Shown: in pieces, positions 1-64,000 of the stretch | Numbering within the stretch: position 1 is the first letter of the stretch | Layout: each line of letters starts with the position of its first letter | Source of the DNA: Calliopum simillimum | Lineage: Eukaryota; Arthropoda; Insecta; Diptera; Lauxaniidae | Assembly: GCA_951812925.1 (NCBI GenBank) | Contig: OX638368.1 | Location: 81,388,909 to 81,452,908, forward strand | Direction: 5' to 3' | Length of the DNA stretch: 64,000 nt | Notes under the pieces: generated by a model | Told to the model about the DNA's origin: nothing | Seen by the model: only the letters and a program-made list of their open reading frames with translations | Databases searched by the model: none | Made by a program: the position numbers and the translations under genes

Positions 1-1936
1 ATAAAAGCAATCATTATTTATGAAAAGTGGTTGGAAATTGTAGATATAACGATTTTTTTATACATCGCACTTGATTTGAAAATAAACTTTTCCATTTTAG
101 AGATAAGTAGAAGACTGATTTAACACATTGGCTGCCACGGCTGTTGATTTCAATAGCCAGTACAGTTTCATTCATGCTTATGGCTATGGATTTCCATAGC
201 CAGTAGTTTTTTGTTATTTTGCCTCATCATGAAAAATGCGTAGCCTCTAGAAACAAAATTCAATACAAAACGAAAAGCCTAGAACTACTCTTAGTGCTAA
301 GTGAACTTGGTTTGAGGAGAATTTTTGCGAGCGGGAAATAGAGGCGTTTATAAAAATTTTAACATTTTGGCATAAACTCGGGAAATTTAGGGCTCGCTGA
401 TCACGAATCACGAAGAGTTGTTCAAATTCGTACAAACTTACACATATAGCTTAGAAATATTTAGGAATCATGCTTGTCTAGTTTGAGAACTCTAGCGTTA
501 TTTTTTCGACTTCTAGCAATTAAGACTTTCCCACACTATGAGACGCGCCATCTTAGATTAAAGAATTCTCAAATTCTGGCTTCAGATTCGTGATCAGCGA
601 CCCAAAACCCCCGGGTGATAAAATTTACGCCAAAATATTAAAAAAAATGTGTTTTACGCCCTCTTTCGGAGCGTTTTACAACGTCGCCATATTGAAATTT
701 TTAAAAACGCCACTGGGCTTTCGACAGCTTTTAAAAACCGAAAATTTCGGGATCCAAAACTTTATTTTCCTGATTTTTATTTTAAAGCCTGTTTCAAGAC
801 AAATCATTTGACACCATAAAATTGAGAATTGAATAAATGCAACTTAAGTTATAGCTTCTCAAAAAAAAACTAACCTAAAAATTTCAAAGTCCCATATTTC
901 CGCCATTTTTTAAATTTTGAAAAAATATTTGGTAGTAATTTTTTCCACTATGTTACTATTGCTTATGCTAATTTATAGTCAAATCGAATTCAATGAACAA
1001 ATTTCTTGATAATTTACACATGGTTTACACCATATGCAAAGAATGTACTCGACTATGTAGACCTACAATATCTATTGGGTCTCTTTAAAAGTGTATGAAA
1101 TTTTTGGGAGGGTTTTGTTGGCGTCATGTCGAAGCTACAATACTTACTTTCGAAGTTTTTAAAAAAAATCATAGCCAACAACGTAGTTGTTGAAAGATTT
1201 TAAATCAAGCATGTGCTTAGAATTAACCTACTTCTTAAGCTCTTTTGCCTGGAAGAGGTAGAGGTGTACTGGCTGCAAGGGCGAAAGTAAGAGTTGCAGA
1301 TTAACCATTCTTATATTTAAAATGTTTATAACTTGATATCTTGAACGAAGTTTTGTTTTTATTCCTTTTTTTTGGAATGGCCCATGGAATTTTTTTGTAC
1401 TTTTTTGGCCACCAAGTCTAAAAGTCTTTTAAATTTTCAGTTTTTGCTTTTTTTAAGATGAACCTTCCTAATGAACTTTTTTTGTTAGGTGGACACATTG
1501 TTTCATTGTGTAAATTTAACCATTTTTTTATAATTAATTGATACACAAGTGATACGCTGTGATTCACATATCCCATTTTAAGCCTGAACTACAATTATTG
1601 CAAGCAAATACACGCCTATAACCAAAGTAAAGACTTACATTTTTTCAACCTTAAGAGGTATATCTACGTCAGTAATATGCAATGAAGCAAAAACATTTTA
1701 GGCCGAGCGACACATATCCCTTTTTAAAAATGACAGATTCATTTATTGTTTGAAAAAAGTCCGCCATGCATTTTTGAAAAAAAAAAAAACTAGTAAGGAT
1801 GGTATCCGAATACTAAATAGCCAACACTGCATTTCAAGTATATTATTAAACATTTTGTTGATTAATACTATGCAATATTGTTGTACATACAAGTTTTTAT
1901 TTCAATAAATTGTTTTATTCTTCCATAACTCCTAGG
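1..1936. other. AT-rich intergenic sequence, no gene seen
   Basis: No coding region or recognisable protein fragment is visible. There is a short perfect hairpin at 181-202 (10-bp stem, 2-base loop, around GGCTATGGA). A diverged inverted repeat lies between about 315-425 and 580-690, sharing a block around CGTGATCAGCGA on opposite strands, so this may be an old foldback element. The rest is AT-rich with many homopolymer runs. Confidence 0.5.
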
Positions 1937-3463
1937 CACGGTGATACGGAAGAAAATTATTTACGTATAAAAGTGTCGCTAAAATCGGTTGATATGAAAA
2001 AATTTGTTTTTTTTTGCTGATTCAGAATCTGTTTTTAGCGAAATCCTATCAGATCCCTTTCAAAAGTTATACTAAAAATACCTTTTAATAAGTATTTTTG
2101 GAATTCTTCAATTAAAAATAAGTTGTTACATTTGCATAAGGTTACGAAGCTTCTGGGAGGTAATAGAAGAGGCTTAGGTTTACAAAAAATTGCAGCCGGA
2201 GGGGGGTCTAAAATGTACACCTAAGGAGTTATAGGGTTAAAACTGATTTTCTGCCACTTTTCAGAAAAAAAAATTTTCTTGGATCACCCTAACGTTTTAG
2301 GGAAAACATTTCTATGGCAAAGTTTTAGCTAATTGTAAAAGCTTTCAGATAGTGTATATGGTTTATAGGGTTTAAAAGGATTTAGCAAAGTTCTGGACCT
2401 TTAAAATTGATATTTTAATTTTTTTTTTCCCCCATTTTTTGACTTTGACGGCCATTTTAGTATGAAAAAGGTCCTATTAATATAGCTTTTTATAATTTTT
2501 TTTGAAATCTTCGTTAAATATCTTTTAATCCGATAGTGCATTTGTCATACCAATTTTTTGATTGAGGTTAGACAACAATACTTTTCTATGTAACACACGG
2601 GTTCTATGTAACACACGGGTTACTCGCATGCGTTGCGCTGCATATGATGTAGTGATGAGTAAACCAAGACCAAGATCAAGACCGAGACCATAGCAGTCTT
2701 GGTCTTGTTCTTGCACATTGTGTATTGGTCTTGGTCTTGCTCATCACTACATCATATGCAGCGCAACGCATGCGAGTAACCCGTGTGTTACATAGAACCC
2801 GTGTGTTACATAGAAAAGTATTGTTGTCTAACCTCAATCAAAAAATTGGTATGACAAATGCACTATCGGATTAAAAGATATTTTACGAAGATTTCAAAAA
2901 AAATTATAAAAAGCTATATTAATAGGACCTTTTTCATACTAAAATGGCCGTCAAAGTCAAAAAATGGGGGAAAAAAAAATTAAAATATCAATTTTAAAGG
3001 TCCAGAACTTTGCTAAATCCTTTTAAACCCTATAAACCATATACACTATCTGAAAGCTTTTACAATTAGCTAAAACTTTGCCATAGAAATGTTTTCCCTA
3101 AAACGTTAGGGTGATCCAAGAAAATTTTTTTTTCTGAAAAGAGGCAGAAAATCAGTCTTAACCCTATAACTCCTTAGGTGTACATTTTAGACCCTCCTCC
3201 GGCTGCAATTTTTTGTAAACCTAGGCCTATTCTATTACCTCCCAGAAGCTTCGTTACCTTATGCAAATGTAACAACTTATTTTTAATTGAAGAATTCCAA
3301 AAATACTTATTAAAAGGTATTTTTAGTATAACTTTTGAAAGGGATCTGATAGGATTTCGCTAAAAACCGATTCTGAATCAGCAAAAAAAAAAACAAATTT
3401 TTTCATATCAACCGATTTTAGCGACACTTTTATACGTAAATAATTTTCTTCCGTATCACCGTG
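1937..3463. repeat. Large near-perfect palindrome (foldback element F1)
   Basis: The left arm (about 1937-2680) is repeated inverted as the right arm (about 2720-3463). Termini are CACGGTGATACGGAAG and its complement. The arms are about 740 bp and differ at only a few positions by eye. The ~40 bp centre is built of short GGTCTTG/CAAGACC units. Each arm holds the same short 61-codon frame as a mirror image, which is a by-product of the symmetry and not a gene. It lies about 1.3 kb upstream of the inferred capa start. No clear target-site duplication was found. Confidence 0.9.
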
Positions 3464-4716
3464 TAGCAGAGTATAAGAATAAATTACTTATAAGGGGAGT
3501 GCCACGCCCTCTCCGAGTTCACCTAGATTTTGCGTAGAGCTTGCATTTATTGTTCTGAGTGTTTGAGTAAAATTCGGTTAGGGTTTCTTAAAAAAATCTT
3601 TCAAAATTTTTCTTTAGAATTGGTCATTAGAAAGACATGTTTTTGCAGAAAAAAAATGTTTTTCATCACTTTAATCTCAGTTAAATAAAATTAGTTCTAA
3701 GTAATATTTTCCAGTAAAGGTCCAACGTATTGGACTCGCCAAAATCCTAATAATTTCATAGTAAGGTTGGTTAGGTGACATTATAAAATTCAAATTTAAG
3801 CCGCTTTGTTCTTTTCACCAGCATATTTTGATTACTTAATATACAGTGTATATAAATAAGATGCAGAAGAAGATTAAAAAAAGCATTGGCATCAATTTAA
3901 GCTTTTCCTGCTTAAATTGTCACTTTAGCTGCAAAATTTTATTTTAAGACTTACCATTGAATTTTTGAAAAACACTTAACGTAATTTATTTAAAAAGTAT
4001 TAATATCATTATTCATTTTCCTTTAAATTTACTTTGCAAAAAGTATTTATTAAACAAATATAATTTCGTAAAATTTATCATTGACATTTTTCGCTGCAAA
4101 GCTTTCTTAACTCTTCTTCGCGTTACCTTTTTTTTTTCAGTTTATCACAAGTAACAAAGTACTTGTGCCGTAATTAAATCATAACATTGCTATGCACCAA
4201 AGACAAATTTTTAAACTGGAATGAATTCTTTTATACATAAAATCCAAGATTAGTGTAGGAACGAATATTTGTTGCGGCTACAAATGCTGCTAAGCATGTT
4301 GCTGTTCCGTTTTGTATACACAGTGAGCAACACCTGTTGCCATCACAATTGCAACATAAAGAAATTTTTGAATCGACATGACGTAAGCAACGCAAGCGTA
4401 TTGCTAGAGGATCAAAAGTGAAAAAATAGAAAAATAAAAAAAATAATAATACCTAATATATCACAAACATTTACCTACATTCAAAGCTGCATACACAACT
4501 GAAAACAAGTGATTAAAATGTTGCTGCCACGATATCACAACAACCCCAAATGTTGCTGTTACTGTTTCCAATTGCTGACGGTGTATGTGATTTTTTTTTC
4601 TGTTTATCTCTCTGCGTGAGAATGGCAAGGATATGATTGTGTGGTTGCTGTTGAAGATGAGGTTCTGTTTATTGCTGTGTTGCCATTATCCTGCGGGCGA
4701 TGTCTTTTGTCTTTCC
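3464..4716. other. Upstream flank of capa, with a dispersed-repeat fragment
   Basis: About 3485-3590 is a fragment of the dispersed repeat family found again near 34.1, 39.6, 46.9 and 52.7 kb; the shared block is GAGTGCCACGCC followed by a TTCACCTAG block. The rest is AT-rich and probably includes the capa promoter region. Several TTGCTGTT/GTTGCTG-type words occur between 4290 and 4680, but no binding site can be named. Confidence 0.5.
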
Positions 4717-4752
4717 ATATAAAAGGACATAGATTTTACCAGTTATCAACCA
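4717..4752 (+). promoter_or_regulatory. capa: Probable capa core promoter (TATA box and initiator)
   Basis: TATAAAAGG is at 4718-4726. An initiator-like TATCAACC lies at about 4744-4751, close to 30 bp downstream, the usual TATA-to-start distance. The start codon follows about 240 bases later, leaving a plausible 5' UTR with no intron needed. The transcription start is inferred from spacing only. Confidence 0.55.
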
Positions 4753-4985
4753 TAATTTTAGTGAACGTCAACAGGAAAGGAACAATAGACCGAAAAAAGT
4801 CGAAAATCAGTGAAAAGTGCAACAATCACAGAAATTTTTGCAAGGAACAAACTAGAAAGGATATTTTAGTCCTTCAGTGATTGCTGCTGTGTAAACTACT
4901 GGCAGATTCAAGAATAAAGTGAAAGAAAAAAACTTAAATAGTCGAAATTGTGATAAATTGTTGCGCTTATCGAGAAAAGTTAACA

Positions 4986-5064
4986 ATGAAGTCTTTCGTT
5001 TTTGTAGATTTTATAGTTTTTACATTTGTTTTATTCGCTGTAACAATGGGATTTTCTGATGCAC
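4986..5064 (+). CDS. capa: capa exon 1: start codon and signal peptide of the CAPA/pyrokinin precursor
   Basis: Exon 1 encodes residues 1-26 plus the first base of codon 27. It starts MKS, like the Drosophila precursor, followed by a strongly hydrophobic stretch (residues 4-22) ending GFSDA, a signal peptide for entry to the secretory pathway. The exon ends at a strong donor, GTGAGT, at 5065. The split codon is C + AA (Gln27) when joined to exon 2, so the phase fits. The start is chosen because it is the ATG that directly precedes the hydrophobic segment, 240 bases after a TATA box. The exon alone would not be recognisable; the call rests on phase, signal peptide and the two later exons. The 27.7 kb distance to exon 2 is the main uncertainty; an RNA read across the junction would settle it. 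Confidence 0.75.
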
Positions 5065-5319
5065 GTGAGTTTATTTTGTATAATTTTTACGAAATTTTTT
5101 TTTTTAAATATTACTGTCGACTTGTGTAATCGCTTGTGGTAGAGTTCGCAAACAGAAAGTGATGGATTTAGAAGAAAAAAAGTTAAACAATTATTAATAT
5201 CTGCATAACTTTTGGTAGACAAAAATAAAACAAACTGAAGAGAGTTTATGACTCCTTTTAAAAATCTCTAAAAATTTTAATAATTTAAAAAAAAATTATT
5301 CATACTTTTTTTATATCGT

Positions 5320-6456
5320 GGGATACGGCTCTCCGGAACGGTGCTTAATTGATTGTTGGAGGAAACTTTGCTTTTCATTTTTATACAATACCTAATAGTA
5401 GTAGCTACAAAATGTAATAATTTTTAAAATCGAAAGTAAATGCCCCGCTCTCAAAATAGGTCGAAAAACGGTATTTTAAAAAAAAAAAAAAAACACAAGC
5501 AACCAAATCAAAAAAAAAAAAAAATCATTTTCTATGTACATATCAATGCTGAATCCGAATCCAACCTAAAAGTTTGAAAACACAGAGAACGCACTAAAAA
5601 AGTTATGACCAATTTTAAATCATATATGAAAGTTAAAAATAGTATGTGGATTAGACTGATTCATAATTTTTTTTTTGCTTCCTTTTTGTTTTCAAACAGG
5701 TTTTTTTTTTGAAAGGATGGAAACTAAAAATTCTGGTGCAAAAAATTATGGGCTCTCCCATAATATTAATATTTACTGGTGGCGTATAGTATTTCTTTGT
5801 TTTAAGTATTGTATGGAATTGTAATTTATGGTAAAGAATACTCCTTTAAACACTTTCATATATATCTCGTGAAAGAGAAATTTAGATAAATGGGAAATAA
5901 AATGAAAAGAACATAAAATTTTTCATAAATAAGTTGTTTAACCTTTCTAAAAAACTAATAAAGTGACATCTTCACGAAAAAAATGATTGTAAACTTTTTT
6001 ATGAAAAATTATAAGTTCTTTTCAATGGTAGCAGTCCCATTTGTCTAAGTTTTCTCCTTGACGAGATAGTATATACAAAAGTGTTTAGAAGAGTATTCTT
6101 TATCATAAAATACAATTCCATACAATACTTAAAATAAAGAAATACGATGCGCTACCAGTAAATATTAATACTATGGGCTCTCCTTGCACCAGAATTTGTA
6201 GTTTCTATCATTTTAACAAAAAAACCTGTTTAAAAGCAAAAAAGGAAGCTATGTGAACTACAATAATACGACTTTGGATTCAACACCGACAGATACAACG
6301 AAATTTACTATTTTTATTTTAGTTTCTTATGTTTTTTTTAAATACTGTTTTGCGTTCTATCTTACAATTTTACTAATTCCATTTTTAAAAATTTAAGAAA
6401 AAAGAAAATTAGAGTTTCCTCCAACTATGAATTGAGTCCCGTTCCGAAAGTCCATG
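5320..6456. repeat. Foldback element F2 (about 1.1 kb)
   Basis: The sequence from about 5320 reappears inverted up to about 6456. Matching blocks include CTCTCCGGAACGG near 5329 against its diverged complement near 6440, and a long block around AAAGAATACTCCTTTAAAC (5833) against its complement near 6085. The centre is about 5960. The arms are visibly diverged and contain T-rich runs. It has no coding content and sits a few hundred bases inside capa intron 1. Confidence 0.75.
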
Positions 6457-6534
6457 GTAGTTAATACGACAATTAGCTTTTACTAGATCAATGCATTTCA
6501 ATTTAATTTAAAAAAAAAAAAATCGACTTACATA

Positions 6535-8084
6535 TTAGTGGAGTGCCTGGGGCTTTTAACCTAGGATTTCTACAAGACCGAATGAATTTATATGGTTGGG
6601 ATGGGATTTTGTTTTAAATGCCATAAAAAAAAAGTTTACCCAAAATTTTTTTGTGCTTTTGATTTGTGTATTAACTATAAAAAGTTAGTACAACACTACA
6701 TTAAAAATAATTGTAACATTTTGCAAACCTTTTTTTCTAAACTAATTTCAGGTCGCTGAACATGAAAAACCCAATTATTTTTTATTCCTCTTAGCCGTTC
6801 CCGAGTTATTCGGCCATTTTTATTTTCGAGATTATAGCATCATATAAATCAATATATTTGTATAACGCCAAATACGATCGATTTTATTTTACCACGATTA
6901 CAAAGAATGACTAATGGCGTTTCTAACGGGTGTACCAATGATTTTGCTCCGAATAAAATTAACTGAGTTATAGCACGATAAACTTATGTATATGTATGTA
7001 TTCTCCTTTAACTCCTAGGAGGAGCATAGGGCCAATTACGATAAACTTAGATTTTTTAAAAAAATTTTTAAATTTTTCATACCAACGTCAAATGAAAAAC
7101 TTAGTTTTTCGCATATATTTATTTAGAAAAAATTTTTTAACAATTTTATTCAATGGCACAATTAATTCCAAACATTTTAAACTAACTTTGAGCAAAATCG
7201 AATGAATCGAAATATTAAGGTTTTAGTGCAATGAAGGCATATCGTTTTCTTTCAAAAATTTATATTTTTGATGCAATTGCAACCCGGTCCGAAATGTTCT
7301 TCTACAAAAAATGATGAGAGCTTCTTTAAAATATTTAATGAGTGTAGAATGGCTGATGTAGAAGCTGAAAAATTGCATCTGTTGACTTAGGGCATTTTGA
7401 AAATGCTCTGGACAACTTCTCATCATTATTATTGCACCAAATCCTTAATATCTTCAAGAAATCGCATTCGATCTTGCTCAAACTCGGCTTAAAATGTTTG
7501 GAATTAAATTTGCAACTGAACAAAATTTTTAAAAAAATTTTTTTCAAATAAATAAATGCGAAAAACTAAGTTTTTCATTTGATATTGATATGAAAAATTT
7601 TTTAAAATTTTTTAAAAATCTGAGTTTTTCCTGCTATAACTCAGTTAATTTTGTTTGGAGCATAATCATTGGTATACTCGTTAAAAGAGCCATTACTTAC
7701 TCTTTGTAAGCGTTGTAAAATAAAATCGATCGGACTTGGCGTTCTACAAATATATTGATGTATATGAAGCTATAACCTCGAAAATATAAATGTCCGAATA
7801 ACTAGGGAACGGTCCAAAGAAATAAAAAATAAGTGGGTTTTTCGAGTTCTGCGACTCTAAATTAGTTTAGAAAAAATAGTTTGTAAAATGTTACATCTAT
7901 TTTGGATTTAGTGTTGTATTAACTTTTTATAGTTATTGCTTAAATAAAGAAAAAATCAATTGCACAAAAAAATTTTTGGTAAACTTTTCTTTTTATAGTA
8001 TAAAAAACAAAATCCCACCTCAACTATATAAATTCATTCACTCTTATAAATATCCTAGGTTAAAAGTCTCAGGCACTCCACTAA
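6535..8084. repeat. Foldback element F3 (about 1.55 kb)
   Basis: Terminal inverted repeats are TTAGTGGAGTGCCTG at 6535 and its complement ending at 8084. The arms are about 690 and 660 bp with a ~200 bp spacer around 7225-7425. Similarity runs through the arms, for example AAAATGTTTGGAATTAA near 7493 against its complement near 7165. TA dinucleotides at both outer edges are compatible with TA-specific insertion. The arms are moderately diverged and no transposase is seen. Confidence 0.8.
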
Positions 8085-9606
8085 TCGTTAAACACATTTA
8101 AAATTACTATTTTTATCTCTGTAACGGGTACTTCTAGAGAAAAATTCTAGTACATTTCTCATAATTGTAGTTGTTTCCAACACCGACTACGGTGTTTTGT
8201 CCAAAAAGGCAAAACGAAGAGGCCTACTTCGTTTAACTTTTCATAAAACTATGTTCATTTTCAAATCGCGATATCTCATGAACCGTAAGTCGGACGGAAA
8301 AAGTGTTGGTAAAGACATTCATAGAGAATAGCATGTTCTGCAAAATCCAAGAAAAAAATTTTTTCTGCGGCATATCGTTTCGGAATATTTTGCAAAAACA
8401 GTTTTTTTCTAAATTTTAAGTTTGTCAAAAGATATCTCTTAAACTTTAAGTCGTACAAAAAAAAAAAAAAAAAACAAAATGTTGTTTGTAGAACAAACAT
8501 TTCCCTATAAGCTGGTATTTTTGTTTTATTGCTGCGACGCTCCGTTCATGTGTTATCACAATTTAAAAGAAAAAATCAGTTTAAAAAACTTCGAAAAACT
8601 TTCCAGGTAAATCTACCAAATGACCGCACTACAAAAAAGATCACAACTTTTTAATAGGTAAACTTTTTTATTTATATTTTAAGCTAAGCATTCCACTTTT
8701 AATAATTAAATTTCGTGCGGTCTTGTAGAAGTCCTACGTATACAGTGTTTTCAACTCCCTGGGAACTCTACTATATATCGGATTTTGAAAATTTTCTTTT
8801 TTGCATAAATTCGGATAGGATCTACTTTTCAAAAATTTCTTATGTTTCTGTATAATAAACTCAAAACAACGAAAATGTAGACATCTTGTTTGCGCCAATA
8901 TTGAAAGCCTTGTGGTCATCGTAACGTTCATAGTTCTCTCGGCTCAAATCTCGGCCAATGCAAAACAGAAAAAAAAAATTACTAGGACGCCATCTTGGAC
9001 ATATATAAAATCAGTGGAATTTTGTTTATGGAAACAAATTTTTATTGCTATTCATATAAAAAGAACATTTAGAGATGAACATTTGTTACACTGTTAAAAG
9101 AACTATATTCAGTTTGAATGGTTGAAGCACTCTCCAGAAACCATTTAATAAAGCTTCTTTGCCAACTTGCCAAGCCCTTAGGCTTAAAGTCTACTGGAAA
9201 AAATCATTCGAGAACTAAATCGAAAAATCGAGAAAGTTGTGAAGAGAAAGCAAAGTCATCGCATAGAAACACATTCGATTGAACGATTAATATTGACCCT
9301 ATTGCCCACTGGGAGTTACAGGAAGATACGACAACAACGTCTCTTAATAATTTTAGGATTATTTTATGCATAAGGTAAACTTGAACGAATCTCAATATCC
9401 AATTTGATTTAGAATACTTAGGGCCGTTATCAGAATATCCAGTTAAAATTTAACTTTAAGAAAATGAAATTTTTTTATTAAATTTAATGTTAAAGTGCCA
9501 GTTAAAGTTCCATACATACGTAGCTAAAGGAATTTTAGTTAAATATTTTCTATGATCAATGTACATAAGGGTGGAGTGGAAAAATTACGCCTTCGAAAAA
9601 TGCAGT
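8085..9606. other. AT-rich intron sequence, nothing recognised
   Basis: Only short frames that give no recognisable protein are present. No paired terminal repeats were found. Long A/T runs occur near 8458-8475. Confidence 0.4.
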
Positions 9607-10320
9607 CAGTGGCGGATTAACCCTAAAGCAAAAGTAGGTTCCTGCGGCAAATTTCGGGTACGAAATAAAAATTGAGAATTTTCAAAAGAAAAATAAATGT
9701 TTTTATCAAACTTGCGAATATAATATTTTGTGCGTGCAAAATTTTATTGCTTTTTTCATGATTTTAATTTTTCTTAAATTGTGCAACCACGTAGTGTATT
9801 ATACGGCTATATATGGGCTGGCAAGCTTAAGGGGGCGACATAATGGGCTCAAGAGAGCGGAAAAATGAGTTCTTGAAATATAAATTGTTCTTTAAAACCA
9901 AAGAACTATAAGCTAAAGAGCGCTCATCACCGGAATTATTGAGAATGAAATATGCGGCCACCAGTGATTCCGCAATTAAAAAACCCCCAAATGATTCAGT
10001 TCTAACCAGGATGGTTTCCTTACAAAAAGCTTTTCGATTTGTATGGAAAAGATTATCTAGTTTTTGAAAACTTATAAAGTTTAACCCAAAAAATCGGGAG
10101 GTGGCATCTCCAAATTCAAAAAATCCCAGAAAATTATGAAATGTTTTTGTTTTTTTTTTGACAAATGTAAAATGTAAACAAATAAAAAATTTATAATAAA
10201 ACGTAAATTAAAGCTAAACTCAAAAATGTATCCGTGTCAATTGCTTCAGAAAAAATTTGAGTAATGAATTATTTAAAAATATACGTGAAAAAAGTGAAAA
10301 TAGTGTTGTGATTTGGTAAA

Positions 10321-11974
10321 ATTCAATTCGGTTTTAAAAAGGATCATTCCACCATTCATGCACTTTTGAAGTTACCCAGTGTGCCAGACGGTTCATATCT
10401 TCGCTTTTTTATCCGTTACGGATCCGTTACTGATCCGTTTGCGGGAGAAATTCAAAAAAAAAAAAACGATTCGCTTTTTTTTTGGGAATCTCTCCCGCCA
10501 ACGGATCAGTAACGGATCCGTAACGGATAAAAAAGCGAAGATTTGAACCGTGTGGCACACTGGGTACATAATGACGTCACCCTTAATCTAAGGGAGCAAA
10601 ATTGCACTGAGGCCTATTCCCTTGATGTTGAGAAGGCTTTTAATAGAGTTTGGATTGAGGGTTTATTATTTAAATTTATTCAACTGGACTTTCCACCGGA
10701 AATTTTTGAAATCTTGTTTAGCTTTTTATCAAATAAAAAAATTTTCACTTCAGTAAAACAATTTAAATCACAACTTTTCCACATTTTATGTGGCGTTCCA
10801 CAAGGTTCTATCTTGGGACCAAAATTATTTAATATATTTATGTATGACTTTCCCCATTTTATCCGAAACGTTGTCCCTTCCCTACTGCTATCCCTTTGCA
10901 GATGATACTCTGGTGTATGCGCATTCTCCTTTACCTTATGATGCCTTACAGCTTGTCAAAAGACATATTCACTTTATAACAGAATACTACAAAAAAATGG
11001 GGTATCAATTTAAACTAACCAAAATCTGAATGTATTTGGTTTAGAAATTCTTCTGGAAAGGTAAAAGAGGTGTAGTTGGCCAAAGTAAAGTAATTTCACT
11101 ATTAAGTAAAGGGTCTAATATCCCAATTAAAGCCAATGTCAAATAAATACCTTGAAGTACAATTCTCAAATCTATTTAAATTTAATACTCATGCAAAACT
11201 GATCAAAAATAAGGCTGTAAAAATTTCCAATATGCTTTCACCATATATGTGCCACCCAAATTTGCAGATGAAAACTAAATTACTTTTCTATAAATCCTTG
11301 ATAAGGCCTATTTTACTTTATGCTTTTCCATGTTGGTTTTCGATTTCTCCTTCTGTTGCAAAAGAGTTGGAAATTTTCAATCTAGAACAAAGAGGCTCTC
11401 CAGTCAAATTATATATAGTGATGCGTAAATTGTGCCAATAATGTCTTACGCTTTTAACTTAACCAAAAAAGTTCGCACGAAATTGTCTTATTCTGATAAC
11501 GATGTCATAAAAGATATATATGACTCTCAAAATAACATCTCCTGGATCGATTTGTATTACCTTTCCCCATTGGGAATTGAAATGATGAGCCCTCTGACTG
11601 ACTCGGTGTGTGCCCTTCCGCCTTTTTATCAGCATTCAGGACATGGCTTTAACCGTGGTTTTTGATAAACGCTTTATTTTTATCCTTTGGACTGTTTGCT
11701 TTCAGCCGCATTATATTACTCATAAGATTTTTCCTGAACTATAATTTGTTGTTTTTAGTTTTTAAGTTCTAGTTTAATTTTAACTTATAGTCGTTATTTT
11801 TAATTTTGAGTTTTAGACATTTCGTCATATCAAGCGTTTTATAACTCCCTGAGCATGAGTCCTATTTAATCTAATTTGTCACTATGATGTATTTTCCTTC
11901 AACAGTAAGAGTGCCTTACATTATGAACTTTTTAAGTTGTACTAAAAGACTCAATAAATTTGAATTGAATTGAA
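10321..11974 (+). pseudogene. 5'-truncated non-LTR retrotransposon (reverse transcriptase part), broken
   Basis: Translation in shifting + frames gives RT family blocks in order: a QFGF...HST.HALLKL block (10325-10375), DVEKAFNRVW (about 10626-10656), GVPQGSILGPKLFNIF (about 10791-10840), then FADDTLVYA in the next frame (about 10898-10924), and a C-terminal block with SLIRPILLYA near 11298. The catalytic ADD is still readable but several frameshifts break the gene. Target duplications TTGGTAAA at 10313-10320 and 11975-11982 mark the copy exactly. The 3' end has AATAAA and short TGAATTGAATT repeats instead of a long poly(A). Truncation at the 5' side is typical of target-primed insertion. A small MITE (10375-10564) interrupts the RT. 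The clade is uncertain. Confidence 0.85.
10375..10564. mobile_element. 190-bp TA-flanked MITE inside the non-LTR copy
   Basis: Inverted ends are CCCAGTGTGCCA (10375) and TGGCACACTGGG (ending 10564), with TA on each side. Each arm carries three tandem GATCCGTTAC-like units, themselves partly palindromic. Removing the element with one TA restores the surrounding RT reading frame, which proves it is an insertion. TA duplication suggests Tc1/mariner-type mobilisation. Confidence 0.9.
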
Positions 11975-12688
11975 TTGGTAAACTTCAAACTAATTGTCAG
12001 TCAAATGACAGAGCCATTGATCGAGGTAAAGGTATGAACGCTGATGATTAATTTTCTTACTTCTTCTGGTTAACCAGGCAAGTGTTGATGTGGTATAAAA
12101 CAAAATAAAGCGCTTCCTCTTGTACTCGTACATGTCGTTGTTATTTAATTTTATTTTGGGTTTTTTTAATTGCGGAATCACTCGTCGCCGCACGTTTCAT
12201 TCTCTCGAATTCCGGTGATGAGCGTTTTTCAGCTTCGAGTTTGATAGAGTTTATATTGAAAACAAAAAAAATTCATTGGAGATATACATCATCAAAGAAC
12301 ATAAATCGATTTCTTCAAGAAATAGATCGCACGCATTGCAGTTCGGCGAAACAAGGGATGAGGCAGTTTACGGTTATGTACATTAATATTTGTCGATTTG
12401 TATGAAGCAAAAATAAGTCATCCTGACGGTGTCACAAAAGTTAAAAGGACTCTTAAAAATGATATCTGCATAAGTTCCGAGGAAAACCAATGGAGCATTT
12501 TTGATTGTCCAGGAGAACATTTTGGCAAAAAAAAAAATATGTTCTTCCTCATAAATATTTTCCTCACAGAATGGATACCCACATTTTCTTGAAAAAAAAA
12601 AAAAAATACAATAAAATAAAAATCTATAGGACGCAGAAAAATATGTGTTAAGGGCTCCAGATTATTAAGATCCGCCACTGGATGCAGT

Positions 12689-13177
12689 GCATTAGTGGTA
12701 GAAAGCTTACTTACAAATTTTAATTTTCCTATTCCGACAAGAGTCCTAAGTTATTTCAATATTCTTTATAAGCACACAAAGAAAATATTTCGTGCCAGAT
12801 TTCTGACATATATTTCCTATTCACATGGTTCCAAAATATTTAATTTGTATTTAATATTTGATCCATAAGTTTCAAAGTCGTAAAAAATGGCCAGAAATTA
12901 CGTTTTCGGTTATTTTACAGTTTTTGGTGGGCTTGAAACGAGCGCTAACTCAAGGTTCTAGCAATTCTTTATTCGTTGAGTATTTTAGTTCCCTACGACG
13001 CGTCGTACGTAATATCCCTGCAACATTATCGCCCGAGCATATTTCAAGAAACATGGTGTGCCCTAAATATATCTAAGTTTGACACTTATGGAACCAAAAA
13101 CTGTGCATGCAAAAAGTTTCCTGCATGTTAATGGATTAAAATAATGCGAGCTGGTAGCAGAATCGCTGTGTCATGTC
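12689..13177. other. AT-rich intron sequence, nothing recognised
   Basis: A 72-codon + frame at 12858-13076 shows no recognisable domain and is probably chance. No repeats with clear ends were seen. Confidence 0.35.
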
Positions 13178-13447
13178 GAGATATCCATACCTAAAAGATG
13201 TATTGGGTCCTTGAGTTATCAAAATTAATTTTTATATTTCATTATATATTTTTTTCTGAGCCGCTTTGCTTACAGGGCCCTCATTAATCTATAACTAAGA
13301 AACTTTAGAGATATCCATACCTTAAAGATGTACTGGGTTCAGAACCACCTTGAGTTATGAAAATTAATTTTTATATTTCATTATTAATATCTTTTTGTGA
13401 GCCGCTTTGCTTACAGGGACCTCAACAATCTATAACTACTTGAGACC
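13178..13447. repeat. Two tandem copies of a ~135-bp unit
   Basis: Units begin at GAGATATCCATACC near 13178 and 13308. Both contain AAAATTAATTTTTATATTTC and GAGCCGCTTTGCTTACAGGG. The copies differ by small indels and substitutions. Function is unknown. Confidence 0.75.
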
Positions 13448-13827
13448 CCTTAGAAACTTATTCGTAGCCGTAAAACATGTTCGTTTATTTTTTCTGATGC
13501 ACATCATACTTAATTTAATTTCCAGAACTAATGGAAAATTGAGCTCAACTCATTTTTTTTAAGTCGACTTAAGCTGTACATACTTTTAACCACAGATTTG
13601 TGGAATCCTCAGTGGTTGTGATTTATATTGTGATATGCTGACCTCAAAATATTTTCCGATAAATATTTATTTTTTTTTTATTAAATATATTATAGACAGA
13701 GAGCCAGCTTTTACACTGTGAAGATTTAAATTTTTTGTGTTGTGCAAATAAATGTGGTTTTTTGGACATGGCTCCTTTTTCCACAATCATTGATGAGTTT
13801 TATTTCCACTGAATCAATTGAAGGTTC

Positions 13828-14362
13828 TAGGCCATAGCTGCCCGTCTAGAGTAAAATTATAAAAATTTGGCACTCGCATAAAAAGTCGTGGCCCCCATGT
13901 AAAATTAATAAAAAAGAAAACATAAATTTTTTAAAATTATTGAAAACAACAACCAGCAAAGATTTCTAAATTAACAGTTACTTGTGCGAGTGTTTTTTTT
14001 TCGCAAATCTAAAAATCCTGAAAGTTCATAAAATGATCAAATTTGTTGTTGCCATTGTGTGTTGTTGTTTTTTTCTTTTCGATAGGAACCCTTGCGTTTT
14101 GTTGCAACAACAAAACATACAGTCCTGTGTGGACGAAAAAACAACAACAAAACACAGTCTTGTGCGGTCGCAAAAAACTACAACAAAATTTACGCATATG
14201 TTGTTGCTGGTGGTCGATCGCAATTCTTCAAAATTTCGAATATACCGTTACTTGCGTGTGCGATTTTCATTTTCAAAAATTAAATTTTGCTGTGGCACGT
14301 GAGATCAAGTGATTTTCAAATAATGGCACTTTGCGATGGCACGCGTGGGCGGCTATGTTCTA
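13828..14362. repeat. Possible MITE with GTT/AAC-rich interior
   Basis: TTCTAGGCCATAGCTGCCCG at 13826 is matched, inverted and diverged, by GGGCGGCTATGTTCTAGGCG near 14346. The interior is full of GTTGTTG and CAACAACA words, which give overlapping frames rich in Thr, Cys and Gln on both strands. These frames are compositional artefacts. Confidence 0.4.
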
Positions 14363-16152
14363 GGCGATGTTATTTAAATAAGTTATTTCTAACTTATTTA
14401 CTTAATGTATACCGTCTCGTAAATACAAAATTTATTCCAAAAACTTAAAACTGTTGCTTTGAAATTCCATTGTTTAACAATCAAATAATTTTCTTTCATA
14501 TAAATATACATACATACATTTATTCAATATTGTTTGTGTGAAATTTCAACTTTTTTTCTGCAGCGAATAAAAAAGTTACAGATTTTTGAGACGCTTAACC
14601 TCATTTCGCCCCACAGTACAGCGTCTGGCTGACCGACCTCATAATAGTATCAAAGCAGAATTTTTTTATGCCAATAAAAACCCGAACCTTTGGTCACCAT
14701 TTGCTTTATGACCTTAAAAATATGCCGTTTATTGTTTTATGTAATGCTTTATGAACCCCGCATCATATTTATGATTAGCATTTATTCTTTGTTCAATTAG
14801 TGAACATGCATTGTGCATTTTTATGGGGTGCCTAATACTTTTGGCCAAGGCTGTATGTACGTACTATTGAAATAATGAGCGTACTTTTAAGATTTTTTGG
14901 AAGATTTGTTTCTCAGTGTACTATTAAGAAAGGTTTGAGAAGAAGGAGTAAAATCTTTGAATTATATGTACTTACTTATTTCGTGAAATTAACCGATTTA
15001 AGAAAAAAGCGAAAGCGTTCCCATTTCGGCTTTTTATTTTGGCTTAAAGGTAACTTGTTGTTTTTTACGGTTTAAAAGGAAATTGGCAATATTTCTGTGA
15101 TTTTTTCCGCTCTTAATTAAATGCCATACAAAAGAATATTCCTTTCACTTTATGTATATCAGAATTGTCAACATAATGGCACAATAATTTGTTTATATTT
15201 TACATTAAGCCATTTCAGATTAAATTTGAATAAATTTTCCATAGCACTGAGATTAAGGGTGCGGACAAAAGTTGTTGTTATATTGTGAAACGATTCCTTA
15301 GAATTAATGTCCATCGACATGCGTGGTCTTTTCCTTTGGAAACTATTCGGTATTTTCTTTAGAGAGCTTTGAAAAAGTATGCATTAACAAAAGTGTTAAT
15401 CCCCTTTGCCAGCAACATTGTGAAGCTAGAAAAGCTAAACATACTGGGTATTAAAAGGACAATGAACAACGAAAGGGACTTATGTATGTAGTTCTTAAAG
15501 ATGGTACTAATTAAAAAGAAAAAGACTTAAGATTTTGTTTTTTAAACAGCGATGTATATGTATGTCGATATTTACCAATGTGCTATAAAAAGTATTGAAA
15601 TGGATTTTATACACGTACCAAAAGTAAAAAGTACTAATTCCCATAAATCTAGGGCACTTTGTTTGACAAAAATTATTAGGTATTATAAATAGGTATTTCA
15701 GAATTCAATATTTATAAGAAGTCAATATTTATAAAAACATAAACTTTGATTCTCGACTGCTGCGTAGCGATTAGTTATATACGTAAGTATGTAGGGCTGA
15801 TTAAAATATGTGATAAAAATTCTTGGAATATATATGGATATATGGAAGAAAAACCCATTAAATATGGATAATATCTATTGGTACAGTAGAATTAGCTAAA
15901 GTATCCCTGGTAAAAGAAAAAAATTATTGCGGCAAATAACTTAAAAACTATGCGTTGGACAAAAAATATCATAAGAGACGTAATTTGAAGATTTAGAATC
16001 CACTTTAAATTACAAAACGGCTATAACTTTTTTGTTTCTTGACCGATCGAAAAAAATTTAAAAGCATTTTAAATGTAAAGACTTGGGCTTTTTAACAATA
16101 TACTTTTTGAAGCCAAAATTCTTTATATAATAACAATGTAAAAAATTTATAC
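14363..16152. other. AT-rich intron sequence with a Tc1-like end remnant
   Basis: Around 14820-14853 the sequence GTGCCTAATACTTTTGGCCA followed by AGGCTGTA resembles, reversed, the terminal repeat of Tc1-like transposons. A possible diverged partner lies near 14619. No transposase is seen. The rest, up to 16152, shows nothing recognisable. Confidence 0.4.
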
Positions 16153-16312
16153 AGGCATGTTCTCAATTCCGATTTCGATCGGAATTGGAATAGAATCAAT
16201 TTTAAGGTGCTCTGCGTTTCGATATTGAACACCATATCGGAACTGCGTTTCCAATTTTATTTATTGCAATAAAATTCCGATTTCATTTTGGTCGGAATTG
16301 AAAACATGACTG
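16153..16312. mobile_element. 160-bp MITE with CAG ends
   Basis: Inverted ends are CAGGCATGTTCTCAATTCCG (16153) and, read inverted from 16312, CAGTCATGTTTTCAATTCCG. The CAG start and short size fit hAT-type MITEs, but the flanking 8-mers match only weakly. The interior repeats CGGAATT words. Confidence 0.7.
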
Positions 16313-17454
16313 ATTGTAAAATATGCTTTTTTTATTTTAATTTTTCAATCAATAAAAATTTATTTTTAAAAGTTTTAAGATAAAAACGGCATTTTAAGTA
16401 CAAATATTTGGTGATATTCCAACCATATACATAATTGCTTTTTTCGTTTACATTAATATTTCAAATATTCAATTTTATATTCTTTTGACGTTTTCCGATC
16501 GGTAAAAATACAAAAAATTTTAGCTATTAGGTATACATAGTTTAAAATTGATCTAAAATATTTAAATTTTGGAAAGTTGTTAGTTTTAAGTTAAAAGCAA
16601 TAAGATTAAAAAGAGTGACGCTAAGCCTTTAAGTTTTAAATTATTATGAAATGTTTAAATTTTTGGTATTCGCTCATTTTAGAAAACGAAAAATGACATG
16701 AATCTCAGTAATTTTTTTGGTAGAAGGATATTTTAATAAAGAAAACAAAATTACATCAGTTAAAATCTTCTTATCTGAGTTTTTTTGTTTAACGATAAGT
16801 TTTAAGTTATTGGTCAAATACTGACTTTTTTGATCTTTGAACTTCCAAAAAGAGGGGTTTGACACTCTTATTATAGTCTAATGAGCAACTGTGACAAGTT
16901 TTTAGTCCGCAGCGATTTTTTGCTTTTAGATATTTAATTTGACTGTACCAAGTACATATCTTTTCATCGAAATTATTTCTGTAAAAAGATTTATGAAATT
17001 CGGTACTACTCATATGAATAATATTTTTTATGTATTCATAACAAATGATTGTCGACAATTTTTGGGATATCTTTTGTATGTAGAGAATTATTTTTCTACA
17101 AGCGAGAATGTCATAGGATCTTATTTACTTGTAAGCATTCTCCTTTAACTCCTAAGAGGAGCATTACTTAAATGATTCTAATTTCACTTGATGCATGTGT
17201 TTCTTCAAAACTTTCATCCAAAAATAACGTTTGGAACTGTTTTCAAATATTCTTCTTCTTAAAACTAGTTTCGGATATAAGTCAAAATACAAAATGTTTT
17301 TTATTGAAAATCTTGTTATATAAAAAGTACCAGGAGATCGATCATTGCTTGGTCGATAATACCTTCACATAATTTTAAGTAAATATTTTCACATAAAATA
17401 CTCCAATTGTGCCAGTCGAAGAAATTTGGATGTGACCGATTTAGCTAAAACTTA
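16313..17454. other. AT-rich intron sequence, nothing recognised
   Basis: Short frames only, none with a recognisable domain. The phrase TTCTCCTTTAACTCCTA occurs at about 17139 and also near 7000 inside F3, so a small piece of that family may lie here. Confidence 0.35.
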
Positions 17455-17723
17455 ACAATTGAGGAGTGGCCGCACCAAAGGGCCTAAGTACCATTTCGGG
17501 GCAAAAGTAATGTCATACTTTTTATGTGCCTAATAGTCTGTTATTTGACTGTTATAATTTTTTCAACATAATGACATCAATTTCACACTATCAAAAAAAT
17601 TTTTTGTGAAAACAGAAAATAATTTTATTAATTTCTAACAAAATGCCACCCGTTTCATATTATGACACTACTTTTGCCTTGAAGTGGTACTTAGGCCCTT
17701 TGGTGCGGCCACTCCTCAATTGT
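17455..17723. mobile_element. 269-bp MITE with long perfect ends
   Basis: ACAATTGAGGAGTGGCCGCA at 17455 continues for about 45 bases that reappear inverted up to 17723. The core contains TTTTATTAATTTCTAACAAA, which is also found near 22701 and 42638. Confidence 0.85.
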
Positions 17724-18769
17724 ATAGTATGAAAAAGGTTGATTTATCCTTAACAGAATTATGACAAAAAAGAAACAAAAGTTTAATTCCTTGATTTTTT
17801 ATCAATAACAAAATCAAAAAAGTCTATATATTTAGTCCCAAAAGTTAGTCAACATTTTCACACTAAGTTAACTTGAAATCATGTCGCTAAAAAAATTTAA
17901 ATTCTTAATTAAAAATTTATATTTTGAGTGTCTCCTTTTGTATTTTATTATACTTTTTGGGCTTTTCGAGCATTCCCTTTACCTGTTTATTTGTGAATTC
18001 TGATCAAATTTGCGTCCAATCCCCCAAAAAGGCTGTCATTAGAGTTTCTTTATTAGAAAACGTGATTACTCTTATTTTGGATTCTAATTAATCTCATTAA
18101 TATTAATTTGGACTAGGGCCAGAAGATTTCAGGCGTGCGCAATCTGCTAAGAAGTTCTCTAGAGCAAGCATTCTCTTGCTAATCTGGTTGTTTGGTTCAT
18201 ATCATTGTTTTGCAGGAAAATTTATCGTTGCGGCAACCCTAAGTTTGCTTTTAAAATAAATTCTATTTCTTATATTTCTTCCACTCCCTGTATACATGAT
18301 TTCAAGTTAACTTTGTTTGAAAATGTTGACTTACTTTCGGGACGAAATGTGGAATTTTTTGATTTTGTTATTAATATAAAATCAAGATGTTAAGCTTCCA
18401 TTTCTTAAAGGATAAATTAAAGCTTTTGTTACCTCAATAAAAAATTAAAAGTCGCGTCTAATTGTTTGTTCAATAGCTAAAATTAAAAAAAAAAATGTTG
18501 TAGGTGTTGACTCACTTTTGACGCTCATAGTATATGAAATGGGCAAAGTTGTAATTTTTTGACCCGCCCCCTCCGGGTTTTTGATTTAAATTTCAAAAAT
18601 GGGCATATCGCGTTAACTTCTGAAGAATTATTTGATCGTTAATGACCACAAGTTTTGGTGATAGTATTTTAATAACCTACACAATTTTGCTCCAACAGGT
18701 CAACTTAATCAATTTTACAAAATTTATTGGTATTTTGAAACAAAAAAGCAATTTATAACACTGTTTTAC
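17724..18769. other. AT-rich intron sequence, nothing recognised
   Basis: No coding homology and no paired ends were seen. Some bases before 18770 may belong to an extended left arm of F5. Confidence 0.35.
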
Positions 18770-19555
18770 AGCTAAAAAAATACTAAGAATGAAATTAATG
18801 TGGTTTGATAGAATGGGATTTTCTAATAACAAAAAAATTTCTTTTTTTTACAGTTGTAAATTTTACCTGGAGACTATTTTATGTTTTTCAGAGATGGTTT
18901 CACTGAAATCTTTATGAAATCCAAACAGAGAGCCTGATCGAAGTAAAACATATATTGTTGAAAAGGCAATTGAATAACCTTCCCAACGATTATGATTGGA
19001 CAACAAATGGCTTAGTTATGACTCCTTTAAGTCGAAAATTAAATTTCAATTTCAGAAAATGCCAGGTTAGGTCGTTTTGCTAAATCTTGGATTACTCATT
19101 GAAAACGTAATTTATAAAATTGGATTTTTTTTTCTTAATTTTTTAAAAGTATAAGTATTGATCCGATTTTGTTCATTAAAAGCTTAAAAGTTTTTTCATT
19201 AAATACACCATGCAATGAAAAAACAAAAATCACTTGAATTTTAATTTTTATAAAAAAAAACACAAAAATAAAAAATGCAAATTTAAGGAGTCATAACTCA
19301 GCCATTTGTTGTCTAATCATAACCTTTGGAAAGGCTATTCAATTATCTTTTCAACAATATACGTTTTACCTCGATCAGACTCTTTGTTTGAATTTTATAA
19401 GAATTTCAGTGAAATTATCTCTGAAAAACATAAAATGGTCTCCAGGTAAAATTTACAACTGTGAAAAAAAAAAAAAATCAAAAATTTTTTTGTTCTTACA
19501 AAATCTCATTCTATCAAACCACATTAATTTCATTCTTGGTATTTTCCCAAAATTG
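18770..19555. repeat. Foldback element F5 (about 790 bp)
   Basis: The arms are about 18770-19040 and 19280-19555. Matching blocks include GAATGAAATTAATGTGGTTT near 18787 and its complement near 19517, and ACAACAAATGGCT near 19000 with its complement near 19300. The arms are moderately diverged and no protein is encoded. Confidence 0.85.
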
Positions 19556-19572
19556 GATTTTGTAAACCTGTG

Positions 19573-19822
19573 TAATAAATTAATTCTTTGTTTTGGCTAT
19601 TAGGCCAAGTGTTGTTTATTTATATAAATTTGTTCCCAATATTTCGAAAGAGATCCTTTTTCATCATCATGGGTGATTTACATTTGTTGAATTGATGGTT
19701 CAAGTTTTGATCTCAACACTTGCTAATTACCCCTGATGATGAAAAAGGACCTTTCTCGAAATATAATTTATATAAATAAACAACACTTGACCTAAGAGTC
19801 AAAACACAGAATTAGTTTATTA
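19573..19822. mobile_element. MITE (about 250 bp)
   Basis: TAATAAATTAATTCTTTG at 19573 is matched, inverted, by CAGAATTAGTTTATTA ending at 19822. Inner blocks AAGTGTTGTTTATTTATATA and CATCATCA...GATGATG are also inverted. It lies just beyond foldback F5. Confidence 0.8.
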
Positions 19823-21164
19823 TAATATTAAAAGGTCGAATTTAATAAACGTATTTATAAAAAGCTAAAAAGCAATATTAAGAATATTTTTATGACTTTA
19901 TTTCTAGAAATGGTTTTTTTGAAAATCCAATGTATTGAAAACACTAAACACAATATTTGCAAAAAAAAAAAAACTGATTTTCGCAACCATTTAGCCTGAA
20001 TAACTTGTTACGCGGCAGTGATCTCATTGCAGTTTTTTAACATTTGTTATAGGTAGACAATGAATTTTGAACGGTGGGCAATGCCCAATGCAGATAAAGC
20101 CCTTCGGTTTTGCCCTTTAATGGTTGCTGTGGGCGTATTAGTGTGAATATGTATAATTGGAAAGAGCCTTTCTGTATACATAATAAAATCAAATATTTTT
20201 GTTGAATTGCTTTTAAGTTCAAAGAATAAACACAATTTAAGTGCGTGGTATTTATTCATTGAGTTCGAAGGATATTTTGCTTTGGGTTTTATTATCTTCG
20301 TCCATGAAAGGGTAAATATTTTGATCCCAGTTAGAAAAAGTGCACATATAACACAAACTTGCAAATACTTAACATAAACATATTTTTATGATTGCTCACC
20401 TTATCGAAAGAACAATATCCATTCACATTCCTATCATTTATTGATTCAAAATAAATAATTCTTTCATTGTAAATTCGTTGAACCGCACTATTTTTGAATG
20501 CTAAAATAACATTTATTTTGAATACAAAATTAGCTACATACAGTGGCACAAGGAAGCATGCATATTTCCTACGAAATCATCATTCTGACAAAAGGAGACC
20601 AAACACAAAAGAAAAAAAGCCCAGTATACCAAAAGAACACTGTGAAAAGTATATCATTAAAGTGCTTTACAGTACAATAGAATTAACAGGAACTGTAATG
20701 TAAGTGAAAATATAAAACTGTGATGTCCAATATTTCAAACCATTTCTAAATGTCACAAAATGAACTGCTTAACATGTGCTAAATCCAGTAGCGTGTTGTT
20801 GATTCAGCAGGGTATCGAACAATTATTTGTTTTAAAAATAGGAAAATTATTTAAAAATGTTGAGCTCTAGCCGTATCAATAAAGAACAATTGTGAAATTG
20901 AAGTTAGTTTATTGACTGTTTTTTTTTTTGCTTTTATAGTACTAACGAAAGTACCAACGCGCTTTTTTCTAAATTGAAGTATGATAATTTTATATTGAAC
21001 AGTCATTAAACAGTAATTTTTGCAATTTTTCAACAACAGACGCAAGCAAGTGTTAACATAGAAATTGATTACATATGTTTCAGCTACTTCCACATACATA
21101 TTTACATGTTTTCATATATAAACATGTATATAGCCTCATCAGATCAGTTTTAGTTAAATCTTGC

Positions 21165-21245
21165 CAGAAACCGTACTCGAACCTGTGACTCCGGTTTTCT
21201 AATAAAAGAAAACGCGGTGCTTAAGCGATTGCGCTATTGGTCACG
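21165..21245 (-). repeat. tRNA-like segment, probably a SINE head
   Basis: On the - strand an A-box-like TAGCGCAATCGC (21225-21236) is followed by a B-box-like GGTTCGAGTAC (21173-21183). This is the layout of an internal RNA polymerase III promoter. The acceptor arms do not pair and there is no clear anticodon arm, so it is not a functional tRNA gene. Confidence 0.5.
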
Positions 21246-22689
21246 AATAAACTCTCTGAACAGGATCGCCATTATGAATAAATCATAAGGCTCACTAGCG
21301 CCGTCTGTTGTGAAAAATTACCAAATTGTTAGTTGGTAACACACTCTGGTTTTGAGACATGCTACGCTAGCTACAATGTTGTTGAAAAATTGCAAAAAAA
21401 GACTGTTTAATTAGTTCAATATAAAATTATCATACTTCAATTGTGAAATTGTTTTTATGTAGGGGAATGTAACTGGTTGTGGGCCGGGTTTCGTTTTTTG
21501 CCTGTAACTCGCATTCAAGTATACATTTTTCGGACTTGTGGGTACCAATGGAAAGCTAGAGGCAGTAGGTAATTAAAAAGAAACAATTTTTCTATAATTT
21601 TAAAAAATTTTTTTTTTTTTAAATTGTGTAAAGAGCTTGTTTTTGGACAAAGAAAATTGTGTAACCGGTTATGGGCTACCCTGAAAAATCCACTTCAAAT
21701 GCAAAATTATGTAGAAAAACCAGTAATTATTAAATCGTGTGCATGGAAGCTGTCCCCAAAAAAGGATTGACTTGCTTCAGAATTTCACCGGAAACAAAAG
21801 GTAAAGTCTCCTAATTCAGCATCCGTTGATTTTGCAATATCCGCCAATGTCTCCAGCATTAACAATTAGATTACCCGAGTCGCGTGGTGGTCGACAGCAG
21901 CTTACCCATTGAGTATTTGAATTTGTGATTAGATCATTGTTGTACTCATATAGAGCGGATGCTATATGATTTGTGACTCTCACCCTGGTCGTGGGAACTG
22001 CAGAAGTTCAGTTATTAGTAATATTGAGCAACGCAAAAATTATTATTCTAAGATAAAGTTTTTTTTTTTTGGATGTAAAAATTAATTGGCGGAATCACGT
22101 AGGATTATAATGCCAGGTCAGCATAATTGAATTGTTCATGATTAAAATATATTTTTTATTTTTTTAAGGTTATAATTTTCTTGTCTCTACATTGCATAAC
22201 CTTGAAAAAGGCACCCGAAAACACGTCTGTACTCGACAGCAGACAAACGAAAGAGGTTAAAATAAAGTTCCAGTTTTTATTTTTATTTATCAATTAATTG
22301 GCAAATAAATTTTTGAATTTAATTTTTGACACTTCACGTCAAATGATTTAAACCGGCGCTTATCTAGCTTTAAACCTACCCGAAGGCAGTTTAAAATTTA
22401 AACTGGGTATAAAATTGTTTATAAATCATAATTTTAGGTTAAACTTTGGAATAGCCTTAATCCATGGCTTAACTTTTCTTATACTTAAGTGCGGCTGAAT
22501 ATGGTTAGATTTTTGTTCGTTAACTTTTATATGCCAGTCGGTTAATCATCTTGCTAAAAGCTATAATTGCTCGTTTACAATTTTATTTGGGCATTTGATG
22601 CAACTGTATACAGCAGTAACGTCAGATGAAATTAATTCTATGAAATTAATGCTATTAATTCCACACCATAAAGTAAACTTTCTGTGGAA

Positions 22690-22790
22690 ACAGAGAACAA
22701 TTTTATTAATTTCTAACAAAATGATAGCTATTTAATAGTATGATATTATTACTTTTGCTTTTTATTGACCTCCGCCCTTTTAACATTTAC
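22690..22790. repeat. Fragment of the 17455-type MITE family
   Basis: It shares TTTTATTAATTTCTAACAAA and a following TATGATATTATTACTTTTGC block with the element at 17455. No terminal repeats could be placed. Confidence 0.55.
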
Positions 22791-23283
22791 CGATTCATTC
22801 GTAACAAATCTCATTTACCTGAGTCAAGTATTTCCAGAGATACGACAAATTTAAAGTGGAGGGGGCCATTCTTTACTGGATACTATTTATTGTAGTACTT
22901 ATTTTTTATCTCATCTTCCTATCTCAAAAAGTTGATTAATTGTTTCGACTAAAGGCACATATTTTCACATAAATAGCGTTTTTTCGACCTTCAACGGCCT
23001 GGGGGCACGTTCAAATATTTTCCGATCTGAGCCAAAATTTATGTGTTGATACTTACACCAATATTAAACTTTTTAGCCCCTGGGAGCAAGGTATTTCACA
23101 TTTTTAATTTTTACGACAGGTCTAGTAAGCACTTTATCTTAAAAAGTAGACCTTCGCACCATCCTTTGTCAAATGACTGAGGAATATCAAGAAAAATGAC
23201 ACAGCAGTACCCTTTGAGCTTAGAAGCTTTCCTTATCTCATTAGTTAAATGATTCACGTGCTATATCATTTCATGGTTTTAAC

Positions 23284-24336
23284 TAGTGTCCGACCGAAGG
23301 TCACTTTTTGGCCGAAGCCGTAGTCGATTAATCGGTATTTTTATAACCTTCGGCTGTAGCCGAAGCCGAAGGTTCATTTATTTTATATTTTTATACCCTA
23401 CTCTCAGGGTATATTCAATTTGTAGCATTTTAGGCATTATCAGGCCAAATATAACACACTTAGCGACGATTTTGCATTGTTCAGATAAGCCTTAACGGGA
23501 ATGGATCTTGAGAAGTGGTCCCTTTGTGAGATATTAGGTGCAAAAGGTTTTTGCAAAATGTTTTCCCTTATTTGATCCACGATTTTTTAGCTCAGAAAAT
23601 TTGCATAAGTTGTTTTCGTACAAATTATATTCTATTTAAAGGTATTTTCTTGACCTTTAGCACTCGATTTCTCAAGTAGGCACAACTTCTCAAGGCATGA
23701 CTAGAACAAAAGATCAAACCTACTATCGGAAGACCAAAAAACTGATTTGCTCGACCTTTTGTATCCGATATCTCACGAAGGCACCACGTCTCTTAAATAA
23801 AGCGGCCATTTATCATCCGACTTTGTCCTGCAAGGGCTCGAAATGTTTGTAATGAAATATTTAACTGACAAAAAATAATTAATAAAGAACTTTTAATTTT
23901 TCGGTCCGGAAAAATTCTTTGTATGTAATTGAGAAATACCCTTATTTTAATGGCTTATAACTCGGAAAGTAGGAATAGAATTAAAAATGTAGAGCGTTAA
24001 AAGTGATCTTACCTATCCAAATGCAATAACAAAATTAAATTTTGCCATTTACTGTTTTTGTTACATAGCCCAAAGTATATCTCAAGACAATGATTTTTGC
24101 ACTTTTGGGCAAGGATAACGCAGGATTCTGACATAATTGAAAAAAACAAAGTTCGGATTCGTAATAAGAAAGTCCCAATCCACTATAAACGGCCATCATT
24201 TTGTTTAAAAGTTTTTTTTTAATCAACAAGTTGCTTTATGCTTGAAGTTACAAACATTCGGCTTCGGCCAAACATTCGGCTTATTTTTGGCCGAAGGCGT
24301 TTTTTTGGCCGAAGCCGATTATTCGGTCGGACTCTA
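23284..24336. mobile_element. hAT-type non-autonomous element, 1,053 bp
   Basis: Terminal repeats are TAGTGTCCGACCGAA (23284) and, inverted, TAGAGTCCGACCGAA (ending 24336). Both ends are rich in GGCCGAAGCCGA words. The flanks GTTTTAAC (23276-23283) and GTTTTAAC (24337-24344) are a perfect 8-bp target duplication, the hAT hallmark. No transposase frame is seen. The interior from about 23930 to 24190 resembles the inner arms of the foldback at 25876, in particular a block around GATAACGCAGGATTC. Confidence 0.9.
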
Positions 24337-24344
24337 GTTTTAAC

Positions 24345-25290
24345 AAAAGCCGTACTAATGGTATAATGTTTCGTTTAATAAGATGGGCAGTAAGTAAGAA
24401 GCAGTAACTGGGACAAGCACAGAAGGTAGAGCGTTTTCTTTTCTGGGCTTAGGTTATATTATTATTAACAATTTTTTTAACGCCATATTAAAGTGTCTAT
24501 TAAGGAATATCGTATTAAACACTTGGGTGAGGAAAATAACGGCTACACGAAGTATTTCTATTAGCATTTAACCTCATCTTGTCAGCGATAATTTTTTGTG
24601 TCAATTGTGGATCTACGCCAACTTAAGCCTTGACCAGAGCCACATTTCTCTCACGAAAACGTTTGCCGACGTCCTCACAGCCTGTTCATTTCAGAAAAAT
24701 GTTCAGTCTGGAATATTTGAAATTACTTTGATACAGTCCGAACGGATGGCTCATTTGTTCTATATGCAGTTTGGCATTTATTGAAAATTTGTACTGATTA
24801 AAGTTGACGCCGAAAGCTATAAAGAATCGCATAACGAGTTTCTTGTTTGTTGGTAGCGGAAATTTCTTCCAACTTTTTTTCAGGGGGCTCACCAAATCTA
24901 AAATTTTTTTCTAACAATATTTTATAGATTTATGATCAAAACTAAACATCTATTGTACATAAATTCTTTACAATATGACACTGAAAATTAGTTCGATCTC
25001 AAAGATATTCATACAAAAAATTAACTTGGAAGTGCCAAATTCTCATCTTCCTGGCATGTCTATTATCCGACATTAAAGTTTTAATGGTAAACTAAATTCA
25101 ATTTCGTACACTTCCGCAAGAAATGAAATATATGTATAATCGATAGTCTTTCAATGTAACTGTCAAATTTTGCAATTATTACTCAATGTCATTAAAAAAT
25201 ATGTTATTGAACTTTGTCACTCGACTTTTACCTCAGTGTCCTGGCACGTCAGGATAATTAAAAATGTAGACAAATTTTTGATGAATTATT
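24345..25290. other. AT-rich intron sequence, nothing recognised
   Basis: Frames at 24596-24895 on both strands give no recognisable domain. No paired terminal repeats were found. Confidence 0.35.
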
Positions 25291-25684
25291 ACACAGGCCC
25301 ACAAAAAAAAAGTACCCTGCCCGAAAGGTCAGACCACCTGAACTTTATGTTTTCGGGGTCGCTGAATCCGAATATGGTGCCAGATTAGCGAAGTTGGTTC
25401 GCGTTTTTTCAGAAATCAACAATTACGCTGAAAGTTTAAGATTTTTTTCAGCATTAATTCTGATTTGTGAAAAAACGCGAACCAACTTCGCTATTCTGGC
25501 ACCATATTCGGATTCAGAAACCAGGAAAAATCTGTAATTTTCAGCATAATTGTTGATTTCTGAAAAAACGCGAACCAACTTCGCTATTCTGGCACCATAT
25601 TCGGATTCAGCGACCCCGAAAACAAAAAGTTCAGGTGGTCTGATCTTTCGCGCATGGTACTTTTTTTTTTTTGTGGGCCTGTGT
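25291..25684. mobile_element. 394-bp asymmetric foldback MITE
   Basis: ACACAGGCCCACAAAAAA (25291) and its complement ending at 25684 are the ends; TATT flanks both sides (25287-25290, 25685-25688). The block GCGAACCAACTTCGCTATTC occurs twice in the right half (near 25478 and 25570) but once, inverted, in the left half. The right arm has therefore been duplicated. Confidence 0.85.
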
Positions 25685-25875
25685 TATTTTTGCGAATGAA
25701 CGAAGTAAAGTTATCTTAAAATCGCTTCAATTTGTCTCGGATAGTGGATATTTTAGTCAATACGCCGAGTTTTGTGTGTGAAATTGTGTTAAGGCCAGTC
25801 AAATATTCAGGTCAATGGCAAATATATTCGATAAAAATATATTTCGTAGGAAATTTTTGTTATATTTAAAGGTTA

Positions 25876-27956
25876 TATGGGTGATTCTTAGATAACTGTG
25901 CTTTTTCGAGTTGTAAAATTGGCAGATAATTTGTTTGGATTTTTGCAAGTTTCTTCATGCTATCTTGTGTAAACACACTCTTAAAACTCACCTTTTAAGT
26001 AGATCAACTACAAGTGTGAATTTACGGCTTTGAGGTCGAAATTAAGAAATTTTGCTGCCACGTTTGTGACCAAATTGCCACGTTTGTGACCTTTTAGCCA
26101 CAGTATGGAAAAATCATGGTTTTGAAGCGTTTTGATGCATATAATGACAAATTTACACTTCAAGACTTATTTTGCAACAGTGTCATGTCTCTAGTGGTCC
26201 ATTTTTTTAAACCCTATCGCCCTAAAGATCAACAATGGTTTCCTGTTCTCTGTTTTTTTATCCGTTTATGGTGGACTAGGATCTCCTAATTACGAATCTG
26301 ATCTTGATTTTTTTCTATTACATCAGTATCCTTAGTTATCCTTGCTCAAAAGTGAAAAAATCACAGTTTTGACACCTACTTAATAAAAACAGCAACAAGT
26401 AAAATTAATTTTTGTCAATGGATTTAGACAGCCGAATTTATTATCAACAAGACATAATTTACTGTTTTTCAATTGGATTCCTAGATTCTGAGTTATAAGC
26501 CTTTAAAAAAAGGATACCTCTTAATAACACACTAAGGATTTTCTGGACCAAAAAATTAACAAAAATGGTAAGTTTTATTATTTTTATCAAAAATATAATT
26601 TATCACAAAAATTTTAAGCCCTTGCAGACTAAAATCGGATGAAAAAATAAGGCTCTATTGTAGATTTAGTGAATGAACAGATGAAATTTTGATTCTGTTA
26701 ATTTGCAAAGCAATAGTTTAGTAGGGTCATTCACTAAATCTAGCATAGAACTGTCATTTTTCACGCGATTATGGTCTGCAAGGTCACGAAATTTTTGTAA
26801 TTAAATATCCTACTGATAAAAATAATAAAACTTGATTTTTTGTAACTTTTGGGTCTCGAAAAATCGAAAGATGTTCTTATTTTAAACGTTTATAACTCGA
26901 AAGCTGGGAATGCAATTGAAAAACGGTAAATTATGTCTTGTTGACAATAAATTTGGCTGTCTGAATCCATTAACAAAAATTAATTTTACTTGTTGTTGTT
27001 TTTGTTCTATAGCTTTAAGTAGATGTCAAAACAGTGATTTTTTCACTTTTGAGCAAGGATAACTCAGGATTCCGATGGTGTAGAAAAATTTTTGTATTAA
27101 AAACATAATTAATAGCCTCCAACTTAACATCTGTATACTCAAACTTTATATCGAAATATGTTTTTTGCAGACTGATAAAAAGTGCCACGTTTGTGACATT
27201 TTTGATGCGCCACGTTTGTGACATTTTTTGTAGTTTATCGCTCATTGTAAAGCACGCTTTTGAGTTCAAGATTTTTCCGAAAGAATTTGGGGTCATGTAT
27301 GCAAATCCTACAAAAAAATTGTTTCATGCATAAAATAAAATGTACTACCTGGGAGTGCCGAGTGCCACGTTTGTGACCATAATTTAAAAAAAACTGCTTT
27401 TGTTTATAAACTGCCCTATAAAACGCAAACAGATTTCTTTTTGGACTCGTCTTGACACGATGACCTTTGGGTGATGGATAGTGATCAGAACTAATGCATA
27501 TGTATTGCAATCTATTGACTGAAACAGTAGTACCATGCAGTAGTAGCATAATGCTTTCAAGAAATTTTTTTTTTCCAAAACTAGGGGACACTTTTCAATT
27601 CGAAATTGTGCCCTCTAAAAATTATTTAAAACTGCAGATAAGCTCAGAATATTGTAGCCTTCAGTATTTACTTAATATGTGTAGTAACTTGTTTTCTGTT
27701 CCATTTCCGTTTTTTGGTCGTTTTTCATCGTTTTGTGTATAAAAAGTAGGGGTAGGACATGCCACGTTTGTGACATTTGGGGTATATTTGCAAACTTTCA
27801 AAGTAGACCAATAAATATTTGGTGGTAAAATTGATACGCTCTATTAGAAAAGCATAGTTTCTAACTTATAGCGTAATTTTTTGTGAAAAAAAGCCTACTG
27901 TATAGGTGAAATCGCCAGAGGACACAAAAAGTACAGTTATCTGAGAATCACCCATA
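25876..27956. mobile_element. Foldback element F7 (2,081 bp) with TA duplication
   Basis: Inverted ends are TATGGGTGATTCTTAGATAA (25876) and, read from 27956, TATGGGTGATTCTCAGATAA, with TA at each edge. A second, inner inverted repeat spans about 26270-27110; the block around GACATAATTTACTGTTTTTC near 26451 matches its complement near 26920. The 14-mer GCCACGTTTGTGAC occurs six times, always on the same strand (26057, 26077, 27184, 27209, 27364, 27761). No transposase is seen. Interior similarity links it to the hAT-type element at 23284. Confidence 0.85.
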
Positions 27957-27958
27957 TA

Positions 27959-28689
27959 TCATCCATAGCATTTTAATGTCGATATCCATAATTTTGTCGT
28001 TCAGAGTTGTATTGACGATTTATTGATCTAATTTTTGTTTTTAAGTTTAGCTTTTTGTTTTTGGTAATAAACAGCGTTTAATAAGAATATTTCCTTAGGT
28101 GGTCAGCCTCCTTAACCCATTTTTTTAAACGGTTATAATATTTGTGCATCTAATTTTCTTGTCCGTCCCGTTTTAGAAAATTACAAAAAAGATCCAAGCT
28201 GAACCCTGATTACTTGTCTGAACTCAGTTCCAAAAAAAAATTATATGCTGAAAACAAGGCATTTTCCTTCCTTCGTGAGTAGAATCACCCATTTCTATTT
28301 TGTAATACAAATAAGTCTGTTTATTTTATTAGAAACGTTTTATTCAATGAAAGTACAAGCAAATATTGTTTTTTTTGTGTAGGGGACTTAGTACTTCGTT
28401 CATATTTTTCATAGTATTCATTTTTTTTAAAAAGCCAAGCGATTTGAATGCCTTTTCAAAATGGGTAATAACTCTAAAATCGACTTGGTTTAAGAGGTTA
28501 AGAAACTGTTCGGAAAATTTAGGTTTTTAAATTTTTCAGTTTTCGAGTTATATATGCCTGATATTTTACGTCGAATACTATAGTATAAACAAAGTTCGCC
28601 TAAAGAAAAGTCTTTGTTAGAAAAAAAAAAGAACATCTGAATGTGATTAAGTTCTTCCAAATTATGTCCATATACATACATTCATATAT
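27959..28689. other. AT-rich intron sequence, nothing recognised
   Basis: No domain-bearing frame and no paired repeats were seen between F7 and the tail of the antisense retrotransposon. Confidence 0.4.
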
Positions 28690-28904
28690 CCGTTTATTCT
28701 CTAATTGATTGATTTAATTGATTTATTGATTTATTGATTTAAATTGTTTGCATAGAAGAGCTTAGTCTTTAACATGCCACTTGTTCATAGTAATAACAAC
28801 GAAATATAATTATAACAATCTTAAAAATAGTTATCACATAGCTTTTAAATTCTTAAATACTGAAAAAGAGTCAATATAAAATAAAATCTAAAAATGAGAA
28901 AAGA

Positions 28905-31727
28905 TTATGAGGAGAAATACTGAAAGATTAAATGCTTGAAGTTGTTTTTAGATGAAACAGTTTTGATTGTATTTGGCAATGAGTTCCATAGTCTAGTGGC
29001 ATTTACAAAGAATAGTCTGCTGCTGCTTACGTAATTAAAACGAGGAATGATAAGAGTTATATTTCTATTTGACCTGGAAAACTGTAGTTTTTCATATAAA
29101 TAATAAGGGGTCTTTGAGTGTAACAAATTATGTAAAAATATACAGTTTCTCGCCTTTATATAGTTCAAGATGTTACATCCAAGAATCTTGTTAGCAAATA
29201 CCGTGATATGCTCATACCTAGTTTTGCTATAAACGAAACGAGCCGCATTATTGAATGCAACCAACAGTTTATGATGAGATGCAGAGTCAAGATTACTATA
29301 AACGACTTCGAAATAGGTTATTAATGGGACTACAAGCTGAAGGACTAATTTCCGTTTTGTTTCAACAGGTATGAAAGATGCAGATCTTCTCAAATTACGC
29401 AAAGTATAAAATATTTTGCTAATAACTGAGTTAATGTGGTCTTCACAAGTCAATGAAGAGTTTATGTAGAACCCTAAGTTTTTGGCTTTGCTAACAACTT
29501 TTAGTGCCACGCCATTAAGCAGAATTTGAGGCAAATCCGAAATAAAATACGCTGTCTTGGAGATAGGTAGAACAAATGATTTAAGTGGGTTAAGTTTAAG
29601 TTTATTCGATTCAGCCCATTTGGCAATTGTATTTAAATCTTCATTTATTCTTGCACATAAATCTTCAACAAGTCCTATTGGCCTCGACAAGTACAACTGT
29701 AAGTCATCAGCATATGCATGCAGGGTGACATGCTGAATCTTATTAAATATGTCATTTATGAACATCGTAAACAAAAGCAGGCCAAGTACAGAGCCTTGTG
29801 GTACTCCACTGGTTAAGCTCTTGTATCCCGAGTAACAAGTGTTAATCTTAACTCTCTGAGTTCTGCCTACTAGGTAGCTATACAACAGACGGACTGCAAT
29901 TCCAGAAAAACCGAAATACATCTTCAACTTATCACATAATATGGAGTGATCTACCAAGTCAAATGCCTTCGAGAAGTCTAGCAAGCAAAGACAAGTTATC
30001 TTCCCTTCGTCATATGGCATCCTTATGTCATCTAAAATCTTCACAATTGCCGTGGAACAACTATGACCTGGCCTAAATCCCGATTGAAGTGGCGACATTA
30101 AGTTTAAATTACTGATGTGATAGCGAATTTGTTCAGCCATTAAAGCTTCACAGACTTTAGAGATACATGGCAATAAACTTACTGGGCGAAAATCAGATGG
30201 TTCACACGCATTGTTCTTTTTAGCAAGAGGAATAATGGTCGCTACTTTCCAGACATCAGGGAAGCATGAGCTTGTAAAACAATGATTCATTATATGAGTC
30301 AAAGGGCTCAATATATAAGGTAAAATTAGCTTTATAAATTTTATCGATATACCATCTTCTCCAGTTGCATTCGATTTTATCTTATTAACTGCAAAAACGA
30401 CGTCAGACTCACCTACACCACTGAATTCAAAAAGATCAGGGAAATTTTGATTAGAATCCCTTTCAAAATTGCTAACTAAAGTAGCTGCTGTCGCAGAAGC
30501 AGATACTAAATAATCGTTAATTTGATCTGGATCAATCTGACATTCAAGTGAAGACTTATTGCAGATACCGATCTGCTTTAAATTGCTCCAAAGTACTTTG
30601 GAGGACTGAGAAGGACTAAGTTTCTGCATAAAAAAATGACGTTTAGCTTGTTTAACAGCTGTATTGGCTAAATTTCTTGCCCTTCTGTGCACTTCCCAGT
30701 TAGTTGCAGTGGGGCTTCTTTTCCACGTATTGTATGTTCTATGACGTTTTTTAATAGCCAGTTTTACATGATCTGTAAGCCAGGGACAGCTTACATTGGG
30801 AACACGACGATTACGCAGTGGAACATGTGTATCAAATAGTTCACTAATTTTGCTATTAAAAAATGTTAACTTGTCATTAACTGAGTTAAGTGCCCAACAT
30901 TCAGACCAATCAATAAGGGATAAATCATTGGACAAGGACATAAAATTGATACATTTATAATCACGGAAAAAGAAAGTATTATTACTAACTGTAGGAGTGA
31001 AAGTTACATTTAATGAGCAAAAAATCAAGTCATGATCAGATATGAATGATAATTGATCGAAAAGGAAAACAGATGAGACGTCCGACACAACAAAGACATC
31101 AAGTAAACTAGGACACGCATTATTAGCAAAGCGCGTCGGCAGATTAGTATTAACGACACTGAGTCCGATTTCATTTAAATCGCTAAGGAATGAATTAGTA
31201 AGATGATCACTGGACAAGAGATTTATGTTGAAGTCACCACAAATAACAAAATGATCATAGTCAATTGCACAGCCTGACAACATATTAAACAATGGATTTA
31301 AACTACAGTTCCGACTAGGATTATACACACAAGAGACTAAGATTTTAGTTATGTTATCATAAATAACAACATTTAAAAACTCAACATCCGATTCACAGGA
31401 CATGCTTAACACTTTCACATTTAAGTTTTCTCTACAATAGATTGCACAACCCCCACCTCTTTTACTAGTTCGATCATTTCGAAAAAGTTTAAAATTTTTT
31501 AGATTTAATATAGAATCATTTAAGTCTTTGTGGAACCAAGTTTCCGTTATGCAAATAATGTCAACGGCAGAATTTTCAAAGGTGTCCCTAACATAGTCTA
31601 GCTTAACGTCATTAAGGCTTCTCGCATTAAAATGCACCATATTAAAACCAGACCTTTGCTTACACAACACGTTAATCATTGCCTGGTGGATATTACCAGA
31701 GAAAGAATCAGTCATAACAACTGACAA
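28905..31727 (-). CDS. ORF2: endonuclease and reverse transcriptase of the non-LTR retrotransposon
   Basis: This uninterrupted 940-residue frame encodes the two enzymes that copy the element at a new site. The N-terminal AP-type endonuclease (about residues 28-240) shows FNARSL, ITETW, GDFNINLL and SDHDLIF, the expected metal-binding and catalytic blocks. The reverse transcriptase (about 440-720) shows LLDFSKAFDLVDH, GVPQGSVLG and the catalytic AYADDLQLY. A C-terminal region follows with no further domain I can name. The length is normal for ORF2 of Jockey/CR1-type elements. One oddity is GSVLGLLLF, where most relatives have Pro after LG. All catalytic motifs are present, so the copy may be recently active even though ORF1 is truncated. 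It is antisense to capa and lies about 1 kb from exon 2. The clade cannot be fixed by eye. Confidence 0.93.
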   Translation of the reverse strand: MSVVMTDSFSGNIHQAMINVLCKQRSGFNMVHFNARSLNDVKLDYVRDTFENSAVDIICITETWFHKDLNDSILNLKNFKLFRNDRTSKRGGGCAIYCRENLNVKVLSMSCESDVEFLNVVIYDNITKILVSCVYNPSRNCSLNPLFNMLSGCAIDYDHFVICGDFNINLLSSDHLTNSFLSDLNEIGLSVVNTNLPTRFANNACPSLLDVFVVSDVSSVFLFDQLSFISDHDLIFCSLNVTFTPTVSNNTFFFRDYKCINFMSLSNDLSLIDWSECWALNSVNDKLTFFNSKISELFDTHVPLRNRRVPNVSCPWLTDHVKLAIKKRHRTYNTWKRSPTATNWEVHRRARNLANTAVKQAKRHFFMQKLSPSQSSKVLWSNLKQIGICNKSSLECQIDPDQINDYLVSASATAATLVSNFERDSNQNFPDLFEFSGVGESDVVFAVNKIKSNATGEDGISIKFIKLILPYILSPLTHIMNHCFTSSCFPDVWKVATIIPLAKKNNACEPSDFRPVSLLPCISKVCEALMAEQIRYHISNLNLMSPLQSGFRPGHSCSTAIVKILDDIRMPYDEGKITCLCLLDFSKAFDLVDHSILCDKLKMYFGFSGIAVRLLYSYLVGRTQRVKINTCYSGYKSLTSGVPQGSVLGLLLFTMFINDIFNKIQHVTLHAYADDLQLYLSRPIGLVEDLCARINEDLNTIAKWAESNKLKLNPLKSFVLPISKTAYFISDLPQILLNGVALKVVSKAKNLGFYINSSLTCEDHINSVISKIFYTLRNLRRSASFIPVETKRKLVLQLVVPLITYFEVVYSNLDSASHHKLLVAFNNAARFVYSKTRYEHITVFANKILGCNILNYIKARNCIFLHNLLHSKTPYYLYEKLQFSRSNRNITLIIPRFNYVSSSRLFFVNATRLWNSLPNTIKTVSSKNNFKHLIFQYFSS

Positions 31728-31891
31728 TTTCAGGAATCATCTTAAAACAACAACCGCAAGAAGCATTAGAGAAACAGGAAAGGGCAGAAAAAAAATTATA
31801 AAAGTAAAAATAGAAAATTAATGAATAATTAATGTAAAAGGGGTTAAATAATAAATTAAATAATATATAATGTAATAAAAATTTATGTAAT

Positions 31892-32150
31892 TTAATCACT
31901 GCCAATCGCAGCAATAGTATTTTCCAGCATATCCATGTCATTAATAGGTATCTCTTCGCCATTTTTCTCCAACCTAATGTAGACGCAGCCACGCAGAACA
32001 AACGCATTATAGATGGTCTTACTGCGCTTGTGCACAATCGCAGCTTGGAGTATTTTGCGTGTATCAGCAGGCACGCTCTCATGGATGAAGACATTGTTGT
32101 CAAAGTCAAGCCCAGCTTCTCTCAAGTTGACAGCTTTTCTGAATTGCCGA
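31892..32150 (-). pseudogene. 5'-truncated ORF1 of the same retrotransposon
   Basis: The frame ends at 31892, 164 bases before the ORF2 start. From about 32145 it reads FRKAVNLREAG, later DTRKILQAA and IYIRLEKNGE-like text (seen as VYIRLEKNGE). This resembles the C-terminal domain of ORF1 proteins related to baculovirus FP25K, which occurs in several insect non-LTR retrotransposons. Codons upstream of about 32150 give an unrelated hydrophobic stretch that is probably flanking DNA. The N-terminal part of ORF1 is missing. Confidence 0.65.
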
Positions 32151-32733
32151 CGATAAACACCAATAAATAAAAAAAATATCCACATTAAGTTTGACTGAAA
32201 CATTGGTCTTCCAAATAAGCGTAGTTTTAAAGTATTATGCCAATCTTGAAAAAAAAAATAACACGTTGCTTATTATAATAAACGAGTAAACGAATCATGA
32301 TTAATTTGGAATTGCAATTGGAAATTTGGTCTTTGGCGTTTTCATTTAGGGACGCATACTTATTTGTGTCACTGTATGTACATATATTTGAATATCCGCC
32401 TTTGTAAATGAAAATTAACTTTATTGTCGGTATTTAGGGGCAAATTCCTATAATTCAATACAAAGACGCATCTTTATGTTTTTTGAGTTTCGTTTGAATA
32501 ATATTAATTATTCATTTTAAAACCAAATGGTAAAATTCGTTTCAATTGTTGGTTGTTGACGCTATGATGAAATTTTTGTGGTTGTATAGTATTGCTCCCT
32601 CTCGAGTTTTATGTTTGGTCACAGTTGTTAAGTTTCCAAGTGCCCTGACGCTGAGAAGACTATATTTTTTATAACAGTTTGAAGATTTATGTAAATATTT
32701 GTGTATGTTTTTTTTTTCAAATTTTCCTTTCAG

Positions 32734-32892
32734 AAATGGAACAGAATAAAAATCGTCGCGCTGGTGGCGTTCAGTCTGGGCTCTTTGCGTTTCCACGCGT
32801 TGGGCGCAGTGATCCCAGTTTGGTGAATAATCTGCATGAAGCGCAATCGGCGTTGGATGGTGTGTACTCATCATCATATGAGGAATATGAAG
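32734..32892 (+). CDS. capa: capa exon 2: CAPA-1 (periviscerokinin) peptide
   Basis: The acceptor CAG ends at 32733 and the donor GTATGT starts at 32893. The exon encodes residues 27-79 plus the first base of codon 80 and is in phase with both neighbours. NRR at 33-35 is a dibasic cleavage site. AGGVQSGLFAFPRV (36-49) follows, with Gly50 as amide donor and Arg51 as cleavage site, giving an FPRV-amide peptide of the CAPA/periviscerokinin family. Such peptides are released from neurosecretory cells of the ventral cord and act on Malpighian tubules in flies. The next residues, SDPSL, and the acidic spacer with SYEEYE closely follow the Drosophila precursor layout. Some of this is family knowledge; the peptide and its processing sites are read directly from the sequence. 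Confidence 0.95.
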
Positions 32893-33198
32893 GTATGTTT
32901 TTGTAAAGAGTGTAAACAGTACGGGCAACTTTGATATGACTTCGTTCTTCAATTTTTTTAATTCCAATATTAGAAAATGTCCTAGAGATTAACTATTTAA
33001 CCTTTTTTCTATAAACATCCATTTCATATGATCAAAAATAGATAAAGAAATATAAGTATTTCATATATGGGTCATTCCATTGTGTCTCACGAGACATTTG
33101 GCTCTAGAATTTGATAAAATTTTAGTCATTACTAAGTTGTTTAAAGCTGTAAAACGATGCAAACTGTCCCAAAGCAAAACTAAAGAAGGATGTTCTTA

Positions 33199-33860
33199 CT
33201 AAGCAACTCCCCTTGCTTTCCCTCTTAAATAAGTGTGAGTAACGGAACATGAAATGGAACGCTCTTTTACAGTTACATTCTTAAAGTAGGATTTTAGCCA
33301 AACTGCTGCTTTTTTATAATTTTTTTTAAATTTATATTGAAGAATTATGTGATAAACAAAAACTACACAGAGCGAAGAACAAACGAAGTTCGTGAGTGTT
33401 TTAACTACGTTTCGTTGCTGATTTGGATTTAACAACGCTCCAAGCTCATATTTGTATGGTGCGTTGCGAAATCACTCACAAACGTAGTTCAAACTTATAC
33501 AACAAGTTGTCAAGCGTTGTTGAGTCCGAATCAGCAACAAAACGTAGTCAAAACACTCACGAAGCGTTGTTAAACTCAAATCAGCAACGAAACTTAGTTA
33601 AAACACCACGAAACGTAGTTAAATCCAAATTAGCTAAATTCAAAACAAATATACACTTTCAGTCAACTTCACAATAATGATGCCCGTAGCTGAGTTGCTA
33701 ACGTCTGCATCTATCACGCGACAGGTTCCAGGTTCAGATCTCCCCAATATCAAAACAGAAAAAATTTTATTTAAAGCATAAAATTGAAAATAAAAAAAGA
33801 AAAAGTTTTCATTTCCGTTGACAGGAAAAAATTAATTAAGAAACATTTTTTTTTCTTTTG
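33199..33860 (+). repeat. Composite repeat with ACGTAGTT arrays and a tRNA-like head
   Basis: From about 33385 to 33640 the words AACGTAGTTAAAAC, CACTCACGAA and AAATCAGCAACGAAAC alternate in both orientations and make local inverted repeats. A tRNA-like segment follows: A-box-like TAGCTGAGTTGC (33687-33698) and B-box-like GGTTCAGATC (33731-33740). After it comes an AT-rich tail around AAAGCATAAAATTGAAAATA. A second copy lies in the opposite orientation at 47990-48606. The layout fits a tRNA-derived SINE joined to, or inserted in, a foldback element. Confidence 0.7.
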
Positions 33861-33871
33861 TATTTTATTTT

Positions 33872-34873
33872 ATGGGCATGGAACATCAGAGTGTCAAAAA
33901 AGCGTTTTTGCGAAAAATCGATGCAATTTTTTTTCTAAGTCCCGCCATTTTGTCAATTTTTAATTTTTGTTTGATTTTTGTAGCATTTTAAATGTTATTT
34001 TGATTTCCATTTTTAAATTTTGAAAATGGCGACGTTTGCTAAGTTTTTCGTCAGAGCTTCCACTTACTGTTACTCATTGTTTTAGTGAAATTTGGTTCGA
34101 TTATCTCAAATAACGATTTCAATATAGCATTTTGAAACTTTTGCTTATATGGGAGGAACCACGCCCGCTAGTCCGAATTCGCCTAGCTTTTGGTCAGAGC
34201 TTAAGCTTACCATCCCTAGTATTTATGTGTATTTTGCTTCCGTTATCGCAAAATTTGCCCCTGATATTGCGTTTTGAACATATTCTTTGTATGGGCGGTT
34301 GGCGTGTCCGTTGACCGATTTTGCTCATTTTCAATCCCTCGTGCTAACGAAGGATGAACGAAGGCAGAGAACCAAATTTCATTGAATTATCCTGCTCAGT
34401 TTTCCCAAAAAATGTATTTCCAAGCACAGACAGCCAGCCTGCCAGACAGACGGACATGGCTATGTTGACTCAGGAGGTGACGCTGATCAAGAATATATAT
34501 ATGTATATAATACGGAAGGACAAAGTGAATATACCCTGGGTGTAGGGCATAAAATTTTTTTTTTTTAAATAAAGTTAAAAAAATTGTCATGCGACTTTTT
34601 AGAAAAAAAAAAATCCCAGTGGATTTCACAAGCATTTAGCGCAAACCAAATCTTTTGGAAAACTTTGTTTTTCATCCATCTTTCTGTAAAAACAAATAAA
34701 AAAAAAACAAAAAATATCATTTTGAGAAAATCAACTTTTAAGATTTTCATACTACAAGGATTCGAAAACGAAATTTAAAAAAATTTATTTTTGACAAAAT
34801 GGTGTAGCTTGGAAAAAAATTGCATTGATTTTTCGCAAAAACACTGTTTTGACACTTTAAAGTTCCATGCCCA
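33872..34873. repeat. Foldback element in capa intron 2
   Basis: ATGGGCATGGAACATCAGAG (33872) and the following ~80 bases, including TTTTTGCGAAAAATCGATGC, are matched inverted up to 34873. The dispersed repeat at 34120-34556 lies in its middle. Confidence 0.75.
34120..34556 (+). repeat. Dispersed repeat ending in ATACCC...GGGCATAAAA
   Basis: It begins GCATTTTGAAACTTTTGCTT and contains GGAGGAACCACGCCC, GGACATGGCTATGTTGACTC and GGAAGGACAAAGTGAATATA, and ends with a short hairpin around CCCTGGGTGTAGGG. The same blocks in the same order occur at 39556-40147 and, reversed, at 46418-47000. The repeat class is not known to me. Similar TATACCC repeats with GGACATGGCT words are common in fly genomes. 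Confidence 0.75.
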
Positions 34874-35088
34874 TAACTTGCAAAAAAATAATGAGAGGTC
34901 TCTGAGCACGTAGAACAGCTCTGTAAATTTTTATAAAAATCTGAGAACCCAACTGCAAATTTCGAAATATTTGAGATGGAAAGGGTCGCATATTGTTCGA
35001 GTCCTTTGTACATTTGTTTCTTTGTAATGTTTTCTATGTATTTTTGAGGAATTAAACTCTATTTAAACAAATATAAATCAAATTTCAG

Positions 35089-35321
35089 AATTCCCGAAAA
35101 CTGATATGAAGCGCGCTAGCATGATGGATCTTCCACGCGTAGGACGCAATGATGTGGAAATACGCAAATGGGCGCATTTGCTGCAGCAGGCATTGGACAA
35201 ACGAGCGGGACCAAGTGCAACTTCAGGACTCTGGTTTGGGCCACGTTTAGGTAAACGAAGCGTGAGTTCCCAGGAACAAAAGAATGCAGTTAAGTTTTCG
35301 GTGCAGAAGGAGAATTTTTAA
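35089..35321 (+). CDS. capa: capa exon 3: CAPA-2 and pyrokinin peptides, stop
   Basis: The last exon completes codon 80 and runs to TAA at 35319-35321, giving a 156-residue precursor. After MKR (86-88) comes ASMMDLPRV (89-97) with Gly98-Arg99, the position of the second CAPA peptide. A conserved spacer with RKWAHLL (105-111) and DKR (116-118) follows, then AGPSATSGLWFGPRL (119-133) with Gly134-Lys135-Arg136, a WFGPRL-amide pyrokinin. A 20-residue tail ends the protein. Spacer and pyrokinin closely match the Drosophila precursor. The odd point is the second peptide: its core is LPRV, not the usual FPRV, and Met-Met-Asp replaces the Gly-Leu-Val-Ala-type residues. The frame is open and processing sites are intact, so the peptide should still be made. 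Confidence 0.95.
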
Positions 35322-35514
35322 ACCACCAAAATGAGAACAACATGACATAAGGCAAACAACGATCTTTTTGACACACTTTAAGGACCTGATGACACCGAAA
35401 TACTATGAGAAATTGTAACAATTTATAGCACACATACACACACATTTATATAAATATATTATATACACTTTATAAACGATGTATAGTAGTACTTATGTAG
35501 GTATAATAAATTCA

Positions 35515-35520
35515 TTTGTA
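35515..35520 (+). terminator. capa: Probable capa polyadenylation signal
   Basis: AATAAA about 195 bases after the stop codon, followed by a T/G-rich stretch. It gives a normal short 3' UTR; other AT-rich hexamers nearby cannot be excluded. Confidence 0.5.
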
Positions 35521-36583
35521 TGCGTAAATAAGAAAAAATTCGAGAGGAAATACTGAAATACTCCTACAATGACAAAGAGATCAAATGTTTAATTTATTAT
35601 GAATTGTTTATTATTGTTAAAAAAAGGAATTTTTTGAATTAAAACAAAACCTTAAATAAGAAAGAATGCACTTTGTGATACAAATAATTTTTTCTTCATT
35701 ATTCAGAAAGTTTTTTAATGGGCTGGTAAAGGCTTTTAATTGAGAGTAGCTCAGCTCTTATTTCAAAGTCTTTTTTAAACAAGTTTTCTGATTACCCAAT
35801 GTACTTATTTGTGTCACAAATTTGTGCGTTTTTATTAATTTTGGAACAATCGAAAATCTACTTAACAATTATTGTAATGAAGGAGAGCACATTAAGGTTT
35901 CGTAGTGGAAAAATGCCTAATTAACGAGTTAAAAATTTAAAAATTTAATAAAAATTAATTTTAAATATTGAGTGACTTATTGCACACACACACAAACGAG
36001 TACATAAAAAAACTTAATGAAATATTTTGAAAATTGTTCTTAGTTTTGCTAAATATACAAATGGTAAGAATTTTAACGGCAATAAAATGCCAAAAAATGC
36101 TTTTTGATCTTTTATTGAATTACAGTCGCAGGGTTTTCGATTTAAAAATGTTGCTGGTAGCAGTGTGAGTGGCAGAATGAAATAGTATCTGAGTGCTGGT
36201 TGAGGGGGAAAAAAAAAACAAAGGAGATATGCCAGAAATTGAATACCCAGCATTGTAGTCATAAAATAAATGCTGTAGAGTATTAACATTCTTAAAATGA
36301 AATTTTAATTTTTATAAGAATGAGAAGGAGTTTAGGAAGTTTAGGTTTTTATGGTTTAATGGTAGCTCAACTAATGACGCCGTTCGCAATTTTAAGGTAA
36401 TTCAAGTTTCAACTTGAAATTCAAATGGTGGCACAAACTTAAAATATCTAACTATTTATTTGAAGCAAATGCTGACGAATCTTAAGCTTCGTGTAACCTA
36501 CAAGACGTATAGAAAATTTTAGGGACTTAAGGCACCAAATTATTTATTTAATTTATCTTCTACGAGTATAATTAAAACAACTA
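35521..36583. other. Intergenic sequence downstream of capa, nothing recognised
   Basis: AT-rich, with short CACACA runs near 35435 (just before) and 35982. A 91-codon - frame at 36014-36289 is hydrophobic and compositional, with no recognisable domain. Confidence 0.4.
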
Positions 36584-37471
36584 TTGGGTGTACAACTTAA
36601 AAACCGGAATTTTTTAGCGAAATTTGATGCTTTATTGTGGAAAAATATTACAATATATTTTATTCAAAGTATTGTCTATTGGAAGCTACAACATTTCCCC
36701 ATCTTTCAGGCAATTTATGAATTCCATCCCAAAAAAATTGCGCCGGCTTGGCGGCCAAAAATGAATCTATCCAATTTTCGATATCTTGAACTTAAGTGAA
36801 GCGTATTCCTGATAGGACATTCTGCATCGATCGGAACAAATGGTAGTCTGATGGTGCAAGGTCTGGGCTATAAAGCGGGTCAGGCAAAATTTCCCATCGG
36901 TTGTTTTCCGTTGTTTTCCAGGTAATTTTTGACTGGGGCAGCAATATGTGGCCGAGCGTTGTCATGATGAAAAATTATTGCTTCGTGTCTGGTCGCATTT
37001 TCCGGGCATTTTTCGATGATGGCACGCTTCAAACGTATTAATTGTGTTCGATAGAGGTCACCTGTGAGCATTACAGAGCATTACCTTGGCACCATGGATA
37101 TTTGCCTTTGGCTGGGAAGGTCCTGGTTGTCCGGGCTTCATATATGAATGTTTGCATTTCGGGTTGTCGTAATGGATCCATTTTTCATCCCCAGTCATGA
37201 TCCAATGCAAAAATGACTTTTGGAAGCAGTTTTCTTTGCAAAAAAATGACCCAACAGAACCTCCCGCAAATGCTGTCTTTTTCTCCAAATTTCGAAGTTA
37301 TTCATCGTGAAAATAATAATGATGCACACAAGATAAAATTGTTTTGTTGACTGATTTTGACAGCTGTCAAATGTACCTTCAAAATGACATATATATAAAG
37401 TTCGAGCTTTCACGATATTTGTTAGTACGGACATCCACCGTCAAATTCCGGTTTTTAAGTTGTACACTCAA
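36584..37471 (-). pseudogene. Internally deleted mariner transposon
   Basis: Terminal repeats of about 28 bp start TTGGGTGTACAACTTAAAAA (36584) and, inverted, TTGAGTGTACAACTTAAAAA (ending 37471), with TA at 36582-36583 and 37472-37473. On the - strand, transposase text reads HLREVLL, FLHWIMTGDEKWIHYDNPK, PGQPGPS, GDLYRTQLIRLKRAI, FHHDNARPHIA, LYSPDLAPSDYHLF and FFWDGIHKLPERW. All three catalytic Asp positions of the mariner DDD triad can be read (TGDEKW, HHDNARPH, APSDYHLF). About 120-130 residues are missing between HLREVLL... and FLHWI, and further shifts and stops break the frame. At 888 bp it is shorter than the usual ~1.3 kb, so it is non-autonomous. Confidence 0.92.
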
Positions 37472-37473
37472 TA

Positions 37474-38389
37474 TCATATCTTTATGACAGCAGAGAGTTT
37501 TACGTATAAAATTTTTCCGAAGTACATATATTTTTCTCAAAAATAAGTTTCCCAAAAATCAAAAATGTAAATTCAAATTTTTCAAACAAATTCGTTGACT
37601 TTGTTGGCAAAAGGAGGGAAACAAAATCAGAAAATTTGTTTGTTAAATATCCTGGTGTAAACGGCCACTAAGTTAATTTTAAATAATTTAGGTATTTTTA
37701 AAAAATGTGTATATTATTGCTGATAATAATAGATATGACCTAAGGCAACAACTTTTATTCTAGGTTGTTTGTGTGGTTTTTGAGATATTTTAGCCTAAAC
37801 TTTAAAAAACACTGTTTTTGCTACATTTGAGTTTATATGTGGTGTAATCCATATCAAGACGATCAAGATTTTTTTGATGGAACCCGATTTGGCTATAAAT
37901 TGGCGTGAGCAATAGCAGCATAGTGGAGACAAGAATGTTTTATTTTTGTTTTTTCATGTACAGTGGACTTAAAAACTTAAAAAAACGTCGACTTTAAGAA
38001 TTTTTTGGATTTTCTCATGTGTTTTTTTTTTGTGTTGGACCGAGTAATAAGTAAAAAATGTACTGTCACAAAAAAAAATTTGTTTTGTTTTCATAAATAA
38101 AGAATTTAATGCAAACCCAAATTAGGTTTGGCAAAAACACTCACAGAAAACTCCGAAAATCCTTGTTGTGGTTGTTTTTAATAATTTTGAATAATTGCAG
38201 AAGCAGAATTTTTTGTTTTTTTGTTTTTAAAAAATTCTCACCAGAGAAAATTCAAACGTTTTTTCGTACGAGTTATATTTAAGGAGACATCCATATCCAA
38301 AACGAAATAGCGGGAGAGTTGGTAACATATAAGTCAATAGACACTATTATAAATCAAAATGACGTGGTAAATTATCCTACCGAGTTTTT
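37474..38389. other. Intergenic sequence with a diverged F8 fragment
   Basis: Around 37955-38080 the words CATGTACAGTGGACTTAAAA and AAGAATTTTTTGGATTTTCT match the arms of the foldback at 48922-50658, so this is a diverged partial copy. Nothing else was recognised. Confidence 0.5.
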
Positions 38390-38733
38390 TAATTCAATTG
38401 ATTTATTCAATTGCCACCACACAATCTACAATTAAATGTAGGATCAGCGATTATTATGCTGCGAAATATAAATCAGCCATGTCTTTGTTATGGTACCAGA
38501 CTTGTAATGAAAAAACTAATGACAACATGGACAACTGTATGTTGCATGCTCACGAGTAGGCAAACCATCGGCGTTATTCATTTTAGCAGAAGATGGGAAA
38601 ACAAAAAAATTTTGTGTACCATAAAGCATTGCAATAAATTTAATTTAAAAAAAATATATGTCAAATGTTTATATTATTAGGTACGCCGAATAATAGACGA
38701 GCACCCGTAGCGAAGCAAGAGAGGGTTTGCTAG
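38390..38733 (+). pseudogene. Helitron 3' end with helicase remnant
   Basis: The + frame reads PPHNLQLNVGSAIIMLRNIN and CYGTRLVMKKL, the late helicase part of Helitron Rep/Hel proteins, then in another frame LYVACSRVGKPSALFI, which resembles helicase motif VI. The segment between them is missing, so there is an internal deletion. The DNA ends GCACCCGTAGCGAAGC...GGGTTTGCTAG (CTAG at 38730-38733) followed by T, the Helitron 3' signature of a small hairpin, CTAG end and insertion before T. The 5' end was not found. Confidence 0.85.
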
Positions 38734-39555
38734 TAAAAAATAAAATTTAATTTTGTTAAGAATAAAAAAATAGAATTCGATGCATCCAACGCATACATAG
38801 GTTTTCATACAAAAAAAAAAAAAAAAAAAAAAGAAACAATACAAACATGACCATAACTAAAAACTACGATTTTCGAGTTACCAACTTATACGTCGAACGT
38901 ATCGAATTTCTATAAAATTCTATCACATATAACCTCGATGCAGTATATAGTCTGGTTAACGAGCTAGAGGGCTTTGAAAATTTGATTCGGAGTAACGCAT
39001 ACCTGCTGATTAGTCAAATTCTTAAAGTCCTCTACCTCGTTAACAAGACTTTTTACTGTCAAAATATTTTGTGTTTGGATCGAGGACATACCGTGACGTG
39101 CAAAAAATAAAGTCACCAATTGCTTCAATATGCTTTAAACTTTTTTTCGATGTTGCCCATAAAAATACGGGAAACCTGTTGCAGCAAATATGCAAATCTA
39201 TTTTGTGTTTCCAAAACTCAAGTCTGGAAAAATTTCTTATTTTCACTGATTTCAAAATAACGGCAAAACTATCAATGGACAAAAAATAGGTTCATACACG
39301 GTGAAAAAAAATATACTTGCTACTTTATTTCTCATAAATTTTACCAGAATTTCAAGTCAGAATAGTGACAACTCCAAACCGACGCAAAGTTTCACCTTAC
39401 TGTTTTAGTCAATTCAGAATGCATGCTTGCTAGTCATTTTTTTGAAAAAACTGACGTGATATTTACCTTACTGTAAAGTTCAAACAACAAAAAAAAAAAA
39501 ACTAGCAAGTGTGTAACATTTGGCCTGGCCACACAATAAATACCCCACACTGCAG
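38734..39555. other. Intergenic sequence with one small inverted repeat
   Basis: A ~95-bp element at 38953-39047 has inverted ends around GGTTAACGAGCTAGAGG. A 75-bp relative lies at 51451-51525. An A-run of about 26 bases is at 38811-38835. Nothing else was recognised. Confidence 0.5.
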
Positions 39556-40147
39556 TATTTTGAAAAATTTGCTTATATGGGAGGTGCCACGCCTTTTTGT
39601 CCGTGTTCACCTAGTTTTTGCTCAGAACGTGAATTTATGTTCTTAGTGTCTGAGTGAAATTCGGTTGGATTATCTCAAAAAACGTTTGAAGTATAGCGTT
39701 TTAAAGCTTTTGCTTATATAAAAGGTGCCACGCACTGTTGTCCGAATCCGCCTAGTTTTTGCTCAGAGCTTTCGCTAATAATTCGTAGTATTTAAGTGTA
39801 TTTTGGTTGAATTGTTGTGAAAAATACTTCTAAAGTTGCATTTTGAATATATTTTTTGTATGGGCGGTAGGCGTGTCCGTTGAACGATTTCGCTCATTTT
39901 AAATCCCACGAGCGAACTTTAACGACAAAGCCAACGCACCAAATTTCATTGAATTATCATGGTTAGTTTTCCCGTAAAAAATATTTCCGCGCACTTTCAG
40001 CCACCCAGCCAGACAGACAGATGGACATGGCTAAATCGAGGTGACGCTGATCAAGAATGTATATACTTTTCTATATATGGCACGCCTCTTTCTCTGCGTT
40101 ACAAACGGAAGGACAAAGTAAATATACCCTGGGTGTAGGGTATAAAA
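39556..40147 (+). repeat. Dispersed repeat, fullest + copy
   Basis: It contains TTGCTTATATGGGAGGTGCC, then a second internal unit near 39709 (TTTGCTTATATAAAAGGTGC), GTATGGGCGGTAGGCGTGTCC, a CCAGCCAGACAGACAG tract, GGACATGGCTAAATCGA, and the end hairpin CCCTGGGTGTAGGGTATAAA. The first ~150 bases are present twice in tandem. Confidence 0.75.
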
Positions 40148-40159
40148 ATGAACTGATCG

Positions 40160-40235
40160 CACTAGGGTACGAACCCTGGCCCGGCCGTGTGATAGGTAGA
40201 TACACATCCTCCTTCGCTACTTGCGCATATGATGA
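40160..40235 (-). repeat. tRNA-like segment
   Basis: On the - strand an A-box-like TAGCGAAGGAGG (40208-40219) precedes a perfect B-box-like GGGTTCGTACCC (40165-40176). The arms do not fold as a proper tRNA, so a SINE head or tRNA pseudogene is more likely. It directly follows the end of the dispersed repeat. Confidence 0.45.
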
Positions 40236-40639
40236 ATAGGCATAAAATTTGTGTATAAAGTAAATGTCTGTCTAAAAAAAGAAATTGTTACTAAAATTAT
40301 AAAAGTCAACTCGAGTGGAGTGAAAATTACGACACTCATTTCTGTGCGTGAAAAAAATAAAATAATTTTTATAAATTATAAATTCAAAATAGTCAGAAAT
40401 TTTATTTATTTTTTTTTAAATATGTATAATTTACTCTACATAAAGTCAAATGTAAGGAATTTGGAGTAAATATTATTTTATTATTTAACTACATTTTGTT
40501 TGTAAATATAACTTTACGGATCCATCAAATAGTTCATACGTAAGGCAATTTATGTTTTAAATTTGGTGTTGATTACTTGAATTTTTTGACTACCCGAGTG
40601 AAGTAAAAGTTATGATGCGTATTTTTCTCCGTGCATAGC

Positions 40640-41210
40640 CAAAATATGTAATTGGAAGATCTCAAAAGTTTGTTTGAATTGATATGCTGCCACAAAACAA
40701 CAATTAAATTGCGGAAGATCACGAAAAACAACTGAACTGTCGGGATCCTTCTTAGTCTGCAGAGTCTGGACTTTCAGTTGCTACCAGAACTGTTAGGCGG
40801 CGTTTAGTGAAAAAAAATCTGTTCTGAAGATCATCACGGGAAGTCCCAACTCAGACTTAGAGACATAGGAAAAACCGATTCGAAAAATTACAATCAGATT
40901 GGGACGGTGCTGTTAACGGAAAAAATGATACAAAACTGTTTTGTTGGACGAAACAAAAGTTAATTTAATTGATAGTGATGAAAAACTTCGATAAGACGTC
41001 CAAGAAATACAAAATATAACCCTCGCTTTATCACCAAAACCTTCAAGCATAAAGGTGGCAATATAATGGTGAAGAGATTTTATATTTCTTGGGGTGATGT
41101 GGGGTCTGTATACTGAGGGAAATAATGGAATCAAATTTTTACGTCCGTATCTTGGAGAAAGTCATGTTTGCATATGCTGAATAGAGTATGCCATTAAAAT
41201 GGTAATTTCA
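40640..41210 (+). pseudogene. Tc1-like transposase, 5' part, broken
   Basis: Read in shifting + frames: GRSRKTTEL (about 40711), then KYNPRFITKTFKHKGGNIMV (about 40999-41072), YISWGDVGSVY, NFYVRILEKVMFAYAE (about 41136-41183) and MPLKW (about 41190). These follow the order of Tc1-family transposases from the DNA-binding end to the catalytic core. Stops and frameshifts are frequent. The gene continues at 44227 after a retrotransposon insertion; TAATTTCA at 41203-41210 is the left copy of the target duplication. Confidence 0.85.
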
Positions 41211-42524
41211 GCTTAGGTTTGGTTAGGTTGCGAGGGCATCGTCAGCATATGTGTAAGCCAACTTCCACTTACACCATTCTGCTGGTCCATTGCAATCCCT
41301 CTTTAAATACGGTACATATTTACATACAGCATATTTCGTACAGTCATTAATCTTATTGAAGCTTATTCATTGGTTGTTGGCTACTATTCGTGTTCTCTGT
41401 TCCAATTTTGATGCCTTGATGTATTTCATGTATCCTGAAAAAAGAAGGATCCAAATATTTTAAATCTTGTTTTTGCAAGTGCAGGGCACTGGCAAAGATA
41501 ATGCTGACTATCATCTTCTACGTCGCTGTCTCCACACCATCTACAAAGATCGCCAGTCTCGTACCCCATCTGTCCCAACGTTAAGAAGCAATTTAGTAAA
41601 CCTTATCTTAGGTGTGTTATATATAATTTTGGTTGTTTGATAACACAGTGCAACAAATTTTTGGGTCATTGATTCTTCCCGAATAATTCCAACGCAAAAT
41701 GAAAGTATACCAATAGACTGAGAAAATCCTTAGAGGGTTTCTTGATATCAGCTCGATTTTTTTTTTTTATGACCTCTTGAATGCAAACTTGTTTTATGCA
41801 ATTTTTCCACTGTTATATCCTGTACTATACCAGAAACTTTTATTTTATTTCACTAAAATTGGAGCCAAATGTCCAACCAGCAACTTTTCCCTTCATACTA
41901 CGGGAAAAAATTTTAAGCAGGGGTGCTATGATGAAAAATGTTCGGTCTTTTTTAGTTTTTCGACCATATCTCACAAAATATCAATTTTTGAAAAAAACTT
42001 TCTTTCGCATGGTTTTTTAAACACTTAAGATGGGATTCGGTAGTTAAATGATAAAAAATGCATGTGAATTTTTCAAAAAAATCACACGTAGTCAGACGAT
42101 TCTAAGCACTTTATGCCTAATCCTTTTTTTTCGTACGATGCCTCGCTATTGAGTAAAAAATCATTTTGCCAACTGCGGATCATTTAGTTAAATTCATCGA
42201 TTTAACACAAGAATGTGTTATTTCTATTTTTCCTGAACAGTGGATTAAAAAACTTCAAAAATCGATTAAAAAAAAAATCTGACGTGCTGGAGAAAAGCGA
42301 CGAGTCACGGGTATTTTTTTTTTAACGCCTACTTTAATAATTTTTTGGGTTTTCTCATATGGTTTACAAAAAGTTTCAAATTATCGAACAGTTTATTACA
42401 AAAAAAAAAAAAACGAAAAAAATAGGCAAAAACGCATTTTAGTAATTTATCAATGAATTGTATACAACTTTTACATTTTTCCATCGATTTTCTTAGATAG
42501 TATTTTATTTGCTTCACAAATATA

Positions 42525-42830
42525 TCGCTACCTTAAGAAGATTTATTTATTTAGAATTGGCTGCTATTTTGATATAACGATAAATGCAATAATTTTACCC
42601 ATGTTATGTTTCAACATAATTTAATATTTTTAACCAATTTTATTAATTTCTAACGAAATCCTAGCCAATTTATAGTATGCCATTACTTTTGCGCTTATAA
42701 AGAATTGCACTATTCTTAAAATAAATGACACATTTAGTAAATTTTTTAAATTTTTTCCACTAACACGCAAAAAGTTATGAAACGCAAACGCAAAAAGTGG
42801 AGATAGGACTATAGCGCTCTAAGGTATCGA
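42525..42830. mobile_element. 306-bp MITE inserted in the F8 copy
   Basis: Ends are TCGCTACCTTAAGA and, inverted, TCGATACCTTAGA. TATA lies on both sides, and the paralogous F8 arm near 50240 shows the empty site (CAAATATAAAGTCTATGAT). It carries the same core (TTTTATTAATTTCTAACGAA) as the MITE at 17455, although its ends differ. Confidence 0.85.
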
Positions 42831-43015
42831 TATAGACTATGAAAAAAAAAAAAACAAAATGATTCTTAAAATTTTTTTTTATTGTATAAATCTGTTGTTG
42901 ATTTTGACTTTTTTTTTAATTTTTTCATAAAAAAATATTTTTTTTTTTTCAGAAATCAATCCATTTCTCTGAAACTAACAAGCCAACCAAAAAGTGATGT
43001 GAATATCACTTATAG

Positions 43016-43457
43016 CAGGGGTTGAAATAAGAAAAAATTATTACTGCAGAATTTTGTTTGTTTTTATTTGCAATTTTTTAGCAAAATTTTTATGATGGCT
43101 TATTCAAGTGATTAATACTAAAAATTAATATTAAATAACAGATATCATGGCAATGATTCAATTTAAAATTGAAATTTTATAGTGAAATTTTCTTCGAATG
43201 CATCTTCATTTTCGCTATTTTCCATTTTCCTTGCATTTATAAAAATATGTTTAAGGTAGAGTTGCAGAGTACTACATTTTAGCCCAGATTGGTGAGGTTA
43301 AACAACTAAAGCAACGGTTATATGCGAAATAAAATGAGTATTTAGTTTCAACGATTAATGCAAAACAAAGTAATATGAATTTGGGTGAGAATTATTATTA
43401 CAATTTTTTTACAATATTCTGTAGTTATTACTGCAAATTTGAAGTTATTACTGCCTG
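43016..43457. mobile_element. 442-bp hAT-like MITE inserted in the F8 copy
   Basis: It starts CAGGGGTTGAAATAAG and ends TTATTACTGCCTG. The flanks ACTTATAG (43008-43015) and ACTTACAG (43458-43465) are an 8-bp target duplication with one mismatch. The paralogous F8 arm near 50415 lacks the insert. Confidence 0.85.
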
Positions 43458-44226
43458 ACTTACAGGTAATTTAATTACCTTTAATATGACATATAATACC
43501 TTTAAACACAATCATTGGTTCTTGAGATATTTGTGTTTAAATGGAACTATCTCTTTTTTTGGTCTAAAAACCGAAAATGACCGATATCTCGAAAACGACA
43601 CAAAAGAAAAAAAAAAAAAAAAATAGTGCAATTTTTGGAATCAGCAGCCCATTTTACATATAAAATAAATAATGGCATTCAATGGGAAAAAAATGTTTAA
43701 TCATTTGTAAACTAGTGAAATTGGCGTATATATCCTATGAATTAGCCACGGCTTAAGGCCCTATTCTTACCCAATTATTTTCTGACATGAGTAGAAGTCC
43801 GCATACGCCTTCTTAAGTCTTTCTTTGACATTCAGTTTCCAGTATAGTTTCCTGTCTAATATTATTCTTAAAAATTTTGCACTATTCTTGAGCTCAAGCA
43901 CCTGTCCATTTACTTTTGGTAACTTGAAGATCGAGACATTCCTTCTGTTTGAAGTACTAGTTCGGTTTTAGTTGGGACAATATTTAGCCTCGCTATTGTA
44001 TCTAGGCATATACCAGTCGACAAAATAGATAAAATAATTAAATCGTCTGTATATGCTGTTACGTGAATCCCTTGATCTTCAATTTGTAGAAGTTCCTTGT
44101 TTAGTACCAAAACCCACAAGGTCGGTGAAACGAGGGGTTGTTTCACCTGAGAGGTACCTCTGTTAGCCTTGACTGTGATGGTGGATGCACCATCACATGT
44201 AGTTATTTTCCAGTATTTTAACATTT

Positions 44227-44490
44227 TAATTTCACCCAAAACAAATTTCCCGTCTAGCCAAAAAATGGATTTCGGACAATAATGTGGAACTATTGACTTG
44301 GCCAGTGCAATATTCAGGCTTAAACCCAATCGAAAATTTGCGGAAAATAGTTAAAGAAAAAATGGGACCGTTTTATTGGTTTTATTGGTTGTGGGCAAAA
44401 GTTCAAAAGCTTGGTCCGATATTCCGAAAAGCACTTGCCATGCCTTGGTGTACTCAATACCGAAGAGATGTTTCGCAGTGAATAATAATA
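44227..44490 (+). pseudogene. Tc1-like transposase, 3' part
   Basis: After the right copy of TAATTTCA, the frame reads PKQISRLAKKWISDNNVELL and TWPVQYSGLNPIENL, the Tc1 C-terminal region around the SPDLNPIENLW motif. Here the Asp of that motif is Gly (SGLNPIEN). It ends near 44481. Its left neighbour is the - strand retrotransposon; the other part of the same gene is at 40640-41210. Confidence 0.85.
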
Positions 44491-45059
44491 AGAGTAATGC
44501 TACTAAATATTAGCTGCTGCCATATTATTTTTTTATTTTCCCTACTTTTTAGTGATTTTTTAACAATGACCCTATTTTTTAGTCCGCCATGTATTTGATC
44601 TGGAATGATTGTATTTGTTTTTTATTATTTACGGTGCTATTCTTTACTATTATTAATTGATATTGGTTGGATATTGTGAATGTATCTTACAAATTTTTTA
44701 TACATCTACACGGTTAGAAATGTTGGAATAAATTTTAATAGTTTTGGGACTACATATATGACCTCACTAGAATTGTATTAAAATTCAATACTTACACTCC
44801 TGAAAAAAAAAGAAATTAAAAAAAAATATAATAAAAAACTTTGACCTGTTTTTGGATTGAGATTGTCGGTACCTAATGTTCGTAGATGTATTAACTCATT
44901 ATCACATCAGGCTATAGGGCTTTGCTAACGTTACTGTGTACAATTTGTATTTCAAATCAACTTTTTTTGCTTTCATTTTCGTTTTTATTTTTGACTTGTT
45001 CTTTCGAGCGATTTCTTACCCGATGATCTTTAAAAATGTATGTACCTAACCTTATCCAT
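44491..45059. other. AT-rich sequence, probably the Tc1-like 3' flank and end
   Basis: TTTTTTAGTCCGCCATG at about 44575-44592 may be the element's terminal region, but no matching 5' end was found. Nothing else was recognised. Confidence 0.35.
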
Positions 45060-45840
45060 CTCTCTCAAACAGTTTCAAAGATATGAAGAATTTTGTTATA
45101 TATTCGTGAATATACGTGAATTGGTGTTGCCCATTTTCCAGCGGATAATATGTATTTGTCCAGTTGTCGAAATTTTTGATATCCTGGGCGAAGCTGAAGG
45201 AATTTCTATTTCGAGTTTGTCCTAAAACTTCACGGGATGACACGTTTTTGAAAGAAAAACTCATGCAAAGCGAATAACTGGTTGAGTTATTAGATTTTCC
45301 AAGAACCCGGGTGAAGCCTAGGGTATTTCGATATAAGATGTACCGTAAGCAGGGGTAACTTTGATACAAAAAACAGAATTTTCAGGTTTAGGAGCTTATA
45401 ATTTCCACAATTTTAACAAAATTAATGATTTCATTGCTCTAAACTTTTTGTGGGGGTCTCAGCTTTAATGTCATGTAATAAAATTTTTACGAAGTAATTA
45501 CAGTTATTTTAAAATAATATTTTTGTAAGTGGGTTAAAGTCATCTCAATGGTGGGGTGGCACAGACGTTTAAAGCCAATACCTCAAGGATACTGATTAAT
45601 TCAATACAAATCGATTACTAGCCTTTGAGATAATAATATTACTATTTTAATCTTTTTTTCCTTACCGGTTAAAGTAACCCACGGATGTTAAAGTCACCCC
45701 TGCTTACGGTATCCTAAAACTACACCAAGCAAAATATATTTGAACGAAAAAAAAAAAATATATATTCAAATCGAATAAATGGTTCTCGAGTTATGGAAAC
45801 ACAGACAGACAGACTTTCTATTTTATATAGAACTAAGTAT
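45060..45840. repeat. Helitron-like repeat of two tandem units, interrupted by a MITE
   Basis: Unit 1 has CCTGGGCGAAGCTGAAGGAA and TTTGTCCTAAAACTTCAC. Unit 2 has CCCGGGTGAAGCCTAGGGTA and, after the MITE at 45343, TATCCTAAAACTACACC. It ends with GTTCTCGAGTTATGGAAACA, a CAGACAGACAGAC tract and TATATAGAACTAAG. CCCGGGYGAAGC-type words and a GACAGACAGAC tail are seen in insect Helitron-derived repeats; the assignment is tentative. Confidence 0.5.
45343..45709. mobile_element. 367-bp TA-flanked MITE
   Basis: Inverted ends are CCGTAAGCAGGGGTAACTTT (45343) and its partner with GTGACTTT (ending 45709); TA is at 45341-45342 and 45710-45711. The related uninterrupted unit at about 45180-45235 serves as the empty site. 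The Tc1/mariner type is inferred from the TA. Confidence 0.88.
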
Positions 45841-46417
45841 GAGTATGATGAACGAAAAATGCTCAATTTCAAATAAACTGTATCTCAAAAATAAACAAAT
45901 TCAAACGCCCAGCAGAAAATAAAATGAACTTCTTTAAAAGTGGAGTAGTCGTTGAATGTTCCGAAAAGTAGTGAAAAAACGAACTACTCCTTTTCTGATT
46001 GATTAAGAAGCTCAAAAACTATGTACACAATGTTTTCGTTTGATTTCGGGCTTATTTCAATACCCAACTGCGCTCGTACGATCGTATTTTTATTTTCATT
46101 CCATAATTTTTCTCTTGTTTCCAGTTTGAGCCTTCCAATCAAATTCATAAAATTATGTTCTGTTCAGATTGCGCCTTCAAATCGAAGGCATAAAATGATG
46201 TTTGTATCGCCTCCTTCTATGCGTTACAAACGGAAAGACCCTGCCGTTAGGTGTAGGATATAATATAAAAAGAAATACAAACAATAATAACTCTTGAAAA
46301 AGTATGCAAAAGAAAAGCTTCTGCTATTCACAACGCCAGCCACCCCTCATTCAGTTCATTCTACTCAACTACATTGAAGCAACAACAGAACTCATGCGTC
46401 TTGGTTGTAACTTAATT
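45841..46417. other. AT-rich sequence with a degenerate dispersed-repeat end
   Basis: About 46190-46265 (GCGTTACAAACGGAAAGACC, then GGTGTAGGATATAATA) is a diverged end of the ATACCC repeat family. No gene was seen. Confidence 0.45.
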
Positions 46418-47000
46418 TTTATACCCCACATCCAGGGTATATTCACTTCGTCCTTCCGTTTGTAACGCGGAAAAGCAGGAGTGGCACGTATGGAAAAATG
46501 TATATATTCTTGGTCAGCGTCAGCTCCTGAGTCGATATAGCCATGTCCGTCTGTCTGGCTGGCTGGCTGGGTATATGTCTGTGCGTGGAAATATTTTTCA
46601 AGGGAAAATTTAGCACCGTTACTTCTTCGTAAAAGCTAGGCCGTGGGATTGAAAATGAGCGAGATCGGTCAACGGACACGCGTACCCCCAATACAAAAAA
46701 CATATTCAAAATGTAACTTCATGAGTATTTTTCATGACAATGGAACTTAAATACACACAAATAGTAGGAACGGTATATTCAAGCTTTGAGCAAAAACTAG
46801 GCGAACTTGGACAGAAGGGCGTGGCATCACCCATATAAGCAAAAGTTTCAAAATGCTACACTGAAAGCGTTTTCAAGACAATCCAACAAAATTTCACTCA
46901 AAAACTAAGGATAGTTACTGCAAGCTCTGATCATAAACTAGGCGAACTCAGACAAGAGGGCGCACAGTGGGAGAATTTGTATGGAACGGCGGTAATAAAT
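46418..47000 (-). repeat. Dispersed repeat, reversed copy
   Basis: Read on the - strand it matches 34120-34556 and 39556-40147. On the + strand it begins TTTTATACCCCACATCCAGG, then CTTCGTCCTTCCGTTTGTAA, GCCATGTCCGTCTGTCTGGC and a GGCGTGGCATCACCCATATA block. Confidence 0.75.
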
Positions 47001-47989
47001 ATTAATAATTAAATATGCATTCTAGTATAAAATGGAGAATAAATAAGGTTTTAATTTTATAACTGCCCATTAGGAGGCGTGGCACCGCACTAAATTTTAA
47101 ATTTGATCTAGTCATAACTTCCAAACCATTAAAGATATTTTGATGAAATTTAGTACACAGCTACTGACTATCAATGTCTTCTAATTGACAAAAAGTAGGT
47201 GGGATCGAAGAAGTGCCACGCCCACTTTTTAACAATTGAAAATTTTGATTTAATATTACTCGAAAACGACTCCAACAATTTTGATGAAAATTTAGGATGT
47301 GTTACCTATGCAAACAAGGATTAATATGTGATATGCCGTTATATTGAAAAAACTCGTTGGCGGGCGTGGCACCGGCCACAAAAATACAATACGGTATAAA
47401 AAGAAAATTAATAAAGCAATCATTCTGAAAATAATTGTGGGGAGCCTACTTGCTATAAGGCATCTCTGATCTGAATGTGGGCGAAATATCGCCGTTGAGC
47501 GAGGAATCTCTCATGCAAGCAAAATACGTTGAATGCTATTCCTCGCAATTGTCACAAGATATTTTAATGAAATTTGGTATGAGAGTCTGGATCATAAGAA
47601 TCTAAAGCATAACGAAAAGTGGGCGTTGTTCAATAATTGCCACGCCCACTTTTTACCAAAACAAAAGTATTGGTTAATAACTCAGGCACAAAAAAAATGG
47701 AATGAACTTTTTATTTCGTATATGCAGTCTTATGTGCTTTTTGACACTAAATCCGTCTTCATCAGCGGAACTATCATTATACCTGCAGGATTTTGAAATA
47801 TCCTTGCTTGAAGTTGAAGAAAACGCTGTGTTCAGTCTTACAGCGTAGCTACAAGAAAAGGTGATATTCTTTTTTATTAATGGCGCCAAATAGCCACACT
47901 CCTCCTTACCAAAATATTCTTTCGAATTTTTCAAAAAGGGCTCTTACACAGAGAAACAACATTGTCAAAAGTGGCAGAAACGTAGTTAT
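47001..47989. repeat. GGGCGTGGCAC-type repeat tract
   Basis: Several degenerate units each carry a GTGCCACGCCCACTTTTT- or GGCGTGGCACC-type block (near 47074, 47213, 47362, 47640). Units are roughly 140-280 bp apart. No gene was seen; 47533-47796 is open but has no recognisable domain. Confidence 0.5.
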
Positions 47990-48606
47990 TTTAACCACGT
48001 GGCGACCCAAGTTTTGAGCATGGCTCGTTTGTGGCAGTTTTAACTACGCATGTTGCTAAATGGGTTTCAACTACGTTTGTGAGTGATTTAACAACGCGCG
48101 TTGCTATATGAAATACAAAGGAAAAAAAAATTTTTTGAATTAATTTTTTTCTGTAAACGGCAAGGAAACCTGACATTATTTTCTTTTTTTATTTCAATTT
48201 TATGCTTTAAATAAAATTTTTTTGTTTTGATTTTGAGGAGATTTGAACCTGGAACCTGTGGTGTGAAAGATGCGGACGTTAGCAACTCAACTACGGGCAT
48301 CATTATTGTGAAGTTGACTGAAAGTCTATTTGTTTTGAAATAAGCTGATTTGGATTTAGCTACGTTTCGTGAGTGTTTTAGCTACGTTTCGTTGCTGATT
48401 TGAGTTTAACAACGTTTCGGAGTGTTTTGACTACGTTTCGTTGCTGATTCATATTTAACAACGCATGGCAACCAGCGTTGTTGAATAAGTTTCAACCACG
48501 TTTGTAAGTGATTTTGCAACGCACCATACAAATATGAGCTTGGAGCGTTGTTAAATCCAAATCAGCAACGAAACGTAGTTAAAACACTCACGAACGTGTT
48601 TTTTTT
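47990..48606 (-). repeat. Second composite repeat with tRNA-like head, reversed
   Basis: This is the inverted relative of 33199-33860. On the - strand the tRNA-like part has A-box-like TAGTTGAGTTGC (48282-48293) and B-box-like GGTTCAAATC (48240-48249). Blocks of TAACTACGTTTCGTTGCTGA and CACTCACGAAACG occur in both orientations on both sides, giving local hairpins. Similarity across the tRNA-like part is high. Confidence 0.7.
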
Positions 48607-48921
48607 CTTCGCTCTTTGTACTTTCCGGGTTAAGATTGTTTGAAGATAAGGTGTTTGGGTATGTGGCATATCCTATTTATTTATTTTAGAGCATTCTATT
48701 TCACCAAAAAAATTTTTGATATTCTTCTATACCATTCGATACTTTCCGAGTTTTTTCTGCTTATTACTCTCATCGGTTAATTTATCATTTTGAAAGAATG
48801 AAAATTGGACTTGAAAAGATACGAATTTCATCACAAAAAAATATCTATGAATAAAAACATCGACCAAATAATAAGATGAGATTATTGACCGAGCAGGGAT
48901 CGGTCTCCAGGTACTTAATTA

Positions 48922-50658
48922 CACTAGTTTACAAATGATTAAAATTTTTTTTCCCAGCGAATGCCGTTACTCATTTTATATGGAAAATGGGCTGCTGATT
49001 CCGAAAATCGCATTTCTTTTTTTTTATTTCGTGTCGTTTTCGAGATATCGGTCATTTTCGGTTTTTGGACCAAAAAAAAAAGATAGTTCCACTTAAATAC
49101 AAATATCTCAAGAACCAATGTTTGTATTGAAACAAATAATATGTCATATTAAAAATAATTAAATTACCTACAAATAATACACACATCACTTTTTGGCTGG
49201 TTTGTTAGTTTCGATGAAATAAATTGATTTCTGAAAAAAAGAGTATATTTTTCCGAAAAAATTACACAAATGTCTAAATCATCTGCAGATTTTTACAGGA
49301 AAAAAAAATTTTAAAAATCATTTTGTATTTTTATATCATAGTCTATAAATTTGTTAGGCAAATAAAATGCTATTTAAGAAAATCGATGGAAAAATGCAAA
49401 AGTTGTATACAATTCATTGATAAGTTACCAAAATGCGATTTTCCCTATTTTTCCGTTTTTTTGTAATAAACTGTTCGAAAATTTGAAACTTTTTGTAAAA
49501 GAAATTAGAAAATCCAAAAAATTCTTAAAGAAGGCATTAAAAGAAAAAACTCGTGCCTCGCCGTTTTTCTCTAGCACGTCAGATTTTTTTTTAATCGATT
49601 TTTGAAGTTTTTTAATCCACTGTACATGAAAAAACAGAATTAACGCATTCTTGTGTTAAATCGATGAATTTAACTATATGATCCTTACATCTGAGGTGTA
49701 TCATGTCTTCAGCAAACTTATGCAGGATACTACGCGGAATATTTTTGTAGACAATTTTAACCCTCTCTAACCCCCACATGTAGGTCAAAATGACCTTCAT
49801 GTGGGGATCAAAATGACCCACATGTGAGGGTTTTAGAGGGTTAAAATTTTCTACAAAAATATTCCTCGCAGTATCCTGCATAAGTTTACTGAACACATAA
49901 TACACCTCAGATGTAAGGATCATATGGTTAAATTCATCGATTTAACACAAGAATGCGTTAATTCTGTTTTTTCATGTACAGTGGATTAAAAAACTTCAAA
50001 AATCGATTAAAAAAAAATCTGACGTGCTAGAGAAAAACGGCGAGGCACGGGTATTTCCTTTTAATGCCTTCTTTAAGAATTTTTTGGATTTTCTAATTTC
50101 TTTTACAAAAAGTTTCAAATTTTCGAACAGTTTATTACAAAATAACGGAAAAACGCATTTTGGTAACTTATCAATGAATTGTATACAACTTTTGCATTTT
50201 TCCATCGATTTTCTTAAATGATATCTTATTTTCTTTACAAATATAAAGTCTATGATACAAAAAAAAAATATTATAAAAAAGTTATGCCTTCTTGTATAAA
50301 TTTGAAGTTGAATTTGATTTTTTCTTAATTTTTTCGAAAAAAAAAATTTTTTTTTTTAGAAATCAATTTATTTCACCGAAACTAACGAACCAACCAAAAA
50401 GTGATGTGGATGTCATTTGTAGGTAATTTAATTACCTTTAATATGACATATTACTTGTTTAAATACAAACATTGGTTCTTGAGATATTTGTATTTGGAAT
50501 GGAACTATCTTTTTTTTTGGTCCAAAAACCGAAAATGACCGATATCTCGAAAACGACACGAAATAAAAAAAAAAAAATGCAATTTTCGGAATCAGCAGCC
50601 CATTTTCCATATAAAATGAGTAACGGCATTCGCTGGGAATTTTGGCTGTAAACTAGTG
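48922..50658. repeat. Foldback element F8 (about 1.74 kb)
   Basis: Ends are CACTAGTTTACAAATGATT (48922) and its diverged complement, GTAAACTAGTG at the edge (ending 50658). The arms are about 860 bp with the centre at about 49795. The centre repeats CCCACATGT/ACATGTGGG words and TCAAAATGACC. Arm similarity is high except for small indels. Mirror-image 60-70-codon frames in the arms are by-products. Partial copies lie at 42178-43736 and about 37955-38080. Confidence 0.88.
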
Positions 50659-53079
50659 TTATTATAATAGACCTAGGCTGTTAAAATGTGGTAAAAATGT
50701 TTTTCAGATTAAGGCAATAAAAATTTGTAAATATGAACAAAACCCGACCACGAACACACCTACCTCCCATACAAAGTTAGGGCGTGGTCGGAATTTTTTT
50801 TTCAAAATTGGCATAAGTTTCCATTAACTTGACCACGCTGATTTTAAAAATTCTGGGCTATCTTTTATAGTTTTCAAGTTATGAGAAAATAAAGAAAATC
50901 AACTTTATAAAAACTATATTTAGTTTGTGAGTTTGTCTCTTATTCACTCGGAAACAAACTAACCGTTTTTAAAGAAATTCTTCCATTGCGTTAGTAAAAA
51001 AAATGGCTAAGTTATGCGTTAAAAAAGTGGGCGGTGCCACGCCCCCCAAAAAATTAACTAATCATATCTCCGAAACTCTTTTTTGCGCAGATGAATGAGA
51101 TTTCGTAAATATATAAAAATCATCAGGACAAATAATGTTCCCCGGAAAAATGAACGGTGCCACGCCCTCAAAAAAATAAATTCATTATTTCTCTGACAAT
51201 ATTTGACGCAATTAGATTTGATTGGGGACGCATGCTAAGACATTTAGAACAAATAGTTCTTACTAGAAAAGTGGGCGGTGCCTCGCCCCTCTGAACGCTG
51301 ATTCATCATATTTTAGAAACATAATATGCAAAGGACATTTGTAGAAATAGTTTTCAATGAAAAAATGGGCGGTGCCCGGCCCTACGGAAATAAAATTTCG
51401 GCCTTCTACTAATACCGGACATAGAAAAATGAAGATGTATCCGATTTTTTCTGGTTAACGAGCTAGAGGTTTTCAAAATTTTGACTGACCTGCAAATACG
51501 TACTACTTCGAATCTCGTTATCCAGCTTAAAATAGTTAAAGTCAAATAAATGCAGTAGCCAAATTTATACTTCATTTAATGAGCTTTTGAACTGCATTTT
51601 TGGATCTGAAAAAAGGTGGACTTTAATTTTTGAAAACTAACTTTTACACAGTAAGTACCTTTTAATTTTTTTTTAATTTTTTACCTAAAATAGTGAAAAG
51701 ATAATTTTTGCCAAATTTCATAGTGGGCGTGGAAGCCGTTTAGGAGCTAGACCTGTTACAATCATTTCGTCAGTACGATTTGAAACTTCTTCCGCGCCCA
51801 TTATGAAATTTGGCCAGAGTTATCTATTCACTATTAGCTATTTTTAGATTTTAAAAAAATTGATAAATCCATTGTAAAACGTTGCAGAATGTAAAAAAAT
51901 AAAAACAATTTGTTTTCAAAAACGGCAGCAGAAACTTTGTATTTCGATTGAGCATGCTTGGCCACATATTATAGGAAAATTACGAAATCCGAAAATGTAA
52001 ATTTTTTTTTTTTAATGTCAAAGTTTTCGAAATTTAGTTATTTTGGCTTTTTGAGCTCAAATTTCCAAAACATCACAATAATTCACGTGTTACACAATAT
52101 AGTATAACAACCCAAACAAATATTTTTTTAAAGTTAAATGCTTGTCCTTTTTGCCAATATTCTATTTTGACATATTTCCATGCAAACGAATTAAAATTAG
52201 CGTTCCAAAAATGTCAATTTATTTTGTCCCGTCAAAAACTACAATATGAAAAAATTCAAAAAAAAAGGTTCACAAAAAAGGCAGCAGGAAATTTCCATTT
52301 CGATTAAGCATAATTTCCCACATATTATATCGAAAAATAATGAAAATCAGAAAATGTGTTTTTTTTTTTAACGTCAAAGTTTGCAATTTTTACGATGTTT
52401 TTTTTAATATTTGAAAAATCACTTAAATTCACATAAACTCGGCAGAAAAACAAAAAGTTATTTTAACAAAGCAGAAGCAATCAATATACTTTCTTACATT
52501 AGTGTATCCGGCTTAAAAAAATTTAACTAGAGCGTTTATCCAGCAGTTTCTAACATTAAAAGTTCCACATAGCTATTTTGCTGTTTAAATTCCAACTTTG
52601 AGCCCACTGTGTTACTAAGCCAAAACAAAATTTTAAACTTTTATAGTTTTTTTTCATCCCTAAGTATTATCTGACGATTGGAGTAAAAAAATTTTAAGTC
52701 CATAACACTTTCAAATTTTACCTATTTATGGCCACGATCTGCCACTGTCGGGCGTGGCAATTCCCATATGAAAAAAATTTTGAGTGTTGTAAGGAAAGCG
52801 TTTTTCGAGACAATCGAACCAAATTTCACTCAGACACTAGGAACAGTAAATGCAAACTTTGAGCAATAACTAGACAAAATCGAATAAAAGGTCAAAAAAT
52901 GCTATACTGAAGGCATTTTTTGAGATAATGCAACCGAATTTCCTCAAACACTGAGGACAGTAAGTGCAAGATCTGAGCAAAAGCTGTGAGAATTCGGAGA
53001 AGTGGTCGTGGCATCTCCCGTACAAGCAAAATTTTCAAAATACTGCCTTTGGCCTGGCCATAGATAACACCCTTGCTAG
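50659..53079. other. Intergenic sequence with dispersed-repeat fragments
   Basis: 50755-51390 holds four or five spaced GTGGGCGGTGCCACGCCC-like blocks. 51451-51525 is a 75-bp element with inverted ends CTGGTTAACGAG/CTGGATAACGAG. 52728-53055 is a fragment of the GGCGTGGCA dispersed repeat, reversed. Around 51950-52400 there are two related AT-rich units (GCAGCAGAAACTTTGTATTTCG near 51925, GCAGCAGGAAATTTCCATTT near 52280). No gene was seen. Confidence 0.5.
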
Positions 53080-53882
53080 TGTTGTAACTTTTTCTTCTGA
53101 GGACCAAGTTGATGAAACTCTTCTCCGGAGGATCCAAAACAAGCACTTTAACCTTTTTACTTTTAACACTTATTTGTTTATTAAATAAAATTTCTACTTC
53201 TTCATCCAAAACAAACACTTGAACTTTTTACTTTTAACACTTATTCATTTATTAAAATAAAAATTTAACTTCTTTACTTTTACTGCAAGGTTTTACTTGC
53301 TTAGATACTAGTTGGACAAGACAAGACAAAACAAGACAAGAGACCGTTCCTTAATCGAACGGTTTATTTATTAGATAATTTCCGATCGCTGGAAAAAGCT
53401 CTAAGTGTCGTGAAACGAGCTTTTCACCTCGTTTCGTACCTGAGCTTGTTTCAACCTTCGGGAGACGCTGTGAGTTTGCCTTGCTGAACACCAATTGGTT
53501 CGATCACGTACGCGACTTCCGATTCTCAGGCTTTTGCTAGACACATTCCGTTCAGGTGTCCATAGCAAAAGCGTGTTGTTTGTGTATTTAGTAGTCTAAA
53601 TTGCTTCGATTAAAATTGAAATCACACGATTTATCACGTACGCGTTTTCCGATTCCCATGCTTTTGCGGGACATATTTCATTCAGGTGTCCATAGCAAAA
53701 GCATGTTGTTTGTGTATTTAGTGTTCTAATTTGTTTTGGTTAAAATTGAAATCACACGATTGACGATGTTGGATACATTTCATTTTGGTATCCCACGGTT
53801 TGGCTTTTAGCTGAAACTCGATCAATCGATGTGCAATCAAAAGAATGTTCTGATGCATTAGGTGCTTAGCAAACTCACAACA
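53080..53882 (-). mobile_element. 3' LTR of the outer Ty3/gypsy-type element (803 bp)
   Basis: On the - strand it begins TGTTGTGAGTTTGC (53882), directly after a purine tract, and ends GTTACAACA (53080), giving TGTTGT...ACAACA ends. It contains a ~128-bp direct duplication (53504-53632 and about 53636-53761; both have TCAGGTGTCCATAGCAAAAG) and a shorter tandem pair (about 53139-53197 and 53206-53262; both have CTTTTTACTTTTAACACTTA). The 5' LTR lies beyond the window, so the boundaries rest on the termini and the purine tract. Confidence 0.8.
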
Positions 53883-53895
53883 TCCCTCCCCTCTT
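53883..53895 (-). other. Polypurine tract of the outer LTR element
   Basis: On the - strand AAGAGGGGAGGGA lies immediately before the LTR start TGTTGTG. This is the normal place and composition for the plus-strand primer of an LTR retrotransposon. Confidence 0.85.
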
Positions 53896-55717
53896 AGGAA
53901 AAGAAAAAGTTATCGTTAGGTAACTTTTTCGTGACCATATTTTCTATACTTTAAGTCTTATAGTTAGCTTAATATTATTATTGAATGATTAGTTATTGGA
54001 ATGAATTTAAATATACGATTAAAATCCTTCATAATTGATTCTCAATATTATTTAAATTAGGACTTTAATTAAATGTTATGTTAAATGTATTTAAAAAAAA
54101 AAATAATTTCAAATTTTTCCTAATTGATTTTAACTAGGATTTTAATTAATTGTTAAGTTCTTAAATGTATTAAAAAAAAATAAATTCAAATTTTTCCTAA
54201 TTGATTCATTATTTAATTTTAATTAGTACTTTAATTAATTGTTAATTCTTTAGATGTATTATTAAAAAAAAACTAAATTCAAATTTTTCCTAATTGATTC
54301 ATGGCTTGACCTTGGTTACCCCGGTTGTTCGGCTCTGTATTGATGTTTTCTGGTAGGTTGTTGGTTCTGCTTCTTCTCTGGGAAATACATTGCTGTTGTA
54401 GTAACTCTGCTATGTGCACGGCGTTGCACTGGACGTCATTGATTAACCTTGGATGCTATGTTCATCTTATATCATTATGTACTTTTCTTGAGTTTCAACA
54501 TTTTATCTAATCACAGAACTGTGGATCAGGCTCGAATTCCGGTGATCTGCGTCAGTTTTCTGGGTGTATCGATAATATCTCTGGCCGCATTTATTATGGG
54601 TTTCCTATTGCGTTTTTTACTTCAGCTTGTTGGTACTTTATATTGTTGATCTTGTGTTTTATGATTCTTTGATTAAGTATTTCAGCTTCAATTTCTTCAT
54701 CTTTCTCATATAACTTGGTCGGTTTTGAATTCTGTTTTGGTTCTTCGGACTATGAAAGTCAAGCTGCTGGATTCTGTTGATGATGAATAGGATTCCTTAA
54801 CTTTGATGTTATGGGCTTGGCTTTCTCGATACGTTGTTCTGTAACTTATGCTTACTTCAAGTATTTCGGCATATCTGGTTGCCCCTCTTGCTGACATCGA
54901 AAATAATCGTTCTGGATCACTGCTAGATTCGTCTACTGGATTAAGTTATTGGTTAGTTGCTGTGTTGTTGGTTACATTTTAGATTTATTGGTTTAGTTCT
55001 TTTGAAGAATGTTTTCTTTCAGTATTTGCTCTTCTGTGTTCTGCTGTTTGGTTGTCATAGTAAATTTTTGACAACCCGTTGAAGAATCGGCTTCTGCCGC
55101 ACTCGATTGGTTTTTGCTGACCTCTCGTTTTGTGTTTATAACAACAAGTAGCGTTGTTGGCAATGTATTTTCCCCTTCGGATTCATTTATAGGCTCTTGA
55201 TGTCTTCATTTACGGAGTTTGCGATGAATGGTGTCTTCTGCTGGACTCGTTCAATTTATATTTCTTCTTGTTATGATGTATAAACCATGAATCATATACT
55301 TCTAGTTGATAGATACTAATTTCTCTATATCATTTCTCTAAGATTTAAGTGAATTTAAATTCCAATTTAGTTTAAATCATTTCAATTTGATATTCAAATT
55401 TCAAGTTTGACTCTATTCTATATTTTTTCCTTTATCTAAATTTTCATTTACTTGTTAATTATTTCAATTGAAGCTTAATTATTTGCAACCTTTATATATG
55501 TGTATGCGTTTTTCTTGTTTAACATACAAGTATACTTAATTTACGGCATTGCATTCCGTTTAGTTCAAATTTTTAATTGAAATTTTCTTTTGTTTTTAAT
55601 CCCGTAATTATTTTATTATTGTATTAACATTGAGTTATTAATTTTTAGTTTAGTTTGTACTTTCTTTATTGGTATTTCGGACCATTAAAAAAAAAATTCT
55701 AGGAATAAATAAACATG
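53896..55717 (-). other. 3' non-pol region of the outer LTR element, part nearer the LTR
   Basis: This is element-internal sequence between the polypurine tract and the nested insertion. It continues at 60790-62504. Together there are about 3.5 kb after the integrase stop. Only short frames are present (for example 54706-54897 on the - strand, Ser/Thr-rich, no domain). No envelope-like frame can be recognised. TCAAATTTTTCCTAATTGATT-type units are repeated near 54110, 54190 and 54280. Confidence 0.55.
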
Positions 55718-55721
55718 TATA
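55718..55721. repeat. Target-site duplication TATA (left copy)
   Basis: TATA lies directly outside the LTR at 55722; the other copy is at 60790-60793. Four-base duplications are normal for Ty3/gypsy integrases. Confidence 0.75.
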
Positions 55722-55938
55722 TGTCGGGTTTACCTCTTTATTTTGAATGTGGTTTTCCATTTTAAATAATTTTCAATTTATTTTTATAGAATTTATTTAG
55801 TTTTTAAGTTCTTTTCTTTTTCGATTTTTCAAATTAATAATCTCAAATAATTTTCAAGTCATATTTTTACATTCTTGCTGAAGTTCACAATTTATTTTTA
55901 TTCGTCAGTGTTTTCTTCGCAAGTACTATTATACGACA
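55722..55938 (-). mobile_element. 3' LTR of the inner Ty3/gypsy-type element (217 bp)
   Basis: On the - strand it starts TGTCGTATAATAGTACTTGC and ends GTAAACCCGACA, so the ends are TGTCG...CGACA. By eye it is identical to 60573-60789. It is short for this superfamily. Within it lie an ATG and 12 following codons that are the first codons of gag in the 5' copy. Confidence 0.93.
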
Positions 55939-56575
55939 CGGCCATCCTGCCAGCTCGCACGTCCTCGTGCGCGTAACCTGAAAGTAAATATGGTTCTATA
56001 CAGTATCAAGAAGCTTTTCTCGGTCAATCCTGACCAAAATACTTTTTTTTACAACACTCTTATTTTTATTGAGAACAAATAAAGTTGTTAACAGATTTTC
56101 AAAAACTTAATTCAAAACATTGACAAACTTATTCATTAACAGTCATCCGAAGGAAAGTCCCACATTACTATTTACTAAATCAATCGCAATAAACAATCTA
56201 CAATGCTCAACCTTGTAACTTCCACCCAGTTACAAAAATAATTTATCACTTCCAATAAGTGATAACTCAATACTTCAGATTCAACATCACCACCACTAGG
56301 TGATTTAAGTACCTCCATCCGGTACTACACATTCAATATTACCTCCATCCGGTAATATAAGTACCTCTATCCGGTACAACACATACAATATCACCTCTAG
56401 TGATATTCGTACCTCTATCCGGTACTTCACACACAATATTACCTCCATCCGGTAATATTATCTTACAATACAATTTTTAAAATATCGCTTCCATCCAGCG
56501 ACTAATCACTACTTCTAACCAATGTTTTTTTAATATATTGAGCATTGCTTATTGCATAACATTTTAATTTCTCAC
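55939..56575 (-). other. 3' untranslated part of the inner element with a hairpin array
   Basis: Between the pol stop and the 3' LTR there is no coding frame. Positions 56213-56501 hold ten short hairpins with different stems and mostly 7-base loops (listed separately). Just before the LTR, CGCAC-GTCCTC-GTGCG (55956-55971) is another hairpin. No classical long polypurine tract precedes the LTR; the nearest purine-rich words on the - strand are GGCAGGATGG and GAGGACG. Confidence 0.75.
56213..56501 (-). repeat. Array of ten covarying short hairpins
   Basis: Hairpins, given as stem-loop-stem on the + strand: TTGTAACT-TCCACCC (56213-56235); TTATCACT-TCCAATA (56243-56265); ATCACC-ACCACTA (56286-56304); AGTACC-TCCATCC (56308-56326); ATATTACC-TCCATCC (56336-56358); GTACC-TCTATCC (56361-56377); AATATCAC-CTCTA (56387-56407); GTACC-TCTATCC (56409-56425); AATATTACC-TCCATCC (56435-56459); TCGCT-TCCATCC (56485-56501). 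Every right stem is the exact complement of its left stem. Stem sequences change between units while pairing is kept and the loop stays close to TCCATCC (GGATGGA on the element's sense strand). Confidence 0.93.
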
Positions 56576-58957
56576 TTAATTTTCATCAATATCTGTAGGG
56601 ACATGACCTTCGGGCATTCTTTTAATACGATCATGTGCATATTTATAAGTCCGATTACAATTAAGTGCCTTTAAAACATAGCGGTCTCCGTCCAACACTT
56701 CTACTATTTTAAATGGGCCCTTATACTTAGGATCCAGCTTTGTTTGATGCCGTTCCTCATTTTGCAACAAAACAAAATCACCAACACAAAATTTATTAAC
56801 TTTTGCTTTGTTACTATCAAACCTCTTTTTGTCATAGATGGCATTCTTATTCATGTTAGTAACAGCTGCAGTACGAACTTCATCGATATCAACTATAGGT
56901 TCGTTATCGTCTGATAGCATGATGTCTAATGGTCTTGCTATTCTGCCAATAAGCAACTCAAGAGGACTGGACTTTGTAACTCGATTTTGAGTGCAATTTA
57001 AAGCCAATTGAACATCAGGGATGGCATTCTGCCATGAACGGTTACTAGTTTCTACTCCAGTAAGCATATTTTTTAGAGTGCTCATAACTCGTTCAACTTG
57101 TCCGTTAGCGCGAGAGCTACCTGTAGCAATCAAGTGCAATTTAATGTTGTGTGATGTACAGAAGTCACAAAACTCTCTACTGGAAAAACAACGACCTTGA
57201 TCAGCAATGATTCGGTTAGGAGCGCCAAATAATGAAATGCCTTGCTTCAATGCTGCTATGCTACTAGAAGTATCAATATTTAGGGTGTGATGTAATAAAA
57301 CATACTTTGTGAATGCATCAATCAAGACGAAAATGTATTCTTTTTTGTCATTCTTTCCACTTAATTTTCCAGTTGCATCGATATGCAAAGTATGCCAAGG
57401 AATGGCTACTTTTGGTATTGAGTGTAATTCAGCCTGAATTTTTCCAGAATGTGATTTCGAAATTTTACAAGTGATGCAGTTATCGACAAATTTTCTAACA
57501 AATTTAGACATATTTTCAAACCAGTATAACTCATAGACTTTTTCCAAAGTTTTTTCATAACCCAAATGCATCAACGACTCATGTGTGTTATTGATGACTG
57601 ACCACCTAAGCGATCGAGGTACTATTGGCAGGCAGCGAGTTTTGCCATTTCGCTGTATCTTACGATACAAAATGCCTGAACGAAGCTCGTAAGTTTTAGC
57701 AACATCTTCACTGAGTCTTTTCTCATTAAAATCGGCCACTAGTTGTGAAATTTCACTATCCCGTTGTTGTTCTGCTATTAACCAATTTTCTGACAATTCA
57801 GTAATATCAACACGCTTTTGTTCTACTTTCTGAAAAATTTTGGGATATGAAGGCAAAGGATTTCTGGAGAAAAAGTCAACATGGCACATGCGGTTACCAT
57901 TTCTATAAATAATATCGAAGTTAAAAGCTTGTAAGAAAGCCCACCATCTATGAACCCGAGGAGTGAGATCCAACTTCTTTCGAGATGACTGTAACGCGTT
58001 GCAATCTGTGACAACAACAAATTTGCGTCCATGTAAATAATGCCGAAAGTGTTTAATGGCATTTACAACCGCAAGAGTTTCCAACTCATAAGAATGATAT
58101 TTGGACTCAGCGGATGAAGTGCGTCTGCTATAATACGCGATTACACTAAACTTGTTGTTGGAATCTTTCTTTTGCATAAGTACAGCACCATAGCCAATTG
58201 CACTTGCATCTGTATGAAGCTCTACTGGACAATCAGGATCAAAAATTGTTAAAACTGGCTCAGTAGTCAAAATTGATATCACTTTTTGCCTTACAGCCTC
58301 ATGGCTAGGTTTCCAATCTATTTTTCGATTACCTGACGTAAGGGCATACAAAGGAGTCATAACTTGGGAAAATTTTGGAACAAACTGTCGAAAATATGAA
58401 GCCAGTCCAATAAATTGACGTAACTGAGTTACAGTTTCTGGTGGTGGTAAGGCCGTTAACGCCTCTATCTTTTTAGGGTTAGGCTTTATTTGACCACCAC
58501 TAATTTCAAAACCTAGATACTCCACCTTTTGTTTGAGAAAAGAGCACTTTTTAAAATTTAAATAAAAGCCCTTACCAGTAAGCACCTCAAGTACAATTCT
58601 CAATCTTGTTAGTGCTTCGTCAACACTGGAAGCTGTAATAAGAATGTCATCCATATAAACAACGACAAAAGTATTGGTGAGATTTCCTAAAGCTTTAATA
58701 ACTGAGCGTTGAAAAACTGCTGGTGCATTCTTGAGCCCAAAAGGCATAGCAAGGTACTCATATTGGCCTTCAGGAGTTACAAAGGCTGTGTACTCAATAG
58801 AATCAGAATGAACGGGGATTTGGTGAAATCCAGAAGCCATATCAAGCGTTGTAAAATAATGAGCACCATGCAATCTGTCAATTTGATCAGATATCAGGGG
58901 CAGCGGAAATCTGTCCGAAATTGTGTTATCGTTAAGTTCGCGGTAGTCTACACACAT
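56576..58957 (-). CDS. pol: pol of the inner element: RT, RNase H, integrase
   Basis: This 793-residue frame starts inside the RT, because the real start lies upstream in the gag-protease frame and one base shift separates them. RT blocks: MCVDYRELN, TTLDMASGFHQIPV, FGLKNAPAVFQR and catalytic VYMDDIL (about residue 105). RNase H: HTDASAIGYGAVL (about 250) and YELETLAVVNAI. Integrase: an H-H-C-C zinc domain ending CITCKISKS (about 490) and the DDE triad in LHIDATGKL, IIADQGRCFS and RANGQVERVM (about 520-630). The C-terminal region with KYKGPFKIVEVL follows. It is related to Ty3/gypsy elements, perhaps the mdg3/micropia branch; that placement is a guess. All catalytic residues are present. Confidence 0.95.
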   Translation of the reverse strand: MCVDYRELNDNTISDRFPLPLISDQIDRLHGAHYFTTLDMASGFHQIPVHSDSIEYTAFVTPEGQYEYLAMPFGLKNAPAVFQRSVIKALGNLTNTFVVVYMDDILITASSVDEALTRLRIVLEVLTGKGFYLNFKKCSFLKQKVEYLGFEISGGQIKPNPKKIEALTALPPPETVTQLRQFIGLASYFRQFVPKFSQVMTPLYALTSGNRKIDWKPSHEAVRQKVISILTTEPVLTIFDPDCPVELHTDASAIGYGAVLMQKKDSNNKFSVIAYYSRRTSSAESKYHSYELETLAVVNAIKHFRHYLHGRKFVVVTDCNALQSSRKKLDLTPRVHRWWAFLQAFNFDIIYRNGNRMCHVDFFSRNPLPSYPKIFQKVEQKRVDITELSENWLIAEQQRDSEISQLVADFNEKRLSEDVAKTYELRSGILYRKIQRNGKTRCLPIVPRSLRWSVINNTHESLMHLGYEKTLEKVYELYWFENMSKFVRKFVDNCITCKISKSHSGKIQAELHSIPKVAIPWHTLHIDATGKLSGKNDKKEYIFVLIDAFTKYVLLHHTLNIDTSSSIAALKQGISLFGAPNRIIADQGRCFSSREFCDFCTSHNIKLHLIATGSSRANGQVERVMSTLKNMLTGVETSNRSWQNAIPDVQLALNCTQNRVTKSSPLELLIGRIARPLDIMLSDDNEPIVDIDEVRTAAVTNMNKNAIYDKKRFDSNKAKVNKFCVGDFVLLQNEERHQTKLDPKYKGPFKIVEVLDGDRYVLKALNCNRTYKYAHDRIKRMPEGHVPTDIDEN

Positions 58958-60611
58958 TCGGTCCGAGCCATCTTTTTTTTTTTACTAAGAGTATTGGGCT
59001 TGCAAACGGAGATGAACTGGGTCGAATTACGTTGGCATTTAAAAGTTCACTAACTCTTTCACGAACAACTTTACGCTCCTCGACGCTCAAGCGATAAGGT
59101 CGCCGACATACAGTTTTATTTGGGTCTTTAAGTCGTATTTGCATAGGCGTAGTATCAGCTCGAGTTTTTGGAATACCGTTTATAAAATTATCTTTAAAAG
59201 GAGTTAATATATTAATTAACGTTGCTTTTTGACTTTGAGGAATATCTGATTTGAGTTGATCAAAGTTTATTTCATTAGACAAAGTAACGCCACAAACATT
59301 AACTACTTCTATTTTAAAAAAGTGTAATTTATCTGATGTCATTTGTACTGCTAAGCCTTGGCTCAAAATTTCGCGCCCAATCATAATATTATGACGCAAG
59401 TAATATTCTGGTAAAACATGAAAAAGAACTTCAATATGGATGCCATCCACTTCAATCAAAGCTAAGATCTGTATAGTGCTATTAACGCGAGTTTGTCCAA
59501 TACCAGTCATAGTAACAATATTATTATAACGCTTACCACTAAATTTACAAGCTACTGAATCTTTTATAAGTGAGCATTCTGCTCCTGAGTCATAAATAAA
59601 ATCAAAGTTCTCACCAGAGTGGACTAAAGTCCCAGCAGGTGCGTTTACAGCGCAAAAATCCACTCGCCGCTCAGTACTGTTACCACCATCATTCTTGTTG
59701 AGTGATCTCGGACAACTTGACGCATAGTGACCTAGTCCTCGGCACTTGAAGCAGGTAACATTTGATTTGACAATAGTTCTTGGACATTCTTGGCTTGTTT
59801 TTTCATACATCTTCACACTGTCTCTCGAATGTCTGCACTGCATCGCTTTATGCCCTTGCTTTCCACAGTTGTGACACTTTATATATGGAACTGCTGATGT
59901 CTTGAATCTCTTGAAATCAGGTGCACTGGCATTACTCTGCATTGTAGTTCTCTTAAGAAATGACATTGCCTTTAATTCCTGTTGTAGGCGATTTCTTGAG
60001 TCAATTTCAGAGGTAAACGCCAAACGATGAACTCGGGGCTCGAACTCAGAAATATGAGCCAACAGAGTAGACACAGCTATCTGCTCAACTGATAAGTTTT
60101 TCCATCGGGACATCAATGACGTCATCTTAGTAGCAGCATACGCAGCAAGGGACTCACCTTCTTCAGGTCTACCGCTATTCATATTTATCAAAAATGATGC
60201 TGCAGTCTCAGGACAATCATATCTTGCGATGAAAATATTTTTAAATTCACTCCACGTCATTCCCGGATATGAAACTTGCGACAACCAGATAGATGCCTGT
60301 CCCTTGAGTGCTCGGCTGAGCACAATCATCAACGGTGCACTTTCGAGTGGTTTGGAGGCAATGCACATGTCAGCCATCGAAATCCAGGCTCTTGCATCAG
60401 CACTTTCTACTCCTGGATTGAATTCCGGCAGTTGCAAATTAGAGCTTTCAGGTTCCTTAATGGCCTGCACAAGCGCTAAAAAATTCCTGTTTTGCTGCTC
60501 AAGCAATAACGACCATTTTTCGTCATTCGCTCCGTTAACTTCTGATGAGCGTTGGGCCAATCCCACTTCTGATGTCGGGTTTACCTCTTTATTTTGAATG
60601 TGGTTTTCCAT
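58932..60611 (-). CDS. gag: gag-protease and start of RT of the inner element
   Basis: This 559-residue frame starts at an ATG inside the 5' LTR (60609-60611). Residues 1-13 lie in the LTR. The gag region follows, with ARAWISMADMC and FKNIFIARYDCPE in the capsid-like part, then two CCHC zinc knuckles, CHNCGKQGHKAMQC and CFKCRGLGHYASSC (about 245-300). The protease has YDSGAECSLI (about 337-347). The frame continues into RT (PYRLSVEERK, SSPFASPILLVKKK) and then leaves it at a run of 11 A (58973-58983). With 10 A the frame would join the next pol frame. Gag, protease and pol thus form one coding unit apart from that single base. The next Met in frame is only near residue 78, so the LTR start is the likely one. 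Confidence 0.92.
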   Translation of the reverse strand: MENHIQNKEVNPTSEVGLAQRSSEVNGANDEKWSLLLEQQNRNFLALVQAIKEPESSNLQLPEFNPGVESADARAWISMADMCIASKPLESAPLMIVLSRALKGQASIWLSQVSYPGMTWSEFKNIFIARYDCPETAASFLINMNSGRPEEGESLAAYAATKMTSLMSRWKNLSVEQIAVSTLLAHISEFEPRVHRLAFTSEIDSRNRLQQELKAMSFLKRTTMQSNASAPDFKRFKTSAVPYIKCHNCGKQGHKAMQCRHSRDSVKMYEKTSQECPRTIVKSNVTCFKCRGLGHYASSCPRSLNKNDGGNSTERRVDFCAVNAPAGTLVHSGENFDFIYDSGAECSLIKDSVACKFSGKRYNNIVTMTGIGQTRVNSTIQILALIEVDGIHIEVLFHVLPEYYLRHNIMIGREILSQGLAVQMTSDKLHFFKIEVVNVCGVTLSNEINFDQLKSDIPQSQKATLINILTPFKDNFINGIPKTRADTTPMQIRLKDPNKTVCRRPYRLSVEERKVVRERVSELLNANVIRPSSSPFASPILLVKKKRWLGPNVCRLPRT

Positions 60612-60789
60612 TTTAAATAATTTTCAATTTATTTTTATAGAATTTATTTAGTTTTTAAGTTCTTTTCTTTTTCGATTTTTCAAATTAATAATCTCAAATA
60701 ATTTTCAAGTCATATTTTTACATTCTTGCTGAAGTTCACAATTTATTTTTATTCGTCAGTGTTTTCTTCGCAAGTACTATTATACGACA
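60573..60789 (-). mobile_element. 5' LTR of the inner Ty3/gypsy-type element (217 bp)
   Basis: It has the same sequence as 55722-55938 and TGTCG...CGACA ends. TATA follows at 60790-60793. No standard primer-binding site starts within the first bases after the LTR; a TGG occurs 8 bases in (TGGGATTGGCCCAACG), inside the gag coding sequence, but it was not matched to a tRNA. Confidence 0.92.
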
Positions 60790-62504
60790 TATATATATTT
60801 TTTTTTCCCGTGTATTTTATATATGTACATATTTTAGTTATCCAAAAAGTTATATTTCATTTATAACTGCTGATTTGGGTTTTCAATATTATCCCAACAG
60901 TCTTTATGACATTATTCGCTTCCTATATATGTATATGCATTATCTTGCATACAAATATATGTGGTGTTTTATTTGTATTTTTTTTTTTATATATATATTT
61001 CTCTATACTAGCATTTGAATACATACTTACATGTTGCATACAAATCCCATATTACTTTTAATTTCCCTGTAACTAATCCCTTAGTCATTTATATATGTAT
61101 GCGCTGTCCGTCGATTCTGCATTTGAAAGTTTCATGTTTCAATTGCAGTTGCTTACATTGACGCGCACTACTGTCGGTTCTATGTATCTTTTTCTTGTTA
61201 TTTTATATGAAGAAACTAATGCAATTATCTATCGGATGAGGACTAATTCTGTTAAAATGTCCATAGGTTAGCTATACGCAACGTAGTGGACTATCTTTTA
61301 GGTTTTATACTGTTTATCTCATTATATTCTTTTCAAATTTCAAACCGCATGGTTCGGTTAGTCAATGAAAAAATTAATTTTCGATTTTGGCCATAACTAC
61401 TAGAAAATATTTAAATCAAACTAAATTATTCGAAATTATTAAATTATTTAAATTAAGGTAAGTGAAAATTTGTGAGAAAAAAAAAAAAATAAAATTAGTG
61501 GAATCAGGAAACTCAACATTTTCCAATTTTATGTGGTGCGCAGCACGGTACATAGCATATTAACCATGGGGCACCCTTGGTTGGCGTAAGTACACTTAAT
61601 TTCTTCTTGTTAAGACTGCTCGTAACTGTAAAGTTTCTCTCTTCTCCCTCCGAGCAGGCTTCAACCGGCACCCTACTGCAAATGCCAATCCTTAATCTGG
61701 AAGCTTTGACATCTCCAAGCCCCGCAGGAAAATCAATAAGTTCAACTCAAATTTTCGTTTTGTTTCATTATTATTTTTTCTTTCAAAACCTATTAAATAC
61801 TTTCTCTTCTTAATAAACAGGTTTCCTTACATATCCATCTACATGCAGAAATTTCACCATGCCGGCATTTGTTATGTGAGTTTTACTTTCCCCGTTTTTC
61901 CTTTTTTTTTTTTTATTAAAATTAATCTTTTCATCTCTTAAGTATCGAATTTACTGTATTTATGTTATATTTAATTATTTGCAAAAATCAAGGCTTTAGC
62001 GTTTGAAGTTGTGACACCCACTTTCTGTTCGTGTGTCGTCATTCCATATAATTAACGTAACCCTGTGCATAAAATCCTAATTTGTTTACATATTTCAGTT
62101 ATGTTTTAATTTTTCTTTGACTTTTTATATGTCTTTTCCATTTTTACGCAGTTTATCGACTTACCTACGGAATTCCATTCCTTGGGAATGGGGTTGTCTA
62201 CTACTTATTATAGGAAAATTTTCGTCTCTAACAAATGTTCCGTCCTGCGGAATTCATCGCTGAGACATACTCTATATCTTTTACATTAAATTTTTGATTT
62301 TGTTAATTCCTCTTTATCTATTACACTCTCATCTTCTCTATGTTAGATGATTCTAATGTTCCTATATGATTTTTGTATTTTCTAACACTGACAAATGATT
62401 AAATAAGACTTGTACATTTTTTCCCTAACTCAGCATAATATGCTGTTCCTACTTTAATATTTTACCTCTTTACTTCCACAAATATATAAATATACTTTTT
62501 TGTT
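60790..62504 (-). other. 3' non-pol region of the outer LTR element, part nearer pol
   Basis: The sequence after the integrase stop shows only short frames. TATATATGTATATGCATTAT-type words occur near 60927 and again near 55493 on the other side of the nested element. No domain was recognised. Confidence 0.55.
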
Positions 62505-64000
62505 TTATGCATTGAATAATTTTAGCAAATTGTTATGAATTTTCTTCTTTTTATTGTTAATAATAATTTCTGTAGTTACTGGCCCTGTGACATTTGTAAC
62601 TTCGTAAGGTCCTACCCAAATTTTGGAAAACTTATTTTTCTTTGTTTGATTTTTCATTAACACTTTGTCCCCTATTTTGAATTGCACTGGATTAGTGGAG
62701 CTGTCATATTGTTTTTTAGACAACTCCTTGGCCTTATCTTGATTTTGCTTTACTAATTCATGTGACCTTTGAATTTGAAACTTTAATACCTTCGATTGAT
62801 CATCCACGTTGTACACGGGTGTACATTTTCTTTTTAAATTTGTTGGCATTTCAAAATTAAACCCGTAAAGTGTCTGAAAAGGTGTTTTCTTTGTTGAAGT
62901 GTGTACTGTATTGTTATGTACATGCATGGCTGAAGCCAGCCATTGATCCCAATTAGAACCATCTTCTTTTGCAAAACTTCTCAAGTATTCTGCTAACGGT
63001 CTGTGACTTCTTTCTAATGAGCCATTAGCTTGCGGGTGATAAGGTGTAATGTGTAATTTTTTAATTCCAAGCATCTTACACGTATTTGAAAACAATTTTG
63101 AAGTGAAATTCGTTCCATTGTCAGTGACTAATATTTTCGGAATATTGTATCTGGCAATGATTTCATTATAAAATTGCTTTGAAACTGTGCTAGCTTCTGC
63201 GTCAGGGATCGCTACACACGACATGTATTTAGAGTGATCGTCTTGAAAAGTTAAAATGTATTTATTTCCTGATGTAGTCTCTGGCAGTGGCCCTACTATA
63301 TCCATGTAAACTTTGTCAAATGGACGGCTTGGTGTATCCGTTAAAACCATGGGCATTTTTGTTAATTTGGAACTTTTGTTTGCTTGGCATTTAATGCAAG
63401 CCCTTACGTAGTTTTTCACGTCTTTTTGCATTCCTGGCCACTTGAACTGTTTTCTAATTCGCATTAAAGTTTTAACTGCCCCCTGATGACCTCCAAGTGG
63501 GCTATCGTGAAAATCTTTTAATATTGTCTTTATGTCTTGTGGATTGCTTAGTATTGTGACATTTGGTTTAGCTATTTCCTCTGCAGGAGTGTCCTCATCA
63601 ACTTCGTTCGATACTTCTATTTGGTCATGGTCATTAGTTTTAGTCTTAGATCTTGTTTGTACTACAGTTATTTGCGTGTTTGTTTGTGGTATTCTACTAA
63701 GCGCATCAGCATTTAAATTCTTTTTCCCTGGTTTGTATATGATTTCGAAATCATATTCCGACATTTTATGTCTAAATCTAGCTAAACGTGAAGTTTGATC
63801 TTTTAAATTTGCTATTCCACGTAGTGGTTGATGATCTGTGAAAATTTTAAAATGTCTGCCAAGTAAATAAGCTCTAAAATTTTTGGTTGCCCAAACTATT
63901 GCAAGAAATTCTTTTTCAATGGTAGAATATCTCTTTTCGGTTTCACTTAACGCTCTACTAGCGAAAGCTACCGGGTTATCCTTACCAACTTCCCCTTGCG
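62505..64000 (-). CDS. pol: pol of the outer Ty3/gypsy-type element: RNase H and integrase, partial at window end
   Basis: The frame is open from the window edge to the stop at 62505. The edge part reads as RNase H: VAFASRALSETEKRYSTIEK, then FKIFTDHQPL. The tether DALSRIPQ follows, then the integrase zinc domain (HDSPLGGHQG ... CIKCQANK) and the DDE core with MDIVGPLPE, VTDNGTNFTS and HPQANGSLERSH. The C-terminal domain has FKIGDKVLMKN and WVGPYEVTNV. All visible catalytic residues are present and there is no internal stop. Protease, gag and most of RT lie outside the window. The family is Ty3/gypsy; a 412/mdg1-like branch is possible but not shown. Confidence 0.94.
   Translation of the reverse strand, partial: QGEVGKDNPVAFASRALSETEKRYSTIEKEFLAIVWATKNFRAYLLGRHFKIFTDHQPLRGIANLKDQTSRLARFRHKMSEYDFEIIYKPGKKNLNADALSRIPQTNTQITVVQTRSKTKTNDHDQIEVSNEVDEDTPAEEIAKPNVTILSNPQDIKTILKDFHDSPLGGHQGAVKTLMRIRKQFKWPGMQKDVKNYVRACIKCQANKSSKLTKMPMVLTDTPSRPFDKVYMDIVGPLPETTSGNKYILTFQDDHSKYMSCVAIPDAEASTVSKQFYNEIIARYNIPKILVTDNGTNFTSKLFSNTCKMLGIKKLHITPYHPQANGSLERSHRPLAEYLRSFAKEDGSNWDQWLASAMHVHNNTVHTSTKKTPFQTLYGFNFEMPTNLKRKCTPVYNVDDQSKVLKFQIQRSHELVKQNQDKAKELSKKQYDSSTNPVQFKIGDKVLMKNQTKKNKFSKIWVGPYEVTNVTGPVTTEIIINNKKKKIHNNLLKLFNA

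Follow-up and report, generated by a model that had tools for sequence, protein, structure and literature searches.

A row of short hairpins with co-varying stems in the 3' untranslated region of a Ty3/gypsy retrotransposon of Calliopum simillimum

HIV-1 SL3 is a packaging hairpin with exposed purines, and the CCHC zinc knuckles of Gag favour exposed G. Rows of short hairpins with GGA loops are found in bacterial RNAs of the CsrB/RsmY type, which collect many copies of one protein, and among LTR retrotransposons Ty1 has a gag gene that begins inside the LTR. How a retrotransposon selects its own RNA is poorly mapped, and it is there that the array described here matters. In MMTV, a purine loop bound by Gag is described as a packaging signal (PMC8096270). 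For Ty1, the primer binding site lies within the GAG ORF, initiator tRNA-Met serves as the primer and the 5' 580 nt contain the sequences required for packaging; the packaging sequences of Ty elements are said not to have been defined precisely, and a 3' array is not mentioned in the part of that paper drawn upon here (PMC4974528). The plant Ty3/gypsy element Retand carries family-specific repeat arrays of variable length between pol and the 3' LTR, and the words 'hairpin', 'stem', 'secondary structure' and 'packaging' are absent from the main text of the paper that describes them (PMC11963269). In searches of the open-licence PMC literature we found no description of covarying hairpins arrayed in the 3' UTR of a retrotransposon. 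The present work concerns such an array in a window of 64,000 bases of the C. simillimum genome, the window being the whole stretch of DNA that was analysed.

The element and its hairpins

The array is located in the 3' UTR of a Ty3/gypsy LTR retrotransposon on the minus strand (55722..60789). The 3' LTR (55722..55938, minus strand) and the 5' LTR (60573..60789, minus strand) are identical, 217 bp long and of the form TGTCG...CGACA; they were taken from a 218-bp identical direct repeat, the end being placed by the terminal inverted repeat and by the TATA on both sides. TATA flanks the element at both ends, and as the 5' flank is a TA run a target duplication is not sure. The identity of the two LTRs means that the insertion is recent. 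The gag-protease ORF (58932..60611, minus strand, 559 aa) encodes CCHC zinc knuckles (two C-x2-C-x4-H-x4-C motifs by eye, and a Pfam zf-CCHC match), yields a protease match just under the Pfam cut-off and also holds the start of RT, while the pol ORF (56576..58957, minus strand, 793 aa) covers RT, RNase H and integrase. The Pfam matches along the element follow the order RT, RNase H, integrase, which together with the CCHC gag is the Ty3/gypsy arrangement, and the paired TG...CA LTRs and a tRNA primer site by the 5' LTR are likewise those of such an element. The reading frame is split inside RT in the window copy, and a longer open frame exists in other genomic copies. Since gag begins within the LTR (its ATG is at 60611, inside the 5' LTR), the 637-nt 3' UTR is the element's main untranslated space. 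The preliminary description had placed the array in the 3' UTR of an LTR retrotransposon, and its position between the pol stop and the 3' LTR bears this out; the possibility that the array consists of coding repeats was rejected on account of its location after that stop. Elsewhere in the window, a second Ty3/gypsy-like pol reading frame adjoins the element (62500-64000, minus strand, by eye), and two long inverted repeats at 49448-50153 and 1997-3401, with arms 96-97% complementary over 340 and 443 nt, are perhaps foldback transposons.

The array (56213..56501, minus strand) consists of ten perfect hairpins that do not overlap, their stems being 5-9 bp long. All lie on the minus strand, and in the sense orientation they read TCGCT-GGATGGA-AGCGA (56485..56501), AATATTACC-GGATGGA-GGTAATATT (56435..56459), GTACC-GGATAGA-GGTAC (56409..56425), AATATCA-CTAGAGG-TGATATT (56387..56407, alternatively 8 bp with a 5-nt loop), GTACC-GGATAGA-GGTAC once more (56361..56377), ATATTACC-GGATGGA-GGTAATAT (56336..56358), AGTACC-GGATGGA-GGTACT (56308..56326), ATCACC-TAGTGGT-GGTGAT (56286..56304), TTATCACT-TATTGGA-AGTGATAA (56243..56265) and TTGTAACT-GGGTGGA-AGTTACAA (56213..56235). 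That such a row is present, as first proposed, is borne out by comparison with 300 dinucleotide shuffles of 56200-56520, which gave a mean of 0.9 stems of at least 5 bp (maximum 4) against the 10 observed, and a mean of 0.24 stems of at least 6 bp (maximum 2) against 7. A 7-nt loop can be read in all ten hairpins, two of which can close further to 5-nt loops, and no stem of at least 5 bp with a 6- or 8-nt loop was found in the array region; the whole window holds 199 stems with 7-nt loops, ten of them in the array. Within units the arms pair at 50/50 inner positions, and exchanging arms among units leaves 30.8 paired (0/20,000 permutations as high), a test that is partly circular as the units had been chosen by pairing. 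Rfam gave no family at the gathering threshold in the 64-kb window, and over 55940-56576 a single chance-level snoRNA-like match (E 0.18) outside the array.

The loops are less uniform than the preliminary description, which had them fixed near TCCATCC, would have it. On the window strand TCCATCC is exact in 4/10 only and TCTATCC is found in 2/10, the other four being TCCACCC, TCCAATA, ACCACTA and CCTCTAG; on the sense strand the commonest loops are GGATGGA or GGATAGA, and every loop of the window array contains 2-5 G. Loop kissing with a complementary TCCATCC on the element's sense strand was rejected as a candidate, there being no such site. Between 56271 and 56458 the array is a tandem duplication with a period of 52 and 3.7 copies of a two-hairpin unit, and because of this not every hairpin is an independent event.

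Copies, related families and pairing

The array is present at ten places in the genome, four identical and six at 80-92%. These copies (L002-L011) contain 10, 10, 10, 10, 10, 12, 12, 11, 12 and 8 perfect hairpins, respectively, and differ by the gain or loss of whole hairpin units; L006 also contains a fused unit, in which the inner pairs number only four, and L009, L010 and L011 have one wobble or broken stem pair each. Among seven copies, variable sites amount to 3/162 in stems, 7/84 in loops and 9/131 in spacers (Fisher p=0.039 for stem against spacer, 0.034 for stem against loop and 0.79 for loop against spacer), and between the window family (A) and a sister family (B) the differing sites are 12/74 in stems, 15/42 in loops and 38/90 in spacers. 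Loops drifting as fast as their flanks had been named beforehand as an outcome that would refute the structural reading, and to a large extent this is what the loop and spacer counts, among the copies and between the families, reveal. What is conserved in these comparisons is stem pairing and loop length, with loop sequence kept only loosely.

When the genome was searched with pol, 3,166 candidates led to 141 scored places; 3' ends were taken for part of these, and families were sorted by array, 3' end and pol. Besides family A (10 loci, 8-12 hairpins), six other pol-related groups were sorted by 3' end, four with hairpin arrays (D being the least clear) and two without. Family B, at 79% pol identity and with 15 loci by motif, has seven hairpins, the loop being GGATAGA in six and GGAGAGA in one. 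Family C, at 73% pol identity, occupies six places (L034-L039; L072 overlaps L038 and was omitted from the count) and has 106-bp repeats with loops GGTTTTA, AGTGATA and TGTGTTA, 7 nt being the commonest loop length. Family D (L045, L053, L065) has repeats of 84 bp, among the loops of which are TGTGATG and ATTGAGT, and there 5-nt and 7-nt loop readings are about equally frequent. Family G (L062, L063, L069) has loops GGATGTA and GGATTTA and stems like TTATCGCT/AGCGATAG, several hairpin units being damaged in its old copies. Hairpin lists inspected by eye, for part of the loci over the first 1,200 nt of each, gave no array in family E (L041, L047-L049, L064, L067, L073), in family F and its relative H (L050-L052, L071), in eight distant elements at 34-40% (L054-L061) or in L066 and L070, neither of which is assigned to a family. 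A B-type pol is followed in L032 by other DNA where the array would be. The rearranged B-type 3' UTR of L046 (G000:C2:67912900-67914650) has its hairpins repeated three times at 243-nt spacing, a triplication that represents a possible step towards a satellite. Pair counts exclude L032, L042 (in which the array region reads N), L046, L066 and L070. A tree of the last 274 residues joins A with B, then D, C with G, and E with F and H; its deep supports are weak, and the order of array gain and loss is therefore not readable from it. A G+C-rich hairpin, CGCACG-AGGA-CGTGCG (55956..55971, minus strand), adjoins the 3' LTR, and by eye a similar block is found in families B, C, E, F and G (loci L021, L035, L050, L063), with a stem that differs among families yet pairs (CGCACG/CGTGCG, GTCACAC/GTGTGAC, ACACACG/CGTGTGT).

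Six hairpins aligned between families A and B carry the evidence on pairing. Four 3' hairpins with firm flanks form one alignment (A3) and two 5' hairpins with weaker flanks another (A4); their 37 pairs include 5 double changes with pairing kept, 4 one-sided changes and none broken family-wide. The claim that stems change while pairing persists thus stands, by virtue of these double compensatory changes. All 4 one-sided changes give G.U in the sense orientation and A.C in the antisense: two separate A from B cleanly, one is found in every B row and one A row, and one varies within B. The rows of A3 represent 12 of 24 sequences found (the others identical or differing in a T run) and those of A4 8 of 25 (the others identical). 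A full-length MAFFT alignment put the first B hairpin elsewhere, and flank orthology was chosen by eye and then tested; two further double changes, which fall at an alignment gap in the outer stem of the last hairpin, were excluded.

Of the 25 pairs in A3, three changed on both sides, from A-U in A to G-C in B in the hairpin at 56308..56326 and from C-G to U-A in those at 56286..56304 and 56213..56235, and two are Watson-Crick against G.U, among them an A-U in A that is G.U in B at 56243..56265. Pairing is possible in 99.3% of A3 cells, two single-copy cells being unpaired. The covariation score of A3 is 0.175 against 0.109 in shuffles (0/500 as high), and sliding the partner position lowers it to 0.144 at -3 and to 0.051 or less otherwise. 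In A4, with 12 pairs, two changed on both sides (one each in the hairpins at 56485..56501 and 56435..56459, which align with the first and second hairpins of family B), two vary to G.U and one single-copy cell is unpaired; the three unpaired cells of both alignments fall one each in L023, L040 and L033. The count of double-changed pairs was not above shuffles (3 vs 2.5 in A3 and 2 vs 1.7 in A4), only the cell-based scores being so, and this is because A against B is in effect one evolutionary contrast. RNAalifold, with no structure given, returned exactly the four helices of A3. The covariation check that had been proposed at the outset, carried out on other copies and a sister family, came out in favour of pairing. 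In a neutral simulation that assumes 60% transitions and independent sites, 8 substitutions left all 25 pairs standard in 84/200,000 runs. In family C, stem position 4 is A-U in 35 units, G-C in 14 and G.U in 5, with nothing else (54 units, six loci), a count limited to hairpins with three intact inner pairs and in which many units are copies of one another. Judged from these alignments, selection on pairing in the array stems is well supported. The preliminary description had set selection on structure against simple tandem duplication; the former finds support in the pairing kept across families, and the latter accounts for part of the array, namely the 52-bp repeats.

Two further features of the element concern tRNA-Leu. 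The primer binding site, TCAGAAGTGGGATT (60559..60572, minus strand), lies inside the gag frame and is the 14-nt reverse complement of AATCCCACTTCTGA, which by eye is found close to the 3' end of tRNA-Leu(CAA) genes of the same genome. The match omits the last five bases of mature tRNA-Leu(CAA), CCA included, and the primer would thus need trimming or an unpaired end. ARAGORN with introns allowed modelled one tRNA-Leu(CAA) gene, with an intron, in a stretch of L091; without the intron setting it gave no tRNA in L086, L087 or L091, probably on account of that setting. A search for relatives of the pol protein gave 2,165 matches; among the 120 matches listed, 47 have at least 1,300 aa, and 25 of these 47 contain S-[ED]-[VALI]-G within their N-terminal 60 residues (in shuffles, 0.4 on average and at most 3), a motif that may be read as the protein shadow of the translated primer binding site. 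At the other end of the element, CAGGATGGCCG (55939..55949, minus strand) stands directly before the 3' LTR in the same sense as the tRNA-Leu 5' end, and occupies the place expected of the polypurine tract, where there is no clear purine run; as young copies exist, plus-strand priming must work somehow despite this. The sequence CAGRATSGCCG-TGYCG, the break marking the start of the LTR, was observed in the five families checked (the window element, L021, L035, L041, L050), and the exact match to the host tRNA-Leu 5' end before the 3' LTR extends over 11 nt in A and B and 7-8 nt in C, E and F, family B having a second match of 12 nt upstream. Shuffling each block 60 times gave maxima of 8-10 nt, and it follows that only the 11-12 nt matches exceed chance, narrowly so in A; a second tRNA-Leu-like stretch in the window, GGTCAGGATTGACCGAG (56019..56035, minus strand), has an exact match of 8 nt only, within chance. 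These matches raise the question of whether the tRNA-Leu sequence might also serve plus-strand priming.

Outside the genome of the window, relatives of the element were found in none of the viral contigs, genome contigs or phages searched, and the plasmid collection gave three distant matches at 28.6-31.1% identity. The best (L001, NZ_CP087956.1) is a circular record of 5,332 bp, deposited as a plasmid of a Wolbachia endosymbiont of Corcyra cephalonica; it encodes retropepsin-like, RT and RNase H-like proteins, has six scattered 7-nt-loop stems rather than a comparable array, and by its content would seem to be a circularised host retrotransposon rather than a bacterial plasmid.

Acting strand and possible function

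The many short hairpins, drifting but paired stems, mostly kept loop length, loose G-bearing loops and untranslated location together point to a multivalent site for a G-preferring, sequence-tolerant protein. Our tentative reading, held at something short of even confidence, is that the array serves as a docking platform on the sense RNA, most likely for the zinc knuckles of Gag in packaging. The genomic RNA would carry a row of separate short hairpins, each loop exposing G bases; the two CCHC zinc knuckles of the element's own Gag would bind the exposed loop G; and the gathering of several Gag molecules on one RNA would select it for packaging. Both the ligand and the packaging role are here postulated, and as far as computation goes the array is a structured RNA with exposed purines, as a packaging signal should be. 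Counted against this reading are the antisense folding in families A and C, the drift of the loops and the array-less families E and F, as well as the location of known packaging signals, which lie mostly near the 5' end. It is also possible, if rather doubtful, that the array represents a modular 3' packaging code, in which Gag would recognise a variable number of interchangeable hairpins, stems would be free to drift if paired, the unpaired surroundings in the window family would be kept free of C so that the loop G stays exposed, and packaging specificity would evolve by changed loop sets as families gain, lose and rewrite units.

The main rival is docking of a host protein, a role in the cDNA, mutation bias and DNA binding all being weaker. 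The hairpins would in that case act like a CTE, recruiting a host export factor or other RNA-binding protein for the export, stability or placement of the unspliced full-length RNA. We regard this as unlikely on balance. The array does share its place, from the last gene to the 3' LTR, with the retroviral CTE and the IAP RTE; covariation with sense G.U fits, and many copies of one site suit a host protein as well as they suit Gag. However, the loops drift like spacers and differ strongly among families, which would be unusual for a slowly evolving host ligand.

The structure might act in sense RNA or in minus-strand cDNA. Compared with 100 shuffles, the array region has the better fold in either orientation (z -5.8 in sense RNA, -10.0 in antisense, RNA energies having been used in all strand comparisons), and among 67 windows of 150 nt along the element the lowest z falls over the array on both strands. 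The 3' UTRs of four family A copies gave antisense z of -8.3 to -12.1, and family C gave -5.2 and -8.1 against -2.3 and -2.5 for sense; in one copy of family C the drawn hairpins scarcely form in the sense ensemble (probability 0.10 on average). These values, and hairpin probabilities that are higher on the antisense strand in 7/8 tested sequences, would be expected if hairpins in single-stranded minus-strand cDNA steered reverse transcription (through pausing or strand transfer) or protected the cDNA. We nevertheless deem such a role improbable, in that all four of the counted one-sided changes are sense-side wobbles and z is lower for sense than for antisense in families B and D. Array hairpins of family B have G.U and no A.C, G.U and A.C are about balanced in families A and C, and one outer-stem change in L010 is a wobble on the antisense side. 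The unpaired bases of the window array include G at 54/151 (36%) and C at 2/151, one of the two C being able to pair, against C at 38/348 in the remaining 3' UTR (Fisher p=0.0001); the depletion is not significant in families B, C and G and is reversed in D. In family B, all three unpaired C fall within one hairpin that the pairing rule missed (p=0.05-0.08, not significant). On the whole we lean towards sense RNA rather than DNA as the acting structure, a conclusion less well supported than that of selection on pairing.

Slippage and template switching at imperfect palindromes might also multiply hairpins and correct their arms without selection, such that the array would be a mutational by-product. 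The copies do differ by whole units (8-12 hairpins), the fused unit of L006 has but four inner pairs, and in families C and D the array is a plain tandem repeat, of 106 bp and 84 bp respectively. Yet a process of this kind would not readily explain the 7-nt loop common to A, B, C and G, the difference between stems and spacers, the sense G.U or the fact that C is scarcely ever unpaired in the window array, and we hold it to be distinctly improbable. That the array is a set of DNA-level binding sites, like an insulator or silencer within the element, is very improbable indeed: the core GGAT(G/A)GA does repeat at 20-46 bp spacing, and gypsy carries an array of Su(Hw) sites, but a protein that reads duplex DNA would not need both stem arms to change together.

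Comparison with known systems

With a sister family and relatives devoid of the array in the same genome, this short, modular and covarying array would allow Gag-RNA recognition, and the evolution of signals of this kind, to be tested directly. It further suggests that the repeats in retrotransposon 3' UTRs, which are often treated as a source of satellites, can be selected nucleic-acid structures. Among described elements, Retand is alike in having a tandem array between pol and the 3' LTR, matched here by the 52-bp period and a hairpin number varying from 8 to 12; unlike in Retand, the hairpin itself is the repeat unit and its stems covary. The relatives of pol that carry an organism name are insects (among the 120 matches listed, most without such a name), which does not place the element in the plant Retand lineage. 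Ty1 has, like the window element, a primer site in the gag ORF, and differs in its primer tRNA (Met vs Leu). The likeness to CsrB/RsmY is one of geometry alone, the regulators being unrelated. The CTE and the IAP RTE likewise place structured RNA downstream of the last gene and ahead of the 3' LTR, and differ from the array in having fewer, larger stems with defined internal loops and no row of ten hairpins. With retroviral packaging hairpins such as the MMTV purine loop, the array has in common short stems with unpaired purines and a CCHC Gag encoded by the same RNA; whereas those hairpins are one or few and lie near the 5' end, the present ones form a row at the 3' end, of 8-12 in family A and seven in family B.
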